A stretch of 64,000 nucleotides of DNA, from positions 183,723 through 247,722 of the forward strand of contig JAEUTZ010000017.1 in assembly GCA_016787725.1 (NCBI GenBank), in the 5' to 3' direction. Positions 1-64,000 of the stretch are shown here, in pieces (position 1 is the first letter of the stretch; each line of letters begins with the position of its first letter). Source of the DNA: Cyclobacteriaceae bacterium (GTDB lineage: Bacteria; Bacteroidota; Bacteroidia; Cytophagales; Cyclobacteriaceae). A program made the position numbers and the translations under genes. The notes below the pieces were generated by a model. The model saw nothing but the letters and a program-made list of their open reading frames with translations. It was not told the origin of the DNA and did not search any database.

Positions 1-1122
1 GTAGTTCGGATTTTTCAGATGAAAGGCGTCAACGGTTTTTTTACTGGATGCCAACCCTTTCATGAACGCTTCTTTTCCGTATTCGTGTTCAATAAATAGC
101 AAGGTGAAGTAGGTGGCAAATCCTTCGCTAAGCCATACATCATCCCAGTCGTATTCGGTGACGGCATTGCCAAACCATTGGTGTGCTATTTCATGGATCA
201 CCACATTGCGCCATCGCTCGTTTCTGTCGCCTACAACCGAGTTTTCGCTATACAGAATAGCCGATGCGGCCTCCATCCCACCGCTTACGCTATTCGATTG
301 AATATTGGCAAGCTTTTCATATGCGAAGGGGCCGATCTGATCCGAATAATAAGCGAGCACTTTTTTGGTTGGTTCTGCAAAGTCATAAAAACCTTTGTCC
401 CTGTCCTGATAGTAAACCCAGGTTTCAATCGACTTGTTGTCGAACTGATCTACATAGTGTACCGCAAAGCGGGCTACACCCAGCACATACAGCCAAGTGG
501 CAATGGGCACACCCTGCCGCCAGTGTGTGATCCGGGTTCCATTGGCCTGATCGGTTTCTTCCACTTTCAAACCGTTGGATACTACCTGGTAATGGGCTGG
601 TGCGGTCACCATAAATTCGCACGTGGCTTTGTCATACGGATGGTCTACCATGGGCAGCCAGTTCCTTCCTTTGTCGGGCCAATTATCGCTGAAAAAAGTG
701 CGGTCGCCATATTTATTATTCCCGATTTTAAGGCCACCGGCAGGTATACCCGTATAGGTGATGGTGTAGCGGCTTCGTTGCTGCGCAACGGATGGTGCCG
801 GTAATGTGATGAGAAGCACATCATTTTCATGGACAAACTTTAATGCGTTGCCATTGGAGGTGACTGTGCTGACCGTCATGCCCTTGTTACCTGACTTTTC
901 ACTTGTTTTCACCAGGTCGAGCCGCAATACGGTCACGCCCGCTCCTGTGTATTGCACGTCCAAAGTGGCCTCGCATTTAATTAGGTCTGTTTGGTCCGAC
1001 AATTCAATCCGGAACGCATAATGCTGTAGGTCGATGTTGGGGTTCTTCGGGTAATTGTCTGCAAATGAAAATGAACAGAAAAGCAGGACGCAAGCCAGTA
1101 AGCACGTAAAAGGTTTAACCAT
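1..1122 (-). CDS. M1 family metallopeptidase (partial, N-terminal part)
   Basis: Exported zinc aminopeptidase of the M1 family, cut by the left window edge; 374 residues from the start are present. The start ATG is at 1120-1122 and opens a typical signal peptide (MVKPFTCLLACVLLF, then FSFA). An M1-type N-terminal beta domain follows. The zinc site is complete: HEIAH at residues 310-314, then WLSEGF with the third ligand Glu333, separated by the family's 18 residues. The exopeptidase loop normally reading GxMEN reads GGMEA at 281-285, so Asn is replaced by Ala. It starts 13 bp after the stop of the upstream Xaa-Pro aminopeptidase on the same strand, suggesting co-transcription and a shared role in periplasmic peptide breakdown. 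The C-terminal part lies outside the window. Confidence 0.9.
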   Translation of the reverse strand, partial: MVKPFTCLLACVLLFCSFSFADNYPKNPNIDLQHYAFRIELSDQTDLIKCEATLDVQYTGAGVTVLRLDLVKTSEKSGNKGMTVSTVTSNGNALKFVHENDVLLITLPAPSVAQQRSRYTITYTGIPAGGLKIGNNKYGDRTFFSDNWPDKGRNWLPMVDHPYDKATCEFMVTAPAHYQVVSNGLKVEETDQANGTRITHWRQGVPIATWLYVLGVARFAVHYVDQFDNKSIETWVYYQDRDKGFYDFAEPTKKVLAYYSDQIGPFAYEKLANIQSNSVSGGMEAASAILYSENSVVGDRNERWRNVVIHEIAHQWFGNAVTEYDWDDVWLSEGFATYFTLLFIEHEYGKEAFMKGLASSKKTVDAFHLKNPNY

Positions 1123-1135
1123 GATCAATTCGAAG

Positions 1136-2590
1136 TTATTTGGATTTAAACGGGAGATCAACAGCCGGACGAAATTCAATCAATCCCTTTTCATTAATGG
1201 TTCGCTCTACATCCTCGATGCGTGAAGGCACAAAGGCACTGAGATTTTCCACGCCATCGGCAGTAACCAGGGCCATGTCTTCAATGCGGATGTACAGGCG
1301 TTCTTCATGAATCCAGATCATCGGGTCGATGGTAAAGACCATTCCGGGTTGGAGGGCCACACCATGCACGCGACCTACATCATGCACCGCCATGCCCACC
1401 GGATGTTGAAAGTGACCGCGAAATTTCAATCCTTCCTCAACGGCTTTAAGGTGAGCAGGCTTCACAAACTTTTTGCCTTCGAGGTACTGCTTCATGTCGG
1501 CAGCTGCCTTGTCTAGCACCTCATTGGACGTAATACCGGGCTTGATGTACCTGAAAAGTGCATCGCGATAGGCCACGATGAAATTATACAACTCCCTTTG
1601 CTCAGCGGTAAACTTTCCATTAACAGGCCATAGGCGTGTCACATCGCTGGTGTAATAATGATAATCGGGTGCATAGTCCATCAGCACAAGGTCACCGGCT
1701 TTCAATACATCGGTCTTGTGAAAGTAGTGCCCCATATAGGCATTGGTGCCACCCCCGATAATGGAGGCATAGCCATCTCCGCGCGAGCCATAAAGATGAA
1801 AGATGTATTTGGCTGCTGCATCCAGTTGGTATTCGTACACACCCGGCAGGGTTGAACGCATGGCCTCGATAATTCCCAGACCTGCAATGTGTGTAGCCTT
1901 TCGAATCAGTTCTATTTCTTTGGGGCTCTTGATCAGCCGCATGGCATCCAGTGTGGGTGACAGATCGCGGATTTCGAACTGCGGAAAACGTTCCTTTATT
2001 TTTTGAACAAACATGGCTTCGCGCGAAGGACGTCCGTCCCACGGGTCGGCTGCAGCCCGTGCCTGGGCAAAGAGCAATTCATCGCGGCTGTCGTTTCCGT
2101 TTTCTGCCGGACTTAGTTCGGTGTATAAAACCGGAGCCGGTGGCCGAATCAGCCCGGTGCTCACCAGGTCGGCTGAAAGAAACTCAACTCCCTTCACACG
2201 ATGAACGCCCGTTAACTGCACAATCCACTCTCCGTCTTCAGCCGACAACACCTTTCCTTCATTACTTTCGCGCCCTTCGTTGCGATGTGGCAAATACAAC
2301 GTGGCCTGTTTTGTCCGCCCATTAAGCAACAGATAGGCATGTGCCGATTCAATCCCGGTAAGGTAGTAGAATGTGTTCGACTGCCGGAACACACTAAACC
2401 CGGGCAGACCACTGGCACCCTGAATGAGGGCGATGGCCTCATTGCCGATACTCTCCATGATCCGGCCCCTTCGTGAAGCCAATTCTTCTTTTGAAAAATC
2501 GCTTTGGTAATGATGCTTTTCCTGAGCAAAAGTACAGACGAGTGCGAACAGCAATAGCGCACATGCTGCGAAGGTTTTTATGGATTTCAT
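1136..2590 (-). CDS. Xaa-Pro aminopeptidase (M24B), exported
   Basis: Metallopeptidase that removes an N-terminal residue preceding proline, probably in the periplasm because residues 1-22 form a signal peptide ending TFAQ. An aminopeptidase P N-terminal domain covers about 30-160 and the pita-bread M24 domain about 220-465. Metal ligands visible by family alignment are Asp305, Asp316, His396 (in QHPVG) and Glu437 (in IRIED). The remaining position, usually Glu in a TxEPG-like motif, is Asp422 (TIDPM), a conservative change. 484 aa fits the exported Bacteroidota form. It is followed after 13 bp by the M1 aminopeptidase gene, so the pair probably acts in sequence on proline-containing peptides. 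Confidence 0.92.
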   Translation of the reverse strand: MKSIKTFAACALLLFALVCTFAQEKHHYQSDFSKEELASRRGRIMESIGNEAIALIQGASGLPGFSVFRQSNTFYYLTGIESAHAYLLLNGRTKQATLYLPHRNEGRESNEGKVLSAEDGEWIVQLTGVHRVKGVEFLSADLVSTGLIRPPAPVLYTELSPAENGNDSRDELLFAQARAAADPWDGRPSREAMFVQKIKERFPQFEIRDLSPTLDAMRLIKSPKEIELIRKATHIAGLGIIEAMRSTLPGVYEYQLDAAAKYIFHLYGSRGDGYASIIGGGTNAYMGHYFHKTDVLKAGDLVLMDYAPDYHYYTSDVTRLWPVNGKFTAEQRELYNFIVAYRDALFRYIKPGITSNEVLDKAAADMKQYLEGKKFVKPAHLKAVEEGLKFRGHFQHPVGMAVHDVGRVHGVALQPGMVFTIDPMIWIHEERLYIRIEDMALVTADGVENLSAFVPSRIEDVERTINEKGLIEFRPAVDLPFKSK

Positions 2591-3062
2591 TAGAATAATT
2601 TGTTGGCTTAATTAATTACTTACTATTTGTCAGATAATTTGTAATCGAAAAATAGGCAATTGACCAGACAAATGGAGGTAGAGGCTTCAATTTTCGGGCG
2701 GCAGCAATACCCATTGTCGGGCCGCACTCTCTACCCACTGGCCAAAGCTTCCAAAGAGTGTTGCTGACCCTACCTTCGGTGAAGGGTAGGGAGCACAGTA
2801 ACATAATTTACTGGCGGGTGTTTTGAAAAATATTCCCGGCATCGCGACCTATCCGATAACCAACAACACCTCTTCGTGGAGGGCAGTATTCCCAGGATCA
2901 AATGATGACATCACTCATTGTTTAAGCGTTTAGCCCGGTGAGCTGGTGTTTCATCTGTGTACCTGCTTTAAGACTACTTAAACATGTCTTGCACGCGACA
3001 AGTTTTGGTAAACTTTATAGATACCATACTGGTTGTATAGGTTGAAACCTCGACCCAAATCA
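2591..3062. other. divergent intergenic region with an isolated hairpin
   Basis: About 470 bp between the divergent peptidase operon and the 3063 gene. It contains a hairpin at 2768-2791 (CCCTACC...GGGTAGGG around TTCGGTGAA) without a T-tract, so it is not a clear terminator. AT-rich DNA flanks both start codons and must hold both promoters, but I see no confident match to the TTG/TAnnTTTG consensus. No credible ORF or RNA gene was recognised. Confidence 0.5.
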
Positions 3063-3734
3063 ATGAAACTATCCATCATTTCCCTTTTCTTGTTGCTCGC
3101 AATTACCTCATTTTCACAGGAAAACGGTCCCTCTAATTACGTTGATTTCACCGGAGCCCTTGGCAAGAATCAGGGTAGTGTTTCAGTTGATTACTTTCAT
3201 TTGTGGAAAGCAGGTAAAGCCAAAAAGGTTGAAATAGGCTTGGGTGGTCGGTTTACCTCCTACTTCGGCAGTTCACAATACTATTCATCTGCCCCAGCCA
3301 GCCTGGCTGCCGATGAAAGCAAATCTGACTCATTGTTATTACCAATTACTCAGGTTAATGCACTAAACCTTGCCATTCACCTGGGCTATAGGTTATCTGC
3401 CAAGGTTGGCTTAGGATTTAACATTGATGCCATTGGATTCTCGTTTGGGGGAAAACAAGCCGGATCTTACATTAACAACAATCAAGGATTAGCCGCTTCA
3501 GCCAAGCCAACTGCATTCAATATACTCTTGGTTGGCAACAACGATCAGGGCAGTCTGAATTCTGAATTTTACCTACGCTATTTTGTTAAAGAAGATCTCG
3601 CTATTAAGCTGGCGTATCAATACTTGTTTACTGAATACACAACGGATACGGAGGTCCAACAACTGCCTGAAGTCAACGACCGATTTCGTAATAAAGCAAG
3701 TTTATTCAGTCTGGGCATAACTAAACAATTTTAA
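3063..3734 (+). CDS. putative outer-membrane beta-barrel protein
   Basis: Exported protein of 223 aa with no recognised family. The ATG at 3063 is preferred over an in-frame ATG at 3033 because MKLSIISLFLLLAITSFSQ is a textbook signal peptide while the longer start puts ten charged residues before it. After cleavage the chain alternates polar and hydrophobic residues with Gly/Tyr-rich segments (GLGGRFTSYFG, VGLGFNIDAIGFSFGG, EFYLRYFV, KLAYQYLFTEY) and ends in a hydrophobic/aromatic residue (TKQF), as outer-membrane barrels do. It is 2 bp before the DM13 lipoprotein gene, so it begins the DM13-YceI-POTRA cluster. The barrel assignment is inferred from pattern only. Confidence 0.7.
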   Translation: MKLSIISLFLLLAITSFSQENGPSNYVDFTGALGKNQGSVSVDYFHLWKAGKAKKVEIGLGGRFTSYFGSSQYYSSAPASLAADESKSDSLLLPITQVNALNLAIHLGYRLSAKVGLGFNIDAIGFSFGGKQAGSYINNNQGLAASAKPTAFNILLVGNNDQGSLNSEFYLRYFVKEDLAIKLAYQYLFTEYTTDTEVQQLPEVNDRFRNKASLFSLGITKQF

Positions 3735-3736
3735 TC

Positions 3737-4156
3737 ATGAAGAAATTAATGATGCTTTTGGTAATCGGAGCAGCGATGAGTTGCGATGCGGATGAGGCCA
3801 CGCCAACCAATCCGGTCAACGATGCCTTTGATGAATCGATGGCCACGTTGCTGCGTGAAGGAACATGGATGGGTAGTGGAAGTTACACTGTAAGTGGCGT
3901 AGCCCAGATCTATGACCACAATGGCAAAAAAGTTTTGTTGTTGAATAATTTCTCATCCAGCAACGGGCCCGATCTAAGGGTATATTTAAGCACCACTACG
4001 GGGGCTGCTTCGTTTGTCAATCTGGGAAAACTGAAGTCCACTAACGGTAAACAAACCTACTCAATACCGGACGGAACGGATATTGATCAATTCAAGTTTG
4101 TGCTCATTTGGTGTCAGCAATTTTCGGTGTTGTTTGGAAAAGCCGAAACTATGTAA
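3737..4156 (+). CDS. DM13 domain lipoprotein
   Basis: 139-aa lipoprotein: the N-terminus ends in lipobox AMSC with Cys16 as the lipidation site. The rest is one DM13 domain (about 45-137), recognised from GTWMGSGSYTVSG, a middle VLLLNNFSSSNGPDLRVYLS strand pair and the C-terminal WCQQFSVLFG signature, whose Cys is the conserved cysteine of the family. DM13 domains are proposed electron-transfer or redox modules, a family-level idea rather than something the sequence proves. The stop is one base before the YceI start and 2 bp follow the preceding barrel gene, so the cluster is one transcription unit. Confidence 0.85.
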   Translation: MKKLMMLLVIGAAMSCDADEATPTNPVNDAFDESMATLLREGTWMGSGSYTVSGVAQIYDHNGKKVLLLNNFSSSNGPDLRVYLSTTTGAASFVNLGKLKSTNGKQTYSIPDGTDIDQFKFVLIWCQQFSVLFGKAETM

Positions 4157-4157
4157 C

Positions 4158-4697
4158 ATGCACTTGACCCTTACACTTTTATTATTCGTCCTTTGTTCTT
4201 CGGTAAATGCACAAGTGTACGCACCGGTCGATGCTAAGTCGAAAGTCAGTTTTAAAATCAAGAACTTTGGTGCAACAGTGGATGGAACATTTGAGGGACT
4301 CAAAGGCACCATTTCTTTTGATGCTGAGCGGGTCACCCATGCATTATTCGATGTGAGCATTGATGCAGCCACCATCGATACAGGGATTGGAATGCGCGAT
4401 AACCACCTGCGTAAGTCAGATTACTTTAACGTGACAGACTTTCCTGTCATTCGATTTGTTTCTGGCAAAGTGGTCCAGTCGGCAAAGGCTGGCGAAGGAA
4501 TTGTAACAGGTAAACTGACTATAAAAAAAACAACAAAAGATATTTCTTTTCCATTTCGATATAGTGAAACCGGTGGTGTACTAAAGCTGGCAGGAACGTT
4601 TACGATTAACAGACAGGATTATAGCGTAGGGGGCAACAGCATTAGCCTGGCAGATGAGTTAACAGTTTTACTTGATGTAACAGCCCATAAGCAATAG
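4158..4697 (+). CDS. YceI family protein
   Basis: Exported 179-aa lipocalin-like protein that in known members binds isoprenoid lipids (polyprenyl or quinone chains) in the periplasm. The chosen ATG at 4158, one base after the DM13 stop, gives a proper signal peptide (MHLTLTLLLFVLCSSVNAQ); an upstream in-frame start would lie inside the DM13 gene. YceI hallmarks are the opening SKVSFKIKNFGATVDGTF, MRDNHLRKSDYF in the middle, DFPVIRF, and the closing SVGGNSISLADELTVLLDV. Its position between a DM13 lipoprotein and a POTRA barrel suggests a cell-envelope lipid or redox role, which is inference. Confidence 0.9.
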   Translation: MHLTLTLLLFVLCSSVNAQVYAPVDAKSKVSFKIKNFGATVDGTFEGLKGTISFDAERVTHALFDVSIDAATIDTGIGMRDNHLRKSDYFNVTDFPVIRFVSGKVVQSAKAGEGIVTGKLTIKKTTKDISFPFRYSETGGVLKLAGTFTINRQDYSVGGNSISLADELTVLLDVTAHKQ

Positions 4698-4700
4698 GTG

Positions 4701-5957
4701 ATGGACAGGCCTTGCATCATCATTGTACTCCAGGTGGTGCTCGTTTTGGGGATGAGCAGAGGCGTGACGGCACAGCAATCGATCGCCACTGTTGAATTTA
4801 CCGGGCTTAGCAAAACCAAAGAATCGTTTCTTCGTCAATACATAACTGTATCATCCGGTGAAAAATATGATTCGATTCAACTCGCTCATGACAGGCAGCG
4901 GTTGTTAAATCTCGGTATACTCGGTGAAGTGGCTTTGAAACTTATCCCAGCAGGTGGTACGGTGAGGGTAATTTTCGCCTGTCGCGAAATGATTAATACA
5001 TTGCCTGTTTTTGCGTTGGGCAAAACAAATGACACGTTTTGGTGTAAAGCCGGCATTCAAAGTCTTAATCTTACCGGTCGAGGCGATAAGTTGTTTGCAT
5101 ATTATCAATACTACGACAGACACTCGTTTTATTTAAACTATGCGACCGATCGCATGGGTTATTCGAAGTGGGGAGCAACCGCCTCGTTGATCCAGTGGGC
5201 CACTGTTGAGCCCTTGAATTCGGAAGGTGGCATATCGAATTATACCTATACGAATTATACGGGTTATGCCAGCGCTGTTCGGTTTTTAACGTTTCGCGAA
5301 TCGGTGGATTTTGGGCTTGGTGTTTTTAATGAACGTTTTGAAGCGCAACAAATGCAAGAGAACGAGCTTGATGAAATCGTGCAGGGAAATAAACTGCTTT
5401 CCAAACTTATTTTTAAAAGTAATCATTTGAACTACCACACGTTTTATGTAACGGGTATCTACAATCAACTCAATATTGAATTTATTCATTCACTTGACGA
5501 AGTGAGGAATTTCGTAACGGTGTTCAATGATTTTCGATACTTTAAGCAGTTCGGCAAACGTTTTAATTGGGCGAATCGTCTGCGTACGGGAATTGCTACC
5601 AACGATGACAATCCCTTCGCACCCTTTGTGCTCGACAGCTACTTAAATATTCGCGGTGTTGGCAATCGGGTGGATCGTGGCACGGGGTCTGTGGTGATCA
5701 ACACAGAATTGCGCTATACACTTTTTGATAAACGAATCCTGGTTGCCCAGGGAGTGGGTTTTTTTGACTTTGGCTCCTGGCGAAAACCAGGCGGCCATAT
5801 TGACGACTTTACCAAAAGTGAGAACATGCGGGCCTTCTCCGGCCTTGGGTTTCGACTTATTTACAAGCGAGCTTTTGACACCCTGCTGCGCATTGATTAC
5901 GGTTACGACTACAACAAAAATGCCGGTTTGGTTATTGGCATTGGACAATACTTTTAA
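4701..5957 (+). CDS. POTRA-domain outer-membrane protein (BamA/TamA-like)
   Basis: 418-aa outer-membrane protein. A signal peptide (about 1-24, ending VTAQ) is followed by one POTRA-like domain (about 26-95: IATVEFTGLSKTKESFLRQY, then the helix YDSIQLAHDRQRLLNLG) and a C-terminal beta-barrel of about 300 residues (SLNLTGRGDKLFAYYQYY, repeated amphipathic aromatic strands, NIRGVGNRVDRGTGSVVINTE, terminal aromatic YF). The motif around RGVGNRVDRG resembles the conserved barrel loop region of the Omp85 superfamily. GTG at 4698 is an alternative start directly after the YceI stop; ATG 4701 is preferred. It is much shorter than BamA (one POTRA instead of five), so a dedicated assembly or secretion role for its neighbours is possible but unproven. 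Confidence 0.75.
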   Translation: MDRPCIIIVLQVVLVLGMSRGVTAQQSIATVEFTGLSKTKESFLRQYITVSSGEKYDSIQLAHDRQRLLNLGILGEVALKLIPAGGTVRVIFACREMINTLPVFALGKTNDTFWCKAGIQSLNLTGRGDKLFAYYQYYDRHSFYLNYATDRMGYSKWGATASLIQWATVEPLNSEGGISNYTYTNYTGYASAVRFLTFRESVDFGLGVFNERFEAQQMQENELDEIVQGNKLLSKLIFKSNHLNYHTFYVTGIYNQLNIEFIHSLDEVRNFVTVFNDFRYFKQFGKRFNWANRLRTGIATNDDNPFAPFVLDSYLNIRGVGNRVDRGTGSVVINTELRYTLFDKRILVAQGVGFFDFGSWRKPGGHIDDFTKSENMRAFSGLGFRLIYKRAFDTLLRIDYGYDYNKNAGLVIGIGQYF

Positions 5958-5980
5958 CTCCAATTTACATTAACGACACA

Positions 5981-6583
5981 ATGATGAAACACCTGATTAT
6001 GACATTTCTGTTTACCGGAATTACTCCCCTGCTGTTCGCTCAATCAGAAGTAGCCGTGGAACCAACAGCCATCTCCCCTCTTTTAATAGGAGAGAAAATC
6101 CCCAATATTACTTTATCGGATGTAGCCGGTAAAAAAATGGGCTTGCTTGAACTTGCTGCGCAAAAGCCCAGTGTAATTGTATTTTACAGAGGCGGTTGGT
6201 GCCCTTATTGTAACCTTCATTTAGCTGAACTCCAAGCGATTGAACCTGATATTATTCATACTGGCTATCAAATTATTGCGATCAGCCCCGATTCACCGGA
6301 GAGCTTGCAGGCTTCGATTTCAAAAAATAAACTCAACTACCTCTTGCTTAGCGACAACCATACTGAAGCATCGAGAGGTTTCGGTCTGGCCTTTCAGGCA
6401 CCTGAACGGTATGCAGAGATGTTGGGTAAAGCTTCTGCTGAACAAAATAGAAATACGCTGCCCGTCCCCGCTGTATTTGTTGTCAATACAAGCGGTGAAA
6501 TTCTATTCGAGCACATTAACCCCGACTATAAAAAGCGATTAAAAGGGTCTTTATTGCTGGCGGTGTTAAAAGAGTTGAAATGA
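5981..6583 (+). CDS. AhpC/TSA-family peroxiredoxin-like protein, exported
   Basis: 200-aa thioredoxin-fold protein with a signal peptide (1-20, ending LLFA). The active-site segment FYRGGWCPYCNLHLAELQ places Cys74 and Cys77 in a CxxC, where classic AhpC has one peroxidatic Cys; this form is common in peroxiredoxin-like proteins of Bacteroidota. Downstream PDSPESLQ and the strand VPAVFVVNTSGEI complete the fold. It should reduce peroxides or act as a thiol-disulfide reductase in the periplasm. It is 23 bp after the POTRA barrel gene and 1 bp before the AraC regulator, so it can belong to the same operon. Confidence 0.88.
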   Translation: MMKHLIMTFLFTGITPLLFAQSEVAVEPTAISPLLIGEKIPNITLSDVAGKKMGLLELAAQKPSVIVFYRGGWCPYCNLHLAELQAIEPDIIHTGYQIIAISPDSPESLQASISKNKLNYLLLSDNHTEASRGFGLAFQAPERYAEMLGKASAEQNRNTLPVPAVFVVNTSGEILFEHINPDYKKRLKGSLLLAVLKELK

Positions 6584-6584
6584 A

Positions 6585-7403
6585 ATGCAGTACCAGGGAC
6601 GAAATCAGGAACTGCTTATTCTAGAGAATGTTGAGGGCAAGGGTATTCATTCCCTGCACTTGCCAATGATACCCGGCAGCCTGACATTTCTTTGGTTTAA
6701 AACCAGGCAATCCATACACATCGATGGAACGGCACTTCAACTTAAAGCCAATCAGGTTCTATGTCTTACTGAGTTTCATCGACTGGAGACTGAGAAATTC
6801 GAGCGTGTTCGATTAATACGGTTTAACAGGCCGTTCTATTGCATTAAAGATCACGATAACGAGGTGAGTTGCAAAGGTCTGCTGTTTTATACGGCCACTG
6901 AGCCGCCCATTATTACCATTCCGAAATCAGAAACAGATAAATTCGAGATCCTTTGGGAAATGTTTCTGATCGAAATGGCTACCGCAGATAACTTGCAGTT
7001 TGAGATGTTGCAGATGATGCTTAAACGTTTCATTATTTTTTGCACAAGGATTTATAAATCGCAATACGCCATGCCACAGAATATAGCGCGAGGATGGGAT
7101 GTAATCCGTGAGTTTAATTTACTAGTGGAAACACATTTCAGAGAAGTACACACCGTGGCAGGCTATGCTGCAAAACTTAACAAATCGCCCAAAACACTAT
7201 CCAATTATTTTTTACGACAGCGTAACAAAAGTCCGCTACAGGTTATACAGGAACGTATTATGCTGGAGGCGAGGCGACTGCTGCGCTACTCTGATAAATC
7301 CGTAAAGGAAATTGCCTACGAAATCGGGTATGAAGATGTGCAGTCTTTTAGCCGGGCCTTTCAACAGAAGGAAGGCATTCCTCCCAGCGCATTTCGAAAA
7401 TAG
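6585..7403 (+). CDS. AraC family transcriptional regulator
   Basis: 272-aa DNA-binding regulator. The N-terminal half (about 1-150) is a cupin-like sensor domain of the AraC type (LQLKANQVLCLTEFHRLE, then the strand FERVRLIRFNRPFYCI). The C-terminal HTH_18 domain (about 170-272) has both helix-turn-helix units; the second carries the family signature EIAYEIGYEDVQSFSRAF followed by GIPPSAFRK. Start ATG is one base after the peroxiredoxin stop, so it is translated with it. It probably controls this redox cluster; the effector cannot be read from the sequence. Confidence 0.92.
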   Translation: MQYQGRNQELLILENVEGKGIHSLHLPMIPGSLTFLWFKTRQSIHIDGTALQLKANQVLCLTEFHRLETEKFERVRLIRFNRPFYCIKDHDNEVSCKGLLFYTATEPPIITIPKSETDKFEILWEMFLIEMATADNLQFEMLQMMLKRFIIFCTRIYKSQYAMPQNIARGWDVIREFNLLVETHFREVHTVAGYAAKLNKSPKTLSNYFLRQRNKSPLQVIQERIMLEARRLLRYSDKSVKEIAYEIGYEDVQSFSRAFQQKEGIPPSAFRK

Positions 7404-7505
7404 TATCGCAGGTCCAGGGAAGTATTGACAACAGTTAGGGAAGTTATGATTACCGGCTTGAAGACCTGTTTGAGCAATTTTACAGCGTAATTAAACAAAG
7501 AAACT

Positions 7506-8063
7506 ATGTCAAACAAAAGAACATTTACTGTGCCCACACGCGATCAGGTTAGCTCCACCAATCAGGCTATATTTGATAATCTGAGCAGCGGATTGGGCTT
7601 CGTACCCAATCTCTATGCCTATTATGCGAAGAGTGAAACTGCGCTTGCCGACTACCTGGCGCTTCAGAATCGTAAGAGCACGCTGAAAGCAAAAGAACGT
7701 GAAGTAATTAACCTTGTTACCAGCCAGATAAACGGTTGCCGTTATTGTCAATCGGCACACACTGCGTTGGGTAAAATGAATGGTTTTACTGATGATCAGA
7801 TCCTCGAGCTTCGGCAAGGGTCTGCTTCATTTGACAGTAAAATTGATGCCTTGGTTAAGTTTGCAAAATCGGTGGTAGAAAATCGCGGCCACGCTTCGGA
7901 TGAGGCGAAGGAAGCTTTCTTTTCGGCCGGTTATACCGAAGCCACCCTGATTGATGTTGTTATCGTAATCGGAGATAAAATAATCAGTAATTATATTCAC
8001 AATTTAACAGGGTTTGCGATTGATTTTCCTGTAGCGCCCGAATTAGATGCAGTCCATGTATAA
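7506..8063 (+). CDS. carboxymuconolactone decarboxylase / AhpD-like protein
   Basis: 185-aa all-alpha protein of the CMD family. The catalytic AhpD-type motif CxxCxxxH is present as Cys78-RY-Cys81-QSA-His85, preceded by LKAKEREVINLVTSQINGC. Proteins with this motif use the cysteine pair in peroxide reduction or disulfide relay; true decarboxylases lack it. No signal peptide, so cytoplasmic. The gene starts 102 bp after the AraC gene, which leaves room for its own promoter, and ends at a strong intrinsic terminator. It groups with the peroxiredoxin as an oxidant-defence module. Confidence 0.92.
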   Translation: MSNKRTFTVPTRDQVSSTNQAIFDNLSSGLGFVPNLYAYYAKSETALADYLALQNRKSTLKAKEREVINLVTSQINGCRYCQSAHTALGKMNGFTDDQILELRQGSASFDSKIDALVKFAKSVVENRGHASDEAKEAFFSAGYTEATLIDVVIVIGDKIISNYIHNLTGFAIDFPVAPELDAVHV

Positions 8064-8075
8064 CCAATAGGCAGG

Positions 8076-8133
8076 GCGCTCTCTCCATTTGCACTTTGAT
8101 GCAAGGGAGAAAGCGCACTTGCTTATTTTTTTT
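8076..8133 (+). terminator. rho-independent terminator after the AhpD-like gene
   Basis: Stem GCGCTCTCTCC (8076-8086) pairs with GGGAGAAAGCGC (8105-8116) with one mismatch; inner arms TTGCA and TGCAA extend the stem. It is followed by GCTTATTTTTTTT (8121-8133). It lies 13 bp after the stop of the AhpD-like gene and ends the 3063-8063 cluster. Confidence 0.85.
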
Positions 8134-8238
8134 GAGTAACCATTGCTAATGCATGCATTTGTCGGCCATATGACAATCAGTACCCGATCCAGAGTTTCGT
8201 TTTAGTTGTTTACCTATAAAACCAAATCAAATCAGGAT

Positions 8239-8706
8239 ATGAAACTGCTTATTGTAATTCTTGCGCTTACTACCACCCCTACCGCCTATTCGCAGCAAGC
8301 GGATACATTAAAGTATTGTGTTAATGCGAGGAACATAGGTGTGGGTGGTTATGATCCGGTCAGCTACTTTCAAGGATCAGCCCCACTGGCCGGGAAGGCA
8401 AATTTCAGTACCACGTTGGAGGGTGTAACCTATCAATTTAATTCTGAATCCAACTTAAAAAAATTTACTTTAAATCCAGGAAAATATCTTCCTCAGTTCG
8501 GTGGTTGGTGTTCAATGACATTGGCCATGGGCAGGGCCACCACTCCTAAATACGACAACTTCGTTGTATTAAAAGACAAATTGTATCTATTCGAACGCAC
8601 GGTGTCTGTTAATGGACGCGAGCTATGGTTAAAAGACCCTAAGGCAAATGAAAAGATTGCCTCCGCCAATTACACCAGTTATCGAACGACAGGGAAGATT
8701 AAATAG
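8239..8706 (+). CDS. YHS domain-containing exported protein
   Basis: 155 aa. The ATG at 8239 gives a signal peptide (MKLLIVILALTTTPTAYSQQ); an in-frame upstream ATG at 8206 adds eleven residues without sense. The YHS domain spans about 38-110: YDPVSYFQGSAPLAGKANF, TYQFNSESNLKKFTLNPGKY, then PQFGGWCSMTLAMG. This Bacteroidota form replaces the short YHS metal-binding motif of copper-ATPases with a longer domain; the conserved Tyr and Cys suggest a metal or redox role, not proven. It is 8 bp before the TAXI-like gene and shares its transcription unit. Confidence 0.88.
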   Translation: MKLLIVILALTTTPTAYSQQADTLKYCVNARNIGVGGYDPVSYFQGSAPLAGKANFSTTLEGVTYQFNSESNLKKFTLNPGKYLPQFGGWCSMTLAMGRATTPKYDNFVVLKDKLYLFERTVSVNGRELWLKDPKANEKIASANYTSYRTTGKIK

Positions 8707-8714
8707 GAATCATT

Positions 8715-9944
8715 TTGCGCATTTGGTATTTAGCCTTCTTCCTAATTGTATTGCCAGGATGCCAAAGGCAATCTACAACGTATACCATTTTAGGAAACAT
8801 TGAGGATCCGCAAAACCAAATAGCGCTTACCATCTCTTCTGTGTTAAACAAGCATCTTGCTGATAGTGTAAAGGTTATCAGTGGGGATGGGTCATTGGCA
8901 AATCTGGATTCTCTTGAGCTGGGCCGGGCGGATTTTGGCATTGTGGACAATTATTCACGCTTCAGCGACAACGTTGCAGCGGTATTGCCGCTCTACCCGC
9001 AGTTACTCCACATCCTCTACAGAAAAGAAAAAGCGCCTCAATCATTACAAGAACTTTTCAGCATTGGAAAAATATTTGCGGGTATTGAAGGGAGTGGTAC
9101 GAGGCGATTTGTTGATGAATTAATGAAAGACCTTGGGATTGACAAATCCGAGTGCTCTTTTGTAGATGTCTATGATTTTTTTGAAGCCGATGTTATTTTT
9201 GCTTTCACGGATTTACTTACTCAGGAAGAGTTACGCGACTTAAAAGGATATCATCTATACAGTATGGATGAGGTGGCCAATCTGGGTAAGGGATCGTTGG
9301 TGGAAGGTATCTGTATTCGGCATCCGCAGTTTGAACCCTATGTGATTTCACGCGACTTGTATGGGACATTTACCGAACATGCCATACTTACTATTAAAGC
9401 AGACGCCATCCTGGTTTGTCGAAAGGACCTTGACCCCCGATTTATCTATGATGTGATTCAGACACTTTCTGAGCATAGTCAGGATTTAAAGAATATCAAT
9501 CCCCTGCTCTACCAATTCTCCTCCGATTTTGACCCGCAGAAGCTTAGTTTTACCCTCCATTCCGGCTCCAGAAAATTCCTTGACCGCAATGCACCCTCTT
9601 TCTTTGAACGTTATGCTGAACTATTGGGTGTCATCATTACCATCGTGGTTACACTAACCAGCACCTTGTACACGATTAGAAAGTGGCAACTTCAGAAGAA
9701 AAGGAATAAGATCGATGTGTATTATCAACGATTAATATCAATCAGAAGAAATGCCCAATTAGCCGATAGTGCTGAAATCCTGCACGCTTTGAAAAATGAG
9801 CTTCGCGCCACGCATGAGGAAACCATTGAATTAGTTACTAACGAAAAACTTTTGGCGGATACTTCATACATGATTTTCCTGAATCTCTTAAAGATCGCTA
9901 ATGAAGAAATTGATAGGAAACTACCGCTTATGGTTGGGAGTTAG
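8715..9944 (+). CDS. TAXI-type solute-binding lipoprotein with C-terminal membrane anchor
   Basis: 409-aa protein. It starts at TTG (8715), the only plausible start: MRIWYLAFFLIVLPGC is a lipoprotein signal with lipobox LPGC (Cys16). Residues about 22-290 match the TAXI/NMT1 periplasmic binding fold (TYTILGNIEDPQNQIALTI, LGRADFGIVDNYSRF, FAGIEGSGTRRFVDELM). Then comes one transmembrane helix (about 305-325, LLGVIITIVVTLTSTLYTI) and a charged, probably coiled-coil cytoplasmic tail of about 85 residues. TAXI proteins normally feed TRAP transporters, but no TRAP permease genes are nearby. The fusion to a membrane helix and tail suggests ligand sensing instead; this is inference. Confidence 0.8.
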   Translation: MRIWYLAFFLIVLPGCQRQSTTYTILGNIEDPQNQIALTISSVLNKHLADSVKVISGDGSLANLDSLELGRADFGIVDNYSRFSDNVAAVLPLYPQLLHILYRKEKAPQSLQELFSIGKIFAGIEGSGTRRFVDELMKDLGIDKSECSFVDVYDFFEADVIFAFTDLLTQEELRDLKGYHLYSMDEVANLGKGSLVEGICIRHPQFEPYVISRDLYGTFTEHAILTIKADAILVCRKDLDPRFIYDVIQTLSEHSQDLKNINPLLYQFSSDFDPQKLSFTLHSGSRKFLDRNAPSFFERYAELLGVIITIVVTLTSTLYTIRKWQLQKKRNKIDVYYQRLISIRRNAQLADSAEILHALKNELRATHEETIELVTNEKLLADTSYMIFLNLLKIANEEIDRKLPLMVGS

Positions 9945-10279
9945 TGCCGGATAAGCGATGCCAACCTTCAAGGCTTAACAAGTTTAACAACGATTGTCTC
10001 CGATTTATATCGGATGAACCTGTGGCATAAAAATGAACGATTTGACGATTATTTAAACAAAGGGGAAAAGGATTAAAATCACCCATGGGAATATTCCCAT
10101 AGAATACCTGAATTTGCCTTTGCCTCCTTTAACTAATTAAATCTAACCTCTAACTTGTGGTTACAAGTCTAACGGATGACACCGACCAGTGGCATTAATA
10201 AGGTGACTGGAGAAATACTCGAAAGCAACTGTGTACAGTGGCTTACTGTGGCCCTATAGCATGGCGGCTCAAACCCCTA
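9945..10279. other. convergent intergenic region rich in small palindromes
   Basis: 335 bp between two convergent genes. Visible: TCCGA/TCGGA hairpin near 10003-10014, a perfect 16-bp palindrome ATGGGAATATTCCCAT (10085-10100), a CTTGT/ACAAG hairpin (10154-10167), and a copy of a short repeat, ACACCGACCAGTGGCATTAA (10179-10198), that recurs with one mismatch at 19523-19542. No hairpin has a clear T-tract and no gene was recognised. Confidence 0.6.
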
Positions 10280-10870
10280 TTAGAACTCTTTCAGGTATTG
10301 CGCCTTTTTTTCAGCTAAATCTTCTTTATCAAAAGCGATAGAGACGTAATCGATTTGGATAGCGGGATAGGTATCAACCTTTGACATCGTAAGCAGAATT
10401 TTTGTTCTTTCAGTCTGCCAGGTAGATTGAACAAATAACTCACCCGCAACGAGATAAGCAGCCCATTCATCTTCCTTAATTGAACTTTTCGTAATCACTT
10501 TAGGCGATATCCCCAAGGGTTTGCCGTACTTTGCAGTTAATGTCTCAATATACAGTTTAAAATCCCGGATATAGTAAACGCTGTTGAAGTAATTAGGTGC
10601 AAACAGATATTTAGCCCGCATCAATTTACCATTTGACGTAAACGTATAAACAACCTTAACATTACTGCCCCCAATCGATATGTCGTAAATAAGTCTGTCT
10701 GGTTCTGTCAATACTAATTTTCCTGTTTCGGACTGTTGGATACTTTCTTTGGAAGCGCCCCATGAATGATTCCTGAAATCAGAGTTTTGGGCAGTGCTGA
10801 TAGTGAAAATACAGAAAACGAAACATAATGAAAACACACCCTTCATGATAATCGAACTGAGTTTTTGCAT
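10280..10870 (-). CDS. hypothetical exported protein
   Basis: 196-aa protein of no recognised family. The N-terminus is a signal peptide ending ISTAQ; two ATGs are possible, at 10870 and 10846 (MKGVFSLCFVFCIF), the second giving the more standard signal. The mature part opens with FRNHSWGASKESIQ and contains YDISIGGSNVKVVYTF and RAKYLFAPNYFNSVYYI, so it is probably a small alpha-beta domain. A terminal lysine-rich stretch follows (FDKEDLAEKKAQYLKEF). It lies 85 bp after the cyclase gene on the same strand and could be transcribed with it. No function can be assigned. Confidence 0.7.
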   Translation of the reverse strand: MQKLSSIIMKGVFSLCFVFCIFTISTAQNSDFRNHSWGASKESIQQSETGKLVLTEPDRLIYDISIGGSNVKVVYTFTSNGKLMRAKYLFAPNYFNSVYYIRDFKLYIETLTAKYGKPLGISPKVITKSSIKEDEWAAYLVAGELFVQSTWQTERTKILLTMSKVDTYPAIQIDYVSIAFDKEDLAEKKAQYLKEF

Positions 10871-10955
10871 ATACTATTAATTAATCAGGACAAGGTAAGA
10901 GATAAAAAGTAATGTCCAATGGTTTGGCACAAAAAAGTTTGTTGTTGGTGACTTA

Positions 10956-12872
10956 CTAAGCCACCCCCAATCGTTCAAATAGAGAAGTGGCTCTGGAGTC
11001 TTGCATGAATCCCGGGATTAATATAACGCTAGGCTTTACCCATAAAAGATATCCTTCGTTATTATCCATGGCTTTATTAAAATATTCAAATGCGGTATCC
11101 AGTTCGCCAAGTGCCGCATAGGCTATTCCTAAGAAAGAATTCCCCGCGCTTTCAGACCCTTCAATTTTTTTCATACGCTCAATCACTTCTCTGGCCTTCA
11201 CTTTATGTCCTGCTTTGGCAAACGCATGAGCAAGTCCTTGTAAACTAATTATATCAGGGTTTATTGTCACACTTAATTCTAATTCAATGATCGCCTCATC
11301 GTATCTCTTTTCCGTTAAATAATAATTTCCAAGCATATTGTGGCCCGCAAAGAAGCGGGGCTCCATATCCACCATTCTCTTCCCATAGGCGAAAACATTT
11401 TTATAATCCATAGTAGCCCAGTATATGGCACAAATAAACCACATATTCATTAGGGAGAATGGGTCAAGGCCAGCCGCTTTTTCTGCATGTTCGTTTGCCT
11501 CCGCATAATTACCCAAAAAAGCAGCGCACATGCCCAATTGCACATGACACTCGGCACTGTTGGGGTTAATCGCCAGAGATTTTTTGTATTCAATGGATGC
11601 CTCACGTATTTTAATCTCATAGTGCAATTTTACCCGGCCCTGGCAGAGATGGCTTTCGGCTATCTCGTTGTCTAACTGGATGGATTGTTGAGCGGCATTT
11701 AATCCCTGTGGCAGGCATTGTTCCGCAGGCATCCAATTAAAATACCATAACGTAAGGTAGCAATAAGAAAGGCTGGAATACGCTATGGCATAATGCGGTT
11801 CCATGCTGATAGCTTCGTTCAGATAGTCGATGGCTTTCAGGATAGCATCCGGTGTATATTTGTTGTAGTGAAATCTCGCATTCAAATACAATTGATACGC
11901 CTCTACATTATCGGTAGATCGTTTAAGAACGGCCGCCTTTTCCGCACCAAATAATCTGATTTTAACCGCATTCAGAATGGCCAGCGAGAGTTCATCCTGG
12001 ATAGCAAAAACGTCTTCCAGTTCACGATCAAATTTTTCAGAATACAGGTGAAACCCATCCGCCACGCTAATGAGCTGTGCAGTCACGCGCAATTTGTTTC
12101 CTGATTTCCGAACGCTGCCTTCCAGGATATGACTCACGTTGAGTTGATCACCAATCGCCTTCAAATCCAGGTTTTTTCCTTTGAAGGCAAAAGAAGAAGT
12201 TCTTCCTATCACCTTTAATTCAGATACCTGCGCCAGCATGTTGATGATTTCTTCACTGATTCCATCGCTGAAAAATTCCTGTTCCGGATCGCTGCTCATA
12301 TTAGCGAACGGCAACACGGCAATGCTGTTTTGAATAACAGCCGTAGCAGGCTTTTCTGGTGTCATGATTTCACTACCGGCAACGATCACCTGATACATTT
12401 TCACCGGCAGACTTACATTTTTTAAAACTTCTTCTTTTATAAACTGGGTTTTAATATCTTTTTTATTGGAAATATTATGATTGACCGTTTCTGAAATAAA
12501 AATACAACCCGGACTTGCCGCTGCCTGAATCCGCGCTGCGATATTAACGGCATCACCAAAGACATCATCATTTTCAAACACTACTTCACCCTGGTGAATA
12601 CCAATGCGCAATTGAAAATTGTTGGCTGTATTACAGGCTTCCTGAATTTTTATGGCTGCATTGACGGCATCGGAAACTGTATTGAAACTGGCCATGGTGC
12701 CATCGCCTAGTTCTTTGATCCACCGTCCATCGAATGCTCCAATGATGGGTTTTTGCAGTTGCCTGTTTTTATTTAGTAACGTAAATGCATGCTGTTCATC
12801 ATTACCCATTAAAGCAGTATACCCGACAATGTCGGTGAACATGATGGCAGCGAGCTGACGGGATTGGGACAT
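10956..12872 (-). CDS. adenylate cyclase-TolB-like-TPR protein
   Basis: 638-aa cytosolic signalling protein. Domain 1 (about 5-165) is a class III nucleotide cyclase: metal ligands Asp14 (MFTDIVGYTAL) and Asp57 (KELGDGT), Lys53 at the purine-specificity position pointing to ATP, and FGDAVNIAARIQ with the catalytic Asn and Arg. Domain 2 (about 180-310) is a TolB/FlgO-like N-terminal domain (SIAVLPFANMSSDPEQEFF, GRTSSFAFKGKNLDLKAIG, YLEGSVRKSG-type strand). Domain 3 (about 325-635) is a run of TPR repeats (e.g. AIDYLNEAISMEPHYAIAYS, AIIELELSVTINPD). This architecture is widespread; cAMP production is likely from the conserved residues, while the input signal is unknown. Confidence 0.92.
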   Translation of the reverse strand: MSQSRQLAAIMFTDIVGYTALMGNDEQHAFTLLNKNRQLQKPIIGAFDGRWIKELGDGTMASFNTVSDAVNAAIKIQEACNTANNFQLRIGIHQGEVVFENDDVFGDAVNIAARIQAAASPGCIFISETVNHNISNKKDIKTQFIKEEVLKNVSLPVKMYQVIVAGSEIMTPEKPATAVIQNSIAVLPFANMSSDPEQEFFSDGISEEIINMLAQVSELKVIGRTSSFAFKGKNLDLKAIGDQLNVSHILEGSVRKSGNKLRVTAQLISVADGFHLYSEKFDRELEDVFAIQDELSLAILNAVKIRLFGAEKAAVLKRSTDNVEAYQLYLNARFHYNKYTPDAILKAIDYLNEAISMEPHYAIAYSSLSYCYLTLWYFNWMPAEQCLPQGLNAAQQSIQLDNEIAESHLCQGRVKLHYEIKIREASIEYKKSLAINPNSAECHVQLGMCAAFLGNYAEANEHAEKAAGLDPFSLMNMWFICAIYWATMDYKNVFAYGKRMVDMEPRFFAGHNMLGNYYLTEKRYDEAIIELELSVTINPDIISLQGLAHAFAKAGHKVKAREVIERMKKIEGSESAGNSFLGIAYAALGELDTAFEYFNKAMDNNEGYLLWVKPSVILIPGFMQDSRATSLFERLGVA

Positions 12873-13016
12873 GAATTATAGCCAGAATAGATTTCAATCT
12901 GGACAATTTGACAATAATATCCTAATCTACCGGATGAGATAAACCAAAGCCCAACGCTAAAAAGTTTCTATGAAGACTGATATACCATTAAAACGAATGT
13001 CTTACCGGTTTCATTG
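12873..13016. other. upstream region of the cyclase gene, left flank of the mini-element
   Basis: Part of the 329-bp gap between the cyclase start and the dinB stop. It is AT-rich and should contain the cyclase promoter on the minus strand; no clear consensus was found. The rest of the gap, 13017-13163, is the REP-bounded mini-element described separately. Confidence 0.4.
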
Positions 13017-13163
13017 CTGTCAGGTCTTACGACCTGACAGTCTCATTATTAAATTTAAAGTAATTCGCATTTTCTTAGTAGGATGGGCCTACGAGGTCGC
13101 ACGTACCATCCCGAATCGGATTGTTTCTTTGTTATTGTCCTGTCGGGTCGAAAGACCCGACAG
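13017..13163 (+). mobile_element. REP-bounded mini-element derived from a RAYT element
   Basis: 147-bp unit bounded by two perfect hairpins. Left: CTGTCAGGTC-TTAC-GACCTGACAG (13017-13040). Right: CTGTCGGGTC-GAAA-GACCCGACAG (13140-13163). Between them is the leader and first 19 or so codons of a RAYT gene (ATG 13083). The full-length element at 16141-16787 has the same order: a TTAC-loop hairpin, a similar leader (TTCTTAGTA just before ATG), a RAYT gene and a GAAA-loop hairpin. The unit is therefore an internal-deletion derivative, comparable to a REPIN or MITE, that might be moved in trans by the intact RAYT. The relation is visible in the sequence; mobility is inference. Confidence 0.8.
13083..13139 (+). 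pseudogene. 5' remnant of a RAYT transposase gene
   Basis: Reading from ATG 13083 gives MGLRGRTYHPESDCFFV, which matches the start of the intact transposase at 16210 (MRLRGRTHYLEADCFFV) at 12 of 17 positions. Similarity stops after this point and the right-hand REP begins a few bases later, so everything from the HUH motif to the catalytic Tyr has been deleted. The ORF itself reads on through the REP but cannot encode a functional protein. Confidence 0.8.
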
Positions 13164-13201
13164 CAAGAGAACCTGACATTTTCATTTTTAACAGGCAGCC
13201 T

Positions 13202-14299
13202 CTAAAACAACTTCAGCTGATCTGTTTCTTGTTCCTGTTTAGAAATGATCACACCTTCAAAGTTGGAAAGGCCAACCCCAAGCAAGCGGATTTTTTTGTC
13301 GGTGAGGTCGGTGCCCGCAAGCAACTGTTTGGCGGCTTCGCTAAGTTCTTCCACCGTGGTCACGGCCTTGTCAAACGAATGACTTCGGGTAATCTGTTTG
13401 AAATCGTGGTACTTGATTTTAAGCGTAACCGTTCTCCCCTTCAGCGACAACCGCTGCAACCGCTTACCTACCACTTCGGAAATGGTTTCGAGGGCTTCAT
13501 TCATTTCTTCCAACGTGGTGAGGTCATGGGCAAAGGTGTCTTCAGCACTGACGGATTTTGTTTCGCGATCGGGTTGCACCGGGCGATTGTCAATGCCGCG
13601 AACAATCTGGTAGAAAAACCGGCCGGATTTTCCGAAGTGTTTCATCAGCTGATGTTCCGATAATTTTTTCAGGTCGGCACCGGTGTGTAAACCCAGGGCA
13701 TTCATTTTCCTGGTTGTTACTTTTCCTACCCCGAAAAACTTTTCGACCGGAAGTTTTTCCATAAACGATTCGATCTGGGAAGGCCCAATGAAGGTTTGTC
13801 CATTGGGCTTCTTCCGGTCGGTGGCGATTTTGGCTACAAACTTATTGATGGAGATACCGGCCGATGCCGTGAGTTGCAGCTCGGTATAAATGGCTTGCCG
13901 GATGCGGGTTGCGATTTCAATAGCCGAACCAATGCCTTGTTTATCTTCGGTAACATCCAAAAAGGCTTCATCCAGTGACAGGGGTTCGATGAGGTCGGTG
14001 TAGCGTTTGAAAATTTCGCGGATGCGTGCTGACACTTCTTTGTAAGCACTGAACCTTGGATAGATAAAAATTACCTCGGGACATAATTGCACTGCTTTTT
14101 TCGAGGGCATGGCCGAGTGTATTCCAAACTTACGGGCTTCATAGCTGGCCGCGGCTACTACCCCGCCCCTGCCCAGCGGGCTGCCACCGACTACAATGGG
14201 CTTGCCTTTGTACTCAGGGTTATCGCGCTGTTCCACAGAGGCATAAAAGGCATCCATGTCTATGTGGATGATTTTGCGAAAGGGTGCAGGTGTTTTCAT
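13202..14299 (-). CDS. dinB: DNA polymerase IV (Y-family)
   Basis: 365-aa translesion DNA polymerase. Catalytic residues are visible: Asp14 in IIHIDMDAFYASVEQ and the Asp110-Glu111 pair in PLSLDEAFLDVT. The fingers and palm (about 8-240), thumb helix-hairpin-helix (PVEKFFGVGKVTTRKMNALG, about 190-215) and little-finger domain (about 245-350) are in order. The C-terminus, EQETDQLKLF, ends in a plausible beta-clamp binding motif of the QLxLF type (DQLKLF). Start ATG at 14299 gives the normal N-terminus. It is a single gene, and REP-type insertions sit on both its sides. An SOS-type operator was not recognised upstream. Confidence 0.96.
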   Translation of the reverse strand: MKTPAPFRKIIHIDMDAFYASVEQRDNPEYKGKPIVVGGSPLGRGGVVAAASYEARKFGIHSAMPSKKAVQLCPEVIFIYPRFSAYKEVSARIREIFKRYTDLIEPLSLDEAFLDVTEDKQGIGSAIEIATRIRQAIYTELQLTASAGISINKFVAKIATDRKKPNGQTFIGPSQIESFMEKLPVEKFFGVGKVTTRKMNALGLHTGADLKKLSEHQLMKHFGKSGRFFYQIVRGIDNRPVQPDRETKSVSAEDTFAHDLTTLEEMNEALETISEVVGKRLQRLSLKGRTVTLKIKYHDFKQITRSHSFDKAVTTVEELSEAAKQLLAGTDLTDKKIRLLGVGLSNFEGVIISKQEQETDQLKLF

Positions 14300-14475
14300 G
14301 CCGGAACAAAGATTGCCAAAATAAAAGCGTGGATTGACACCTGTATGTCAGCAGGATTCCCCTGGGAAGCCAGGTACGTAAATAATGTTCATCGTGAATT
14401 TATTTTACGGAGTTACGCGCAATGGAAATTAAGCTTAGGCAAAAGATAGGCAGACAGGTTGGGGTTTGAGGATTG

Positions 14476-14500
14476 CTTGTTGGTGAAGAACACCAACAAG
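14476..14500. repeat. short intergenic palindromic repeat
   Basis: Perfect 10-bp stem CTTGTTGGTG / CACCAACAAG around loop AAGAA, followed by GGGCGAGG. The motif GTTGGTG-A(n)AA-CACC-ACCA recurs at 19511-19534 and as a half copy at 10179-10198, always in non-coding DNA, suggesting a dispersed repeat family. Confidence 0.65.
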
Positions 14501-14679
14501 GGCGAGGGCACGGCTTGTGGGATTTACTTTATCCTTTCCTGGGCAACCCCGATTTGCTTCCACCCGATTACGATTACTTCTGTTTGACGTATGATTTTAT
14601 CGTGGCTATTTATCTTCTACTGATTAACTACCGACAACAATCAAGGGTCAGGCAAAATCGCAAAGAGCCGCTGGTTACT

Positions 14680-14720
14680 CAGTCAGGTGGAAAGGCCTGA
14701 CTGCAAAGGAGACCCGACAG
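14680..14720. repeat. solitary REP with adjacent half-REP
   Basis: CAGTCAGG / CCTGACTG hairpin (14680-14703) with a GGAAAG-type loop, resembling the right-hand (GAAA-loop) REP of the RAYT element, and followed by CAAAGGA and the lone half arm GACCCGACAG (14711-14720), identical to the right arm of the REP at 13154-13163. No transposase fragment is beside it. Confidence 0.7.
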
Positions 14721-14732
14721 CCACGGGATTGA

Positions 14733-16088
14733 TTAACCAAAAATATAGTGGTCGATAAATTCGTTTCTCAGTTTTTTATCAGGATCGAGTTTCACCACCT
14801 GATTTTTAAAATCTTCGATTCGCGGATAGCGTGCCCGCAGAGTAGCCGCATCCAGCGTAAACAGTTTGCCCCAATGGGGTTTGGCCTGGAAGGGTGCCAA
14901 TGTGGCTTCGATTTTGGGCAATATTGCATTCACACCGGCTATGTCCTGCTTCAACGTAAAGTGGATGGCCACGCTGGCTTGCTGATAGCAGGGGCTCATC
15001 CAAAAGGCATCGGCAGCAATGCTCCGGATTTCTGTAATTAATATGTAGGGTTTGATTTCTTCGCGCAGGGTAGCCACCGCCTCAATCGCATCCACCGCTG
15101 ATGCTAACGGAACAAAATATTCCGCCTGTAATTCTTCGCCACTGCTGGGCGTGAATCCCATTTTAAAGTGCGGCAGTCGTTCATACCAGGGCCCCGGTAT
15201 ACCCATTTGCTCCGTGCAATGCTCAGCCGACAATGCGATGATCGGATGCACATTTCGATCGGCCCTGCTTGCTCCATAATAGTTGTCCCCGATTTCAAAC
15301 GGCACATCCGGGTTCACGACACTTTTCACCCACACCTGATTGATGGCATCGCTTTGCCAATCGGTAAAGAGGCTTACACTATAGCCTCCGGACATGAGTT
15401 CTACAAAGTTGGCTTGCAGTTGTTCCATCGGGAGATTCAGAAACACATCCTGCCGTACCTCAAAGGCCGGCACCAGGTCCATGGTAACTTTCGTTACCAC
15501 TCCGAACGAGCCCAGTGAAACCACCGCGGCATCAAAGAGATCCGCATTACTCGCGCGCGAAATGTTTAACACCTCGCCCGTGGCTGTCACCAATTCCAGG
15601 GCTACCACCTGGGTGGCCAGGTTTCCATTGTACACCCCCGACCCATGGGTAGCCGTGGCACATGCTCCGGCAACGGAAATGTGTGGCAGCGAGGCCAGGT
15701 TATGAATGGCAAACCCGGCCGCATGAATTTCTTTACAGAACTCGCCATACCGAATGCCCCCCTCCACGGTAACCGTCATGTTCGCGCGGTCAATGGCAAT
15801 GATCTTGTTCAACTTCGCGGTGGACAATAACGTGGCTTCGGTATCGGCAATGGTGTTGAAGCAATGCCGGGTACCGAGTACCCGCACGCTCGCATGGTTG
15901 GCCAGCGCGTGTTGTACTTCCCCTACCGTGGCTGGTTCCAATAAGTATTTGGCATGGTAGGTAAGATTGCCGGCCCAGTTTTTAATTTCTGAATCCGTCT
16001 TCAGGCCTGACGTGCAGGACAGGATGGGACTCAGGGCCGCTCCGGTTAGCGCGGCTGTTGAGAGTTTGAGGAAGGTTCTTTTTTTCAT
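14733..16088 (-). CDS. FAD-linked oxidase (alditol/aldonolactone oxidase type)
   Basis: 451-aa flavoenzyme of the VAO/PCMH family. The N-terminus MKKRTFLKLSTAALTG is Tat-like (KR rather than RR) and continues to a Cys (PILSC), so it may be an exported lipoprotein. The FAD domain (about 45-215) has VLGTRHCFNTI with His75 at the position that covalently carries FAD in alditol oxidases, and SVAGACATATHGSG with the second conserved His. The C-terminal half matches the aldonolactone oxidase domain (LITEIRSIAADAFWMSP, IHFTLKQD, PHWGKLFTL). It would oxidise a polyol or sugar lactone with oxygen; the substrate is unknown. It stands alone between REP-type elements. Confidence 0.88.
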   Translation of the reverse strand: MKKRTFLKLSTAALTGAALSPILSCTSGLKTDSEIKNWAGNLTYHAKYLLEPATVGEVQHALANHASVRVLGTRHCFNTIADTEATLLSTAKLNKIIAIDRANMTVTVEGGIRYGEFCKEIHAAGFAIHNLASLPHISVAGACATATHGSGVYNGNLATQVVALELVTATGEVLNISRASNADLFDAAVVSLGSFGVVTKVTMDLVPAFEVRQDVFLNLPMEQLQANFVELMSGGYSVSLFTDWQSDAINQVWVKSVVNPDVPFEIGDNYYGASRADRNVHPIIALSAEHCTEQMGIPGPWYERLPHFKMGFTPSSGEELQAEYFVPLASAVDAIEAVATLREEIKPYILITEIRSIAADAFWMSPCYQQASVAIHFTLKQDIAGVNAILPKIEATLAPFQAKPHWGKLFTLDAATLRARYPRIEDFKNQVVKLDPDKKLRNEFIDHYIFG

Positions 16089-16140
16089 GGCTACCTAAGT
16101 TAACATTTTTTACCCTTTCTGGTCTTGCTTTTTTTAAGTG

Positions 16141-16787
16141 CTGTCAGGTCTTACGACCTGACTGTTCTGCCCAGCAAAATTTAACGTAATTCAGATTATT
16201 CTTAGTACGATGCGCTTACGAGGACGGACTCACTATCTTGAAGCGGACTGTTTCTTTGTAACGACTACCTGCTATCAATGGCTCCCCGTGTTGGCAAGCG
16301 ATGATTGTAAAAGGATTGTTTGTGCCAGCATTGATTTCCTCAATGAGAAGTATAAAACTTTTGTCTTGGGATACGTAATTATGCCCAATCATATTCACCT
16401 GATACTTACTTTTCCAAAGGAAAACCGGATTTCTGATTGGATGCGCGATTTAAAGAAATTCACGGCCGTAAAAATCAGGCAGGAAATTGAACGGTTAGGA
16501 AATCTTAGTTTGTTGGAATGTTTGCGTGTGGCTGACAAGAAACAGGTGTTCAAAATCTGGGAAGATCGATTTGATGATGTTATTCTTACAAGCAGTCGCC
16601 TTTTGAATATCAAATTGGATTACATTCATACTAATCCATTACAGGAGCATTGGAATTTAGTAGCCCGACCTGAGGAGTATGAGTTTTCGAGTGCAAGATT
16701 TTATGAATCCGGGGAGCAAGTAAACTGCCGAGTGACTCACTTTAAAGAGTTTTTTTAGAGGTTCTGTCAGGTGGAAACACCTGACAG
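16141..16787 (+). mobile_element. RAYT element with REP ends
   Basis: 647-bp unit: left REP CTGTCAGGTC-TTAC-GACCTGACTG (16141-16164, one mispaired base), leader, RAYT gene (16210-16758) and right REP CTGTCAGGTG-GAAA-CACCTGACAG (16764-16787, perfect 10-bp stem). The two ends differ consistently in loop (TTAC left, GAAA right), the same asymmetry seen in the mini-element at 13017-13163. It lies between the FAD oxidase and a permease gene. Confidence 0.82.
16210..16758 (+). CDS. REP-associated tyrosine transposase (RAYT)
   Basis: 182-aa Y1_Tnp-family HUH nuclease related to IS200/IS605 transposases. The HUH motif is at His61-Ile-His63 (VIMPNHIHLIL) and the nucleophile is probably Tyr138 (LDYIHTNP). 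The opening RLRGRTHYLEADCFFVTTTC is typical. RAYTs cut and join single-stranded DNA at REP hairpins. Here REP hairpins lie 45 bp upstream and 5 bp downstream. All catalytic residues are present and the frame is open, so the enzyme is probably active. It stands as its own mobile unit, unrelated to its neighbours. Confidence 0.93.
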   Translation: MRLRGRTHYLEADCFFVTTTCYQWLPVLASDDCKRIVCASIDFLNEKYKTFVLGYVIMPNHIHLILTFPKENRISDWMRDLKKFTAVKIRQEIERLGNLSLLECLRVADKKQVFKIWEDRFDDVILTSSRLLNIKLDYIHTNPLQEHWNLVARPEEYEFSSARFYESGEQVNCRVTHFKEFF

Positions 16788-16997
16788 CAATGAAAAACGG
16801 TTCAATGGCCGTTTGGGTTTGCCCTCTATTCTGATCCGGACGGCAAACCACAGTCCTTCAAAGATCATGCGGAAGAAAACCCCTACTTCTATTTTCCGCC
16901 CTTGTTGTTTGTTGGACTGAGGTTCTGATTACCCAGGCTTGACGGCTTCATGCGGTTACGTTGATCTTACTCTTCCCCTCAGTTATTATCGGTGAAC

Positions 16998-19370
16998 TTA
17001 TTCATATTTCAATGAGTTGACCGGGTTAGCCGATGCCTTTCGGATTGATTTTATGCCAATGGTTGCGAGCGCGATGAGGGCACAGAAAATCCCCGCACCC
17101 AGCATGACGAGCGGGTTGATCTGAATGCGGTAGGCAAAATCGTTGAGCCAGTTTTCTGCCACATACCAGGTAACTGGCAAGGCGATGACGGAGGCTACCA
17201 CCACCAGCAGCAAATACTTTCGTATAAACAAGGCGGCCAGCCCGGATACGGTGGCGCCCATCACCTTGCGCACCGCTACTTCTTTCTGGCGCTGGGCCAT
17301 GTTAAACGAGGCCAGGGCAAACAGGCCGAGGCAGGCAATACTCACTGCGAGACTGGAGGCAAACGTAATGATCGAGGCAATGTTCTCCTCCGTGTTGTAT
17401 AATTCATTGAAGCGATCGGATGGAAAAAAGTATTCGAAGGAGCGATCGGGATTTAGCTTTTGCCAAATGGCGGCCATCTCTTTCGCCACTTCGCCCTGGG
17501 TACCGGGTTGCAACAGCACCGACACATACGGGTAGCTGGTATATTCATCTTCCCCGCGATACACGTGTACAACAGGTTGAACGGCATCGGCAACGGAGCC
17601 ATAATTAAAATCGCGGGTAACGCCAACAATCTCAAGATTGCCTTCTTCGCCCGGAAACTTTAACTTCTTTCCGACCGCTGAACTCCAGCCGAGGGCCCGG
17701 AGTGCGGCTTCGTTGATGATCACCCCTGTTTGCCGGTCGGTCTCCGAGCCTTTTATAAAATTCCGGCCTTCGAGCATGGGTATTTTAAAAACGTCAAAGT
17801 ATTGCGCATCCACGCGTGCCACCCGCCAGTCGAAAGGATCGGCACCTTCATTTCCTTCGGCCACAAAAAGTGAGAACGAGCCGGAGTAACGCCCGGGAAT
17901 GCCGGAAGAGCGCGATGCCGAAACAACCGATGCCAGTTCTTCAACCTGGTTTTTAAAGGTGGTGATGAGTTGATTGGCTGCGTTTACATCCGCATAATCA
18001 CGGGGGGATGCCCGTACCACCAGCACGTTGTCTTTTTCGAAATTAAGGTCCTTCGATTTCATGTGATTGACCTGCAACAGCACAATGGCTACACCGCTGA
18101 TCAGGAAGATCGCAATCGCAAACTGAAACGTTAGCAACGCGCCCCGAAGTCCGCCCCCGGCCTGGTGCCCTACGGTCATCCCTTTCAACACTTTTACGGG
18201 TTGAAAGCCCGAAGCGAAAATGGCAGGATAGAATCCCGACAGGATCCCTACGAGGACACCGAGTAAAATCAATGCCGCCACGGGGGCCGGTTGCAAGAAC
18301 AATGTGAGCGAAAGTGGCATGCCAACAAGATCCGAAAAGAAGGGAAGCCCGAGTTGCGCGAGCGCCACACCAAACAACAGTGACATTAACGAAAGCAGCA
18401 ACGACTCCGACAGGAATTGGAATACCACCTTGCCCCGGGTGGCGCCCAACGCTTTGCGCATACCCACTTCCTTCATTCTGGCGAAGGACTGCGAGGATGC
18501 GAGGTTGGTAAAATTGATGGAGGCGAGCAGCAAGATTCCGATGGCGATGCCGAGCAGCATCATGGCATAGGTGCGCTGATCGGAAAATTCATCGTTGTAG
18601 TGCTTCATCGACAACAACTTAAAATTTCCACGCTCAGAAGGAGCCACAAACTTTGTCATCAGCACCTGCAACTTGCTTTCGAGGGCGGCACGTTCCGTAC
18701 CGGGTTTTGCCAATACGAAGGTGTAGATGTACGAACTGCCCCACCCCGATTCGCGAAAGAATTCAATGCCTGTATGCATGGGTACAAGGGCGTTGAATTG
18801 AAGGGATGAATTTGCGGGCACCGTACCCACCACTGCAGTTACGAGGTAGTCAGTGTCAAAGAACAAGCGGATTGTTTTTCCGATCGGGTCTTCAGTGCCA
18901 AACAATTTTGTGGCCAGGGATTGACTTAACACGATGCTGTTCGGGGTGGCGAGGGCTGTCTCTTTGTTGCCGGCTACGAAGGGAAAGTCGAACACGTGGA
19001 AGAACCCGGAGTCGGCCCACATAAACGGTTCGTCAAACGATTTACCTTCCACTTCCATCCAGGTGTTGTTGCCCGGTATGATCTTCGTTCCGCCAACTAC
19101 TTCGGGGAATGCATTTCGGGTTTCCTCGAGCAAAGGATACCACGTATCATATATGGGCAACGGCCCGGCTGTGGAGGGGCGGTCGCGATATAAGAAATAA
19201 ATGTTGTTGATGTTGCTGTGAAACCGGTCGTAGGTGAGCACATTGTACACATACATCAGGATCATGATCGATACGGCCGTACTGGTGGCCAGGCCGAAGA
19301 CATTGATGAAGAAGTAGAATTTATTTTTCCACAGTTGGCGGAAGGTAGTCAGGAAGTAGTTTCTCCACAT
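16998..19370 (-). CDS. ABC transporter permease, MacB/FtsX type
   Basis: 790-aa inner-membrane permease with two MacB-FtsX modules. ATG 19370 (MWRNYFLTTFRQLWKNKFY) is the standard family start; an upstream ATG at 19403 adds 11 unusual residues. Layout: TM1 about 20-42 (GLATSTAVSIMILMYV), periplasmic MacB_PCD domain, three helices from about 270 to 400, another helix and periplasmic domain (about 415-660), then three C-terminal helices (ASSLAVSIACLGLFALASF). Such proteins act with an ATPase, usually encoded elsewhere in Bacteroidota, in mechanotransmission or efflux. No ATPase gene is adjacent, and the substrate is unknown. Confidence 0.9.
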   Translation of the reverse strand: MWRNYFLTTFRQLWKNKFYFFINVFGLATSTAVSIMILMYVYNVLTYDRFHSNINNIYFLYRDRPSTAGPLPIYDTWYPLLEETRNAFPEVVGGTKIIPGNNTWMEVEGKSFDEPFMWADSGFFHVFDFPFVAGNKETALATPNSIVLSQSLATKLFGTEDPIGKTIRLFFDTDYLVTAVVGTVPANSSLQFNALVPMHTGIEFFRESGWGSSYIYTFVLAKPGTERAALESKLQVLMTKFVAPSERGNFKLLSMKHYNDEFSDQRTYAMMLLGIAIGILLLASINFTNLASSQSFARMKEVGMRKALGATRGKVVFQFLSESLLLSLMSLLFGVALAQLGLPFFSDLVGMPLSLTLFLQPAPVAALILLGVLVGILSGFYPAIFASGFQPVKVLKGMTVGHQAGGGLRGALLTFQFAIAIFLISGVAIVLLQVNHMKSKDLNFEKDNVLVVRASPRDYADVNAANQLITTFKNQVEELASVVSASRSSGIPGRYSGSFSLFVAEGNEGADPFDWRVARVDAQYFDVFKIPMLEGRNFIKGSETDRQTGVIINEAALRALGWSSAVGKKLKFPGEEGNLEIVGVTRDFNYGSVADAVQPVVHVYRGEDEYTSYPYVSVLLQPGTQGEVAKEMAAIWQKLNPDRSFEYFFPSDRFNELYNTEENIASIITFASSLAVSIACLGLFALASFNMAQRQKEVAVRKVMGATVSGLAALFIRKYLLLVVVASVIALPVTWYVAENWLNDFAYRIQINPLVMLGAGIFCALIALATIGIKSIRKASANPVNSLKYE

Positions 19371-19510
19371 ACAATTCGGTGTTAGGAACGTAGTGATTGG
19401 CAACTATTGCACCAAATTTCAATGCATGAAACAGCGTGGCAGTGGAGTATTTCAATCTACACTTGTCCGCGGATGGATAAATTCGTCCGGTGGCGGGCAA
19501 CAGAGGGGTT

Positions 19511-19534
19511 GTGGTTGGTGATAACACCGACCAC
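19511..19534. repeat. short intergenic palindromic repeat
   Basis: GTGGTTGGTG / CACCGACCAC with loop ATAA; one G-T pair in the 10-bp stem. It is followed by TGGCATTAA, shared with 10190-10198. Same family as 14476-14500. Confidence 0.6.
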
Positions 19535-19546
19535 TGGCATTAAGGC

Positions 19547-19601
19547 TTTCCCTATAGTTTCTCTACCCCTCCTCTACACCTTCCCTACACTTTCTCTACC
19601 C
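19547..19601. repeat. pyrimidine-rich direct repeat
   Basis: Two 22-bp copies (19547-19568 and 19580-19601) with three mismatches share the core TTTCTCTACCC; the 11-bp spacer is also CT-rich (CTCTAC). One strand is almost only C, T and A. No function is evident. Confidence 0.55.
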
Positions 19602-19808
19602 ATACCTCAGGGCTGGGATATCCTTTTCTCAACGCATAGTCTCCGCCTCAGGACCTTTCTTTGATCATGTGATCTTGCAGGATCGTTCCGGACTGCGGAA
19701 TCTACCCGCACACACTCCTGTGCTTCAAGAGACTCCACTGGGAAAGGACAGTTGTGGTAACGGTGATCGCTTATTTCGCTTCATCGCCTTTTTATTACCT
19801 TTCCTGTC

Positions 19809-20612
19809 ATGCGGATTGAAGAGAAACCACTCACCAACTGGATCAATCATTTTTATGGTTATGGATCGTGGAAGGCTCGCTTCTGGTTTGTAGGGTATGA
19901 AGAAAGTGGTGGCGACTTGCCGGAAGAAGTGGCGGAGAAAATCAACTACTTTTATACCCTGCGCTCAATCACCCCAACGCTTTGCGACATCCGCGAACTG
20001 TATAGGCACGTAACTTTTCGGATTGAGGGGCCGCGGGCGGAAAAGTTCGCCACCTTTCACGATCACCGGTTTGGTAAGAAGGCCACTCTGCACGGTGCCT
20101 GGAAAAATATTATTGCGTTTGTGCATGGATACAAATCTGAGAAACTCCCCGATCTGCTTGCGTATCAGCAAAATTTGTTTGCCGTGCTTTCTGCACAAAC
20201 AGAAGCATTGATTCCGTTGTATCCGCTGCCTGCCCACAACCACGCGTGGTACTATGCCTGGCTCGACCTGCCCCAGCTCCCCTACTTAAAAAGCAGGACT
20301 CTGTACCAGGAGCACCTATACGCTGGCCGGATGCGCACGATGCTCGAATTGATGCGGGTGCACAAACCCGAAGTGGTGATGCTGTACGGTATGGAAAATA
20401 TCAATCAGCTGAAAAAATCGATTCAGGAATTCTTTCCTGCTGCTGCCTTTAAAATGGTGAAAGCGATTAAGCAACACCTGCCGCAACATCATCGCGCAGA
20501 TGTAAATGGAACTACTTTGATCCTCACCACGCAGATTCCTGCGCTCCGGCATAACCGTATGGAGACCGGTTTCGATTGGTATGCGTTTGGCAAACAGGTA
20601 AAAGGGATTTAG
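19809..20612 (+). CDS. hypothetical protein, possibly uracil-DNA glycosylase-like
   Basis: 267-aa cytosolic protein with no firmly recognised family. Visible: an opening strand ARFWFVGYEESGGD that resembles the first motif of uracil-DNA glycosylase-like proteins, a central helix-rich part (AWKNIIAFVHGYKSEKLPDLL), VVMLYGMENINQLKK, and a closing segment TTLILTTQIPALRHNR that could correspond to the C-terminal His motif of that fold. This is weak pattern matching; the gene is best treated as uncharacterised. It is a single plus-strand gene between two minus-strand permease genes. ATG 19809 is the first in-frame start and needs no change. Confidence 0.6.
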   Translation: MRIEEKPLTNWINHFYGYGSWKARFWFVGYEESGGDLPEEVAEKINYFYTLRSITPTLCDIRELYRHVTFRIEGPRAEKFATFHDHRFGKKATLHGAWKNIIAFVHGYKSEKLPDLLAYQQNLFAVLSAQTEALIPLYPLPAHNHAWYYAWLDLPQLPYLKSRTLYQEHLYAGRMRTMLELMRVHKPEVVMLYGMENINQLKKSIQEFFPAAAFKMVKAIKQHLPQHHRADVNGTTLILTTQIPALRHNRMETGFDWYAFGKQVKGI

Positions 20613-20707
20613 CTGCTGCAAGGTGCTGGCCCATGACAACTGCGACCCAGTGAGCACAGGGGTTGATTGATGTATCGCTCTGGATTATTTTAATTGGGCG
20701 CGAACTC

Positions 20708-23395
20708 CTATTCACTCTTCAGAATTTCAGCAGGGTTAGTACGGGCAGCTTTTATGGTTTGCGAGCCTATCATGATAAGCGCGATGGCCAGCACGGCCAG
20801 CAGTCCGCCAACCAACTCTCCGGCACCAATGGGTTCGTGGAACGGGAATTTGATGAGCACTACCTTTTGAAAGAAGAGGTACGTTAAGGGAAGCGCGATC
20901 ACAGCCGATATGACCAACAGAACCGCAAACCCACGACTCAGTATAAACACCATGCTACCGGTGGTGGCGCCCAATACTTTGCGGATGCTCATCTCCTTCA
21001 GTCGCGTTTGCGTGGTATATACCACCATGCCAAACAATCCCAAGGAGGCGATGGAGATGGCAAGGAAGGAAAGAAATCCGATCACTTTGATCATCACAGA
21101 GAGTTCGTTATAAGCTTCTTCGATGTCCTCCTGATAGAAACGGCCCGCGAACGGATGAACCGGGTCCACACTTTTCCATACTTCCTGAATCCTTGCCATG
21201 GTTTCCATCGGATCGCTGGTGGCAAGACGCACGTTCAGCAAGCCATCCATCTTATCCGGCCGCAGGTAGGTATCAGGTGTGAGGTAAGTAAACGCAACCG
21301 GTTTGATGTCTTCATTGAGTTTTCCATAGTGAAAGTCTTTGATCACCCCTACGATCGTCAGTTTTTTACGTTCCAACCGGCTGCTAAACCAGAGCTCCTC
21401 ACCAATTGCCAATTGCGGATCCCCGTTGGCAATGTTGAATAGCCGCAGTGTTTTTTCGTTGACAATGATTTCGCTGGTTGCCGCTTTCGTTGCCGGTCGG
21501 GTGACAAAATTCTGCCCCGCAAGGAGTTGATATTGGTGCAACGGGAGGTAGTGTTCATCGATGATGTTAGAGAAGACAAGGGTGGAGTCGTTCAGATCTT
21601 TATACTTGACGAATCCGCCCCAGGCATTGCCTACACTGGTTACGATCTTCGACTGGGAAACTCCGGTTACTTCGGGTAGGGCGTTCAACTTGTTGATCAG
21701 GACTTCGGGTTGGTTGCCCTGCAACTCGATGTTGAGAATATTCTCGGTAGTAAAACCTAAATCGAAAGCCAGGATATCCTTATACTGAACGTAACCAATG
21801 AATGTACTGGTGATGAAGATCAGGGTAAGCGTGTATTGAACAACCACCAGCGAACGCCTGAAGTTAAGTCCGCGGAAGACCGGTATCGATGAAACATCCT
21901 TCAGGGCTTGCATCGCGCTGACGTTCGCAAAGAGGATAGCAGGCAATATGCCGGCTACGATGCCGACCGCGATTGCAAAAGCAATGAATGCCAGAACCAT
22001 CGGTATGGTTATTTCGAGCTTGACCATGTTGAGGAGTTCGGGAGCGATGCTGATTACTTGTGGTCGCAGCACCAGGAACATTCCGAAAGAAAGGAGTAGC
22101 GCACCCAGCGATACGATGACCGCCTCGGTAAGAAACTGCTGCCGTACCTGGCTCCTTCCGGCTCCAATGACTTTCCTTAACCCTACTTCCCGGAACCGTT
22201 TCATCGATCGGGCGATGGAGAGGTTGGTATAGTTGAAACAGGCCGAGAGAATCACCACCAACGCCAAACCACCCAGGATCCACAGAGCAACCCCGGGCAT
22301 CGCGGGGCGGATTGAGTTTTCCAGGGTCTCCCCCAGCATAATGTCGTACAAAGGAAGCAGCGTGACGTGAATGGCGGCCCGGCTATCAGCCTCATTTTCT
22401 GTGGCACAAATCGCATCGAGCTGTGCCTGGATATCGGCTGTCTTTGAATTTTCCGGGAGCAGCAGATAAACATAGTTCCGCTGGTACACGCTGGCCCACG
22501 CAAGAAAGTCGGTATCGTGCATGCTTCTCGTTTCCAGCGTGCTGAAGGAAACGAGCGATTCGAACTGAATGTGCGAAAAGAAGGGAACGTCCTTCAGAAT
22601 ACCGGTGACCTGGTATTCGAGGTTATTGATGTGCAGGGATTTACCAAACGCCTCCTCAGTACCAAAGAGTTTCTTAGCCGAAGTTTCGGTCAGAACGATC
22701 GAATAGGGTTTCTCGAGGGCCGTGGCGACATTGCCCTTCACCATGGGAAACGAGAAGATCCGAAGCATCGAAGGTTCGGCATAAAAACCCGTGAGCGGAA
22801 CAACCCGGTCATGGATTTTAGCATCGCCTGCGAAATCACTCCGCATTATTGCGGACTCCTCCACCCCCGATACCTTTTCCTGAATCAGCTTGCCCACTTT
22901 TACGGAGGTCGATGCAAACGTGCTGCTAAATCCTTCCCTGAACTTCGCGTGTGAAGTAATGCGATAGATGCGGCTTCCATTTTTATGGAATGCATCATAC
23001 GAACGAAGGTCGTGCATGAAAGCGATCAGCAACAGGCCTACCGACATACCGATGGCAAGGCCCACGATGTTGATCGTAGAGAACAATTTATTGCGCGATA
23101 CATTGCGCACGGATGTTTTAAGGTGGCTTCCGATCATGATCCAGTTGATTAAGAGGGTTATAAATTCGGGTGGGCGCACCGTATAGCTTCTCAGGAACTT
23201 GAAGGCATCGATGCCGTAAATGAGTCTGGCACGGAACACCCCTTTCGATTTTATATTTCGCTGGAAATATTCATGAAGGTCGCCCAGCAAATCCTCTGCG
23301 AGTTGCGGCTTGCAATACCATGCAATGAATTGTTGCGCCCATCGGGGTGGTTGCGGGTCCCGATCGGGATGGATTGAGGGGTGCTGACGACTCAT
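20708..23395 (-). CDS. ABC transporter permease with PadR-associated prefix domain
   Basis: 895-aa MacB/FtsX-type permease. Residues about 15-85 are an extra N-terminal prefix domain (QFIAWYCKPQLAEDLLGDLH, then the helix GVFRARLIYGIDAFKFLRSY) typical of permeases encoded beside PadR regulators. The standard module follows: TM near 105-125 (NIVGLAIGMSVGLLLIAFMH), MacB_PCD domain, three helices, second periplasmic domain and three C-terminal helices ending RTNPAEILKSE. The start ATG overlaps the PadR stop by 4 bp (ATGA), so translation is coupled. It likely needs an ATPase from another locus. It is a distant paralogue of the 16998-19370 gene. Confidence 0.93.
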   Translation of the reverse strand: MSRQHPSIHPDRDPQPPRWAQQFIAWYCKPQLAEDLLGDLHEYFQRNIKSKGVFRARLIYGIDAFKFLRSYTVRPPEFITLLINWIMIGSHLKTSVRNVSRNKLFSTINIVGLAIGMSVGLLLIAFMHDLRSYDAFHKNGSRIYRITSHAKFREGFSSTFASTSVKVGKLIQEKVSGVEESAIMRSDFAGDAKIHDRVVPLTGFYAEPSMLRIFSFPMVKGNVATALEKPYSIVLTETSAKKLFGTEEAFGKSLHINNLEYQVTGILKDVPFFSHIQFESLVSFSTLETRSMHDTDFLAWASVYQRNYVYLLLPENSKTADIQAQLDAICATENEADSRAAIHVTLLPLYDIMLGETLENSIRPAMPGVALWILGGLALVVILSACFNYTNLSIARSMKRFREVGLRKVIGAGRSQVRQQFLTEAVIVSLGALLLSFGMFLVLRPQVISIAPELLNMVKLEITIPMVLAFIAFAIAVGIVAGILPAILFANVSAMQALKDVSSIPVFRGLNFRRSLVVVQYTLTLIFITSTFIGYVQYKDILAFDLGFTTENILNIELQGNQPEVLINKLNALPEVTGVSQSKIVTSVGNAWGGFVKYKDLNDSTLVFSNIIDEHYLPLHQYQLLAGQNFVTRPATKAATSEIIVNEKTLRLFNIANGDPQLAIGEELWFSSRLERKKLTIVGVIKDFHYGKLNEDIKPVAFTYLTPDTYLRPDKMDGLLNVRLATSDPMETMARIQEVWKSVDPVHPFAGRFYQEDIEEAYNELSVMIKVIGFLSFLAISIASLGLFGMVVYTTQTRLKEMSIRKVLGATTGSMVFILSRGFAVLLVISAVIALPLTYLFFQKVVLIKFPFHEPIGAGELVGGLLAVLAIALIMIGSQTIKAARTNPAEILKSE

Positions 23396-23724
23396 GCGTG
23401 TTTCCAGACCAGGGAAGGAATTCTGTTATAGAGTTGTTCGCGCATCGACCGGGTACGTACCAGGGCTGACTTACCAGCCGTGGTGAGCTGATAGAATCTT
23501 TTGGCCTTGCCGCCCCGTTCCTTGGTAGCCTCCCCCAGATAACTTTTCACCAGCCCCTTTTCTTCGAGGCGATTGAGAACAGCGTGCACTACCCCCAACT
23601 TCACCGACCGCTGGGCATAATTGCAGAGTTCGTCAACGATCGCAACACTATAGGCTTCCGCCCGCAGCGCAGCGATGGTCAGCAGCACCAGCTCTTCGAA
23701 TTCTCCAAGGTTAGTTCCTTTCAT
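23392..23724 (-). CDS. PadR family transcriptional regulator
   Basis: 110-aa PadR regulator. The winged helix is at about 8-85 (GEFEELVLLTIAALRAEAYS, then the recognition-helix region KLGVVHAVLNRLEEKGLVKS and wing YLGEATKERGGKAKRFYQLT). PadR proteins repress transporter genes and release them on ligand binding. The gene overlaps the permease by 4 bp, and a clear palindromic site lies just upstream (23744-23773), so it probably represses its own operon. The ligand is unknown. Confidence 0.95.
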   Translation of the reverse strand: MKGTNLGEFEELVLLTIAALRAEAYSVAIVDELCNYAQRSVKLGVVHAVLNRLEEKGLVKSYLGEATKERGGKAKRFYQLTTAGKSALVRTRSMREQLYNRIPSLVWKHA

Positions 23725-23733
23725 CTTGTATTA

Positions 23734-23773
23734 TTTACGTAAATGTATGTAAAATGGTTTCATAATACATACA
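23734..23773 (-). promoter_or_regulatory. candidate PadR operator/promoter
   Basis: Within 10-50 bp upstream of the padR start: TGTATGT (23744-23750) and ACATACA (23767-23773) form a perfect inverted repeat with 16-bp spacing, and TTTACGTAAA (23734-23743) is a second palindrome. PadR sites are typically ATGT-N-ACAT palindromes. On the minus strand TACATTTA resembles the TAnnTTTG element of Bacteroidota promoters, so the operator would cover the promoter. Confidence 0.7.
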
Positions 23774-23856
23774 AAATAACATAAAATAAAGCTCTAACGA
23801 TGCCCTTCGGGGGAAGTATTGATGAGATGAAACCTTGGGGCTGGGTATTTGATCGG

Positions 23857-24300
23857 CTAGGTTGCCGAGAGTATGTCTTGCGCTGCTTGTAAGATGTGCC
23901 TTCGGCTCACTTGTCCGATCAGCCTGTCATTCTCTACCACCGGGAATCTTCGGATCGGTGAGTTTAAAAACTCAGCGGCAGCTTCAACGATCGTAGTTGT
24001 AGGCGAAAGTGATTGCACCTTCACAGTCATGTAATCAGAAACTTTTCTTGTTTCCCCGGGCAAGTTATGGTAGGCCTGATCCACGATCAGACGCAGGCAA
24101 TCTTTTTCGGAGATCATGCCCACCAGGTGGTGTTGGTCGTCTAATACGGGTGCACCTGAGATTTTTTTTTCAATAATGGTGGCGATAACTTCCTGAATGG
24201 ATTGATCCGGCTTGAACGTTATGATTTCATTTCGCGGCACCATGTATTTTTCAATGGTTTCCGGTTGCGTGTCCTGTGGATTGGTTGATTGGCTATCCAT
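23857..24300 (-). CDS. CBS domain pair protein
   Basis: 147-aa protein made of two CBS domains in a Bateman module: about 19-78 (MVPRNEIITFKPDQSIQEVI, ending ISEKDCLRLI) and about 88-147 (DYMTVKVQSLSPTTTIVEAA, ending QVSRRHILQAAQDI). CBS pairs bind adenine nucleotides and regulate partner proteins. The next upstream gene (24361-24819) is a close paralogue aligned over the whole length. It lies downstream of nuoN on the same strand, which suggests but does not show a link to energy state. Confidence 0.93.
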   Translation of the reverse strand: MDSQSTNPQDTQPETIEKYMVPRNEIITFKPDQSIQEVIATIIEKKISGAPVLDDQHHLVGMISEKDCLRLIVDQAYHNLPGETRKVSDYMTVKVQSLSPTTTIVEAAAEFLNSPIRRFPVVENDRLIGQVSRRHILQAAQDILSAT

Positions 24301-24360
24301 GGCAGATGTTATTTTAAAAATGGAGTACTGTCTTTTAAGGGCATTGTAAAGGGTAAGATT

Positions 24361-24819
24361 TCACCACGTTGTTGATTTAATATCTTGAGCCGCACGGAGG
24401 ATCTCCCTTCTGCTTATCTCCCCGATTAATGCTCCCTTCTCCACGACCGCATATCTGCGGATGGGTGAATTAAGAAATTCAATGGCTGCTTCCACCACAT
24501 TGGTAGCCGGTGAAAACGAATACACTTTGGTTGACATGTAATCAGCAACCTTCCTGTTTCCTACCGGCAGTTTGTGTGAGGCATGATCAATAATAATCCG
24601 GAGACAATCCTTTTCAGATAGATTCCCTACCAAATGACGATGCTCATCCAACACGGGGGCGCCAGAAATTTTCTTTTGGAGGATGGTGGAGATCGCCTCC
24701 TGGATACTTTGATCCGGCTTAAACGTCACCATCAGGTTCAGGGGAACCATGTATTTCACGATCAGCTCATAGTTTGGTTCGTGCAGGTTCTTTTTTTCGA
24801 ATTCAGGTTTAAAGTTCAT
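24361..24819 (-). CDS. CBS domain pair protein (tandem paralogue)
   Basis: 152-aa Bateman module, two CBS domains (about 24-80 and 92-150: KISGAPVLDEHRHLVGNLSE, EFLNSPIRRYAVVEKGALIG). It shares long stretches with the 23857 gene (for example TFKPDQSIQE, KKISGAPVLD, LNSPIRR), so the two arose by tandem duplication. They are separated by 60 bp. It starts 104 bp after nuoN; no terminator was clear in that gap, so it may be read from the nuo transcript. Confidence 0.93.
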   Translation of the reverse strand: MNFKPEFEKKNLHEPNYELIVKYMVPLNLMVTFKPDQSIQEAISTILQKKISGAPVLDEHRHLVGNLSEKDCLRIIIDHASHKLPVGNRKVADYMSTKVYSFSPATNVVEAAIEFLNSPIRRYAVVEKGALIGEISRREILRAAQDIKSTTW

Positions 24820-24923
24820 AGCGTTGAGGGTTTAGTGTTCCTTGCCGAACTTAGTACTGGCCTAAATAAAGCTACTCAATTCCTATTAAATAACCTATGC
24901 CTCCTATTCAATCGGTCGGGCCC

Positions 24924-26363
24924 TTATGGACTCAATAAGGACCGGATCAAACCAATAAGTCCTTCAGGGAAAGTTCCTACCCATAGCAAAGCCACTGTAA
25001 GTACCGCCACGGAAAATCCACTGATTAGGTAAATGGAGGGTCGTAATGTTGACGGGTTCGCATCGGTAGCCCCTTGCTTTTCGCACATGATCGCAATGAT
25101 CCGGATGTAATAAAACAAACCAATGGCACTGTTCAGCACCAACATGATCACCAGCAACCAGGTATTGCCTTTAACGCCAGCGGCCACAATATAGAATTTG
25201 CCAACAAATCCAGCCGTCAGCGGGATCCCGGCCAACGAGAGCAGCATCGCGCTGAAGCTGGTTGCGGTCCAGGGTCGTTTCCAGAATAACCCTTTGAAGT
25301 CATCGAGCCATTCAGCATCCCGGTCCTTGTCTGATAGATAAGTAAGTATTCCGAACGACCCCACCGTGGTTATAAAATAGGCAACCAGGTAAAATGAAAC
25401 TGCCTCCTTGCCCAGCGAGCCACCGGCTATAAAGGCTACCAGGATATAACCCAGGTGCGAAATTGAAGAATACGCCAACAGGCGTTTCACATTGTGCTGA
25501 CGAAGCGCCAGAAAATTGCCCACCAACATGCTGGCGATTACCAACACCGTGAAGATTACTACCAAGCTATTGTATTGATACCCGTTCACCTGGCTATAAA
25601 AACGAACGAGCAACGCCACTACCCCACCCTTGGAAACCGTGGCAATGAATGACGTTACCGGCAAAGGCGCCCCTTCATACACATCGGCTGTCCACATGTG
25701 AAAGGGAACGATTCCTAATTTGAAACCGATGCCCACCACCACAAACCCAAATCCGGCCATCATGATAATCGGTAATTCTGGAAGGGAAGAAAGATATGCC
25801 CCAATGGCTCCAAACTCCATTGAGCCTGAGGTGTAATAGATCAAGGCCATACCGAAGAGCATGAACGCTGATGAGAACGCGGCAATGATCAGGTACTTTA
25901 TTCCGCCCTCATCTGACCGCTCGCGTTTACGCAGATAGGCGATCATAGAGTACAGCGAAACACTTAGAATTTCCAGGCCGAGGAAGAGCGAGATAAAATG
26001 CTTGCTGATCGCCAGGGTGCCCGCTCCCAGTGTGGCCAGAATCAGTAAAATGTAATATTCTTCTTTACGTTCTTCCCGCTGCTCGAAGTACGCATAGGAA
26101 AGCATCGTTACTGCGAGGGCTGTTACCAGAATCAATCCCAGGTTGAATTTGCCAAATCCGTCAAAAATGAAAAGCGGTTCCACGGTCCATGTTGCCGGAC
26201 CTTCCGCCACCGCAAGGAAAATAATGTCGGCCAGGAGAGAAAGTGTGGTGATACCATAAATCACTTTGTGGTTCCGCTTCACCGCAATAGAAAATAAGAT
26301 CAGAATAGCCGCACTTGTGAGAATAAACAGCGGCACGATGCTCAGTAAATCCTGCTTACTCAT
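24924..26363 (-). CDS. nuoN: NADH-quinone oxidoreductase subunit N
   Basis: 479-aa membrane-arm subunit of complex I, one of three Mrp-antiporter-like proton channels. About 13 to 14 helices are visible, with the key helix MMAGFGFVVVGIGFKLGIVP containing the conserved Lys and the following FHMWTADVYEGAPLPVT. ATG 26363 is preferred; a 12-residue longer ORF would reach back into nuoM. The start overlaps the nuoM stop by 8 bp (ATGAGTAA), so translation is coupled. It is the last nuo gene. Confidence 0.95.
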   Translation of the reverse strand: MSKQDLLSIVPLFILTSAAILILFSIAVKRNHKVIYGITTLSLLADIIFLAVAEGPATWTVEPLFIFDGFGKFNLGLILVTALAVTMLSYAYFEQREERKEEYYILLILATLGAGTLAISKHFISLFLGLEILSVSLYSMIAYLRKRERSDEGGIKYLIIAAFSSAFMLFGMALIYYTSGSMEFGAIGAYLSSLPELPIIMMAGFGFVVVGIGFKLGIVPFHMWTADVYEGAPLPVTSFIATVSKGGVVALLVRFYSQVNGYQYNSLVVIFTVLVIASMLVGNFLALRQHNVKRLLAYSSISHLGYILVAFIAGGSLGKEAVSFYLVAYFITTVGSFGILTYLSDKDRDAEWLDDFKGLFWKRPWTATSFSAMLLSLAGIPLTAGFVGKFYIVAAGVKGNTWLLVIMLVLNSAIGLFYYIRIIAIMCEKQGATDANPSTLRPSIYLISGFSVAVLTVALLWVGTFPEGLIGLIRSLLSP

Positions 26364-27891
26364 ACCGTCCTCCTTTCCCCTGGATTGAGACGATTTCAAT
26401 TTGCATCGACTTATCCTTTGTCCTGGCCGTGTCCGGCACTTCGAGGATAGTTTTCACAGGTTGTTTTGAGGTGTTTAATATGGGTTGTGGAAACAATCCA
26501 AGCCAGATAATGGATACAACCAATGCCATCATGATGAATCGTTCTCGGATTGAAAGATCAACCAGCATTGTGGCAGATGCTTGCGTGCCGTAGAATACTT
26601 TCTGTAGAATCCTGAGCGAGTAAATAGTAGCGGCTACTAATCCAAGGGTGGCAATAATGGTAAACTTGTGGGTGGCCTGCCACGCTCCTACCAGGGTTAG
26701 AAACTCAGCAACAAAATTCCCCAGACCGGGCAATCCCAACGAAGCCATCGCAAACACCAATCCGCAGGCGCCCAGGAATGGCATGCTCTTCCAAAATCCG
26801 CCCATGCGGGTGATGTCGCGTGTGTGGATGCGCTCGTAAATGAAGCCAGCAAGAATAAACAATGCCCCTGTGCTGATGCCATGTGTAATCATTTGCATCA
26901 CCACGCCCTGGGCTGCTAACTCATTAAAGGAAAACACACCGAGCATGATGAAGCCCATGTGGCTCACACTCGTGTAGGCCACCAGTCGTTTTAAATCGGT
27001 TTGTGAAAAGGCGAGGATGGCCCCATAGATAATTCCAAATACCCCGATGGCCATGGCCCAAGGAGCAATAACCATTGCCTGATCTCTGAATAAGGGGACA
27101 ATAAATCGAAGCAATCCATAGGCTCCGGTCTTTAACAGTAAGCCGGCCAGGATAAGACTTCCGGCCGTTGGCGCCTGCGAGTGTGCATCGGGTAGCCAGG
27201 TATGGAACGGAACGACCGGTAACTTCACAGCGAACGCTGCAAGAAATCCAAGCATGAGCCACATGGCCACACCGGGAGCGATGTTGGCTTCCAATAAATG
27301 AAAATAATCAAACGTGTAATTCCCGGTTTGATTTCCGTTCACAAAGTACAACCCCAGAATGGCAACGAGCATGAGCAAGCCGCTGGCTTGTGTGAATATG
27401 AAAAACTTGAATGCCGCATACCGGCTGTTTTCATGACCCCAGATGATGATCAGAAAGAACATCGGGATGAGCATCACTTCCCAGAAGAAGAAGAAGAGAA
27501 ACAAATCCATGGCGAGGAATACACCTGTGATGCCGGCCAGCACCCACAATAAGCAGAAATGATAAAGGCCCACGCGGTTTTGAATTTCTTTCCAGGAGAT
27601 GAGGACAGCGATGGCACCCAGGAAGAACGTTAGCAAGAGCATTAACAGGCTCAGTCCGTCCACGGCCAGGTGAACGCTAATGCCGAATTGCGGAATCCAT
27701 GGAATGGAATAATCGAGCAACCACAAGGAGGATACCCCGGGTTGCTGCCACCAGACCACAAGCGCACCCAGAAGATTTACCGTAACCGTTAGCAACGAGA
27801 TCCAACGCGTTAGCACCAGACTCTTCTGCGAAGCAATCCAGGCGAGGATACCGCCACCCATCAGGGATACTATGAAACCTGGCAGGATCAT
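26356..27891 (-). CDS. nuoM: NADH-quinone oxidoreductase subunit M
   Basis: 511-aa antiporter-like proton-pumping subunit. Recognised from FLAAFAVKLPVVPFHTWLPD followed by AHSQAPTAGSLILAGLLLK, and by about 14 helices. ATG 27891 overlaps the nuoL stop by 4 bp (ATGA); a longer ORF reading from 28029 is inside nuoL and rejected. Membrane-embedded charged residues typical for NuoM are present: Glu in the early helix (FFFWEVMLIPMFF) and Lys in AVKLP. Ends overlapping nuoN. Confidence 0.96.
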   Translation of the reverse strand: MILPGFIVSLMGGGILAWIASQKSLVLTRWISLLTVTVNLLGALVVWWQQPGVSSLWLLDYSIPWIPQFGISVHLAVDGLSLLMLLLTFFLGAIAVLISWKEIQNRVGLYHFCLLWVLAGITGVFLAMDLFLFFFFWEVMLIPMFFLIIIWGHENSRYAAFKFFIFTQASGLLMLVAILGLYFVNGNQTGNYTFDYFHLLEANIAPGVAMWLMLGFLAAFAVKLPVVPFHTWLPDAHSQAPTAGSLILAGLLLKTGAYGLLRFIVPLFRDQAMVIAPWAMAIGVFGIIYGAILAFSQTDLKRLVAYTSVSHMGFIMLGVFSFNELAAQGVVMQMITHGISTGALFILAGFIYERIHTRDITRMGGFWKSMPFLGACGLVFAMASLGLPGLGNFVAEFLTLVGAWQATHKFTIIATLGLVAATIYSLRILQKVFYGTQASATMLVDLSIRERFIMMALVVSIIWLGLFPQPILNTSKQPVKTILEVPDTARTKDKSMQIEIVSIQGKGGRYE

Positions 27892-29771
27892 ATCAGTATG
27901 CCCAGGGTTAGGATAAGGATTGCGCCAACAACAATCCCAATTAAATACCAGCGCAAGATTCCACTTTGCGTAAACGCAAACAAGCGGTGAATAAACCCGG
28001 CCACGGTCACCAAGGCGTTGAACGGCCAATCCACGAGGTCATTTTTGTTGACGTTGGATAGATAGACAAACGGTTTCACAAAGGTCCAATCGTATAAACT
28101 ATCGAACCGCCAGCCCTTTAACAAAAAGTTATGTACCTGGGGGATGGCATTTTTGATTTGAATGTGCAGCGAAGGTCGCACCCCATAGAAATAATACGCA
28201 AGCCCTGCGCCACCAATAGAAAGCCCTGCTGCCAGCAACTGGATCATCCACTCGGTACTTTCAATGCCAGGCCGGATGATTGTGATGGGTAACAATGGAC
28301 TCAGGAAGTCGGTAAACCATTGAAGATGGCCCAATGAATGGGGCACTTCAATAAAACCGGCACCTGTTGAAAGTACGGCCAGGACAATCAGCGGAATATT
28401 AATTAAGGATCCCGGAACATGGGACACCTGTGTTTTCTCTTCTCCAAAGAATGTGAGGAACACCATTCGGAACGTATAGATGGCTGTGATGAAGGCACCC
28501 ACCAACGCAGCCAGAAAGAACCAGGTGTTTCCTTTTTCTCCGGCCCAGGCCAGCCAGAGAATCTGATCTTTGCTGTAGAATCCGGCAGTGATCAACGGTA
28601 ACGCTGCAAGCGAAGCTGCACCGATGAGGAATGTCCAATAAATTACAGGCAGTTTTTTTCGGAGGCCGCCCATCTTAAACATGTCGTGTTCGTGATGCAA
28701 GGCCATGATCACCGCACCCGCAGCGAGGAAGAGGAGCGCTTTGAAAAATGCGTGGATCATAAAATGAAAGATGGCCGAAGACCACGCGCCTATCCCAAGC
28801 GCCAGGAACATGTAGCCAATTTGACTGATGGTGGAATAGGCCAGCACCCGTTTAAGATCATACTGCGTGAGCGCGCTGAACCCGGCCATCAACAAGGTGA
28901 CAGCGCCCAGGACACCAACAACAAATTGTGCTGTGGGTGCTAATTCAAAAACAACATGCGTGCGCGCAATCAGGTAAACCCCGGCTGTTACCATAGTAGC
29001 GGCATGGATGAGGGCGCTTACCGGGGAAGGACCGGCCATCGCATCAGGTAGCCAGCTTTGTAAAGGAAGTTGTGCTGACTTACCCACAGCCCCACCCAAT
29101 AACAACAAGGCAATCAGGGTTACTTCATAGGAGCCCACAGTCCAAACCGAGGTCGCCTGGCCCTGGATGTCCACGAGGTTTACGGTACCCATTGTTTTGA
29201 AAATCATGAACAGCCCAATGGCCATGGCCGTATCGCCTACGCGCGTGATGATAAATGCTTTGCGGGCCGCAGATCCATTCTTTTCTTCCTGGTACCAGAA
29301 ACCAATCAGCAAGTAGCTGCACAGCCCCACGCCTTCCCAGCCAAAATAGAGCAGCAATAAATTATCGGCCAACACGAGGATGAGCATGGAGCCCACAAAT
29401 AGATTGAGGAAGGCAAAGAAGCGGGCGTAGCCTTCATCCTCCGCCATGAACTCTGCGGAATAGACATGGATGAGGAAGCCAACGAATGTGATTACAAAAA
29501 TGAAAACCAGTGAAAGTGAATCGAGGTGAAAGCCAAAGGCTGGAGAGAACCCGGCCACGTCAATCCATTGCCATAAAACCTGTTTAATGACAGAACCGGA
29601 TTCTGATGTGATGAACTCCATCCCGATCAATAACGTGATGAATGCCGACACTCCCACACTGCCAGAACCAATCAACGGCACATACTTCTTTGGCAATTTG
29701 GAACCGGCCACGATCAGAATGAGTGATCCGGCAAACGGCAAAGCAGGTATTAACCAAAGCAGATTGCTCAT
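27888..29771 (-). CDS. nuoL: NADH-quinone oxidoreductase subunit L
   Basis: 627-aa distal proton-pumping subunit of complex I. The core antiporter domain is clear (LLYFGWEGVGLCSYLLIGFW, GAVGKSAQLPLQSWLPDAM, GPSPVSALIHAATMVTAGVY). The long C-terminal part includes TFRMVFLTFFG and the region that forms the lateral helix in the family. Start ATG 29771 lies one base after the nuoK stop. The length is typical for Bacteroidota. Confidence 0.97.
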   Translation of the reverse strand: MSNLLWLIPALPFAGSLILIVAGSKLPKKYVPLIGSGSVGVSAFITLLIGMEFITSESGSVIKQVLWQWIDVAGFSPAFGFHLDSLSLVFIFVITFVGFLIHVYSAEFMAEDEGYARFFAFLNLFVGSMLILVLADNLLLLYFGWEGVGLCSYLLIGFWYQEEKNGSAARKAFIITRVGDTAMAIGLFMIFKTMGTVNLVDIQGQATSVWTVGSYEVTLIALLLLGGAVGKSAQLPLQSWLPDAMAGPSPVSALIHAATMVTAGVYLIARTHVVFELAPTAQFVVGVLGAVTLLMAGFSALTQYDLKRVLAYSTISQIGYMFLALGIGAWSSAIFHFMIHAFFKALLFLAAGAVIMALHHEHDMFKMGGLRKKLPVIYWTFLIGAASLAALPLITAGFYSKDQILWLAWAGEKGNTWFFLAALVGAFITAIYTFRMVFLTFFGEEKTQVSHVPGSLINIPLIVLAVLSTGAGFIEVPHSLGHLQWFTDFLSPLLPITIIRPGIESTEWMIQLLAAGLSIGGAGLAYYFYGVRPSLHIQIKNAIPQVHNFLLKGWRFDSLYDWTFVKPFVYLSNVNKNDLVDWPFNALVTVAGFIHRLFAFTQSGILRWYLIGIVVGAILILTLGILI

Positions 29772-29772
29772 A

Positions 29773-30081
29773 CTATCCTTTCATTTTACTGGCCTCATCA
29801 CTGTTCACTGTTTTTAGCTGATGATAAATCTGCAAGATCAGCGCCAGTCCCACAGAAACTTCAGCAGCGGCCATCGTCAGAATAAATAGAAACATCACCT
29901 GTCCATCCGCCTGACTCCATCGCGAACCGGCTACGATAAATGCGAGACCGGCCGCATTGAGCATGATCTCCACTGAAATCAGCATAAAAACAATATTGCG
30001 TCTGATCAGTAAACTGATAAGCCCCAGCATAAAGAGCACGGTGGCCAGCACTAATCCATATTCAGCAGGTATTGTTGTCAT
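29773..30081 (-). CDS. nuoK: NADH-quinone oxidoreductase subunit K
   Basis: 102-aa three-helix membrane subunit: [40 protein letters not shown] (with the conserved membrane Glu in VEIMLN), and [20 protein letters not shown] (second conserved Glu). These glutamates are part of the proton path. It overlaps the nuoJ stop by 4 bp and is followed one base later by nuoL. Confidence 0.96.
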
Positions 30082-30605
30082 TCTTCCTGTTTTTCGAGGA
30101 AACGGTGTGTTACCTTTTTCTTTTGACGACCCAGATGGTACGCCCCCACAATGCCGGCCATTAACAAGATCCCACTCAGCTCCACACCAATCACATAGTG
30201 TCCATACAACGACATGCCCACCGCCTTGGCACCGATCACCTCCCCCGTCAGATGTACCGATGTCTCCGTGGATAGCATGTAAAGAAGTTCAGCCGCCAGC
30301 ACGAGGGTTAAGATAACCGGGCCGATTACGATTCGGGCATTCAACCATTTCTTTTCCTGGGCCACTGATTCTTGCCGGAGGTTCAGCATCATGATTACAA
30401 AAATCATGAGCACCACGATGGCGCCTGCATAGATGATTACCTCCAGGGCTGCGATGAATGGAGCCCCCAACACGTAGAACGCCATGGCCACCGCTAAGAA
30501 GGATACGACCAGGTACAACAAGGCATGCACCAGGTTATGCTGTGTAATCACCAACACCGTGGCGATCACGGCAACGGCAGCCGCTATGTAAAATATAATG
30601 AGCAT
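30078..30605 (-). CDS. nuoJ: NADH-quinone oxidoreductase subunit J
   Basis: 175-aa membrane subunit with five helices. Marker segment: [20 protein letters not shown] followed by [10 protein letters not shown], the family signature around the pi-bulge helix. The C-terminal tail is basic ([17 protein letters not shown]). Start ATG shares one base with the nuoI stop (TGATG). Confidence 0.95.
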
Positions 30606-31120
30606 CAGGGTATCAAACTTTTAATATCCACCGGTGGCGCTTCATTCTGTGCTTGACCTTTTCCCTTTCCACCGATGGCCAGGCCTGCCACTTTATAGTA
30701 ATTATATCCCGGGTATTTGCCGGGACCATCAATCAGCAACTCCTTTTTTTCATATACTAAATTTTGCCGGTTGTATTCGCCCATTTCAAAATCCGGTATC
30801 AGTTGGATGGCATAGGTGGGACAAGCTTCTTCACAGTATCCGCAGAATATGCAGCGCGAAAAATTGATTCTGAAAAATTCCGGGTACCGTCTGCCCGTCT
30901 CATCTTCGGTGGCCTGAAGCGAGATGCAGTCTACCGGGCACGCTGCAGCGCACAAGTAACAGCCCACGCACCGCTCACCCATGTCGGGATCGCGGGTTAA
31001 AACAATTCTGCCCCGCCACCGCGTGGTAAGCTTGTTTTTTTGTTCCGGATACTGCACCGTTTCACGTTTATGAAACATGTGCAGGAAAACGAGCCACAAA
31101 CTTCGAACAATGCTTATCAT
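30605..31120 (-). CDS. nuoI: NADH-quinone oxidoreductase subunit I
   Basis: 171-aa ferredoxin-type subunit carrying the two [4Fe-4S] clusters N6a and N6b. Both ligand sets are visible: [15 protein letters not shown] and [15 protein letters not shown]. It links NuoB (N2) to the NuoG side. The N-terminus starts with an amphipathic helix that contacts the membrane arm. It follows nuoH by 36 bp and overlaps nuoJ by one base. Confidence 0.97.
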
Positions 31121-31156
31121 ACGCTCTTTATTAATGTACTTTGTTTACATCCGTAA

Positions 31157-32122
31157 TCATATCCCTTTGTTCAATAATACAATACCAGCCGTTACCATTA
31201 AATTGAGCAGGGTAAGCGGCAATAAAATTTTCCATCCATATTCCATCAACTGATCATACCGCGGGCGGGGCAATGACGCACGCAACAAGATGAAGAAACA
31301 GATGAACGCAAACGTCTTCAGTATAAACCAAACCAATGGCGGCATAAAGTCCGGCCCCAGCCACCCCCCAAAGTAAAGGGCAACCGTAACAGAAGAAATA
31401 AGAATGATGCCCAGGTATTCCCCCACGAAAAAGATTCCAAACTTCATTCCGGAATATTCTGAGTGGAAGCCGGCAATCAATTCACTTTCCGCTTCCGGAA
31501 TATCGAAGGGCAATCGATGGGTTTCTGCGATCCCGGCAATGAAGAAGATGACAAACCCAAGGAACTGAGGGATTACAAACCACATGTCCTTTTGTGCTTC
31601 GACTATGGTATGCATACTGAACGATCCTGCGAGCAACACTACGCCCATCATGGCAAGTCCCATGAACACTTCGTAGGAAATCATTTGGGCGGCTCCTCGC
31701 ATGGAGCCCAGCAAGGAGTATTTATTATTGGAGGCCCAGCCCCCCAAAATAATGCTGTAGGCTCCGAGCGATGAATTGGCAAGGAAGAATAACAGGCCGA
31801 TGTTCAAATCAGAAACAATCACTCCGGGCGCAAAGGGCACGACAATGAAACTCATCAGCACCGTTATCACCACGATGCCGGGTGCGATGGTAAAGACAAA
31901 TCTATCGGCAAAGGGTGGTGTCCAGTCCTCCTTGAAAAACAGTTTGAGTGTATCAGCCAACACTACCAGCAACCCGAAGGGGCCCGCCCGATTAGGACCA
32001 TACCGATCCTGCCAGAGTGCGAGCATTCTCCGCTCTAACCAGATCAGTCCGGGCGCCACCAGCAGTAAGCCTCCCAGCACTCCGCCTATAATCAACAGTT
32101 GATCGATGGTGGCGTCATCCAT
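31157..32122 (-). CDS. nuoH: NADH-quinone oxidoreductase subunit H
   Basis: 321-aa membrane subunit that forms the quinone cavity with NuoB and NuoD. Signature [20 protein letters not shown] with its acidic residues, preceded by eight or so helices; [16 protein letters not shown] is the conserved first loop. It starts 3 bp after the nuoG stop. Confidence 0.97.
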
Positions 32123-32125
32123 AGG

Positions 32126-34810
32126 TTATCGTTTTACTAGCCCCCATGCGGGTAATTCAACAAATGACAACGTTGGTAGTCCGGCTGGTAACCCCGCTAC
32201 TCCCATTGATAGTGAAGCGCTCACCTTCACGGGCAACCTGAGTTGGTCACCTCCCACTGCTACTTCTATCGCATCGCCTTCCTTAAGTCCTAACTTTGCC
32301 GCATCTTCTGCATTCAGCATTAAATAAGGCAACGGCACGCGCTTCGCTACGGAAGCCGATTTCGCGCTTAATTCCTCAGAGCCATAGATGTGGTGCAGGG
32401 GCACGATCCAAAGTTTAGAGTCCACCGCAATGAACTTCTCCGGTACTTCATTAAAGTAGTGTGATTGCGTGGCACTCGCTTCGAACAAACGAATTCCAGG
32501 ATCGCCACCGCGCAGGGCTGCTCCCACTTCTTCCTGATATTTATTAACCGACTGCACGGAATTCCACCCGGGTGACCAGAAGAAGGGTATCATCGATGAG
32601 GGTGGCATCGCCCGCGTGCCTTCCATCGTAAAGGACATTCCTGAATCCGGATCTTCCGGTGGTTTCGGTTCGCTTACCGTCACGTTGGCGAGCATGGCGG
32701 TTCGTCCGCTGTAGCGATGTGGTGCGCGGGGAACACGTTGCCCATCCTGCATGCGATAGTCAGACGTGAGCGAAACCCTTTCTATGCCTCTGAAAACTTC
32801 TTCCTCCTGCGCCAGTGCCTTCGTTATATGGTCAATATTTTTCCACGACTGCATGGGAGTAATTCCTGCTGTTGCCCCCAGGTTGGTCAGCCAGCGCCAG
32901 CTTTCTTTTACGTTCATTTTTTCGTACACCTGGAAGTACCGCTGCGCCCGGCCTTCATTGTTAACGATCGTTCCATCCGCTTCCGCAAAGGTGCCAGCCG
33001 GAATTAACCATTGAGCCTTAGCCGATGTAGCTTGTTGGGAATGATCGACTACTACTACCGTCTTGCACTTCGTTAAAAACTCATCGACAAGAGTTGTTTG
33101 GCTGTGCCGATAAAGGTCGTTTTCCAAAATGATTACAGTGTCAGTATTGCCCGACTTTACTTTTTGAAATGCTTCCTCTAGCGGATTACCGCCCATCAGC
33201 GCCAGACCAACCGAGTTGCTTTCGGGAAATGTTAAAACGATACCGGTATTCTTGTTCCGCTTTTGTAAAGCTGTGGCCACATTCGCGGCTGCTTTCAAAA
33301 CGGAGTCACTTTGACAGGAAGTGCCCGAGATAATTACCGGGCGTTCAGAAGCCAGCAGACTTTTCGCGATCAACTCGGACATCGCTCTTTCATCTTCATG
33401 GAGATTGCTAACCTGTGGTGCAGATGGATCAATTAAGTTAGCTACAGCAAAACCAAGTCTTGAAATGTCCTGCGGTGCGGCACGGAAAGTCTTTGTAGCC
33501 ATGCTGTCCAGTTTTGTTTCCGCCACCGTGGCCACAAACAAAGGCCCCTTTTTCTGCTGAATGATCTCCCGCGCTGCAGCATCATTCCATTCCGGAACTG
33601 CCAACGCATTTACCTCGTGCAGGGGTTGCTGTCGTACGGACTGTCGTATCGCCAGGGCGAGCATCGGGGAAGTGTTGGTGAGGTCTTCGCCCAAGATGAA
33701 AACCGCATCCGCTTTTTCAACTTCTTTCATGGACAATGCTCTTACGGGTCCCGTGTTCAGAATGGATACTGCCAACTCCATGAGTGCTTGTTCCTGCCGG
33801 GACACACCCTTATGAAAATTAGTCTCGCCAACCAATTTCTTCAGGGCGTAATTCGATTCCAGCGAAGCACGGGGTGACCCGATACCAATGACTTTCGAAT
33901 TCTTAAGCAGTTCTGAAATTTGCGTGATCGCCTTGTCTTCATCAACCGGCTGGCCTAACTGCGTTGTTTGGCGTACGCGCGCTGGAGCATTGACAAACTC
34001 GTATCCGAAGCGGCCGCGATCACAAATAAAGTATCCATTCACTTCGCCATGATATCGGTTGGCAATCATCCTCAAATCTCCATAGCGCTCACCAGCTATG
34101 ATGTTGCACCCCAAACTGCAGTGCTGGCAGATGGAAGGTGCCATCGTCAGATCCCACTTGCGCGTGTAATGTTGCTTCAATGTCTTATCCGTAAACACAC
34201 CGGTGGGACAAACTTCGGACAAGTTGCCGCTGAATTCACTTTCCAACGTACCCGGTTCACTTCTTCCAAAATACACATTGCTTTTCGAGGCGAACACATC
34301 CAGGTCTTCGCCTCCGGCATAGTCTTTATAGAACCTGACGCAGCGGTAGCATTGGATGCACCGGTTCATTTCGTGGTTGATGAAGGGACCGAGGTCCTGG
34401 TTGACGTGCGTCCGCTTTTTGAATTTGAATCTGCGGTAAGTATGGCCTGTCATCACGGTCATGTCCTGCAAGTGACAGGCCCCGCCTTCATCGCACACGG
34501 CACAATCATGCGGATGATTGGTCATCAGCCATTCGATGACACCTTCACGAAAATCCACAGCTGTTTTGTCTGCAATAGAAATTCTTTGATTGTTGGAAAC
34601 AGGTTCCATGCACGACATCACAAGTCGCCCCGATTTATCATCCGCATCGCGATACATCTTAATTGCGCACTGACGGCATGCGCCCACGGAGCCCAAAGCC
34701 GGGTGCCAGCAAAAGTAGGGCAGATCGAAACCGAGCGTGAGGCAAGTTTCGAGCAAGTTCTTGCCGGGTTTTACCTGGTATGGTGTATTATCGATGTAGA
34801 TCGTTACCAT
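32126..34810 (-). CDS. nuoG: NADH-quinone oxidoreductase subunit G
   Basis: 894-aa peripheral-arm subunit. [2Fe-2S] N1b ligands are in CWHPALGSVGACRQC plus SCMEP; the His-ligated N5 cluster is HPHDCAVCDEGGACH; N4 is CIQCYRC with CPTGVF later. The molybdopterin-oxidoreductase-like domain begins with CQHCSLGC and a fourth Cys in YFICDRG, the ligands of the extra N7-type cluster found in some bacteria. ATG 34810 is preferred over GTG 34819, which would add three residues. It is 100 bp from nuoF. Confidence 0.95.
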   Translation of the reverse strand: MVTIYIDNTPYQVKPGKNLLETCLTLGFDLPYFCWHPALGSVGACRQCAIKMYRDADDKSGRLVMSCMEPVSNNQRISIADKTAVDFREGVIEWLMTNHPHDCAVCDEGGACHLQDMTVMTGHTYRRFKFKKRTHVNQDLGPFINHEMNRCIQCYRCVRFYKDYAGGEDLDVFASKSNVYFGRSEPGTLESEFSGNLSEVCPTGVFTDKTLKQHYTRKWDLTMAPSICQHCSLGCNIIAGERYGDLRMIANRYHGEVNGYFICDRGRFGYEFVNAPARVRQTTQLGQPVDEDKAITQISELLKNSKVIGIGSPRASLESNYALKKLVGETNFHKGVSRQEQALMELAVSILNTGPVRALSMKEVEKADAVFILGEDLTNTSPMLALAIRQSVRQQPLHEVNALAVPEWNDAAAREIIQQKKGPLFVATVAETKLDSMATKTFRAAPQDISRLGFAVANLIDPSAPQVSNLHEDERAMSELIAKSLLASERPVIISGTSCQSDSVLKAAANVATALQKRNKNTGIVLTFPESNSVGLALMGGNPLEEAFQKVKSGNTDTVIILENDLYRHSQTTLVDEFLTKCKTVVVVDHSQQATSAKAQWLIPAGTFAEADGTIVNNEGRAQRYFQVYEKMNVKESWRWLTNLGATAGITPMQSWKNIDHITKALAQEEEVFRGIERVSLTSDYRMQDGQRVPRAPHRYSGRTAMLANVTVSEPKPPEDPDSGMSFTMEGTRAMPPSSMIPFFWSPGWNSVQSVNKYQEEVGAALRGGDPGIRLFEASATQSHYFNEVPEKFIAVDSKLWIVPLHHIYGSEELSAKSASVAKRVPLPYLMLNAEDAAKLGLKEGDAIEVAVGGDQLRLPVKVSASLSMGVAGLPAGLPTLSFVELPAWGLVKR

Positions 34811-34910
34811 ATGGAACACGTAGAGGTGTTTAATCTAAAGAAAACGGATTTGCGCTGTTTCCAATGATTACTTAAGATGTGATTTTCTGTGTTTATCATA
34901 ACCACCAGTG

Positions 34911-36182
34911 TCATCTATGTTCCATTGGACATCGTTTCTCTTTAATATGCTGTTCAAAATCATTTCTGAAATATTTCAGTGCACTTTGCAGGGGTTCCAT
35001 GGCGCCTGGGGCGAAGGCACAGAACGTGTTTCCGGGGCCTAAAAATTTAGTGTGGTGTTCCAGCAGCTGAATGTCTTCCATGGTTCCGGAACCGGAATCA
35101 ATTGCGGATAAAATCTTTTCTACCCATGGCAACCCTTCCCGACACGGTGTACAGAATCCGCACGACTCCTGGGCAAAGAAATGTTCGAGATTTTCGACAA
35201 ATCCTACCGGGCACGTTTTATCATCCATCACCACCACCGTTCCCGTACCCAACCGGCTTCCGGCTGCTGCAACCGAAGTGTAATCCATTTTAACATCGAG
35301 ATGTTGTTCCACCAGAAAATCAGTAGACGCACCGCCTGGCAACGCTCCCCGAAATTTCAATCCATCTTGCATACCACCAGCATGCTCTTCAATCAATTCC
35401 CTTAATGTTATGCCCATGGGCAATTCCCAGGCCCCTGGTTTTTTCACTTTTCCGCTTACCCCGTAAATCTTTGTGCCGGCATCCCCTGTCAAACTTAATT
35501 TCTTAAACCACTCGGCACCGTTATTAATAATATGGGGAAGGCAGCATAGGGTCTCCACATTGTTCACAATGGTGGGCCTTCCAAAAAGTCCGCTGACTTG
35601 GGGAAAGGGAGGTTTAGCACGAGGTGTTGCGCGTTTTCCCTCCAATGAATTCAGCAAGGCTGTCTCCTCCCCACACATGTAGCGCCCGACTCCGGTGTGC
35701 AGGTGCATCTCCAGGTCATACCCGGATCCGAAAATATTTTTTCCCAGGTACCCCGCAGCGTTGGCTTCCGCAATCGCATTAAGAATAGCCTGTGCAGCTG
35801 TCTTGTAGGCCCACCGCAAATACACATAAGAGATGTCGGCTTGAATGGCGTAAGCCGCGATGATCATCCCTTCGATTAACTGATGCGGAGTGCACTCTAA
35901 TAATATTCTGTCCTTGAACGTTCCGGGCTCCATCTCATCGGCATTGGTGATGAGGTATTTTGGTTTGGGAGCATCCAGGGGAACGAAACTCCATTTTAAA
36001 CCCGTACTAAATCCTGCTCCGCCCCTTCCTCTCAGATTTGAATCCTTGACGAGCGTCTGAACTTCTTTGGGAGACATCTTCAAAATTTTTCGCAACGCCT
36101 GATAGCCGCCAACAGCCTCATACTCTTTCAGAGTAAGCGGCCGGCCGTCTTTGCGAATGTGTTCTGTTAATGGTCTCTCCAT
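34911..36182 (-). CDS. nuoF: NADH-quinone oxidoreductase subunit F
   Basis: 423-aa NADH-oxidising subunit with FMN and [4Fe-4S] N3. FMN/NADH-binding glycine loop: LRGRGGAGFSTGLKW, followed by NADEMEPGTFKDR; N3 ligands: ESCGFCTPCREG and a distal Cys in NTFCAFAPGAMEPL. ATG 36182 (MERPLTEHIRKDG) is the family start; a longer ORF to 36221 runs into the spacer with a TTG start. A 75-bp spacer carrying a dispersed repeat separates it from nuoE. Confidence 0.96.
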   Translation of the reverse strand: MERPLTEHIRKDGRPLTLKEYEAVGGYQALRKILKMSPKEVQTLVKDSNLRGRGGAGFSTGLKWSFVPLDAPKPKYLITNADEMEPGTFKDRILLECTPHQLIEGMIIAAYAIQADISYVYLRWAYKTAAQAILNAIAEANAAGYLGKNIFGSGYDLEMHLHTGVGRYMCGEETALLNSLEGKRATPRAKPPFPQVSGLFGRPTIVNNVETLCCLPHIINNGAEWFKKLSLTGDAGTKIYGVSGKVKKPGAWELPMGITLRELIEEHAGGMQDGLKFRGALPGGASTDFLVEQHLDVKMDYTSVAAAGSRLGTGTVVVMDDKTCPVGFVENLEHFFAQESCGFCTPCREGLPWVEKILSAIDSGSGTMEDIQLLEHHTKFLGPGNTFCAFAPGAMEPLQSALKYFRNDFEQHIKEKRCPMEHR

Positions 36183-36191
36183 GTCAGGAAA

Positions 36192-36254
36192 TTTTGCCAC
36201 TAAGTCACAACGCTGCACCAAAAAGCATGCGAACCTTTGTTTCTTCGTGGCTAC
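36192..36254. repeat. dispersed intergenic repeat, copy 1 (nuoE-nuoF spacer)
   Basis: TTTTGCCACTAAGTCACAAC (36192-36211) is the reverse complement, with few differences, of 38622-38641 (TTTGTGACTTAATGGCAAAG). It is followed by CTTCGTGGCTA at about 36243-36253, which matches the inverted CCACGAAGG of copy 2. Both copies are in spacers of the nuo operon, in opposite orientation. Confidence 0.6.
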
Positions 36255-36257
36255 TTT

Positions 36258-36722
36258 TTATTCATATCGTTTCAAAATACCTTCCAACTGTTCACCCGTT
36301 ACATTTCTATACAAATCATGATCAATCATTAAAGCCGGAGCGCAATCGCAGGTACCCAGGCAGCAGTTCGGCAAAATTGTGAACCGGCCATCGGAAGTGG
36401 TCTCCCCATATTTTATTCCAAGGCGACTGAAGAGTTGATCGCGCAAATTTTCATACCCCATCACCCAACAGCTGATGCTGTCACAAACCAAAATCACATG
36501 CTTGCCCACTTCCCTACGGAAGATCATGTTGTAAAACGTAGCTACCGAATCCAATTCCTCCGGACTCATGTCCAGCAGTTTTGCTACTTCGCGCAAACTC
36601 TCATCCGACACCCACCTGCGATGCTCTTGAACCACTTTTAATGCTTCGACACTTGCTGCTTTTTTGTGTGGCACCAATTTGATGGCGTGTTCGATTTCTT
36701 TTATTTCTAGATCGGTCAACAT
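36258..36722 (-). CDS. nuoE: NADH-quinone oxidoreductase subunit E
   Basis: 154-aa thioredoxin-like subunit with [2Fe-2S] N1a. Ligands are visible as the first pair in CDSISCWVMG and the second in CLGTCDCAP. The N-terminal helical bundle (SPEELDSVATFYNMIF) is typical. It lies 5 bp after nuoCD in the operon and feeds electrons from the FMN of NuoF. Confidence 0.96.
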   Translation of the reverse strand: MLTDLEIKEIEHAIKLVPHKKAASVEALKVVQEHRRWVSDESLREVAKLLDMSPEELDSVATFYNMIFRREVGKHVILVCDSISCWVMGYENLRDQLFSRLGIKYGETTSDGRFTILPNCCLGTCDCAPALMIDHDLYRNVTGEQLEGILKRYE

Positions 36723-36727
36723 AAATT

Positions 36728-38497
36728 CTATCGATCAATATCCGCTAATACGTAATCCATGGCGCCTAAAATGCTGAGCATATCCGCCACGGTATATCCT
36801 TTACTGATGTAAGGCAGCATTTGCATGTGTGCAAAGGAGGGCGTTCTTATCCGCATGCGGTATGGCGATGTGTTGCCATCGCTCACCGCATAGTAACTGT
36901 TTGCGCCTTTGGTCGCCTCAATGCAACTCATCGATTCACCGGGTGGAATTACCGGACCCCAACTCACCCCAAGAAAATGGGTGATCAGGGTTTCAATATC
37001 CTGCAGGGTGTGTTTCTTGATTGGCGGAGTGGTGAGTGGATGATCTGCCTTAAATAAACCTTCGGGCATGTTCTTCAGGCACTGATCAATAATGCGCAAG
37101 CTCTGTCGCATTTCTTCCACGCGCACAAGAGCCCGGTCGTAACAATCACCATTTTCGGCAGTTGGAATTTCAAAGTCAAAATTCTCGTACCCGGAATAAG
37201 GGCGCTTCTTGCGGAAGTCCCACGCGAGGCCGCACGCACGCAATTGAGCACCGGTTGCGCCCCATTCTATGGCTTCCTCCTTTGTAAAGATTCCAATGCC
37301 CACCGTTCTGGCTTTGAACAAAGAATTTCGGAGCACCATAGCATCATACTCTTTCAATCGGGCCGGAAAATAATCCAGGAATTTTTTCACCAGGGTTTCC
37401 CAGCCTTTAGGAAGGTCCTGCGCTACACCCCCAATGCGAAACCAGTTGGGGTGCATACGGCCACCACATACCGCTTCGACCACATCAAAAATCCGTTCGC
37501 GATCCGTGAACATGTAAAACACCGGTGATAACTGGCCAACATCCTGAGAGAACGTTCCAAACCAAACCAGGTGACTGGCGATGCGGAAGAACTCGCACAT
37601 CATCACCCGGATCACTTGCGCGCGTTGTGGCACTGTGATACCCGCGAGGTTTTCCACTGCGAGCAGATAGGCAAGATTATTATTAACACCACCCAGGTAA
37701 TCCACCCGGTCGGTATAGGGAATATAGGTGTGCCACGACTGTCGCTCGGCCATCTTCTCTGCACCCCGATGGTGGAACCCGATATCGGGCACGGCATCCA
37801 CAATGTCTTCGCCATCCAATTGTAAAACAATTCTCAAAACACCGTGGGTGCCCGGATGCTGCGGACCGATATTGAGAAACATGAAATCCGAATCTTCACT
37901 AGAACGTGCGAGCCCCCATTCTTCGGGATTAAATTGAAGTGCCGATTGTTCCTTGTCTTGTTTTTCTTCCCACAAGCGAAAGGGTCCCATTTCGGTAGCC
38001 CGAGCGGGGTGTTCTTTTCTCAGGGGGTGTCCGCTCCAGGTAGGCGGCATCAAAATTCTTTTCAGGTGCGGATGACCTTCGAATTGAATACCAAACATGT
38101 CGTATACTTCGCGCTCGTACCAATTGGCATTGGCCCAGAGGTTACAGATGGAGGGTGCCGTGGGGTATTCGCCCAACAGGGCTACTTTGAAGCGAATAAA
38201 TTCGTTCCGATCGAACGAAAAGAGATGATAGACCAGGGTGAAGCCGGAAGATGAATATCCGGAACCAGGCTGTTCGGCAGGTTGATTCTTTTTGCGGCTA
38301 CGTTCATCAATGGCCGTGAGGTCATATAAAAGTGGATAAGGCTTTGGCAGTTCCTGCTTACAATAAAACAGCACGACTTTCAATTTCACCAATGGGAGCC
38401 ACACCGAAACAATACGGTCTTTTGTTACCGGTTCAGCGATGATATCATCACCGAACTGCAACTTCACCTGTTCCGCTGGACTCAGATCGGTCTCCAC
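36728..38497 (-). CDS. nuoCD: NADH-quinone oxidoreductase fused subunit C/D
   Basis: 589-aa fusion of NuoC and NuoD. NuoC part about 1-190, ending with [20 protein letters not shown]; NuoD part about 205-589, with [27 protein letters not shown] (quinone-site His) and the standard C-terminus VLADIDR. The single reading frame is unbroken between the parts, so this is a true fusion, as in several gamma-proteobacteria and Bacteroidota. A 245-bp spacer precedes it, so translation is not coupled to nuoB. Confidence 0.97.
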
Positions 38498-38621
38498 GAG
38501 TTTTTGAATTTGGATTGCCTACCTTAATTTTTACTTACCTCATCCGTTATCGTTTAAAAAGTTACGACTCAACTTCACTTTTATATTGATGCTATTACAT
38601 TCCTTATGAATTCATTGTGTT

Positions 38622-38692
38622 TTTGTGACTTAATGGCAAAGAAGACTACCCCCTTGGGCCACGAAGGCACTACGACACGAAGGTTCACTACG
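38622..38692. repeat. dispersed intergenic repeat, copy 2 (nuoB-nuoCD spacer)
   Basis: In the 245-bp spacer 38498-38742: TTTGTGACTTAATGGCAAAG (38622-38641) and CCACGAAGGCACTACG (38659-38674) followed by an imperfect repeat GACACGAAGGTTCACTACG. It is the inverted partner of 36192-36254. Otherwise the spacer is AT-rich and without an ORF. Confidence 0.6.
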
Positions 38693-38742
38693 CAGAATTC
38701 GTTCATTCTTATTAATACTCTCTTTATACAACCCGTTCTCTT

Positions 38743-39378
38743 TTAAATCTCGTCAGGAGAACGAAAACTGACCATCTCTTGGCGAGATTGAGATTTAGTC
38801 TCTTTCACCGATATTTTTTGCGGCTTAATCACGCCTTGTTCCCCAATGGTCCAACTCAGGGGCCGTTGCTCCTTGCCAACGGATTTTGCCAATAACATCA
38901 GTCCTTCCATAAAAGCATCGGGTCGTGGCGGGCAACCCGGCACATACACATCTACCGGAAGGAATTTATCAACTCCTTGCACCACGCTGTAGATATCGTA
39001 CATCCCTCCGGAGTTCGCACAGGAACCCATGGAAATTACCCAGCGGGGTTCCATCATTTGTTCGTGTAAACGTTTAATGATCGGTGCCATTTTGATGAAC
39101 ACGGTTCCTGCAATGATCATCACATCGGCTTGTCTCGGGGTGCCACGAATTACTTCCGCACCAAAACGGGCCACATCATACTTGGGTGTCATGCTGGTTG
39201 CCATTTCAACAAAGCAGCACGAAAGGCCGAAATGAAAAGGCCACATAGAGTTTTTACGGCCCCACCCGAGTAGTGCCTGTACGGAAGTAAGTAAAATATT
39301 TTGTTGAATGGTCTCCTCGAAGGATCCTGTTCCTGTTAGTGGGGTGGTTTGCTCCGGTTTATTTAACCACCACTTCAT
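38743..39378 (-). CDS. nuoB: NADH-quinone oxidoreductase subunit B
   Basis: 211-aa subunit with cluster N2, the last FeS centre before quinone. The unusual tandem cysteines are in LSCCFVEMA, the others in [10 protein letters not shown] and PGCPPRPDA. The C-terminal 40 residues are a basic/polar extension. Its start overlaps the nuoA stop by 4 bp. Confidence 0.97.
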
Positions 39379-39809
39379 TGTGGAAATGTTTTGAGTGGAT
39401 ATTTTTTTGAGGCCTTAAGAATCTTCCGACCATCGGGACCAAAATCAAGCGCACCGTTCCGCCACTCATAGATGAGCACCACCACCAACAGAATAATAAA
39501 GATCATCACTCCGCCATACCCATACCAGCCTAACTCCTCAAAGGCAATTGCCCAGGAAAAAATGAACATCGTCTCCACATCAAAAATTACAAAGAGCATG
39601 GCGATCAGGTAAAACTGAGAAGAGAACCGGAGACTCGCAGAGCCGGTGCTTAGAATGCCTCCTTCATAGGGCTCACCGGTAGCTTTTTCTTTATGGTGTT
39701 GACCGAGCAGATACGACAAACCCAGCATGGCACCCACCAGGCTCAATACGATAGCACCGTAAACTACTACCGGCCAAAATTGACTTGTACTTTCAATAGA
39801 CTCGTTCAC
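39375..39809 (-). CDS. nuoA: NADH-quinone oxidoreductase subunit A
   Basis: 144-aa three-helix membrane subunit that closes the quinone channel with NuoH and NuoJ. Signature: [20 protein letters not shown] and [20 protein letters not shown], with the conserved Asp and Glu of that helix. The start is GTG at 39809, supported by GGAGG nine bases upstream; no in-frame ATG is close. It is the first gene of the nuo operon. Confidence 0.95.
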
Positions 39810-39816
39810 AAATTAT

Positions 39817-39825
39817 TGCCTCCAT
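39817..39825 (-). promoter_or_regulatory. ribosome binding site deciding the GTG start of nuoA
   Basis: Reading the minus strand, TGGAGGCA precedes AATAATTT and GTG (39809). The GGAGG core is at normal spacing, which is notable in a group where Shine-Dalgarno sequences are often absent, and it settles the start. Confidence 0.6.
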
Positions 39826-39872
39826 CAAATCTTAAACTATTTAAAAATCTAAATACTAAGCCGATGTGACTA

Positions 39873-39904
39873 ACAAAAAGAGAAACCTATCCTCCTGATA
39901 GGTT
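39873..39904 (-). terminator. rho-independent terminator before the nuo operon
   Basis: Hairpin AACCTATC (39884-39891) and GATAGGTT (39897-39904) around a 5-nt loop. On the minus strand it is followed by TCTCTTTTTG. It ends transcription coming from the sugar-transporter gene (40032-41027), so nuoA must have its own promoter between 39810 and 39872. Confidence 0.7.
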
Positions 39905-39971
39905 TTTGAAAGTAGTTTTTTTATTAAAATTAAGAAACAGATTTCCAAGATAAATTTTAAACGGTTAACAG

Positions 39972-40000
39972 ACCGGATTTGCTGGCACAATAAATCCGGT
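39972..40000. repeat. hairpin near the stop of the transporter gene
   Basis: Perfect 9-bp stem ACCGGATTT (39972-39980) / AAATCCGGT (39992-40000) with an 11-nt loop. No T-tract follows on the minus strand; it may be a second, weaker end signal for the transporter transcript or a structure that protects its 3' end. Confidence 0.5.
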
Positions 40001-40031
40001 ATTAAAAAAATGATAATGCTCACTGGCTCAA

Positions 40032-41027
40032 TCATCTGGATAAAATAATGACCATCAACCCAACCACATACAGCACCAGCATCACGTTAAGGATACGCTG
40101 CACCGCAACCGAGGCCCCCTTAAATTCATTCCAGATGTAGATGCCCCATAGCGCAGCGACCACGGTTGCACCCTGACCCAGCCCGTACGAAATAGCGGGC
40201 CCCGCTTTTTCAGAAGCCAGAATACTGAAAGACATCCCTAAACTCCAAATCGCCCCTCCGATTACACCTACGAAATGATTTCTGAACGACCCTTTGAAAT
40301 ACGTTGTGACACGCACGCGAGTACCGCTTATAGGAAAGCGCATCAAGAGGCTGTTGAATGCCAGGTTGCTTGCAAAAATTCCCAGGGAAAAAATGAACAA
40401 CGCGGTATAGGGTGTAATCTTCAACGGCTCCGGATTGGAAAAGTCCAACACCATGCTGTTGGCCACATACTTGTAAAACAAACCCATCATGCTGCCACTG
40501 ACGATCGACAAAACGAGGCCCTTTCCCGATGCCTGCTGATTACTGGCCGCTTGTTTACGAAATGCATAAGCATTGAACAGAATCGCCAACGCAATGCATC
40601 CTACTCCGGTAAACAGCATGACCGGATTCCCTACGGGTGCCGCCAGGTAATTTACTATAACGCCAATGACCAGGGCCAGGCCAATGCCCACCGGAAACGC
40701 CACGGACATTCCGGCAATCGCAATGGCTGCACTCAATAAAATATTTGCGGCATTAAAAATGATACCGCCCACGAAAGCAGAAGTGAGACTGCTGGAAGAA
40801 GCCTGCCGAAAATCCTGCAAAAACGGTCGACCCGCCTCCCCGACACTACCCAATGTACTTGCCAACAGCAGCGTAAACAGCAGAATGCCCAGCACATAAT
40901 CCCAGTAAAACAGTTCAAACCGCCAATGACCTGCTGTCAGCTTTTGGGTATTGGCCCAGGAGCCCCAGCAAAGCATGGTGATGAAACAAAACAAGACTGC
41001 TACCGGATAGCTTTCAAGGATGAACAT
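40032..41027 (-). CDS. GRP-family sugar (ribose/glucose) transporter
   Basis: 331-aa inner-membrane protein with about ten helices, related to the glucose/ribose porter (RbsU/GlcU) and DMT superfamily. Recognised from the opening ITMLCWGSWANTQKL, a DYVLGILLFTLLLAST helix, and the repeated 4- to 5-helix halves (ISGTRVRVTTYFKGSFRNHF). It probably imports ribose or a nucleoside-derived sugar, since ribokinase follows directly upstream in the transcript (64 bp apart) and a nucleoside hydrolase is nearby. The specific sugar is inferred from context. Confidence 0.82.
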   Translation of the reverse strand: MFILESYPVAVLFCFITMLCWGSWANTQKLTAGHWRFELFYWDYVLGILLFTLLLASTLGSVGEAGRPFLQDFRQASSSSLTSAFVGGIIFNAANILLSAAIAIAGMSVAFPVGIGLALVIGVIVNYLAAPVGNPVMLFTGVGCIALAILFNAYAFRKQAASNQQASGKGLVLSIVSGSMMGLFYKYVANSMVLDFSNPEPLKITPYTALFIFSLGIFASNLAFNSLLMRFPISGTRVRVTTYFKGSFRNHFVGVIGGAIWSLGMSFSILASEKAGPAISYGLGQGATVVAALWGIYIWNEFKGASVAVQRILNVMLVLYVVGLMVIILSR

Positions 41028-41091
41028 AAGGTTTCGTTTTCAGAGAGTAGTTGAATTCGGCCTATTATCGCCTGCATGTTCTCAATCATGG

Positions 41092-42000
41092 CTATTGCAT
41101 TTCATGTCGGTATGGAGCAGAGGCCTGGGCACCCATCCGGGTAACTGATATAGCAGCTGCCCGGTTCGCAAACGCCACCGCCTCATCGAGCATTTTATTT
41201 TCGGAAATGGCGACCGCGAGTGCCCCATTAAATACATCCCCTGCAGCCGTGGTGTCTACCGTTTCTACTTTGGCAGCGGCCAGGTGTCGGCCTCCTTCGG
41301 CATTGTACACATAAGCACCTTCGGCACCCAGCGTAATCACTACATTGGTCACACCTTTATCATATAAGGTACGGGCTGCCGTTTGGAGGGATGTTCGGTC
41401 TGAAATTTTACTTCCCAGAAGGGCCTCCGCCTCCGATTCGTTGGGTGTGATGATAAATAGTTTGCGCAGCAAATCGTCTGGCAACGGCCGGGCCGGGGCC
41501 GGATTTAGAATAATTTTCTTTTTATGTTGTGTAGCGAGGGTAGCGACTTGCAGCACCGTGTCGATTGGAATTTCCAATTGCAGTAAGACTAGGTCGGCTT
41601 GGGCAAATTCTTTTTCAGCCTTCTGAACATCGCTCGCGGTGAGTGCTCCGTTTGCGCCCGGAGCCACCACAATTGTATTCTCGCCTTTTTTGTCCACGGT
41701 AATCAGGGCCACTCCGGAAGGGTGATCCGGATCGGTAATAATGAAGTTGGTGTTAATGCCTTCATTTAAAAATTGTTGTACCGCCTGCTTCCCGAAGATG
41801 TCGTTTCCTACTTTGGCAATAAACGTAACGTTTCCTTTTAGCCGGGCAGCAGCCACTGCCTGGTTGGCCCCTTTGCCGCCAGGAAACATAAAGAAGGTAC
41901 CCCCCAGAATGGTTTCTCCGGGCAATGGAAATTTATCGGCCCGGATGACCATGTCGGTATTGGAACTACCTACTACAAGAATGGAATTGGTGGTTGACAT
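41092..42000 (-). CDS. rbsK: ribokinase
   Basis: 302-aa PfkB-family sugar kinase phosphorylating ribose to ribose-5-phosphate. The N-terminal signature GSSNTDMVIRADKFPLPGET and substrate loop GGKGAN (41-46) are clear, as is the ATP/anion-hole segment VDTTAAGDVF with catalytic Asp255. It lies in the same strand and order as the transporter (downstream) and the nucleoside hydrolase (upstream), fitting ribose recovery from nucleosides. Confidence 0.95.
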   Translation of the reverse strand: MSTTNSILVVGSSNTDMVIRADKFPLPGETILGGTFFMFPGGKGANQAVAAARLKGNVTFIAKVGNDIFGKQAVQQFLNEGINTNFIITDPDHPSGVALITVDKKGENTIVVAPGANGALTASDVQKAEKEFAQADLVLLQLEIPIDTVLQVATLATQHKKKIILNPAPARPLPDDLLRKLFIITPNESEAEALLGSKISDRTSLQTAARTLYDKGVTNVVITLGAEGAYVYNAEGGRHLAAAKVETVDTTAAGDVFNGALAVAISENKMLDEAVAFANRAAAISVTRMGAQASAPYRHEMQ

Positions 42001-42114
42001 TGAACGCGGTACCTAATCCATTACGATACTACAGAAATATTTACATTACTTATTTGATGAGGGTCCCAATTTTTTAATACGCACGTCATATTAAATAAAA
42101 ATTATTCAAGCCAA

Positions 42115-42136
42115 CCAGTCAAAGACTCATGACTGG
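42115..42136 (-). terminator. possible terminator of the serine hydrolase gene
   Basis: CCAGTC (42115-42120) / GACTGG (42131-42136) with a 10-nt loop. On the minus strand it is followed within 20 bases by AATAATTTTTATTT. The stem is short, so this is tentative. Confidence 0.4.
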
Positions 42137-42224
42137 CACGTGAGTTTGATTTACACAATGGATAAGAAATTTGTATTGAAGCGAGGTCAGTAAAGTGCTC
42201 CACTATAAAATCTTGAACTTCTAT

Positions 42225-43649
42225 TTATTCTTTCGTCTTCGTGCCTTTAAACTGGCCAACGTGCAGAGTATCCAGCTTCCCACCGGTGCTGCTGAAGTAT
42301 AAAGTCTGGCCATCCTCCCGATCAAAGAATGTGGAGTCATTTTCGGGCAGCAGCATGGCCGGCTTATCCAGAAAATCCCCCGTTACAAGCAGATGCCCCT
42401 CTTCAACGGTGAACGTTGCCAGGCCCACCTGATCAATGGTCCAAACTCCGGCAATGTCATTTCCGATTTCCGGCTTTAAGGGAACCACCTTTTTAACATT
42501 CGGCTCCACCCCCGGCCAACCGTACGCTTTGGTGATGGCCAGCATCACCTCGCGAAGGATGCTGCCATTATCGGAGTTCACCATCACTACGATGGCATTG
42601 GCCTGATCTTTCCAGGCCATCAACTGTGCGCGAAAGCCTTCATCGGCTCCGCCATGGCCCCACCAACGTTGATCTTTTCCAATTGCAGGACCGAGACCGT
42701 GATTGTTCATGCCGGGTGTGAGCATCTCCAGGGTTAACTTCTTGCTGATCACACCGGGCTCATCGTTCAGATAAATTTTATGAATCGCCTGCGCATAGCG
42801 AATCAGTTGCGATGGTGTTGTCCACAAACCTGCCGCAGCCATTTCAGGATAGATCGGCCATTTGCCTTCTACTTCCTTGCCGTTACCCCGGTAGCCTGTA
42901 GCCGCGAGTCTATGAAGCTTATCCGGTAACGGATTTTCATAGGTGCTCTTATCCATTCCTAAAGGTCCCAACACCCGCGTATCCATTAATTCAGGAAACG
43001 ATTTTCCTTCAACATCCGTCATCATCAGTTGCATGATCGTATAGCCACCCCCCGAATACATCCAGCTCTCGCCAGGTTTTTTATACACCCGCACCGGATC
43101 GGTGTTTCCTTTTCCATCCAGCACCTCAACAACCGAAGGTATGGTGTCTCCTTTATCGTATCCGGGAAAACCCCAGACCGTTAAGCCGGCCGTATGATTC
43201 AGAATTCTTCGCAAGGTTACTTTCTCGGTGGTGGTAAATTCATTGTCCGGCACTTTCCACGAAGTAAGTTTATTGTTCACATTTTCATCCAGACTTAGTT
43301 TCCCTTCTTCCACCATGGCGAGTGCAGCCAGTGCGGCAACGGGTTTGGAAATCGATCCGGCCAGGAACAACGTCTCGGTTGTAACGGGACGGTTAGAAGC
43401 ACTATCGGCCATGCCATACCCCCGTGCCCAAACGAGCTCACCGTTTTCTACAACGGCCATGCTGATGCCGGGAATGTTGAGCATCTTTAAGCGCTCCTCG
43501 ATGGTATGGGTCGGAACGGAATCCCCTTCGATCTGGAGATTGGGTTGAATGCTGCTCATAATCTGATCCACCTTTTCGTCAACCGGTGATTTATTACCGG
43601 AGCAACTTGCGAACAAAATCAGGAACAGGTAAACCAAATTTCTATTCAT
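42225..43649 (-). CDS. serine hydrolase (beta-lactamase / class C family), lipoprotein
   Basis: 474-aa exported protein with a lipoprotein signal (LILFASC, Cys16). The serine-hydrolase domain (about 45-375) shows the SxxK motif Ser99-Ile-Ser-Lys102, the second-motif Tyr as Tyr198-Ser-Gly, and a third-motif HGG in WWGHGGADEGF. A further 90-residue C-terminal domain follows (IGNDIAGVWTIDQVGLATFT), probably a lipocalin-like add-on. The family includes esterases, D-aminopeptidases and penicillin-binding proteins; this subgroup is rarely a true beta-lactamase. The neighbours do not explain its substrate. Confidence 0.88.
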   Translation of the reverse strand: MNRNLVYLFLILFASCSGNKSPVDEKVDQIMSSIQPNLQIEGDSVPTHTIEERLKMLNIPGISMAVVENGELVWARGYGMADSASNRPVTTETLFLAGSISKPVAALAALAMVEEGKLSLDENVNNKLTSWKVPDNEFTTTEKVTLRRILNHTAGLTVWGFPGYDKGDTIPSVVEVLDGKGNTDPVRVYKKPGESWMYSGGGYTIMQLMMTDVEGKSFPELMDTRVLGPLGMDKSTYENPLPDKLHRLAATGYRGNGKEVEGKWPIYPEMAAAGLWTTPSQLIRYAQAIHKIYLNDEPGVISKKLTLEMLTPGMNNHGLGPAIGKDQRWWGHGGADEGFRAQLMAWKDQANAIVVMVNSDNGSILREVMLAITKAYGWPGVEPNVKKVVPLKPEIGNDIAGVWTIDQVGLATFTVEEGHLLVTGDFLDKPAMLLPENDSTFFDREDGQTLYFSSTGGKLDTLHVGQFKGTKTKE

Positions 43650-43811
43650 GGAGATGGGGATTATTGAAATCTGAAATTCAAGATAGCGAATATTAGTTGC
43701 TTAGATGCAGCATCGGCTCTAAAAAGCACAACGGCACAAGCGTTACGCTTATACCTGGTGTGTATATGTTATTCGAAGTATTGGATTAGACGAACTAGGT
43801 TCGGGATTGAA

Positions 43812-44789
43812 TCATTGGCGCTTCAGGGAGGCAATAAAATCCTGTACAATGGCATCGCGGTTAAAATTCTGCCAGATTTTTATTTGACGGGGATTGTGGG
43901 GTCGCTCCACCCAAGTGCCATTCACAAACAGCGGTGCAGCACGGATATGTACCTGTGCCCAGTCGGGGTCTTTAACGATAGCCACGGCCGCCATATCGAA
44001 CAAGGACCGGGCAGGCGGATCGCCATGGTACTCGATGTGCTCAAACAGGTTTACGGAGTAATCACCAAAGCAATAAAACTCGCCACCGTGTCGCCCGGTA
44101 ACCGGCTTTTGAATGCGGGGACCTAAGCCCGGCATCACCGTACCCACTTCTTGCCGGGTGATGGTTACCACCGAGGTGCCACTGGATTTACCATATCGTA
44201 CCGTTACCATTTCAAAGTCGATGTTCTTGTTGAGCAGGTAATTCATGGCCACCGTATCGTTGTTCTGATTGTGCTCACCCGGTTCCGGATAATTGGATCC
44301 TAACCACACCAACCGGATGTGATTGGCAATCGTAGAATCCTTCGCAACGGCCAGGGCAACATTGGTTAATTTACCGACCGCCAGCACCACCAGTTTATCG
44401 GTGGCCGGCTCGTGCGCCTCCTGTATAATGCGCTCTACCGCAGCGTGACCATCGTAGGTAGCTGAATCCAGTGATGTCACGATTTGTTGAAATGACTGAT
44501 CAGCACCCTTCACTACCGGCAAGGTATCGGCATCGCAGAGTTGCAACACCCGGACGGCTTCTGCATACTGCATCTCAATATTGCCGCCACTCGAGGTTGT
44601 GTTGATGGTGATGGCTTCAATGGTAAATACGTCCTGATTAAACACCAAATACGCCAGGGCATGTTGATCGTCCAGTTCGTTGTTGGTGTCCGTATCAAAT
44701 ACTACCCTGATTTTTTTTAACGCCTCCTTTTTCGAAGATGTGCATCCCACCATCAGCAGCGCCACCAGAATGAGCAGTTGTAATTTCAT
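43812..44789 (-). CDS. inosine/uridine-preferring nucleoside hydrolase, lipoprotein
   Basis: 325-aa exported enzyme that splits nucleosides to base and ribose. ATG 44789 is chosen because MKLQLLILVALLMVGC is a lipoprotein signal (Cys16); a longer ORF has no sense. The calcium/ribose-binding signature FDTDTNNELDDQHAL starts at Asp32. The rest agrees with the family (AVGKLTNVALAV, WLGSNYPEPGEHN). With ribokinase and a sugar transporter in the same strand it makes a nucleoside salvage set: outside cleavage, import of ribose, phosphorylation. Confidence 0.93.
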   Translation of the reverse strand: MKLQLLILVALLMVGCTSSKKEALKKIRVVFDTDTNNELDDQHALAYLVFNQDVFTIEAITINTTSSGGNIEMQYAEAVRVLQLCDADTLPVVKGADQSFQQIVTSLDSATYDGHAAVERIIQEAHEPATDKLVVLAVGKLTNVALAVAKDSTIANHIRLVWLGSNYPEPGEHNQNNDTVAMNYLLNKNIDFEMVTVRYGKSSGTSVVTITRQEVGTVMPGLGPRIQKPVTGRHGGEFYCFGDYSVNLFEHIEYHGDPPARSLFDMAAVAIVKDPDWAQVHIRAAPLFVNGTWVERPHNPRQIKIWQNFNRDAIVQDFIASLKRQ

Positions 44790-44825
44790 GATGCGGAGCG
44801 TGAGCAAAGGTTTTGTATGACAAAC

Positions 44826-45833
44826 TTACAGCAGGATATTGTTTTGGGGAGCTATTGGTTCTGGCAGCGAGCTTTCGTCCAGCATCTCGCGCATGTCGAT
44901 TTCAATCATCCGGCTGATTTGGGTAATCGGAACATCATTCGCACTGCCTTCAAAAGGATTGACCGAACTTTCGCCTACGGTGTCCAACGTATAGAGTGCC
45001 CACGTAACCACGGCTGAAAAGGGAATGTTGAACCAGATCGTATAGCCCTCCATACGGGTACCCGAACCTACCATCTGAAATTCTTTTAATAACCCGAAAG
45101 GCGCAAACATGACAAAGATGAGTAACAAATAGGTGGCGATGGAAGCAAAGTTGCGGGGATAGGGAAAATTTTTTATGCGTTCCACACGACCTTGGTCATC
45201 GGTTAGCTTCATCAGCGCTTGTTGCAAGTGTGTCCACTGAAAATCATTAATAGCACCGGATGTTCGCAGACTGGCAAGTTCCTCGGACTGCCGGGCGGTA
45301 AGATGAGTAACCCGATTTTTCTTGCCGAGGACATAGGTAAGCTCTTGTTCAGACAGGTATTTTTTTAACTCCGTTTCCACCGTACTCATCCTTTCGGGAA
45401 TCTGATAATTCGCTTCCTGAAATTCTGTGTTTCGTTTCTGTAACATGTTCTCCCAGGTACGCGGTTCTCGCAATTGGAAACGCAAGGCAGTGAGCCACGC
45501 GAAATGGCGATAGAACATTCTTTTTACCGTATCGAATTGTTCATCACCCAACGCATCACGCAACGTATAGGCAAAACTGCGGCTGTCGTTAATGATGGAC
45601 CCATAAATCTGGCGGGCTTCCCAAATGCGGTTGTAGCTGGCATTGTTTTTAAATCCGACAATAAAGGCAACGGCCGTACCCAAAATAGCGATCGGTTGCC
45701 AGGGCAACGCAAGGAAGGTAAGGCCAGCCGCATATAAAACGGTGGGTACCGTAGCCAGTAACAACATCCAATACGTATCTCCGCGAGTCCATTTGATAAA
45801 CTCAATCGGTGTATAGCGCCTTCCGGTATGCAT
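44826..45833 (-). CDS. bestrophin-like channel protein (UPF0187)
   Basis: 335-aa inner-membrane protein with four transmembrane helices in two hairpins (TYWMLLLATVPTVLYAAGLT, LPWQPIAILGTAVAFIVGF, then YLLLIFVMFAPFGLL and IPFSAVVTWALYTLDTVGES) and the family sequence FKNNASYNRIWEARQIYG. Bacterial bestrophin homologues form pentameric ion channels. The C-terminus carries the conserved PFEGSANDVPITQ. It starts 36 bp from the nucleoside hydrolase, on the same strand, with no clear functional link. Confidence 0.92.
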   Translation of the reverse strand: MHTGRRYTPIEFIKWTRGDTYWMLLLATVPTVLYAAGLTFLALPWQPIAILGTAVAFIVGFKNNASYNRIWEARQIYGSIINDSRSFAYTLRDALGDEQFDTVKRMFYRHFAWLTALRFQLREPRTWENMLQKRNTEFQEANYQIPERMSTVETELKKYLSEQELTYVLGKKNRVTHLTARQSEELASLRTSGAINDFQWTHLQQALMKLTDDQGRVERIKNFPYPRNFASIATYLLLIFVMFAPFGLLKEFQMVGSGTRMEGYTIWFNIPFSAVVTWALYTLDTVGESSVNPFEGSANDVPITQISRMIEIDMREMLDESSLPEPIAPQNNILL

Positions 45834-45877
45834 TGTAAGTTATTAAGTAAAATGACGGTGTTGAGGGAAAGTTGCTT

Positions 45878-45912
45878 AACGGTTGTCAGGTATTTTTAAG
45901 CTGACAACCGTT
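45878..45912. repeat. perfect 12-bp inverted repeat between two genes
   Basis: AACGGTTGTCAG (45878-45889) / CTGACAACCGTT (45901-45912) with an 11-nt loop (GTATTTTTAAG), located between the 45925-47661 gene and the bestrophin gene, both minus. There is no good T-tract outside, so it is either an atypical terminator or an mRNA-protecting hairpin. Confidence 0.65.
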
Positions 45913-45924
45913 GAAAATCACTGA

Positions 45925-47661
45925 TCAATAAACCCATGAATACCCACTGCCCACCGAAGCGCCTACTCCGGCACCTACACTGGGCGTCACTACGATTCCA
46001 CCAAACGTGAATTTCGGGATATCATTTTCAATAGTTATGTTGTAGGCAATCGAGAAGGAAACCCCCACGCCTGAGCCTACCTCCACACTCGCGGCTACCC
46101 CCGGGCCATCCAACTCTGCTGGCGGGCTCGTCCAAATTCCAAACTGCACGCCCGCGCCCACACCTGATTGAACCCCCAGGCTGCCATCCAGTCCGGCAAA
46201 GCCTTTCACCTGAGTTGCATCAAAGGATACCCCATATCCAAACGCGCCTTCCGTTCCGATCACGGCCGAAGCTCCGCTGGTAAAACCAACACTCAGTGTT
46301 TTAAACCCGGTTGCCTTTACAACCTCTGCCATTTCCTTACGTCTTACTAGTTGCTTCACAAAGTCACCATTGCGCACGGTACTCTTATCTTTCGCTGCGC
46401 GGAACAATCCATCCACAAAGCCTGGGTCATTCTTAATCAGATCCTGCGCTGCCTTGCCCAGCTTATCGATAAGGTCTTTGTATTTCTGAGCATCTTTTTT
46501 GGCAAGCTCTTTCACGATGGCATATTGCGCTTCGTTCATGGAATTATTTAGATCATCCAATGCATTGTTGAAGGCATTGGCGACATCTTTCGTAAAGAAG
46601 GTTTCCACCGAGCCCAACAGGTTGGTGGATTTCTTATCGATCTTATATTCCGGATCAAACACGGTACCATACACTTTGAACCACCGGTTTGGTGGAAGGG
46701 TAGGGTACGACTGGCTGAAGATGCGGGTGGCATTCTCCTGCTTGACCACATCCCACACGTACGCTGTTACCTCTACATCGGTAACATTCTTTGGCAACTT
46801 GAGGCGATACTCGTAGGTAAGTGCCGTTCCTTTCTTGGTCCAGGATTGAGACTTTCCGCTGTTGTCTTTCCAGGTAACCGTAAAGGTGGCAAAGTAACCG
46901 GACTCATTCGCTACGCCCACAAAATTGTCGTTTGAGCGCTCGGCCCACTCAAATCCCTTAGGCCCGTCACCTTCATAGCGTGTGGGCGCCTTACCGGCCT
47001 TGATGTCTTCACCATAAGGCTTCGTCATATAATAATCATCCCAAAAGAAATAATAGTCTTTGTTGTCATTGCTGTAATCCACTGCCCGGATGGGGCGCTT
47101 TGCGTCCAGGTTCTTAAATCCATCACCTGCAGCAAGACTCCGAACATTCTTGCTCACCGGTTCCCCCTTCTTTTTTGAAGTGAATTCATCGCCTTTAAAG
47201 AAATAATACGTTTGCGAAGCCTGATTAAAGGTTACCGCGTCCACCGTGGGCCAGGGTAATCCTGCAAACGTGTCTTTAATTTTGGTGGGCTTGCCCATGG
47301 GTTCGCCCATTTCCTTGGAGCAAACCTCATCGCCCTTAAAGAAATAATATTTTCCTGTTGGCTTCGGCATACCGGGTAGGATGGCATTGAACACCACATT
47401 GTCACTGACAAAACAAACCGCATCCAGGTTGCCACCGTGCCATGATTTGGGAAAGCCCTCCCACTCTTCGGTAATCAGCAAGGGCAGGCCATCAATGTAT
47501 TTTCCCCGCTCTTTAATGACGCAGTAATTCCCATAAAAGAAGTAATACTTATCGGTGATGTTGTTGTAAACCACAGCATCGAGTTGTGGCCAGTTTTGGG
47601 CGACCAGGGATTCACTATTCAGAAGAAGCAATATAAGTACCCCTGCAAACAGTTTGTTCAT
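45925..47661 (-). CDS. hemopexin-repeat exported protein
   Basis: 578-aa secreted or surface protein. ATG 47661 gives a clean signal peptide (MNKLFAGVLILLLLNSESLVAQ); the longer ORF to 47715 adds an improbable leader. Four hemopexin-like repeats follow (about 23-205), each with the pattern LDAV..F....YYFFKGDE. A beta-sandwich-like region (about 225-330, GYFATFTVTWKDNSGKSQSW to KVYGTVFDPEY) recalls the C-terminal membrane-binding domain of thiol-activated cytolysins, but only weakly. Then comes a helical part (about 345-470) and a glycine/valine-rich C-terminus (GVGASVGSGYSWVY). Hemopexin repeats bind haem, metal or matrix proteins; function here is unknown. Confidence 0.75.
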   Translation of the reverse strand: MNKLFAGVLILLLLNSESLVAQNWPQLDAVVYNNITDKYYFFYGNYCVIKERGKYIDGLPLLITEEWEGFPKSWHGGNLDAVCFVSDNVVFNAILPGMPKPTGKYYFFKGDEVCSKEMGEPMGKPTKIKDTFAGLPWPTVDAVTFNQASQTYYFFKGDEFTSKKKGEPVSKNVRSLAAGDGFKNLDAKRPIRAVDYSNDNKDYYFFWDDYYMTKPYGEDIKAGKAPTRYEGDGPKGFEWAERSNDNFVGVANESGYFATFTVTWKDNSGKSQSWTKKGTALTYEYRLKLPKNVTDVEVTAYVWDVVKQENATRIFSQSYPTLPPNRWFKVYGTVFDPEYKIDKKSTNLLGSVETFFTKDVANAFNNALDDLNNSMNEAQYAIVKELAKKDAQKYKDLIDKLGKAAQDLIKNDPGFVDGLFRAAKDKSTVRNGDFVKQLVRRKEMAEVVKATGFKTLSVGFTSGASAVIGTEGAFGYGVSFDATQVKGFAGLDGSLGVQSGVGAGVQFGIWTSPPAELDGPGVAASVEVGSGVGVSFSIAYNITIENDIPKFTFGGIVVTPSVGAGVGASVGSGYSWVY

Positions 47662-47873
47662 AGGTTGGGTTTTGGTGAATGCCGAAGATAACGTTTTTAT
47701 GCAAAACTCAATCACTCATCCAAATACCAGGCCAATGATTTGACCCGAACCGTATGATTCAATCGAGTCCCATCGTTAGTTCACGTCAGAAACGATTGAC
47801 ACTAAGTGCATGGGCGTGTGGTCAAAGCAGGATGGTGTACCTTTATGATGCCATCGATAAGCTACATGGCACG

Positions 47874-48443
47874 TTACCCTTGTGATTTTTCGGATGATTC
47901 CAACACCAGGTACCGGAATAGCAACCCCGAGATTGCAAAGAGCGCAGCGAAGAAAGCATTTACAAGAATGATTTCTTTCACCGAACTACCGGGATAGTAC
48001 TGCATGTTCATCAGCAACGCTACGATGGCCAGCAACACCAGGGAAGCGGCAACAGCCAGCATGGCCCGCTCCATTCCGCGCGGGGTGAATCGGGAAAGGT
48101 AGGTACCAATGATAATTACGGCTAGCACGCCCAGATACATCAGGTTACCTGGGTTCGGACCGGACCCAATCAGGCCCACGGCCAGATTTACCCAGATCAG
48201 CAGGAAGGTTGAACCAATGGCAGAGGCAATTGCTACCCAGTAAATAAAATTTGGGGCATAGCGCGTGAGCAACACAAAGGCAAGCCCGGTGCTGAATAGG
48301 AGGATACCCATCACCAGGAAATCACCGACACTCCAGTTTACTTCGGTGGTGAACTGCATCGCCACCAACGGAATGAGCAAGAGTAGTCCTGTGGCAACGG
48401 CAACCCCGAGGATGGTTTGGAAAAAGTGGATTTTCTGTTTCAT
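47874..48443 (-). CDS. hypothetical membrane protein (six helices)
   Basis: 189-aa protein with about six predicted transmembrane helices, beginning TILGVAVATGLLLLIPLVAM and ending FFAALFAISGLLFRYLVLES. No family recognised; no charged motif suggests transport. It sits 38 bp from the 48482-48664 gene, another small membrane protein, with which it may form a pair. Confidence 0.8.
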   Translation of the reverse strand: MKQKIHFFQTILGVAVATGLLLLIPLVAMQFTTEVNWSVGDFLVMGILLFSTGLAFVLLTRYAPNFIYWVAIASAIGSTFLLIWVNLAVGLIGSGPNPGNLMYLGVLAVIIIGTYLSRFTPRGMERAMLAVAASLVLLAIVALLMNMQYYPGSSVKEIILVNAFFAALFAISGLLFRYLVLESSEKSQG

Positions 48444-48481
48444 ACGTGATGGAATGTTAAGGTTGATTGATTATTGGTTTC

Positions 48482-48664
48482 TTATTTAGGGTTCGATTGT
48501 GCCCGTCTCTGAAGTATTAACAAAAGCAAACCACCCCCGATGATAATCAGCAAGGGAATGGCACCGGGTTCACTCTCCAACATAATTTGAAGCACCATGA
48601 GCAGGACACCCACGAGCATGATTAGCAGGGGAATGATTCGTTGCTGTCGATTCGTTTGTACCAT
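48482..48664 (-). CDS. small membrane protein
   Basis: 60-aa protein: a polar N-terminus (MVQTNRQQR), two hydrophobic segments (IIPLLIMLVGVLLMVLQIML, IPLLIIIGGGLLLLIL) and a basic tail (RRAQSNPK). ATG 48664 is chosen because the longer ORF start at 48766 adds 34 polar residues of low plausibility. Function unknown; it is immediately upstream of the six-helix protein on the same strand. Confidence 0.6.
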   Translation of the reverse strand: MVQTNRQQRIIPLLIMLVGVLLMVLQIMLESEPGAIPLLIIIGGGLLLLILQRRAQSNPK

Positions 48665-48991
48665 TTCTATTTCTGCTTTTCTGGACTCCACCCCACCCCT
48701 GTTTGAGCTTTCCAGGTGGCCTCGATTAACCGTATCAAAAGTACTTTGTGTTTCAAAGTAAAGCAAGAAAATCGATAGAAATATTCAACCGGTCCTGAAA
48801 TATTGACCAAATGCGTTATTTAAAAGACCCCTGTTTGATAAGGTTTGGGTAAACCGCATCGACCAACAGACATCTATCGTCAATGAATTGTTCATGGAGC
48901 TTGAATAAACAGAGCGAAGCGATTTGGTTGAAGATGAATCGCACTCTGGTGGTCATGGGTGCACCATAAGATGATGGAAGATTCAATTCGG

Positions 48992-49966
48992 TTACTCAGC
49001 AGAGCGATACGACTTTATTATCAATCTAAAGTCCACCCAATAAATGTTGCCTTGCGTATTTAGCGGTTGGTTCCACAGGTCTTCGATTGCCTGGTACGTA
49101 GCCTTCTTTGAAAAGGATTTTGTCGCCTGATAGCGGTTGCTGGTCAGGAACAGGATCCTGCCATCGCGACTCACAGAGGGGCAATACTCAAGAAATCGCG
49201 TGTTGAGTTCTTTGATGGCACGGGCCGGTAGCCATTGATTTCGATTGCCCTTTACACTGATGTACAGATCACCCCCACCGGCATCGCCTTGCCGGCCGTA
49301 GCTGGTAAACAGGATATAGTCTTCCTCCGGACTGACAAACGCATTGAACTCATCCACACGCGAATTAATGGCTGAGTCAAGGGCCACGGGAGGTTGATAG
49401 TTTCCATCCTTCCATTCCGCTTTATAGATATCTTCCCGACCACTTCCCTGACCTTTATAGCTGGCCGTAAAATAAAGATGCCCTGTTTTTGTAAGCGAGG
49501 GATAAAATTCATCAAACTCCGTATTGACCGGACTACCCACATTGACGGGTATACCCCAGCCCTTTCCATCGCGACTTACTTTCCAGATATCAAAGTCTTT
49601 GGGTTCGGTACCGCTCAGTGGGCGATTCGAGGCAAAGTATAGCGTATTCCCATCGGCACTGAAGGCGGGTTCCAGGTCACTGTACTGTCCGGCAAAGGAA
49701 ACAACCTCAGGCGAAATCCATTGACCCGGATTGATTTGACGGCTCACAACAATTGTTTGGAAGTCACTGCGCGGGGTGCTGATGGTGTAGTAAATCTCTT
49801 TGCCATCAGAAGATAGGGCAAAGTCCCGTTCATTCATGGGTGTGCTAATGAATCCATCAGCCAACATCGTAAGTTGTTCGGGTGGTTGATTAAAATTGAC
49901 CGGATATGGTTGGGCGCAGACTGATTGCACAGCCAACAATGAAATCAGGAGATACCGATAATCCAT
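48992..49966 (-). CDS. PD40 (TolB-like) beta-propeller exported protein
   Basis: 324-aa exported protein. ATG 49966 yields a signal peptide (MDYRYLLISLLAVQSVCAQ); a longer ORF start is discarded. The mature chain is a WD40-like PD40 propeller: several blades with the pattern F SxDG..LYFxSNR, for example LEPAFSADGNTLYFASNRP, FYPSLTKTGHLYFTASYKG and CPSVSRDGRILFLTSNR. These modules bind peptides or proteins at the cell envelope. The gene starts 59 bp after the DoxX gene on the same strand. Confidence 0.88.
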   Translation of the reverse strand: MDYRYLLISLLAVQSVCAQPYPVNFNQPPEQLTMLADGFISTPMNERDFALSSDGKEIYYTISTPRSDFQTIVVSRQINPGQWISPEVVSFAGQYSDLEPAFSADGNTLYFASNRPLSGTEPKDFDIWKVSRDGKGWGIPVNVGSPVNTEFDEFYPSLTKTGHLYFTASYKGQGSGREDIYKAEWKDGNYQPPVALDSAINSRVDEFNAFVSPEEDYILFTSYGRQGDAGGGDLYISVKGNRNQWLPARAIKELNTRFLEYCPSVSRDGRILFLTSNRYQATKSFSKKATYQAIEDLWNQPLNTQGNIYWVDFRLIIKSYRSAE

Positions 49967-50025
49967 AGCGCACCAAGTGATGATAATTTGCTTAACCTGT
50001 TGATGACCGCTTCGTCTTCGCAAAG

Positions 50026-50409
50026 TCAATGGCCAGGTTTCAGGCGTTTGTGATGATACAAATAAGATATTGTTCCTAACCCAAACGGTACCAGCATCAC
50101 GAGTATTTGGGGATGAAAACCTCCTACCGCCAGACCGGAATAAACGGCCCCTGTTAAATCAAAGAACAAACCGGCATAGGCCCACTCTTTCAAGCGTGGA
50201 AAACGCGGTACTAACAAGGTGATTACACCTAATAACTTCGCTACCCCAATAAAGGGGAGCATGTACAACGGATACCCTAACTGTTTAAAGATTTCGACCC
50301 ATTCCGGAGCCGACAAGATATTCGGTATGGTAGACGTGAGCATGAAGGCGCAAAAGAGGCCGGTGGAAATCCAGTAAATGAAGGTAGTTCGTTTGGAAGG
50401 TTGTGTCAT
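50026..50409 (-). CDS. DoxX-like membrane protein
   Basis: 127-aa protein with four helices and the DoxX/DoxD-like pattern (IYWISTGLFCAFMLTST, GYPLYMLPFIGVAKLLGVIT, EWAYAGLFFDLTGAVYSGLA). DoxX proteins are quinone- or redox-linked membrane proteins of unclear role. It stands upstream of the PD40 gene and after a 134-bp gap to the acidic protein gene. Confidence 0.85.
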   Translation of the reverse strand: MTQPSKRTTFIYWISTGLFCAFMLTSTIPNILSAPEWVEIFKQLGYPLYMLPFIGVAKLLGVITLLVPRFPRLKEWAYAGLFFDLTGAVYSGLAVGGFHPQILVMLVPFGLGTISYLYHHKRLKPGH

Positions 50410-50543
50410 GAGAGGACAATATTAGTTTCTTGTTGATCCATTCGGAAAAATAATGGATTGCATCAATAAATCAACACCAGTTGGATGAATTGGCTTTCGT
50501 GTCGTCAAAGGACTAAACAGCACTAGAATCGAAAAGCCAATCG

Positions 50544-51110
50544 TTAATTGAGCTTCTTTAGTCCTTTCGCTTTGTCATGGGTTTCGGGCTTGTGGAATTT
50601 ATCGCCCGTCTTCGACTTTTCTTTATGCTTACTCTTGTTTTTGTCTTTATGCTTATCGTTATCGTGATCTTCATCTAGTTCGTCCGCCTCCCAATTCCTA
50701 TCATGGTCAAAGTCGCCATCGAAATCAAGATGCAGATCCAATTCATCCAGTTCTATCTTGATTGGCTCGATATCAAAATCCAATTCCGGAATCTCGATCT
50801 CTAGGGGCTCCAGTGCCAGGTCAAGATGATCCAGGTCGATTTCGATGGGTTCGATGAAATCCAGGTGCTCCAGTTGGCGTAAAGCCGATTCCACCGAGAC
50901 CATGGCATTTTCCACAGCTGCTTCCACGGAAGCTTCCATGGCTTCTTCATTCAATTGAATGCGGAGACCCCGTTGGTGTGATCCGCCTGCCATGCGCTTC
51001 AATCCGGCTGCTTTTGGATCCGACTCTTCCTGACGGGTTGGGATTTGTTGCGCCAAGCCCGGCAGCGTCAGGCAAATCATTAAGAATGAAATAAGGATGT
51101 AGCGTTTCAT
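50544..51110 (-). CDS. acidic low-complexity exported protein
   Basis: 188-aa secreted protein. ATG 51110 begins MKRYILISFLMICLTLPGLAQ, a good signal peptide. The mature chain has a helical region (EEAMEASVEAAVENAMVSVE), then an almost periodic acidic/hydrophobic stretch (PIEIDLDHLDLALEPLEIEI, DFDIEPIKIELDELDLHLDF) and a final basic/acidic Asp-His-Lys tail (HDNDKHKDKNKSKHKEKSK). It ends AKGLKKLN. No domain is recognised. The 7-residue periodicity of LxIxL pairs suggests a beta-rich or fibrous segment. Transcribed divergently from the ArsR gene. Confidence 0.7.
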   Translation of the reverse strand: MKRYILISFLMICLTLPGLAQQIPTRQEESDPKAAGLKRMAGGSHQRGLRIQLNEEAMEASVEAAVENAMVSVESALRQLEHLDFIEPIEIDLDHLDLALEPLEIEIPELDFDIEPIKIELDELDLHLDFDGDFDHDRNWEADELDEDHDNDKHKDKNKSKHKEKSKTGDKFHKPETHDKAKGLKKLN

Positions 51111-51192
51111 ACAGAGTGTCGTTAGGGTACTGGTAGGATACTCAACCCGGTTAAAAAGGTTACGCGGACGATAAAAAAATAATGGCCTTAGC

Positions 51193-51227
51193 TTGCGCAA
51201 CCAATGAGTTGCATATATATTTGCAAC
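51193..51227 (+). promoter_or_regulatory. promoter and operator of the arsR-AHSA1 operon
   Basis: TTG (51193-51195), 20 bp, then TATATTTG (51216-51223) is an exact match to the Bacteroidota TTG/TAnnTTTG promoter. An inverted repeat GTTGCA (51208-51213) and TGCAAC (51222-51227) overlaps the second element. It lies 31 bp before the arsR start at 51258. A regulator bound there would block transcription, so auto-repression by the ArsR protein is likely. Confidence 0.75.
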
Positions 51228-51257
51228 CAGTTGGTTTCATTTAATTATTCCCACACG

Positions 51258-51578
51258 ATGAGAAGAGATGTTTTTCAAGCGATTGCCGACCCTACCAGAC
51301 GAGCCATTATTGCCCTTATTGCTTTGCAAGCCATGACGCCCAATGCGATGGCCGAACACTTTGACTCTTCCCGGCAGGCCGTATCGAAGCACCTGCGCAT
51401 CCTTACCGAATGCCAATTGGTGCAGCAAGAACAATCCGGGCGCGAAATCTATTACCATCTCAATCCCAAAAAATTAAAAGAAGTGGCCGACTTCATAGAA
51501 CCCTACCGCAAGATGTGGGACAAAAAGTTCAACCAGCTTGACCATGTATTATCCACCTTAAAAAACAAAAAGTCATGA
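51258..51578 (+). CDS. ArsR family transcriptional regulator
   Basis: 106-aa winged-helix repressor. ATG 51258 ([20 protein letters not shown]) is the family start; an ORF extension into the promoter is rejected. HTH region: [20 protein letters not shown], followed by the wing [24 protein letters not shown]. No metal-binding Cys motif is visible in the helix, so it is probably not a metal sensor. The stop overlaps the AHSA1 start by 4 bp. This pairing (ArsR with AHSA1/SRPBCC) is common and suggests control of a small-molecule-binding protein. Confidence 0.93.
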
Positions 51579-52081
51579 ACACACAAAAGACCCAAATCAC
51601 CAAAGACTTCAACGCCAAATTGATTCATGTAGCCCGAGAATTTGATGCTCCCCTCGCGCTGGTCTGGCGCGCCTACACCGAACCCACCTTGCTTGATCAA
51701 TGGTGGGGTCCGGCTCCGTGGCGGGCTGAAACCAAAACGTTGAACTTCACCCCGGGTGGGTATTGGCTCTACGCCATGGTGGGCCCGGAAGGTGAAAAAC
51801 ATTGGGCGCGGATGAACTACCTTTCTATCAACCGGCATAAAAATTTTACCATGGAAGATGCCTTTTGTGATGAACATGGAGTAATCAATACGGAACTTCC
51901 CGTATCAACCGGTGAAATGGTATTTACCGGAACACCCAACGGTACGCGGGTTGAATTCAAGATGACGTACGCTACTGAAGCGGCCTTGCAAAAAATTGTG
52001 GAGATGGGCTTTGCGGAAGGAATCACGCTGTGCCTTGACCAACTGGAAACATTATTCAAACAAGAGAAGATTACTGTCTGA
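51575..52081 (+). CDS. SRPBCC/AHSA1 domain protein
   Basis: 168-aa START-like (helix-grip) protein. The opening [23 protein letters not shown] is diagnostic of the AHSA1 (activator of Hsp90 ATPase-like) group, followed by [16 protein letters not shown] and the C-terminal helix [17 protein letters not shown]. It binds a hydrophobic ligand in a cavity; the ligand is unknown. It begins with a 4-bp overlap with the ArsR gene, so the two are co-translated. Confidence 0.92.
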
Positions 52082-52284
52082 GCGTTATCGAACTAGCCTG
52101 GCTTGCACGCTTGTCATTGGCCAGTGGCATCCTATCCCTGATCTGCTTGGCTGCTTTGCATGTAGTAAGCCACACCTTGCAGTAAGTATTGTTTTCCTTG
52201 AGCAAGGAACACGGTAATCCATTCAAGGGTGGTATGCTTGCGTTGTTCTTCCTGATTTAATCCATTTAAAACAATTACATAAAC

Positions 52285-52305
52285 ATTTAACTTGTTGTGT
52301 TAAAT
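52285..52305. promoter_or_regulatory. perfect inverted repeat upstream of the ThuA gene
   Basis: ATTTAAC (52285-52291) and GTTAAAT (52299-52305) with a 7-nt spacer TTGTTGT, 36 bp before the start at 52341. A small operator is likely; the regulator is unknown. Confidence 0.5.
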
Positions 52306-52340
52306 TATAGCTGCCGTAGGCAAGAAAAATTAGCAGCATC

Positions 52341-53189
52341 ATGAGAAAATTTCTAACGATCGTACTCTTATCCCTCCTGGCGCTCATTCTCCTGGCAGCG
52401 GGTGCGTTAAGTCTGTTTATCTATAAAGTGACCAATGGGTTTCCGGTGTCCTATGAAACAGAAGTGCCCGTCATTGACTTTCCGGAGGACCGTACCCGCG
52501 TATTGCTTTTCTCCAAGGCGACCGGCTTTCGGCACAGCGAGTCCATTGAGGCGGGTAAAAATGTTTTCGGTGAACTTGCTGAAAAGAATTCCTGGTTCCT
52601 GTATAGCACGGAAGAAGGTGGTGTTTTTAATGCCGGTCAGCTGCAAAAATTTGATGTCGTGGTTTTCAATAATTCTACCGGACGGGTATTGAATGATGAA
52701 CAACAACACGCATTAGAGGACTACGTGGAGAAAGGCGGTCATCTCATTGGCATCCATGGTGCAGGCGACAACTCCCATCATTGGGACTGGTATGTCCAAA
52801 ACCTGACGGGTGTTGAATTTTCACATCATTCGTTGAATCCGCAGTTTCAGGAAACGCGCGTGATGCTTAGCCAGGTTCCAGACAGTGTATTGGTTCAGAA
52901 TCTTCAGGCCACATGGACCCACACGGATGAGTGGTATGTATTTTTCGAAAACCCGCGAACCAAAGGGTTCAATGTTATCTATACGATTGATGGTGAAAAG
53001 ATTAATCCCAATGGCAACCTGTTGTGGATGACCAGCAAGGGTTTTGGAATGGGTAAGGATCACCCGGTGGCCTGGTACCGTACGGTAGGCAACGGCCGCA
53101 CCTTCTATACTTCCCTCGGGCACGATGCGGGTGCCTGGAAACAGGAGCCCTTTATTCGGATGTTGGAGAACGCGGTGAACTGGAAGTAA
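52341..53189 (+). CDS. ThuA domain protein
   Basis: 282-aa membrane-anchored or exported protein. The N-terminus (RKFLTIVLLSLLALILLAAG) is a single long hydrophobic segment. The ThuA fold, a class I glutamine-amidotransferase-like domain, spans about 50-282: RVLLFSKATGFRHSESIEAG, GHLIGIHGAGDNSHHWDWYV, TWTHTDEWYVFFENPR, and PVAWYRTVGNGRTFYTSLGH. These match the trehalose-utilisation protein family, but the catalytic role is unknown. It precedes the NTF2-like gene by 27 bp, same strand. Confidence 0.92.
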   Translation: MRKFLTIVLLSLLALILLAAGALSLFIYKVTNGFPVSYETEVPVIDFPEDRTRVLLFSKATGFRHSESIEAGKNVFGELAEKNSWFLYSTEEGGVFNAGQLQKFDVVVFNNSTGRVLNDEQQHALEDYVEKGGHLIGIHGAGDNSHHWDWYVQNLTGVEFSHHSLNPQFQETRVMLSQVPDSVLVQNLQATWTHTDEWYVFFENPRTKGFNVIYTIDGEKINPNGNLLWMTSKGFGMGKDHPVAWYRTVGNGRTFYTSLGHDAGAWKQEPFIRMLENAVNWK

Positions 53190-53216
53190 ATCCTTTTGCA
53201 TAAAACAATCGATAAC

Positions 53217-53711
53217 ATGAAATTAATCGTCCTATTCCTGCTCTTGGCTGGCTTTACCAAGTTACCCGCGCAGAAAAAAGTTATCTCGCCTGACGAACAG
53301 CAAATCCGCGAGGCTCGGCAACACTCCAACCAGGCCATTGCTCGACATGATACGATTGCGTTGACCTCGCACTGGACTGAAGATTTTCATCTGATCACAT
53401 CCCGAAATACCGAGGTAAGCGGTCGGGAAGCTAACCGTATTTCGTTTGCAAATGAATTTAAAAACAAGCCGGATGTCATTTATGTCCGGACTCCTAGTAG
53501 TGTTGAAGTTTTTTCGGATTGGGGTATGGCATCAGAATCCGGCACGTGGACCGGCCAATGGAAAGAACCGGATGGAATGGTGAGTGTTTCCGGAACATAT
53601 TATGCCAAATGGCACAACATCAATGGTGTCTGGAAAATCCGGGCTGAGGTTTTCACTCCGCAGTATTGTACGGGCAGCGCGTTCTGTCAAAGAAAGCCGT
53701 CACTTCATTAA
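53217..53711 (+). CDS. exported NTF2-like (SnoaL/DUF4440) protein
   Basis: 164-aa exported protein. ATG 53217 opens MKLIVLFLLLAGFTKLPAQ, a signal peptide; an upstream ATG at 53196 is not needed. The NTF2-like fold is visible in IREARQHSNQAIARHDTIAL and WTEDFHLITSRNTEVSGRE, then FSDWGMASESGTWTGQW and VSGTYYAKWHNINGVWKIRAE. Such domains are small-ligand binders or enzymes; no catalytic motif is decisive. Convergent with the ankyrin gene: the two stop codons share TTAA (53708-53711). Confidence 0.88.
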   Translation: MKLIVLFLLLAGFTKLPAQKKVISPDEQQIREARQHSNQAIARHDTIALTSHWTEDFHLITSRNTEVSGREANRISFANEFKNKPDVIYVRTPSSVEVFSDWGMASESGTWTGQWKEPDGMVSVSGTYYAKWHNINGVWKIRAEVFTPQYCTGSAFCQRKPSLH

Positions 53712-54349
53712 TGCAAGGGTTGCAATAACGCTAACCATGCGGTTTCTTCTTTAGCAATTAGTTCTGCCGGACGATAGCCTTCTATATTGGGAATTGTCGG
53801 ATCGGCACCCTGCGCCAGTAACAATTGTGCACATCGAAACTGGTGGTGTTGTTTTTCTTTGGCTCCGACACAGTGTCCATGTACGGCCCAGAGTAATGGA
53901 GTGGATTTAAAATCAATACAAAGCTGATTGATGTTGGGTTGAAGCTTGACCAATTGTTCGACCACCACATCACGACCACACCAGGCAGCCCAATGCAAGG
54001 CTGTCCCACCATGAACACCCGGATGATCGATGCGGGCACCTTGCTTGATATACTCCAACGCCAATTGATCGCACCGTAAACTACAAGCAGCGGTTAAAGG
54101 CGAATCCTGACCGGCTTCCCGTTGGGTATCGAGACGTGCACCGAATTCGAAGAACAGTTTTGCCAGTACCAGCCCGGTCGTTTCTGGAAAAAAACCACCT
54201 GAGACACCATCACAAATCCGGTGCAACGGATGGGCCAAGCCCGGATTGTCGGGTAATGAAAATTCTTCGTTCGCGCATTCTGGATTTGCTTGCAGCGCTT
54301 CACGCAACGCCTTCAGATCCGCTGAGAAAACAAGATTACGAATTTGCAT
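53708..54349 (-). CDS. ankyrin repeat protein
   Basis: 213-aa cytosolic protein with about four ankyrin repeats, for example GQDSPLTAACSLRCDQLALE, GGTALHWAAWCGRDVVVEQL and STPLLWAVHGHC, and a final repeat with QGADPTIPNIEGYRPAELIA. It mediates protein-protein contacts; no partner can be named. It is on the same strand as, and just downstream of, the topoisomerase gene (54359-55414), 9 bp apart. Confidence 0.92.
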   Translation of the reverse strand: MQIRNLVFSADLKALREALQANPECANEEFSLPDNPGLAHPLHRICDGVSGGFFPETTGLVLAKLFFEFGARLDTQREAGQDSPLTAACSLRCDQLALEYIKQGARIDHPGVHGGTALHWAAWCGRDVVVEQLVKLQPNINQLCIDFKSTPLLWAVHGHCVGAKEKQHHQFRCAQLLLAQGADPTIPNIEGYRPAELIAKEETAWLALLQPLH

Positions 54350-54358
54350 GACGGTCGT

Positions 54359-55414
54359 TCAGGTTGAAGTGGTGGAACAATTTTCAGTGCTTACGATTTC
54401 ATCAGATAATGCAGGGTCGTGGTCTCTTCCTTTGTGAGACCGTTCCACTTGCGGGTCCGACTGGCTTTGTTCCATTTCGGTCGAAAACTGCCTTCCATCC
54501 AGTCCGATAGAATGGTGGGATGAATATAACGACCGGCATACCGTGGGCGTGTTGCCCAGGTCTTCGGCCACCGTTTTCACCACAGCATTCGATACCCGTT
54601 TACGACCCGTTTTCGTATCCGGATCCAGTTGCTCGGACAGTCGGTGTGCTGCTTTACAGGTGGCTGCCCACGTGCGAAAATCTTTGGCCGTCACTTTCCC
54701 AAAATCGGCCGTAATCGCATCGAGGTATTCGTTGATGTGGTTCGACTTTACATCAAAGTCATTTCCATTCCTATCTTCATAGCGAAACAAGTCACGGCTT
54801 TTACTTTTTTTACCCACGTTGCCGGAAGCCACAATCAGGTTGACCAGATCGTCTTCCCAAATCCTGCGCTTCCACATTTTCCGCGACTTGCCCATGAACT
54901 CAAACACCGCATCATGATTGCCTTCCGCCTTGTTGGAGCGGTCAACGATCATGTGCCCGTGTGTGAGGGTTGTGAGCCCGTATGATTTGTTTGTCTTTGC
55001 ATACTCATCATTCCCGACCCGAAAATGATACAAGTCGATTAACTTCACGATCAGGGCAACCACTTTGTCTTTGGGCATTCCCTTCAGGGCGAGATCCTGT
55101 TCTACCTTTTTGCGGATGGAGGGCAATGTTTTTGCAAAGTCAATCATGCCATCAAACTTTTCGGCAGCCCGTTGCTGAACCCAGGTTTCATGATAGCGGT
55201 ACTGAAGCCGGCCTTTTACGTCTTTGCCGGTAGCTTGCAGGTGGGCGGTGGCATCGAGGGTAATCCATACATCCACCCACGCTGGGGGCAGAACAAGTTT
55301 ATTACATCGGTCCCTGATTTTAGGATCGGTGATCAGCTTGCCTTTGTGGTCAAAGTAATCCCAGGCAAGGGCTTTGCTCCTTTTGCGTTTCCGGGAGATT
55401 CCTTTCTTTACCAC
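54359..55414 (-). CDS. DNA topoisomerase IB, C-terminus frameshifted
   Basis: Eukaryotic/poxvirus-type topoisomerase IB, which relaxes supercoils by a 3'-phosphotyrosyl intermediate. The open frame gives 351 aa. Conserved catalytic features: YHFRVGNDEYAK (Arg132), TAKDFRTWAATCKA (Arg247) and the tyrosine region TVCRSLY (Tyr297). Directly after Tyr297 the frame diverges: the plus-2 shifted frame reads YIHPTILSDWMEGSF and continues for 44 residues as a normal family C-terminus ending LMKS and a stop at 54391-54393. The DNA there is TTATATTC, where TTATATATTC would restore the frame, so one AT unit is missing in an (AT) run. The catalytic Tyr is kept but the C-terminus is scrambled, so activity is doubtful. 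It could be a real mutation or an assembly error. Confidence 0.85.
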   Translation of the reverse strand: MVKKGISRKRKRSKALAWDYFDHKGKLITDPKIRDRCNKLVLPPAWVDVWITLDATAHLQATGKDVKGRLQYRYHETWVQQRAAEKFDGMIDFAKTLPSIRKKVEQDLALKGMPKDKVVALIVKLIDLYHFRVGNDEYAKTNKSYGLTTLTHGHMIVDRSNKAEGNHDAVFEFMGKSRKMWKRRIWEDDLVNLIVASGNVGKKSKSRDLFRYEDRNGNDFDVKSNHINEYLDAITADFGKVTAKDFRTWAATCKAAHRLSEQLDPDTKTGRKRVSNAVVKTVAEDLGNTPTVCRSLYSSHHSIGLDGRQFSTEMEQSQSDPQVERSHKGRDHDPALSDEIVSTENCSTTST

Positions 55415-55476
55415 CTGACCAAGTTACAATTTTTAGAAGCGCTACAAAAAGTGTTGCTATGCTAAGGTATGGCTTG

Positions 55477-57342
55477 CTATTTTTTTGACCGGACGAAGGC
55501 AGCAAATTCATTCTTGTTGGAAGGGAATTTGAAGAGATCACCCAGGGAGGCATACGTAGCCTTCTCTTCCGACAAAGGATAAGCATACTTCAGAAAATCC
55601 AGCATTTGATCTTCAAAATTAAATGCTTTGGCAAGACCGCGGATCTGATCATTGGTAAGGCATTTCCCTTTCGTTGCTTGGCGGGCAACACTTTTCTTTT
55701 CGTCACTGAATGATTTCGTTTGAATGGCCTTTACGGCTGCCGCATATTGTTTGGTGGTCATGGCGCAGGCAGGCACCGTTGGTGTTGCTGGTTTTGTTTC
55801 TGCCGGAGTTATTGGTTCGTCAAAGCTTTCCGCGCTGGCATATTCATTGACATCGCGTGGGTTGTTAATTTCAACGATAATGGACGATACCGCATTATCA
55901 AAACTCACATTCCCCCGGTTTATCGTTAAGTCAGATTCGTTTCTCCCCATAATCGTTTGTGTATAATCACTGGAAAAATTGTCATCCTGAAAGAGAGTTA
56001 CCTTCAATCCGTGTGGTACGATCAGGGAAGAAAGCTGGTCTGCACCGATGGTTAAGTCACGGGCGGTGTACCGTCCGGGGGCCAGGTTTTGCGAAGCACC
56101 TTCAAAAACATCCCGATAAATTGTTACTGATAGTGACTCGGTTGGCAACGGCTCGATGATGATGGACCGCACGCGGTTGTTGCTATTGTTCTGAGTCAGA
56201 AATTCCTGATCGGTGTCCGCCCGTAGTGTCATGAGCAAGCCTTCAAATGCCGGCTTATCAAAAAGTTGTACCTGATAACCCCAGGGAATGGAAATTGAAG
56301 AGAGCGCTTTGTCTCCGATCCCCAATTGCTGGACATCATACTTACCAGGCGGTAAACTTCTTGACGCGCCACTGAAATTATCTTCATACAGAGTAACCAG
56401 GGTACTGTTCTTCAAAGGCTCCACCAGCATGGAGGAAGTTTTATTGTTGAAGTTGTTCTTTTCAAACTCCTCGGTCCGGGCGTCCTGGGTGAGAACCCAG
56501 CTTCGTCCTTGAAAAGCAGCCTCTTCATAGAGGACTACCCGGAGGCCATGGGGAATTTTTATAGAGGAGAGTTCGTCATTTCCAATACCCAGTTGGTTGA
56601 CGCCATATCGTCCAAATCCTAGCGCAATGGAAAGGCCATTAAAATCACCTTGGTAAAGCGTCACCACTTCTTCAACTTCGTTTGTCTGAGGTGTTGTGGT
56701 CAGTTCTTTTTTCGGTTCTTCTACGGCTTCAACCACCAGCGAAGAGGTGAAGTCATTGAATTTTTTCTCCACCAAAACCCTGGCCGGGGTATCTTTAATC
56801 AGGGTAAGACTTCGGCCCCGGAAGCCTTCATGTTCATAGAGTGTAACTTTTAATCCGGTTGGAATTTTAATTGAAGACAGCTGATCGTTTGGAATAGGCT
56901 CCAGATCGCGCAGGTCGTACCGTCCGACTCCCAGCGTTTTTGATGCCCCGGAATAATCATGTTGAAAGAGCGTGACAACGGGTTCTCCTGTTGGCACTTC
57001 CTGGACCCGGTCCACGGCCATGGAAATAGTTAGCAGGGGGTCATCAAAACCTTTTGATTTTAAATAGTCTGTGCTCGCATCGGTTGTAAGTATGAGGGAC
57101 TGGCCGCGGAAATCATCTTGCGAGTACAACGTTACCTGCAGGCCGGGCGGAACTTTTACTGAACCAACCCGCGAGATGCCAGAGAGACCCAGGTAGGTAT
57201 GATTATACCGCCCCGGTTCAAACTCATAGTAGTTGCCCGAAAAATTATCCGTGTACACGGTGATCCACTGTTGTTGTTGGCTATATCCATCCAGCGTTAC
57301 AAAAAAAATGAACAGCAGAATGATGTTATAATTTCGAAACAT
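55477..57342 (-). CDS. five-domain beta/gamma-crystallin protein with DUF4476
   Basis: 621-aa exported protein. ATG 57342 (MFRNYNIILLFIFFVTL) gives a clean signal peptide; the longer ORF start at 57399 is rejected. Five beta/gamma-crystallin-like domains of about 80-85 residues follow (roughly 22-445), each of two Greek-key motifs with a Gly-Arg-Tyr segment (VGRYDLRDL, FGRYGVNQL, PGKYDVQQL). Double-clamp calcium sites of the N/D-N/D-x-x-S/T-S type are visible (NNKTSS, NDFTSS, DNAVSS, NDQLSS). The last 100 residues are a DUF4476 domain (CAMTTKQYAAAVKAIQ to NEFAAFVRSKK). The protein probably binds Ca2+ at the surface; partner unknown. Confidence 0.88.
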   Translation of the reverse strand: MFRNYNIILLFIFFVTLDGYSQQQQWITVYTDNFSGNYYEFEPGRYNHTYLGLSGISRVGSVKVPPGLQVTLYSQDDFRGQSLILTTDASTDYLKSKGFDDPLLTISMAVDRVQEVPTGEPVVTLFQHDYSGASKTLGVGRYDLRDLEPIPNDQLSSIKIPTGLKVTLYEHEGFRGRSLTLIKDTPARVLVEKKFNDFTSSLVVEAVEEPKKELTTTPQTNEVEEVVTLYQGDFNGLSIALGFGRYGVNQLGIGNDELSSIKIPHGLRVVLYEEAAFQGRSWVLTQDARTEEFEKNNFNNKTSSMLVEPLKNSTLVTLYEDNFSGASRSLPPGKYDVQQLGIGDKALSSISIPWGYQVQLFDKPAFEGLLMTLRADTDQEFLTQNNSNNRVRSIIIEPLPTESLSVTIYRDVFEGASQNLAPGRYTARDLTIGADQLSSLIVPHGLKVTLFQDDNFSSDYTQTIMGRNESDLTINRGNVSFDNAVSSIIVEINNPRDVNEYASAESFDEPITPAETKPATPTVPACAMTTKQYAAAVKAIQTKSFSDEKKSVARQATKGKCLTNDQIRGLAKAFNFEDQMLDFLKYAYPLSEEKATYASLGDLFKFPSNKNEFAAFVRSKK

Positions 57343-57480
57343 AGGGTTTGGTAAAAGTGTTTTATGAAGGTAGAATAAATTTATTAAAGTTTTTTCCACA
57401 CGCAGTAGCCAGGTGCTTGCTGTTACAATTTATGCGTAGTGATTTCCTGATAATCGTCATACAATTGCTATCTTAACCGG

Positions 57481-58395
57481 ATGTTGGAGCTAGCCATTGA
57501 AGCAAGAAAGGCTTCCATTGCCCCGGGGATGGAAGTTCGAAGAATCCTCCCCTTTCGGCTGAAGCGCATGGTGGGGCCCTTCATATTCATGGATCATGGC
57601 GGCCCGATTGCTTCCCTGCCTTTGCGGGTGCAATCCCTTGATGTGTTGCCTCATCCCCACATAGGATTATCAACCGTAAGCTATTTGTTTGATGGCAAGA
57701 TGACCCATCGTGATAGCCTGGGTGTAGAACAGATCATACAACCTGGTGAAGTTAACTGGATGACTGCCGGAAAAGGCATTGCCCACTCCGAACGTTTCGA
57801 GGATCCTAATCTTTGGGCAACCGGTGGTTTTGAAATGATTCAAACCTGGGTAGCCCTTCCTGAAACGGCTGAAGAGTCTGATCCTTCTTTCGCCAATTAT
57901 CGGAAAGATGAACTTCCGGTATTTACAGACAAAGGAGTATGGATGCGGTTGATAGCTGGAACGGCATTTGGTTTGAAGAATGAAGTGAAGACCCATTCTC
58001 CACTCTTCTATTTACATGTGGTACTGGATAAGCAAGCCACTTTGGGCATACCAACCGGACACGAGGAGCGTGCCATTTACGTTGTGAAAGGAAGCATTGA
58101 ATTTAATAACCGGTATTATCATGCCGGCAACATGCTTGTGTTTAAAAAGAACGCTGAACCTACGGTGAAGGCAGTAGAAGATTCAACCCTCATGTTCCTG
58201 GGAGGCGAACCGTTAGGCGAACGATTTATTTGGTGGAATTTTGTATCCTCGAGAAAAGAACGAATAGAGCAGGCAAAATCTGACTGGCAGCAGGGCAGAA
58301 TCATTCTGCCACCCAATGATAACAAAGAGTTTATTCCCTTGCCGGAAGATCGATCGCGACCAGCAGCAAATCCGGCACCGGAACATTTTTCGTAA
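57481..58395 (+). CDS. pirin family protein
   Basis: 304-aa bicupin. The pirin metal site lies in LDVLPHPHIGLSTVSYLFDG (His and His), with further His and Glu in KMTHRDSLGVEQIIQPGEVN and GKGIAHSERFE. The C-terminal cupin (HSPLFYLHVVLDKQATLGIP) is present. Pirins are Fe-binding quercetinase-like or regulatory proteins. The gene is alone, divergent from the crystallin gene. ATG 57481 is the family start. Confidence 0.94.
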   Translation: MLELAIEARKASIAPGMEVRRILPFRLKRMVGPFIFMDHGGPIASLPLRVQSLDVLPHPHIGLSTVSYLFDGKMTHRDSLGVEQIIQPGEVNWMTAGKGIAHSERFEDPNLWATGGFEMIQTWVALPETAEESDPSFANYRKDELPVFTDKGVWMRLIAGTAFGLKNEVKTHSPLFYLHVVLDKQATLGIPTGHEERAIYVVKGSIEFNNRYYHAGNMLVFKKNAEPTVKAVEDSTLMFLGGEPLGERFIWWNFVSSRKERIEQAKSDWQQGRIILPPNDNKEFIPLPEDRSRPAANPAPEHFS

Positions 58396-58638
58396 TCAGG
58401 CACCGGTCGACTTCAACACATTTAAAGGTGCAGCTGTATTTATTCAACAACTGGTCAAGTTGGTGCTCAACTGCATGGCGGAGATGCCTTCGATTCAGAA
58501 TCGGAAGAACAATCTGAAGGATTAAAACACTGTCTTTGTCATGGTATCTTATGGCCTACCACACCGGCATGGCCAATTTTGACAACCCGAATTGATAAGA
58601 AGATCAAGGTGTTGCTCTAGTGTAAATCGGGATGATAG

Positions 58639-59046
58639 TCAGTAGGCCAATACATTAATGCGGGGCGTTCGTTTCAATGGAGCCTTAAAACTGATTTCAG
58701 TTTGCACCAGGTTGCGTTGTAACCGATCGTCTATTTGCTTGTAAAAGGGGGCACTGGGCAAGACATAGTAATCATATTTATTAACGGCCTTCAGAATATC
58801 CGCAAACTCTTCCGGAAGCTGATGCGAATTAGCTAACCCCACCAAACTTCGTTTAAGATCGGATAAGGGTTGAGACCCGATTCGCTTCGAAAACCGTATC
58901 GCCAGGTAGAGATCCAGCCCGGTGGCGATCAGAAATTGAATTAATTCCGACCGGTAAGTATGCACAATTTCGACCATTCTCGTCTCCAACTCATCCGGGT
59001 TATCGGGTAGTGGATACAACTCTCTGCCTACTTTGATTGTCTTCAT
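58639..59046 (-). CDS. hypothetical protein
   Basis: 135-aa cytosolic protein, not recognised. It has a helical middle (RSELIQFLIATGLDLYLAIR, SDLKRSLVGLANSHQLP) and a C-terminal strand-rich part (YDYYVLPSAPFYKQIDD). No transmembrane segment or HTH is evident. Its start is 13 bp from a palindrome (59059-59075). The 243-bp gap to the pirin gene (58396-58638) shows no recognisable gene. Confidence 0.65.
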   Translation of the reverse strand: MKTIKVGRELYPLPDNPDELETRMVEIVHTYRSELIQFLIATGLDLYLAIRFSKRIGSQPLSDLKRSLVGLANSHQLPEEFADILKAVNKYDYYVLPSAPFYKQIDDRLQRNLVQTEISFKAPLKRTPRINVLAY

Positions 59047-59058
59047 AATGCTAATATA

Positions 59059-59075
59059 ATTAGTATTATACTAAT
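59059..59075. promoter_or_regulatory. palindrome upstream of the 58639-59046 gene
   Basis: ATTAGTA-TTA-TACTAAT (59059-59075), a perfect 7-bp inverted repeat 13 bp before the start codon. A flanking CTAATATAA repeats the half-site, so an operator with two adjacent sites is possible. Regulator unknown. Confidence 0.5.
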
Positions 59076-59191
59076 ATGCAAGCGGCTAATCTTTAAGAGT
59101 AATGTATGGTGCTAACTATCTGTATATGAGTTGTTTTACACTGTTTATCAACTTTGGTAAGTATGAGCGTTCATTAGTAAAAGATTGGAAA

Positions 59192-59614
59192 TTACTCCTT
59201 ACGCTTAATCCAGGCCCCTAAAATAAACCCACTGATCGTGAGCCAGGCAACTTCATAGCCGCCCGTGATCCAGGCTAACCCATATGGTTCCTGCGCGAAC
59301 ATATTGGCATTCATCACCGGAAGCAGGTGAACGCCCGCTATAATAATCAGGGCAACACTCGCGCCCCGGATACCGGTGGTTACATTCATTGACATCAGCA
59401 CCCAGGCTAACACATACACGGAGGCAATAATGGCTGTGGAATTCATGATCCAGGGAGCAACCTGCATGGAATCTGCCTGCATAGTAGCCGGATCCATTTC
59501 TACTAGTTTCATCCAGGTTTCCCCGAACAAAGGACCGTACCAAACAAAGCCAAAAGCATGCATTCCAATGATGCAAATCCAGATGGCGAGATGATTGAGT
59601 TTTAAATTATTCAT
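59192..59614 (-). CDS. DUF1761 family membrane protein
   Basis: 140-aa protein with four hydrophobic helices and the DUF1761 look: AIWICIIGMHAFGFVWYGPL followed by FGETWMKL, then ASVALIIIAGVHLLPVMNAN and a terminal TISGFILGAWIKRKE. Function unknown. Divergent from the TIM-barrel gene. Confidence 0.9.
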   Translation of the reverse strand: MNNLKLNHLAIWICIIGMHAFGFVWYGPLFGETWMKLVEMDPATMQADSMQVAPWIMNSTAIIASVYVLAWVLMSMNVTTGIRGASVALIIIAGVHLLPVMNANMFAQEPYGLAWITGGYEVAWLTISGFILGAWIKRKE

Positions 59615-59716
59615 AGCAAGATGGTTTTTGGGTTGTGAAAATTACATGGTTGAAGATCGTGAAAAGGTGGCGACCGAACAATCCCCCAATCTGCATCTGA
59701 ATATGCAGTCAATTAA

Positions 59717-59724
59717 TATCTTTG
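59717..59724 (+). promoter_or_regulatory. candidate -7 promoter element of the TIM-barrel gene
   Basis: TATCTTTG matches TAnnTTTG exactly, 18 bp before ATG 59743. The partner TTG is not convincing at the usual distance, so this is tentative. Confidence 0.4.
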
Positions 59725-59742
59725 TTTAAATGCTGAACGTTT

Positions 59743-60735
59743 ATGAATTCAACCCGCAGAGATTTTATCAAACAAATGGGCCTGGCTTCGCTGGGAATGG
59801 GCGTTACCGCTCTTTTCCCCTGGTCACCCGCATCGGCTGCTGATAAATTATTCTTTGACATCTCACTGGCCCAATTTTCCCTGGCCTCTGAATTTTTTAC
59901 CGGCAGACACGACATCCTGAAGTTTCCGCAACGGGCGAAGGAAGAGTTTGGAATTTCGGTTGTTGAATACGTGAGTATGTTCTTCGCAGGAAAGCACACG
60001 GATCAAAATTTCCTTAACGAACTAAAGAAACGCTCGGATGATGCCGGTGTGCGAAACAACCTCATCATGGTGGATGGCGAAAACATTGCCGACCTGGATG
60101 CTGCCAAGCGGAAACATGCGGTGGAAAGTCATTACCCCTGGGTGGATGCTGCCAAGGTGCTGGGGTGTCAATCCATTCGCGTCAACCTCGGCAGCCTCGA
60201 GCAGGAAGGATCGGCTGATGAAGTGGCCAAAGCTGCGGTGGAAGGCTACAGTCAACTGCTTGAATATGGAGAAAAGAATAATCTCGACATCATTGTTGAA
60301 AATCACATTGGTCACTCCTGCAATGGCCAATGGTTAGCTGGAGTTATGAAAGCGGTTAATCATAAACGGTCGGGTGTACTGCCGGACTTCGGAAACTTTT
60401 GCGTCAGACGAACCAAACCTGCCACGATGGATATTGCCGGATACATGGCTACGAAATGCCTGGAAGAATACGACAAGTACAAGGGTGTGGATGAACTGAT
60501 GCCGTATGCAAAAGGAGTCAGTGCCAAAACACACAAGTTTGATGCACAGGGTAATGACGTGGATATTGATTTCAACCGGATGTTTGAAATCATTCGCAAG
60601 CATAACTTCAAAGGCATCATTGGTATTGAATACGAAGGCGGGATTTATCAGTTGGCTGGTCAAACGGGCTACCTGTCAAACGAGGAAGGAATCAAAGCTA
60701 CTTACAACCTGCTGCAAAAGGTGGGAAAGGCATAA
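59743..60735 (+). CDS. sugar phosphate isomerase/epimerase-like protein, Tat-exported
   Basis: 330-aa xylose-isomerase-like TIM-barrel protein. The N-terminus carries a twin-arginine signal (MNSTRRDFIKQMGLASLGMG). The barrel includes FGISVVEYVSMFFAGKH, QSIRVNLGS, IIVENHIGHSCNGQW (first metal Glu/His), VLPDFGNFC and IIGIEYEGG, the latter with a conserved Glu. Such secreted epimerases act on sugars or sugar derivatives in the periplasm; the substrate is not evident. It is a single gene, divergent from DUF1761. Confidence 0.9.
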   Translation: MNSTRRDFIKQMGLASLGMGVTALFPWSPASAADKLFFDISLAQFSLASEFFTGRHDILKFPQRAKEEFGISVVEYVSMFFAGKHTDQNFLNELKKRSDDAGVRNNLIMVDGENIADLDAAKRKHAVESHYPWVDAAKVLGCQSIRVNLGSLEQEGSADEVAKAAVEGYSQLLEYGEKNNLDIIVENHIGHSCNGQWLAGVMKAVNHKRSGVLPDFGNFCVRRTKPATMDIAGYMATKCLEEYDKYKGVDELMPYAKGVSAKTHKFDAQGNDVDIDFNRMFEIIRKHNFKGIIGIEYEGGIYQLAGQTGYLSNEEGIKATYNLLQKVGKA

Positions 60736-61051
60736 CTACAACCGGAATGTAAATGGCTTCTGTTTCTGAACCCCGGTGGAATAACATCTTCTTCGCTACA
60801 CCCTGCAAACATGAGCACCAACAACATCAACCTACAAACCCATGTTCCGCACAGGGCTGCAAGACACCAACAACCAGCTACTAAATTTTGAATGGGTATT
60901 TGACGGCCGTGATGAACCAAAGTAGTTTAACCCATGAAAAGGGCGTGTAATGCCTGCTTTTATAAAGCAGTATTGGTAGTTATGCCACCAACCCGCTGCT
61001 GGCCGCTCTTTTGCACGTCTTCCTGCGTATATAACCCTAAAAGGAATGCTT
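60736..61051. other. intergenic region before the Tyr/Trp-rich protein
   Basis: 316 bp. A short ORF from ATG 60842 (MFRTGLQDTNNQLLNFEWVF, ending DGRDEPK) is open but too short to trust; it might be a gene remnant. No terminator of the TIM-barrel gene is clear. AAAAGGA just before 61052 is a possible ribosome binding site. Confidence 0.4.
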
Positions 61052-62359
61052 ATGAAAACGCATGGAAAAAGGATAGGTGTTGTGCTGTTGCTGATGGTGG
61101 GGTCGCTGACGATGGTGGCGCAACAAGATCGCATCGAAGTGCCTGGTGATCACTTCAGTTTGGAGGGTGCTCTTGAATTGTTCAAAAAGTCAGCCTCCCC
61201 TGAAGAATTTGAGCGGTTGCTCAATTCGGCCGATAGTGAAGTCAACAACCTCGACTTAAATGGCGATGGTGAGATTGATTACATCCGCGTAATCGACCGG
61301 AAGGAAGGCAACATTCATGCATTCATCCTGCAAGCCGTGGTCTCGGATCAGGAGCGGCAGGATGTAGCGGTGATTGAATTGGAAAAGCTCGCCAATGGGA
61401 AAGCGATTTTGCAGATTACCGGAGACGAAGACATCTACGGCATTGAAACCATTATCGAGCCCACCGAAGAAGTGCGAATTAACGCGGGCACCAGCACGAC
61501 CCGCAACATAGTAAACGTGTGGTCCTGGCCTTCGGTGCAATACGTTTATAGTCCTTATTATATAGACTGGATCTCGCCCTGGAGCTGGAGTTACCGGCCC
61601 TTCTGGTGGCAGCCCTGGCGGCCGGTTGCCTATTACTATTATTATCCGCGTTGGGAACCGTACCACCCTTACTACTCGGTATGTTATACGCACCGGGTGA
61701 ATGCTTACCATTACTACAGGCCGTATCGGAGTTCTTCGGTGATCGTTTATAACCGACATGCTACCCAAATCAATACGTATCGTAATTCGCGCAGCTCGGA
61801 TGTTTATCGCGGTCGCGATCACAGTGAGCGGCAGTATGCTGGAACACGGAATGTTCAGGACCGGCAACGGTTAGGAAATACGCTACCCGATAATTCGCGG
61901 TCCGACCGAAACCGGCAGGATCCATTTCAACAGGAGGTGCGCAAGCGGGCCGTGGAAACTCAAGCGGAATCTACCCGGAATAGAAGTATTGACAATACCC
62001 AATCAGCGGGTTGGCAACGAACCACAGAGCGTTCGCAACGTCAGGAACAATTAAAGCGATTCGCTCCTGCCACCGATCCCGATCCTGAGTTTCGCAGGCG
62101 GGAATCCACCACGTTTTCAAACCGGGCTCCGGAAGAAAATCGAACCCGGTCGGAAGGGCAACGTCACTCCAACAGTGTAACCCGGCAGAACACCGAGCGA
62201 AAATGGAATTCCCCTGCTCCATCGGGCTCCGGGCAACGCGAACGTTCCAGTTTTGATCGCGGAGCACAACAGAGGAAAACACCTGCCGAACGCAGCCGGT
62301 CGGTGGGAAGTCCTCAAGCAAAACCGGGCACCCATTCTGGTTCGAGAAAACGACAGTAA
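61052..62359 (+). CDS. exported Tyr/Trp-rich protein
   Basis: 435-aa secreted protein. ATG 61052 is favoured because AAAAGGA lies at proper distance; ATG 61046 is two codons upstream. After a signal peptide (ending SLTMVAQQ) comes a folded domain (about 25-140) that includes an EF-hand-like loop LDLNGDGEIDYIRV, then a Tyr/Trp/Pro-rich stretch (about 165-230, e.g. WISPWSWSYRPFWWQPWRP, YYYYYPRWEPYHPYYSV) and a long Arg/Ser/Gln-rich tail (about 250-435). The last part is low complexity and likely disordered. Aromatic-rich tracts occur in surface or adhesive proteins; no function is assigned. It ends at a strong terminator. Confidence 0.75.
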   Translation: MKTHGKRIGVVLLLMVGSLTMVAQQDRIEVPGDHFSLEGALELFKKSASPEEFERLLNSADSEVNNLDLNGDGEIDYIRVIDRKEGNIHAFILQAVVSDQERQDVAVIELEKLANGKAILQITGDEDIYGIETIIEPTEEVRINAGTSTTRNIVNVWSWPSVQYVYSPYYIDWISPWSWSYRPFWWQPWRPVAYYYYYPRWEPYHPYYSVCYTHRVNAYHYYRPYRSSSVIVYNRHATQINTYRNSRSSDVYRGRDHSERQYAGTRNVQDRQRLGNTLPDNSRSDRNRQDPFQQEVRKRAVETQAESTRNRSIDNTQSAGWQRTTERSQRQEQLKRFAPATDPDPEFRRRESTTFSNRAPEENRTRSEGQRHSNSVTRQNTERKWNSPAPSGSGQRERSSFDRGAQQRKTPAERSRSVGSPQAKPGTHSGSRKRQ

Positions 62360-62373
62360 CCGGTGGGTGGTGA

Positions 62374-62404
62374 GGGAGCAGGTAGTCTGCTCCCTTATTT
62401 TTTT
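62374..62404 (+). terminator. rho-independent terminator after the Tyr/Trp-rich protein gene
   Basis: GGGAGCAG (62374-62381) / CTGCTCCC (62387-62394) with loop GTAGT, followed by TTATTTTTTT (62395-62404). It lies 15 bp after the stop of the 61052 gene, and its end touches the stop codon of the convergent 62404-62586 gene. Confidence 0.9.
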
Positions 62405-62586
62405 CAGGCGTTAAGCATTTTCAATGCTTCATATACCAAAAAGGCCGGCCACACGATCGCCTTTAGCACGCCCAACGCTCCGATCCAAAACGTAGTGGCG
62501 TTTGAGAGGTAATAGATCAAGGCGCCAATCAGGCCAAAGGCATAGACTGCGCTATGAGGCCCGTGTTGCTGAACTTCATTTTTCAT
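62404..62586 (-). CDS. small membrane protein
   Basis: 60-aa protein with two hydrophobic segments (SAVYAFGLIGALIYYLSNAT, TFWIGALGVLKAIVWPAFLV) and a polar N-terminus. Its stop codon is at 62404-62406, touching the terminator of the convergent gene. Not recognised. It may be co-regulated with neighbours, but nothing shows this. Confidence 0.75.
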   Translation of the reverse strand: MKNEVQQHGPHSAVYAFGLIGALIYYLSNATTFWIGALGVLKAIVWPAFLVYEALKMLNA

Positions 62587-62783
62587 GGTTTTTCTTTCAA
62601 AGGTCGCTACCGGTTTAGCCCCAACCCATGATGTTGGTCATACGCAAAAAATAATTTCATGAACAGGCCGACTCAACTTAAACCGACTTGATCTTTGTAT
62701 ACGTTGTTGTTTTTTAAGCTCCCCTGCTTCAAATCTTTGAGTATCTTGGCCAGATATACCTAACCACCAAGCCGCGCTTCCGT

Positions 62784-64000
62784 ATGGCCCTCAGTAAAAA
62801 ACAATCCATGATCCATACCTACCGGGAGTTTATGGAAATGTGCTTTCGTAATGATTATTCCGGAATACTGCCCCGATTCGTAGATGAAAAGATTGCCGGA
62901 TTTGGAACCGCCCTCGATGAAAAGATTCAGGGTATTGCTGGTATTAAAAAGCTGCTTAAGATCCAGAAGCGACAAAGCAAGGGGTTGGAGATTTCATGGA
63001 AAATAAAACCGGTCTCCCATTATACCAGTGAAGGCAGGAACACGGCCGTTTTTGCCGATGACGTATACCTGACTATAAAAACTGGTCATGAGATCATGAA
63101 GATGTATGTGCGGATCTCTGTGATCTTGAACTATCATGACAACCTTTGGAAAGTAATCCACTGGCATTGCTCTAAACCTGAACAAGTGGAAAGTGAAAAA
63201 GACACCTGGGGTGTAGTCAGTTGGAAGCAACGGGCCCAGGAACTGGAACGACTGGTTGCAGAAAAAACTGCGGACCTGATAAAAAAGAACCGTGAACTGG
63301 CCATTGAAGCGGCTATGGAAAAAGTGAGAGCACGTTCACTCGCCATGCAAAAGCCAGAAGAGCTAGCCGAAGTGGCCGAAGTGCTGCGCAAGGAAATGGG
63401 CGCACTCGGTGTGGAAGAACTGGAAACGAGTTCTATCTATATTGTGAACGAAAACGAAACCTCTGAGTGCTGGTACGCCATCAAAGACGTGCGCGGCAAA
63501 AACAAAAAGCTGGTCACCGACCACATGACGTTGCGCCTTGATGAAACCTGGGTGGGCCGTGAGATGCAAAAGTTTTATCGCTCGAAACAAACCCGCACCT
63601 CCATATTAATGCGCGGCAAAAACCGAAAAGAGTGGATCAACTATTGTGCGGACAAATCTTCTGTTCTGCAAGGATATTATGGTGGCGAAATTCCTGAGCG
63701 AACCTATCATTTACTAAAATTCTCTAATGGATTTATGGGCGCGGCTTCGCCTGCAGAAATCTCTGCGGAGAGTTGGGATTTGTTGCAGCGGGCGACTGCT
63801 GTTTTTTCATTTGCCTACAAGCGATTCAGCGATCTGCAAAAAGCCGAAGCACAGGCAAAAGAAGCGCAGATACAATTAGCATTGGAACGCGTGCGGGCCA
63901 GAACCATGGCCATGCAAAAAAGTGAGGAGTTGCCGGAAGCGGCTGCTTTATTATTTCAGCAGGTACAGAGCCTGGGTATGCCGGCATGGAGTGCGGGCTA
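62784..64000 (+). CDS. signalling protein with NTF2-like and repeated GAF-like domains (partial)
   Basis: 405 codons of a protein cut by the right edge. The N-terminal 1-130 is an NTF2/SnoaL-like domain (MIHTYREFMEMCFRNDYSG, ending LWKVIHWHCSKP). A helical linker follows (AQELERLVAEKTADLIKKNR), then two copies of a repeat starting AMEKVRARSLAMQKPEEL (residue 177) and ALERVRARTMAMQKSEEL (residue 366), about 190 residues apart, each leading into a GAF-like domain. Proteins of this form in Bacteroidota usually end with a histidine kinase or cyclase output domain, which would be to the right of the window. The ATG at 62784 opens the frame; ATG 62808 is an alternative. Confidence 0.8.
   Translation, partial: MALSKKQSMIHTYREFMEMCFRNDYSGILPRFVDEKIAGFGTALDEKIQGIAGIKKLLKIQKRQSKGLEISWKIKPVSHYTSEGRNTAVFADDVYLTIKTGHEIMKMYVRISVILNYHDNLWKVIHWHCSKPEQVESEKDTWGVVSWKQRAQELERLVAEKTADLIKKNRELAIEAAMEKVRARSLAMQKPEELAEVAEVLRKEMGALGVEELETSSIYIVNENETSECWYAIKDVRGKNKKLVTDHMTLRLDETWVGREMQKFYRSKQTRTSILMRGKNRKEWINYCADKSSVLQGYYGGEIPERTYHLLKFSNGFMGAASPAEISAESWDLLQRATAVFSFAYKRFSDLQKAEAQAKEAQIQLALERVRARTMAMQKSEELPEAAALLFQQVQSLGMPAWSAG

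Follow-up and report, generated by a model that had tools for sequence, protein, structure and literature searches.

A REPIN-like miniature enclosing the start of a RAYT gene in a Cyclobacteriaceae genome: a probable internal-deletion derivative with relatives elsewhere in the genus

A 147-bp miniature at positions 13017 to 13163 of the window (the whole 64,000-nucleotide stretch of Cyclobacteriaceae DNA that was analyzed) is, by its anatomy, a REPIN-like doublet of two REP hairpins, with a portion of a RAYT element between them. Pieces of similar anatomy and with homology to RAYT elements recur in related genomes, and copies lie at unrelated sites. We consider it probable that REP-bounded RAYT elements repeatedly lose their catalytic core and so give rise to REPIN-like non-autonomous elements, of which the window copy would be one. 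The RAYT would be the mover of these pieces, acting via single strands and in trans.

The coordinates and hairpins given in an earlier model-made account of this DNA, drawn from its letters without database searches (the sequence-only reading), were exact. The left hairpin reads CTGTCAGGTC-TTAC-GACCTGACAG (positions 13017 to 13040) and the right hairpin CTGTCGGGTC-GAAA-GACCCGACAG (positions 13140 to 13163), and both 10-bp stems are perfectly paired at 10 of 10 positions, as that reading had described. Folding of the miniature as single-stranded DNA yields both hairpins (z = −6.1), and none of 200 shuffled sequences was equally stable. With the hairpins masked, the leader and open reading frame matched a profile of eight full-length elements with an E value of 2.2e-10, compared to a best match of E 2 in the reversed control; the profile includes the neighboring element described below, and three of its eight members have broken frames as read. 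Retention of the start of a RAYT gene was thereby confirmed, while its extent was revised from the 19 or so codons first proposed to the 17 given by alignment. The remaining spacer showed no similarity to RAYT 3′ ends, as its score was reached by 799 of 1000 shuffles. Features are collected in Table 1.

Table 1. Features of the miniature and its surroundings (positions in the window)
Feature	Position	Strand	Description or basis
Left REP	13015..13040	+	Outward TGC tag at 13015-13017; 10-bp hairpin with TTAC loop at 13017-13040
Leader of RAYT element	13041..13082	+	Left hairpin to start codon, 42 bp; alignment with eight other left ends and hairpin-masked profile match
RAYT gene remnant	13083..13133	+	First 17 codons, MGLRGRTYHPESDCFFV, ATG at 13083; profile and alignment
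Deletion junction	13134..13139	+	Spacer without detected similarity to RAYT 3′ ends
Right REP	13140..13165	+	Inverted relative to left REP; GAAA-loop hairpin at 13140-13163; outward GCA tag at 13163-13165
dinB	13190-14361	-	With upstream region, 95.8% identical to G047
Degenerate right-type REP	14680..14703	+	Followed by half a right hairpin, GACCCGACAGC, at 14711-14721, read by eye
Intact REP-RAYT-REP element	16141..16787	+	647 bp; relative of the miniature, not parent
RAYT gene	16210..16758	+	182 aa; NF047646 REP-associated tyrosine transposase; curated model, Pfam, motifs

The miniature lies between dinB and a cyclase gene. It has two REPs in inverted orientation and a conserved tag on one side of the hairpin foot, as in REPINs; the tag is TGC and not GTAG, and the canonical REP tetranucleotide GT[AG]G is absent from the miniature and from the hairpin tags of the genus. 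REPINs are also characterized by many copies per genome, and the miniature has a single copy in its own 4.21-Mb genome of 27 contigs. The left hairpin is found again at the head of the intact element and a further time by itself, on contig C27; exact REP hairpins in this genome number five in total. In line with a non-autonomous IS200/IS605-like derivative, both ends are kept and the catalytic core is lost.

The intact element 3 kb away has its hairpins in the same order and with the same loops as the miniature (TTAC left, GAAA right), as had been noted from the sequence, and its left stem contains a T-T mismatch that leaves only 8 contiguous pairs. The encoded protein scored 94.6 bits against NF047646 (cutoff 80) and matched both Pfam Y1_Tnp and, weakly (E 0.0018), a TnpA-REP chain of solved structure (4er8); its translation contains the HuH and tyrosine motifs PNHIH and YIHTNP (motif list in the available part of PMC6006769). 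Positions 13017 to 13132 of the miniature match the start of this element at 79% (E 1.5e-20), and the alignment of the two agrees in 92 of 119 columns (77%). Among other repeats of the window, the half hairpin at 14711 to 14721 resembles the truncated end of the G047 miniature described below, and a further hairpin repeat at 14474 to 14507, TTGTTGGTG...CACCAACAA, has two matches also in contig C31 of G047. The miniature's own genome contains two more diverged RAYT genes, L009 (C5:135180) and L008 (C22:161239), at 36 to 38% identity, each of which adjoins copies of its own distinct palindrome (of the GCGCGCGTTTGTAACGCGTGC type and of the CGGAGTC...GACTCCG type, by eye).

The genus was sampled with 63 genome assemblies, including the miniature's own. 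A DNA search of these returned one other long match, in genome G047 (C31:46748-46862), which comprises the same leader, the 17 codons, a few more RAYT bases, and a right hairpin reduced to its 3′ half. The two miniatures are identical at 105 of 114 positions (92%), and three of their five codon differences change the residue. The sequence-only reading had implied the intact element 3 kb away as the parent; this derivation was rejected on identity (92/119, against 105/114 with G047). With 77% identity to the miniature, compared to 92% for the G047 copy, the neighbor is a cousin and not a parent, and the window copy would stem from a RAYT lineage in common with G047. The right junctions differ, with extra RAYT bases and a half-lost hairpin in G047, so neither copy in its present form can have given rise directly to the other. 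Their loci are unrelated, that in G047 being beside a glycogen phosphorylase-like gene (named by eye from its translation). The search for dispersed copies that had been proposed thus succeeded in one respect, with one further close copy at a different locus among the 63 genomes, and failed in another, with a single copy in the miniature's own genome. A complete lack of further copies, or copies always at the same locus, had been named as the mark of a fossil, and the different locus in G047 departs from both.

Hairpins with a GNAA loop were then surveyed by pattern across the 63 genomes, where 118 were found in 20 genomes, and a reversed control pattern gave 0 matches in the same set. When the 113 distinct hairpins were aligned with the TTNC loop on top, a TGC tag at positions −4 to −2 carried 1.2, 1.2, and 0.8 bits (T in 93, G in 95, C in 80, and all three in 64) and none of 12 downstream positions exceeded 0.36 bit, values that are descriptive rather than a test, as the copies are not independent. 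The hairpins of the genus are asymmetric tagged REPs, with TGC replacing GTAG. Further upstream, at −10 and −9, the 113 hairpins share a conserved pyrimidine-rich stretch (0.7 bits each), which may belong to the recognized end.

Neighboring hairpins less than 300 bp apart formed 26 pairs: 18 in left-right inverted order with outward tags, 4 in the opposite order, and 4 in tandem. The excess of the left-right order would correspond to a binomial p of 3e-6 if the pairs were independent, which they are not fully. Exact left-right doublets account for a minority of hairpins (36 of 118), the remainder being single, otherwise clustered, or beside a hairpin missed by the exact pattern. REPs were present in all eight genomes with a close RAYT and in 12 of the 55 others (Fisher p 3e-5); seven of the eight were assigned by protein matches with E values no higher than 9.5e-54 and one (G040) by a RAYT 5′ end at a contig edge, and the RAYT matches in G005 and G056 (41%) were left out of the count. 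Two of the eight close RAYTs, in G034 and G035, have a broken reading frame.

DNA searches of the genus, the hairpin-masked profile search, and reading of loci together revealed derivatives that retain different parts of a RAYT element in 8 of the 63 genomes. They represent at least four separate deletions (window/G047, G034, G013, and the G040 family), or more if those of the window and G047 are separate. In derivative A of G034, the leader and some 8 codons run directly into the final 13 or so codons and the right end, with an early stop in the retained reading frame; derivative B has the same 5′ part, and its right hairpin is gone. In two G013 loci, L143 and L171, the leader is joined to a few bases ahead of the right end. 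Members of the G040 family (in G008, G040, G041, and G045) hold the leader and about the first 17 codons in diverged form, and one G041 copy has lost the start codon.

Similarity of each derivative to the 5′ ends of nine and the 3′ ends of eight RAYT elements was compared to that of 1000 shuffles. The 5′ score was reached by no shuffle for the window, G047, both G034 derivatives, L143, and one G041 copy, by one each for L171 and G008, by two for G045, and by three for G040; the G045 test covered a 201-nt stretch including a second left hairpin, and with the inner doublet by itself the score was reached by 0 of 200. For the remaining G041 copies (201 and 17 of 1000), significance against RAYT itself was absent or marginal, and their place in the family rests on homology with the G040 copy (83% and 81%). 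The 3′ score was reached by no shuffle only for G034 A, compared to 56 of 1000 for L171. Candidate 3′ remnants in two G044 doublets (28 and 941 of 1000) were left out. An apparent middle piece of a RAYT in G013 (L172, E 9e-4) also stands outside the derivative count.

No RAYT sequence stood out in 21 of 26 left-right doublets, in which up to two mismatches per hairpin were allowed. The borderline doublets L151 (5 and 6 of 200), L147 (9), and L207 (3) were set aside in view of the 104 tests performed, and L139, L140, and L142, duplicates of longer stretches, were omitted from the profile search and the doublet test. Two identical 58-bp doublets and a third with one base different (L155, L156, and L153) occur in G059 with differing flanks, and no RAYT sequence was detected in these three. 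The 21 of 26 may be eroded derivatives of greater age or may have another origin, and an origin by RAYT deletion for the REPINs of the genus in general is thus not shown. Among 391 genomes drawn from the family under stricter filters, six matches were obtained outside the genus and no miniature was established: four are ordinary full-length RAYT relatives (46 to 53% identity over residues 1-181 or 1-182), and a RAYT gene was not apparent in the remaining two. A separate pattern was seen at G034 L158 (294-397 and 1126-1791), where a 5′ remnant is followed by an apparent copy of the flank downstream of the full-length RAYT element (0.8 kb away); the arrangement looks like tandem duplication of element and flank with later deletion of one copy.

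Beyond their hairpins, the window and G047 miniatures both continue with CATTG on the left (5 bp) and CA(A)GAGAA on the right (about 8 bp), and then with nothing obvious in common. Homology among one G008 copy and three G041 copies (the latter grouped in 5.3 kb of a single contig) extends as far as the tags. Pairwise scores of their 300-bp flanks were 16 to 23, within the 14 to 28 of shuffled flanks (280 comparisons), apart from one left pair at 41 in which a neighboring REP is shared. Homology that ends at the tags would be predicted for a moving REP-bounded unit. For the G034 B, G040, and G045 copies, which belong to local clusters of repeats, tandem duplication may account for the spread.

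For the miniatures, neither an empty site nor a target duplication or excision product was observed. IS200/IS605 elements are not known to create target duplications, so the absence of one says little. Matches to dinB occurred in 25 other genomes, and at none of 29 dinB loci from these was the cyclase gene adjacent; the flank surveyed was at least about 1.5 kb unless a contig ended sooner. One locus, L072, gave a weak 32% match to part of the cyclase gene. A 6.3-kb search of the genus, in which the first four candidates per genome were scored, placed relatives of dinB, the cyclase, and the oxidoreductase at separate places. A close RAYT was not found at E 1e-30 in the draft assemblies of G047, G008, G041, and G045, and present mobility there is therefore doubtful. 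The window copy is probably immobile or inactive now.

These observations would fit a pathway that starts from the architecture of the clade, a RAYT (HuH/tyrosine transposase) gene between two inverted REPs with GNAA-loop hairpins and an outer TGC tag. Such an element, with its tagged REP borders, would have moved as a unit, now or in the past. Internal deletions, of which that in G034 B may have occurred at a short CTGAC repeat (by eye), would take the catalytic core and spare both ends, as recognition by an IS200/IS605-like enzyme would need. Since the enzyme would recognize the tagged hairpins, derivatives of about 75 to 165 bp would still be movable as REP-bounded units wherever a RAYT is present, and they would then shrink or decay toward a bare doublet; they would be REPINs or nascent REPINs. 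For recognition and movement, this scheme follows work on TnpA-REP, as presented in the available part of PMC8266576. The central claim of the sequence-only reading, an internal-deletion derivative of a REP-RAYT-REP element with both ends kept, is supported, with related miniatures at other loci in relatives; our confidence in the pathway is slightly lowered by the minority share of exact doublets and by the two frame-broken close RAYTs. More tentatively, RAYT elements of the genus may have moved as whole REP-bounded units and REPINs may have been born repeatedly by internal deletion, with the steps still visible, from the full element through a 5′ plus 3′ remnant and a leader-only remnant to the bare doublet.

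It is a serious possibility that the miniature is a fossil in place, left where a full-length RAYT element inserted and lost its core, and that it never moved itself. This account overlaps with the deletion pathway preferred here, which leaves the time of the deletion in the window copy unfixed. It would suit the single copy in the miniature's own genome and the differing breakpoints in the window and G047, which may be separate deletions of related full-length elements. The recurrence of one deletion product at several sites in G008 and G041, in contrast, makes miniatures seem movable, and even a fossil implies that a REP-bounded unit with RAYT sequence has changed place.

Rather than transposing, the pair of miniatures might have traveled with dinB through lateral transfer and homologous recombination, which we regard as unlikely. 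The dinB gene is 96% identical between the window and G047, compared to 66 to 82% for other genus dinB matches among the matches listed, and may have been transferred laterally: in a 29-kb stretch of the G047 contig, matches to the window are confined to dinB, the miniature, and some short pieces. In G047, dinB and the miniature share a contig, and the third-position divergence of dinB (34/366) is near that of the miniatures (9/114). The order nevertheless differs, with 38 bp between miniature and dinB in the window and 6.6 kb, on the other side of dinB, in G047, and the homology of the miniatures ends within 5 to 8 bp of the hairpins.

It is very improbable that the hairpins are mere transcription terminators or RNA-stabilizing structures between dinB and the cyclase gene: the location is intergenic, and one terminator-like match on the + strand at 13016-13041 compares to 0.2 expected, but the RAYT leader and reading frame between the hairpins, the tag, and the inverted pairs in the genus would go unexplained, and any such use of the hairpins may have come later. 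Equally far-fetched is a useful short peptide or regulator encoded by the retained RAYT start, for although the ATG and frame are kept in both the window and G047 miniatures and the retained part stops near the same codon (about 17 to 21) in these and the G040-family derivatives, G034 A has its early stop, a G041 copy lacks the start, and most codon differences between window and G047 alter the residue.

If, as preferred here, RAYT elements with REP borders lose their core time and again, what matters most is the series, which the sequence-only reading had not anticipated: a single genus would hold natural intermediates on the way from RAYT elements to REPINs. The derivatives look like intermediates of that path, made by several separate deletions, and offer natural substrates for testing. 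They support the published idea that REPINs descend from the ends of an IS200-like element, and such a series of leftovers in related bacteria suggests how tiny repeated elements can arise from full-length ones. If the more tentative form of the reading is true, RAYT elements, elsewhere regarded as domesticated and immobile, would have been mobile as whole units in a Bacteroidota genus.

Like MITEs and IS200/IS605 derivatives, the miniature combines internal deletion with retention of both ends. MITE ends are the terminal inverted repeats of a DDE transposase, whereas those of the miniature are tagged hairpins beside a RAYT-type gene, and its movement is putative. With the REPINs of Pseudomonas and E. 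coli, as presented in the available parts of PMC3116915 and PMC8049555, it shares two inverted REPs, a spacer, a tie to a RAYT, and a proposed non-autonomous nature; it differs in a spacer that is recognizable RAYT leader and reading-frame start, in a copy number of one, and in the TGC tag in place of GTAG.

The neighboring RAYT partly resembles subclass 2.6, mostly from Bacteroidetes, as set out in the accessible sections of PMC6006769. Its length of 182 aa compares to a median of 179, its NHIH and YIHTNP are close to NH[LIV]H and YIH[QN]NP, and the flanking hairpins, like those published for the subclass, are without GT[AG]G. It departs from the subclass in YIHTNP and WE rather than YIH[QN]NP and WQ, and in strong, near-perfect palindromes with GNAA loops where the hairpins of subclass 2.6 are termed weaker. 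Deletion derivatives are unmentioned in those sections, and the table legends of PMC3686654 refer to pseudogenized RAYTs with deletions. Among titles and the beginnings of abstracts, in a literature set with few subscription journals, no description of RAYT internal-deletion miniatures was recognized. Finally, in REPtrons and TIRtrons, as here, a RAYT gene is bordered by palindromes or inverted repeats (PMC3733652, available part). Published REPtrons neither transpose as a unit nor self-propagate, according to the portions available of PMC6006769 and PMC3733652; in the genus studied here, by contrast, REP-bounded pieces with RAYT sequence lie at unrelated sites.
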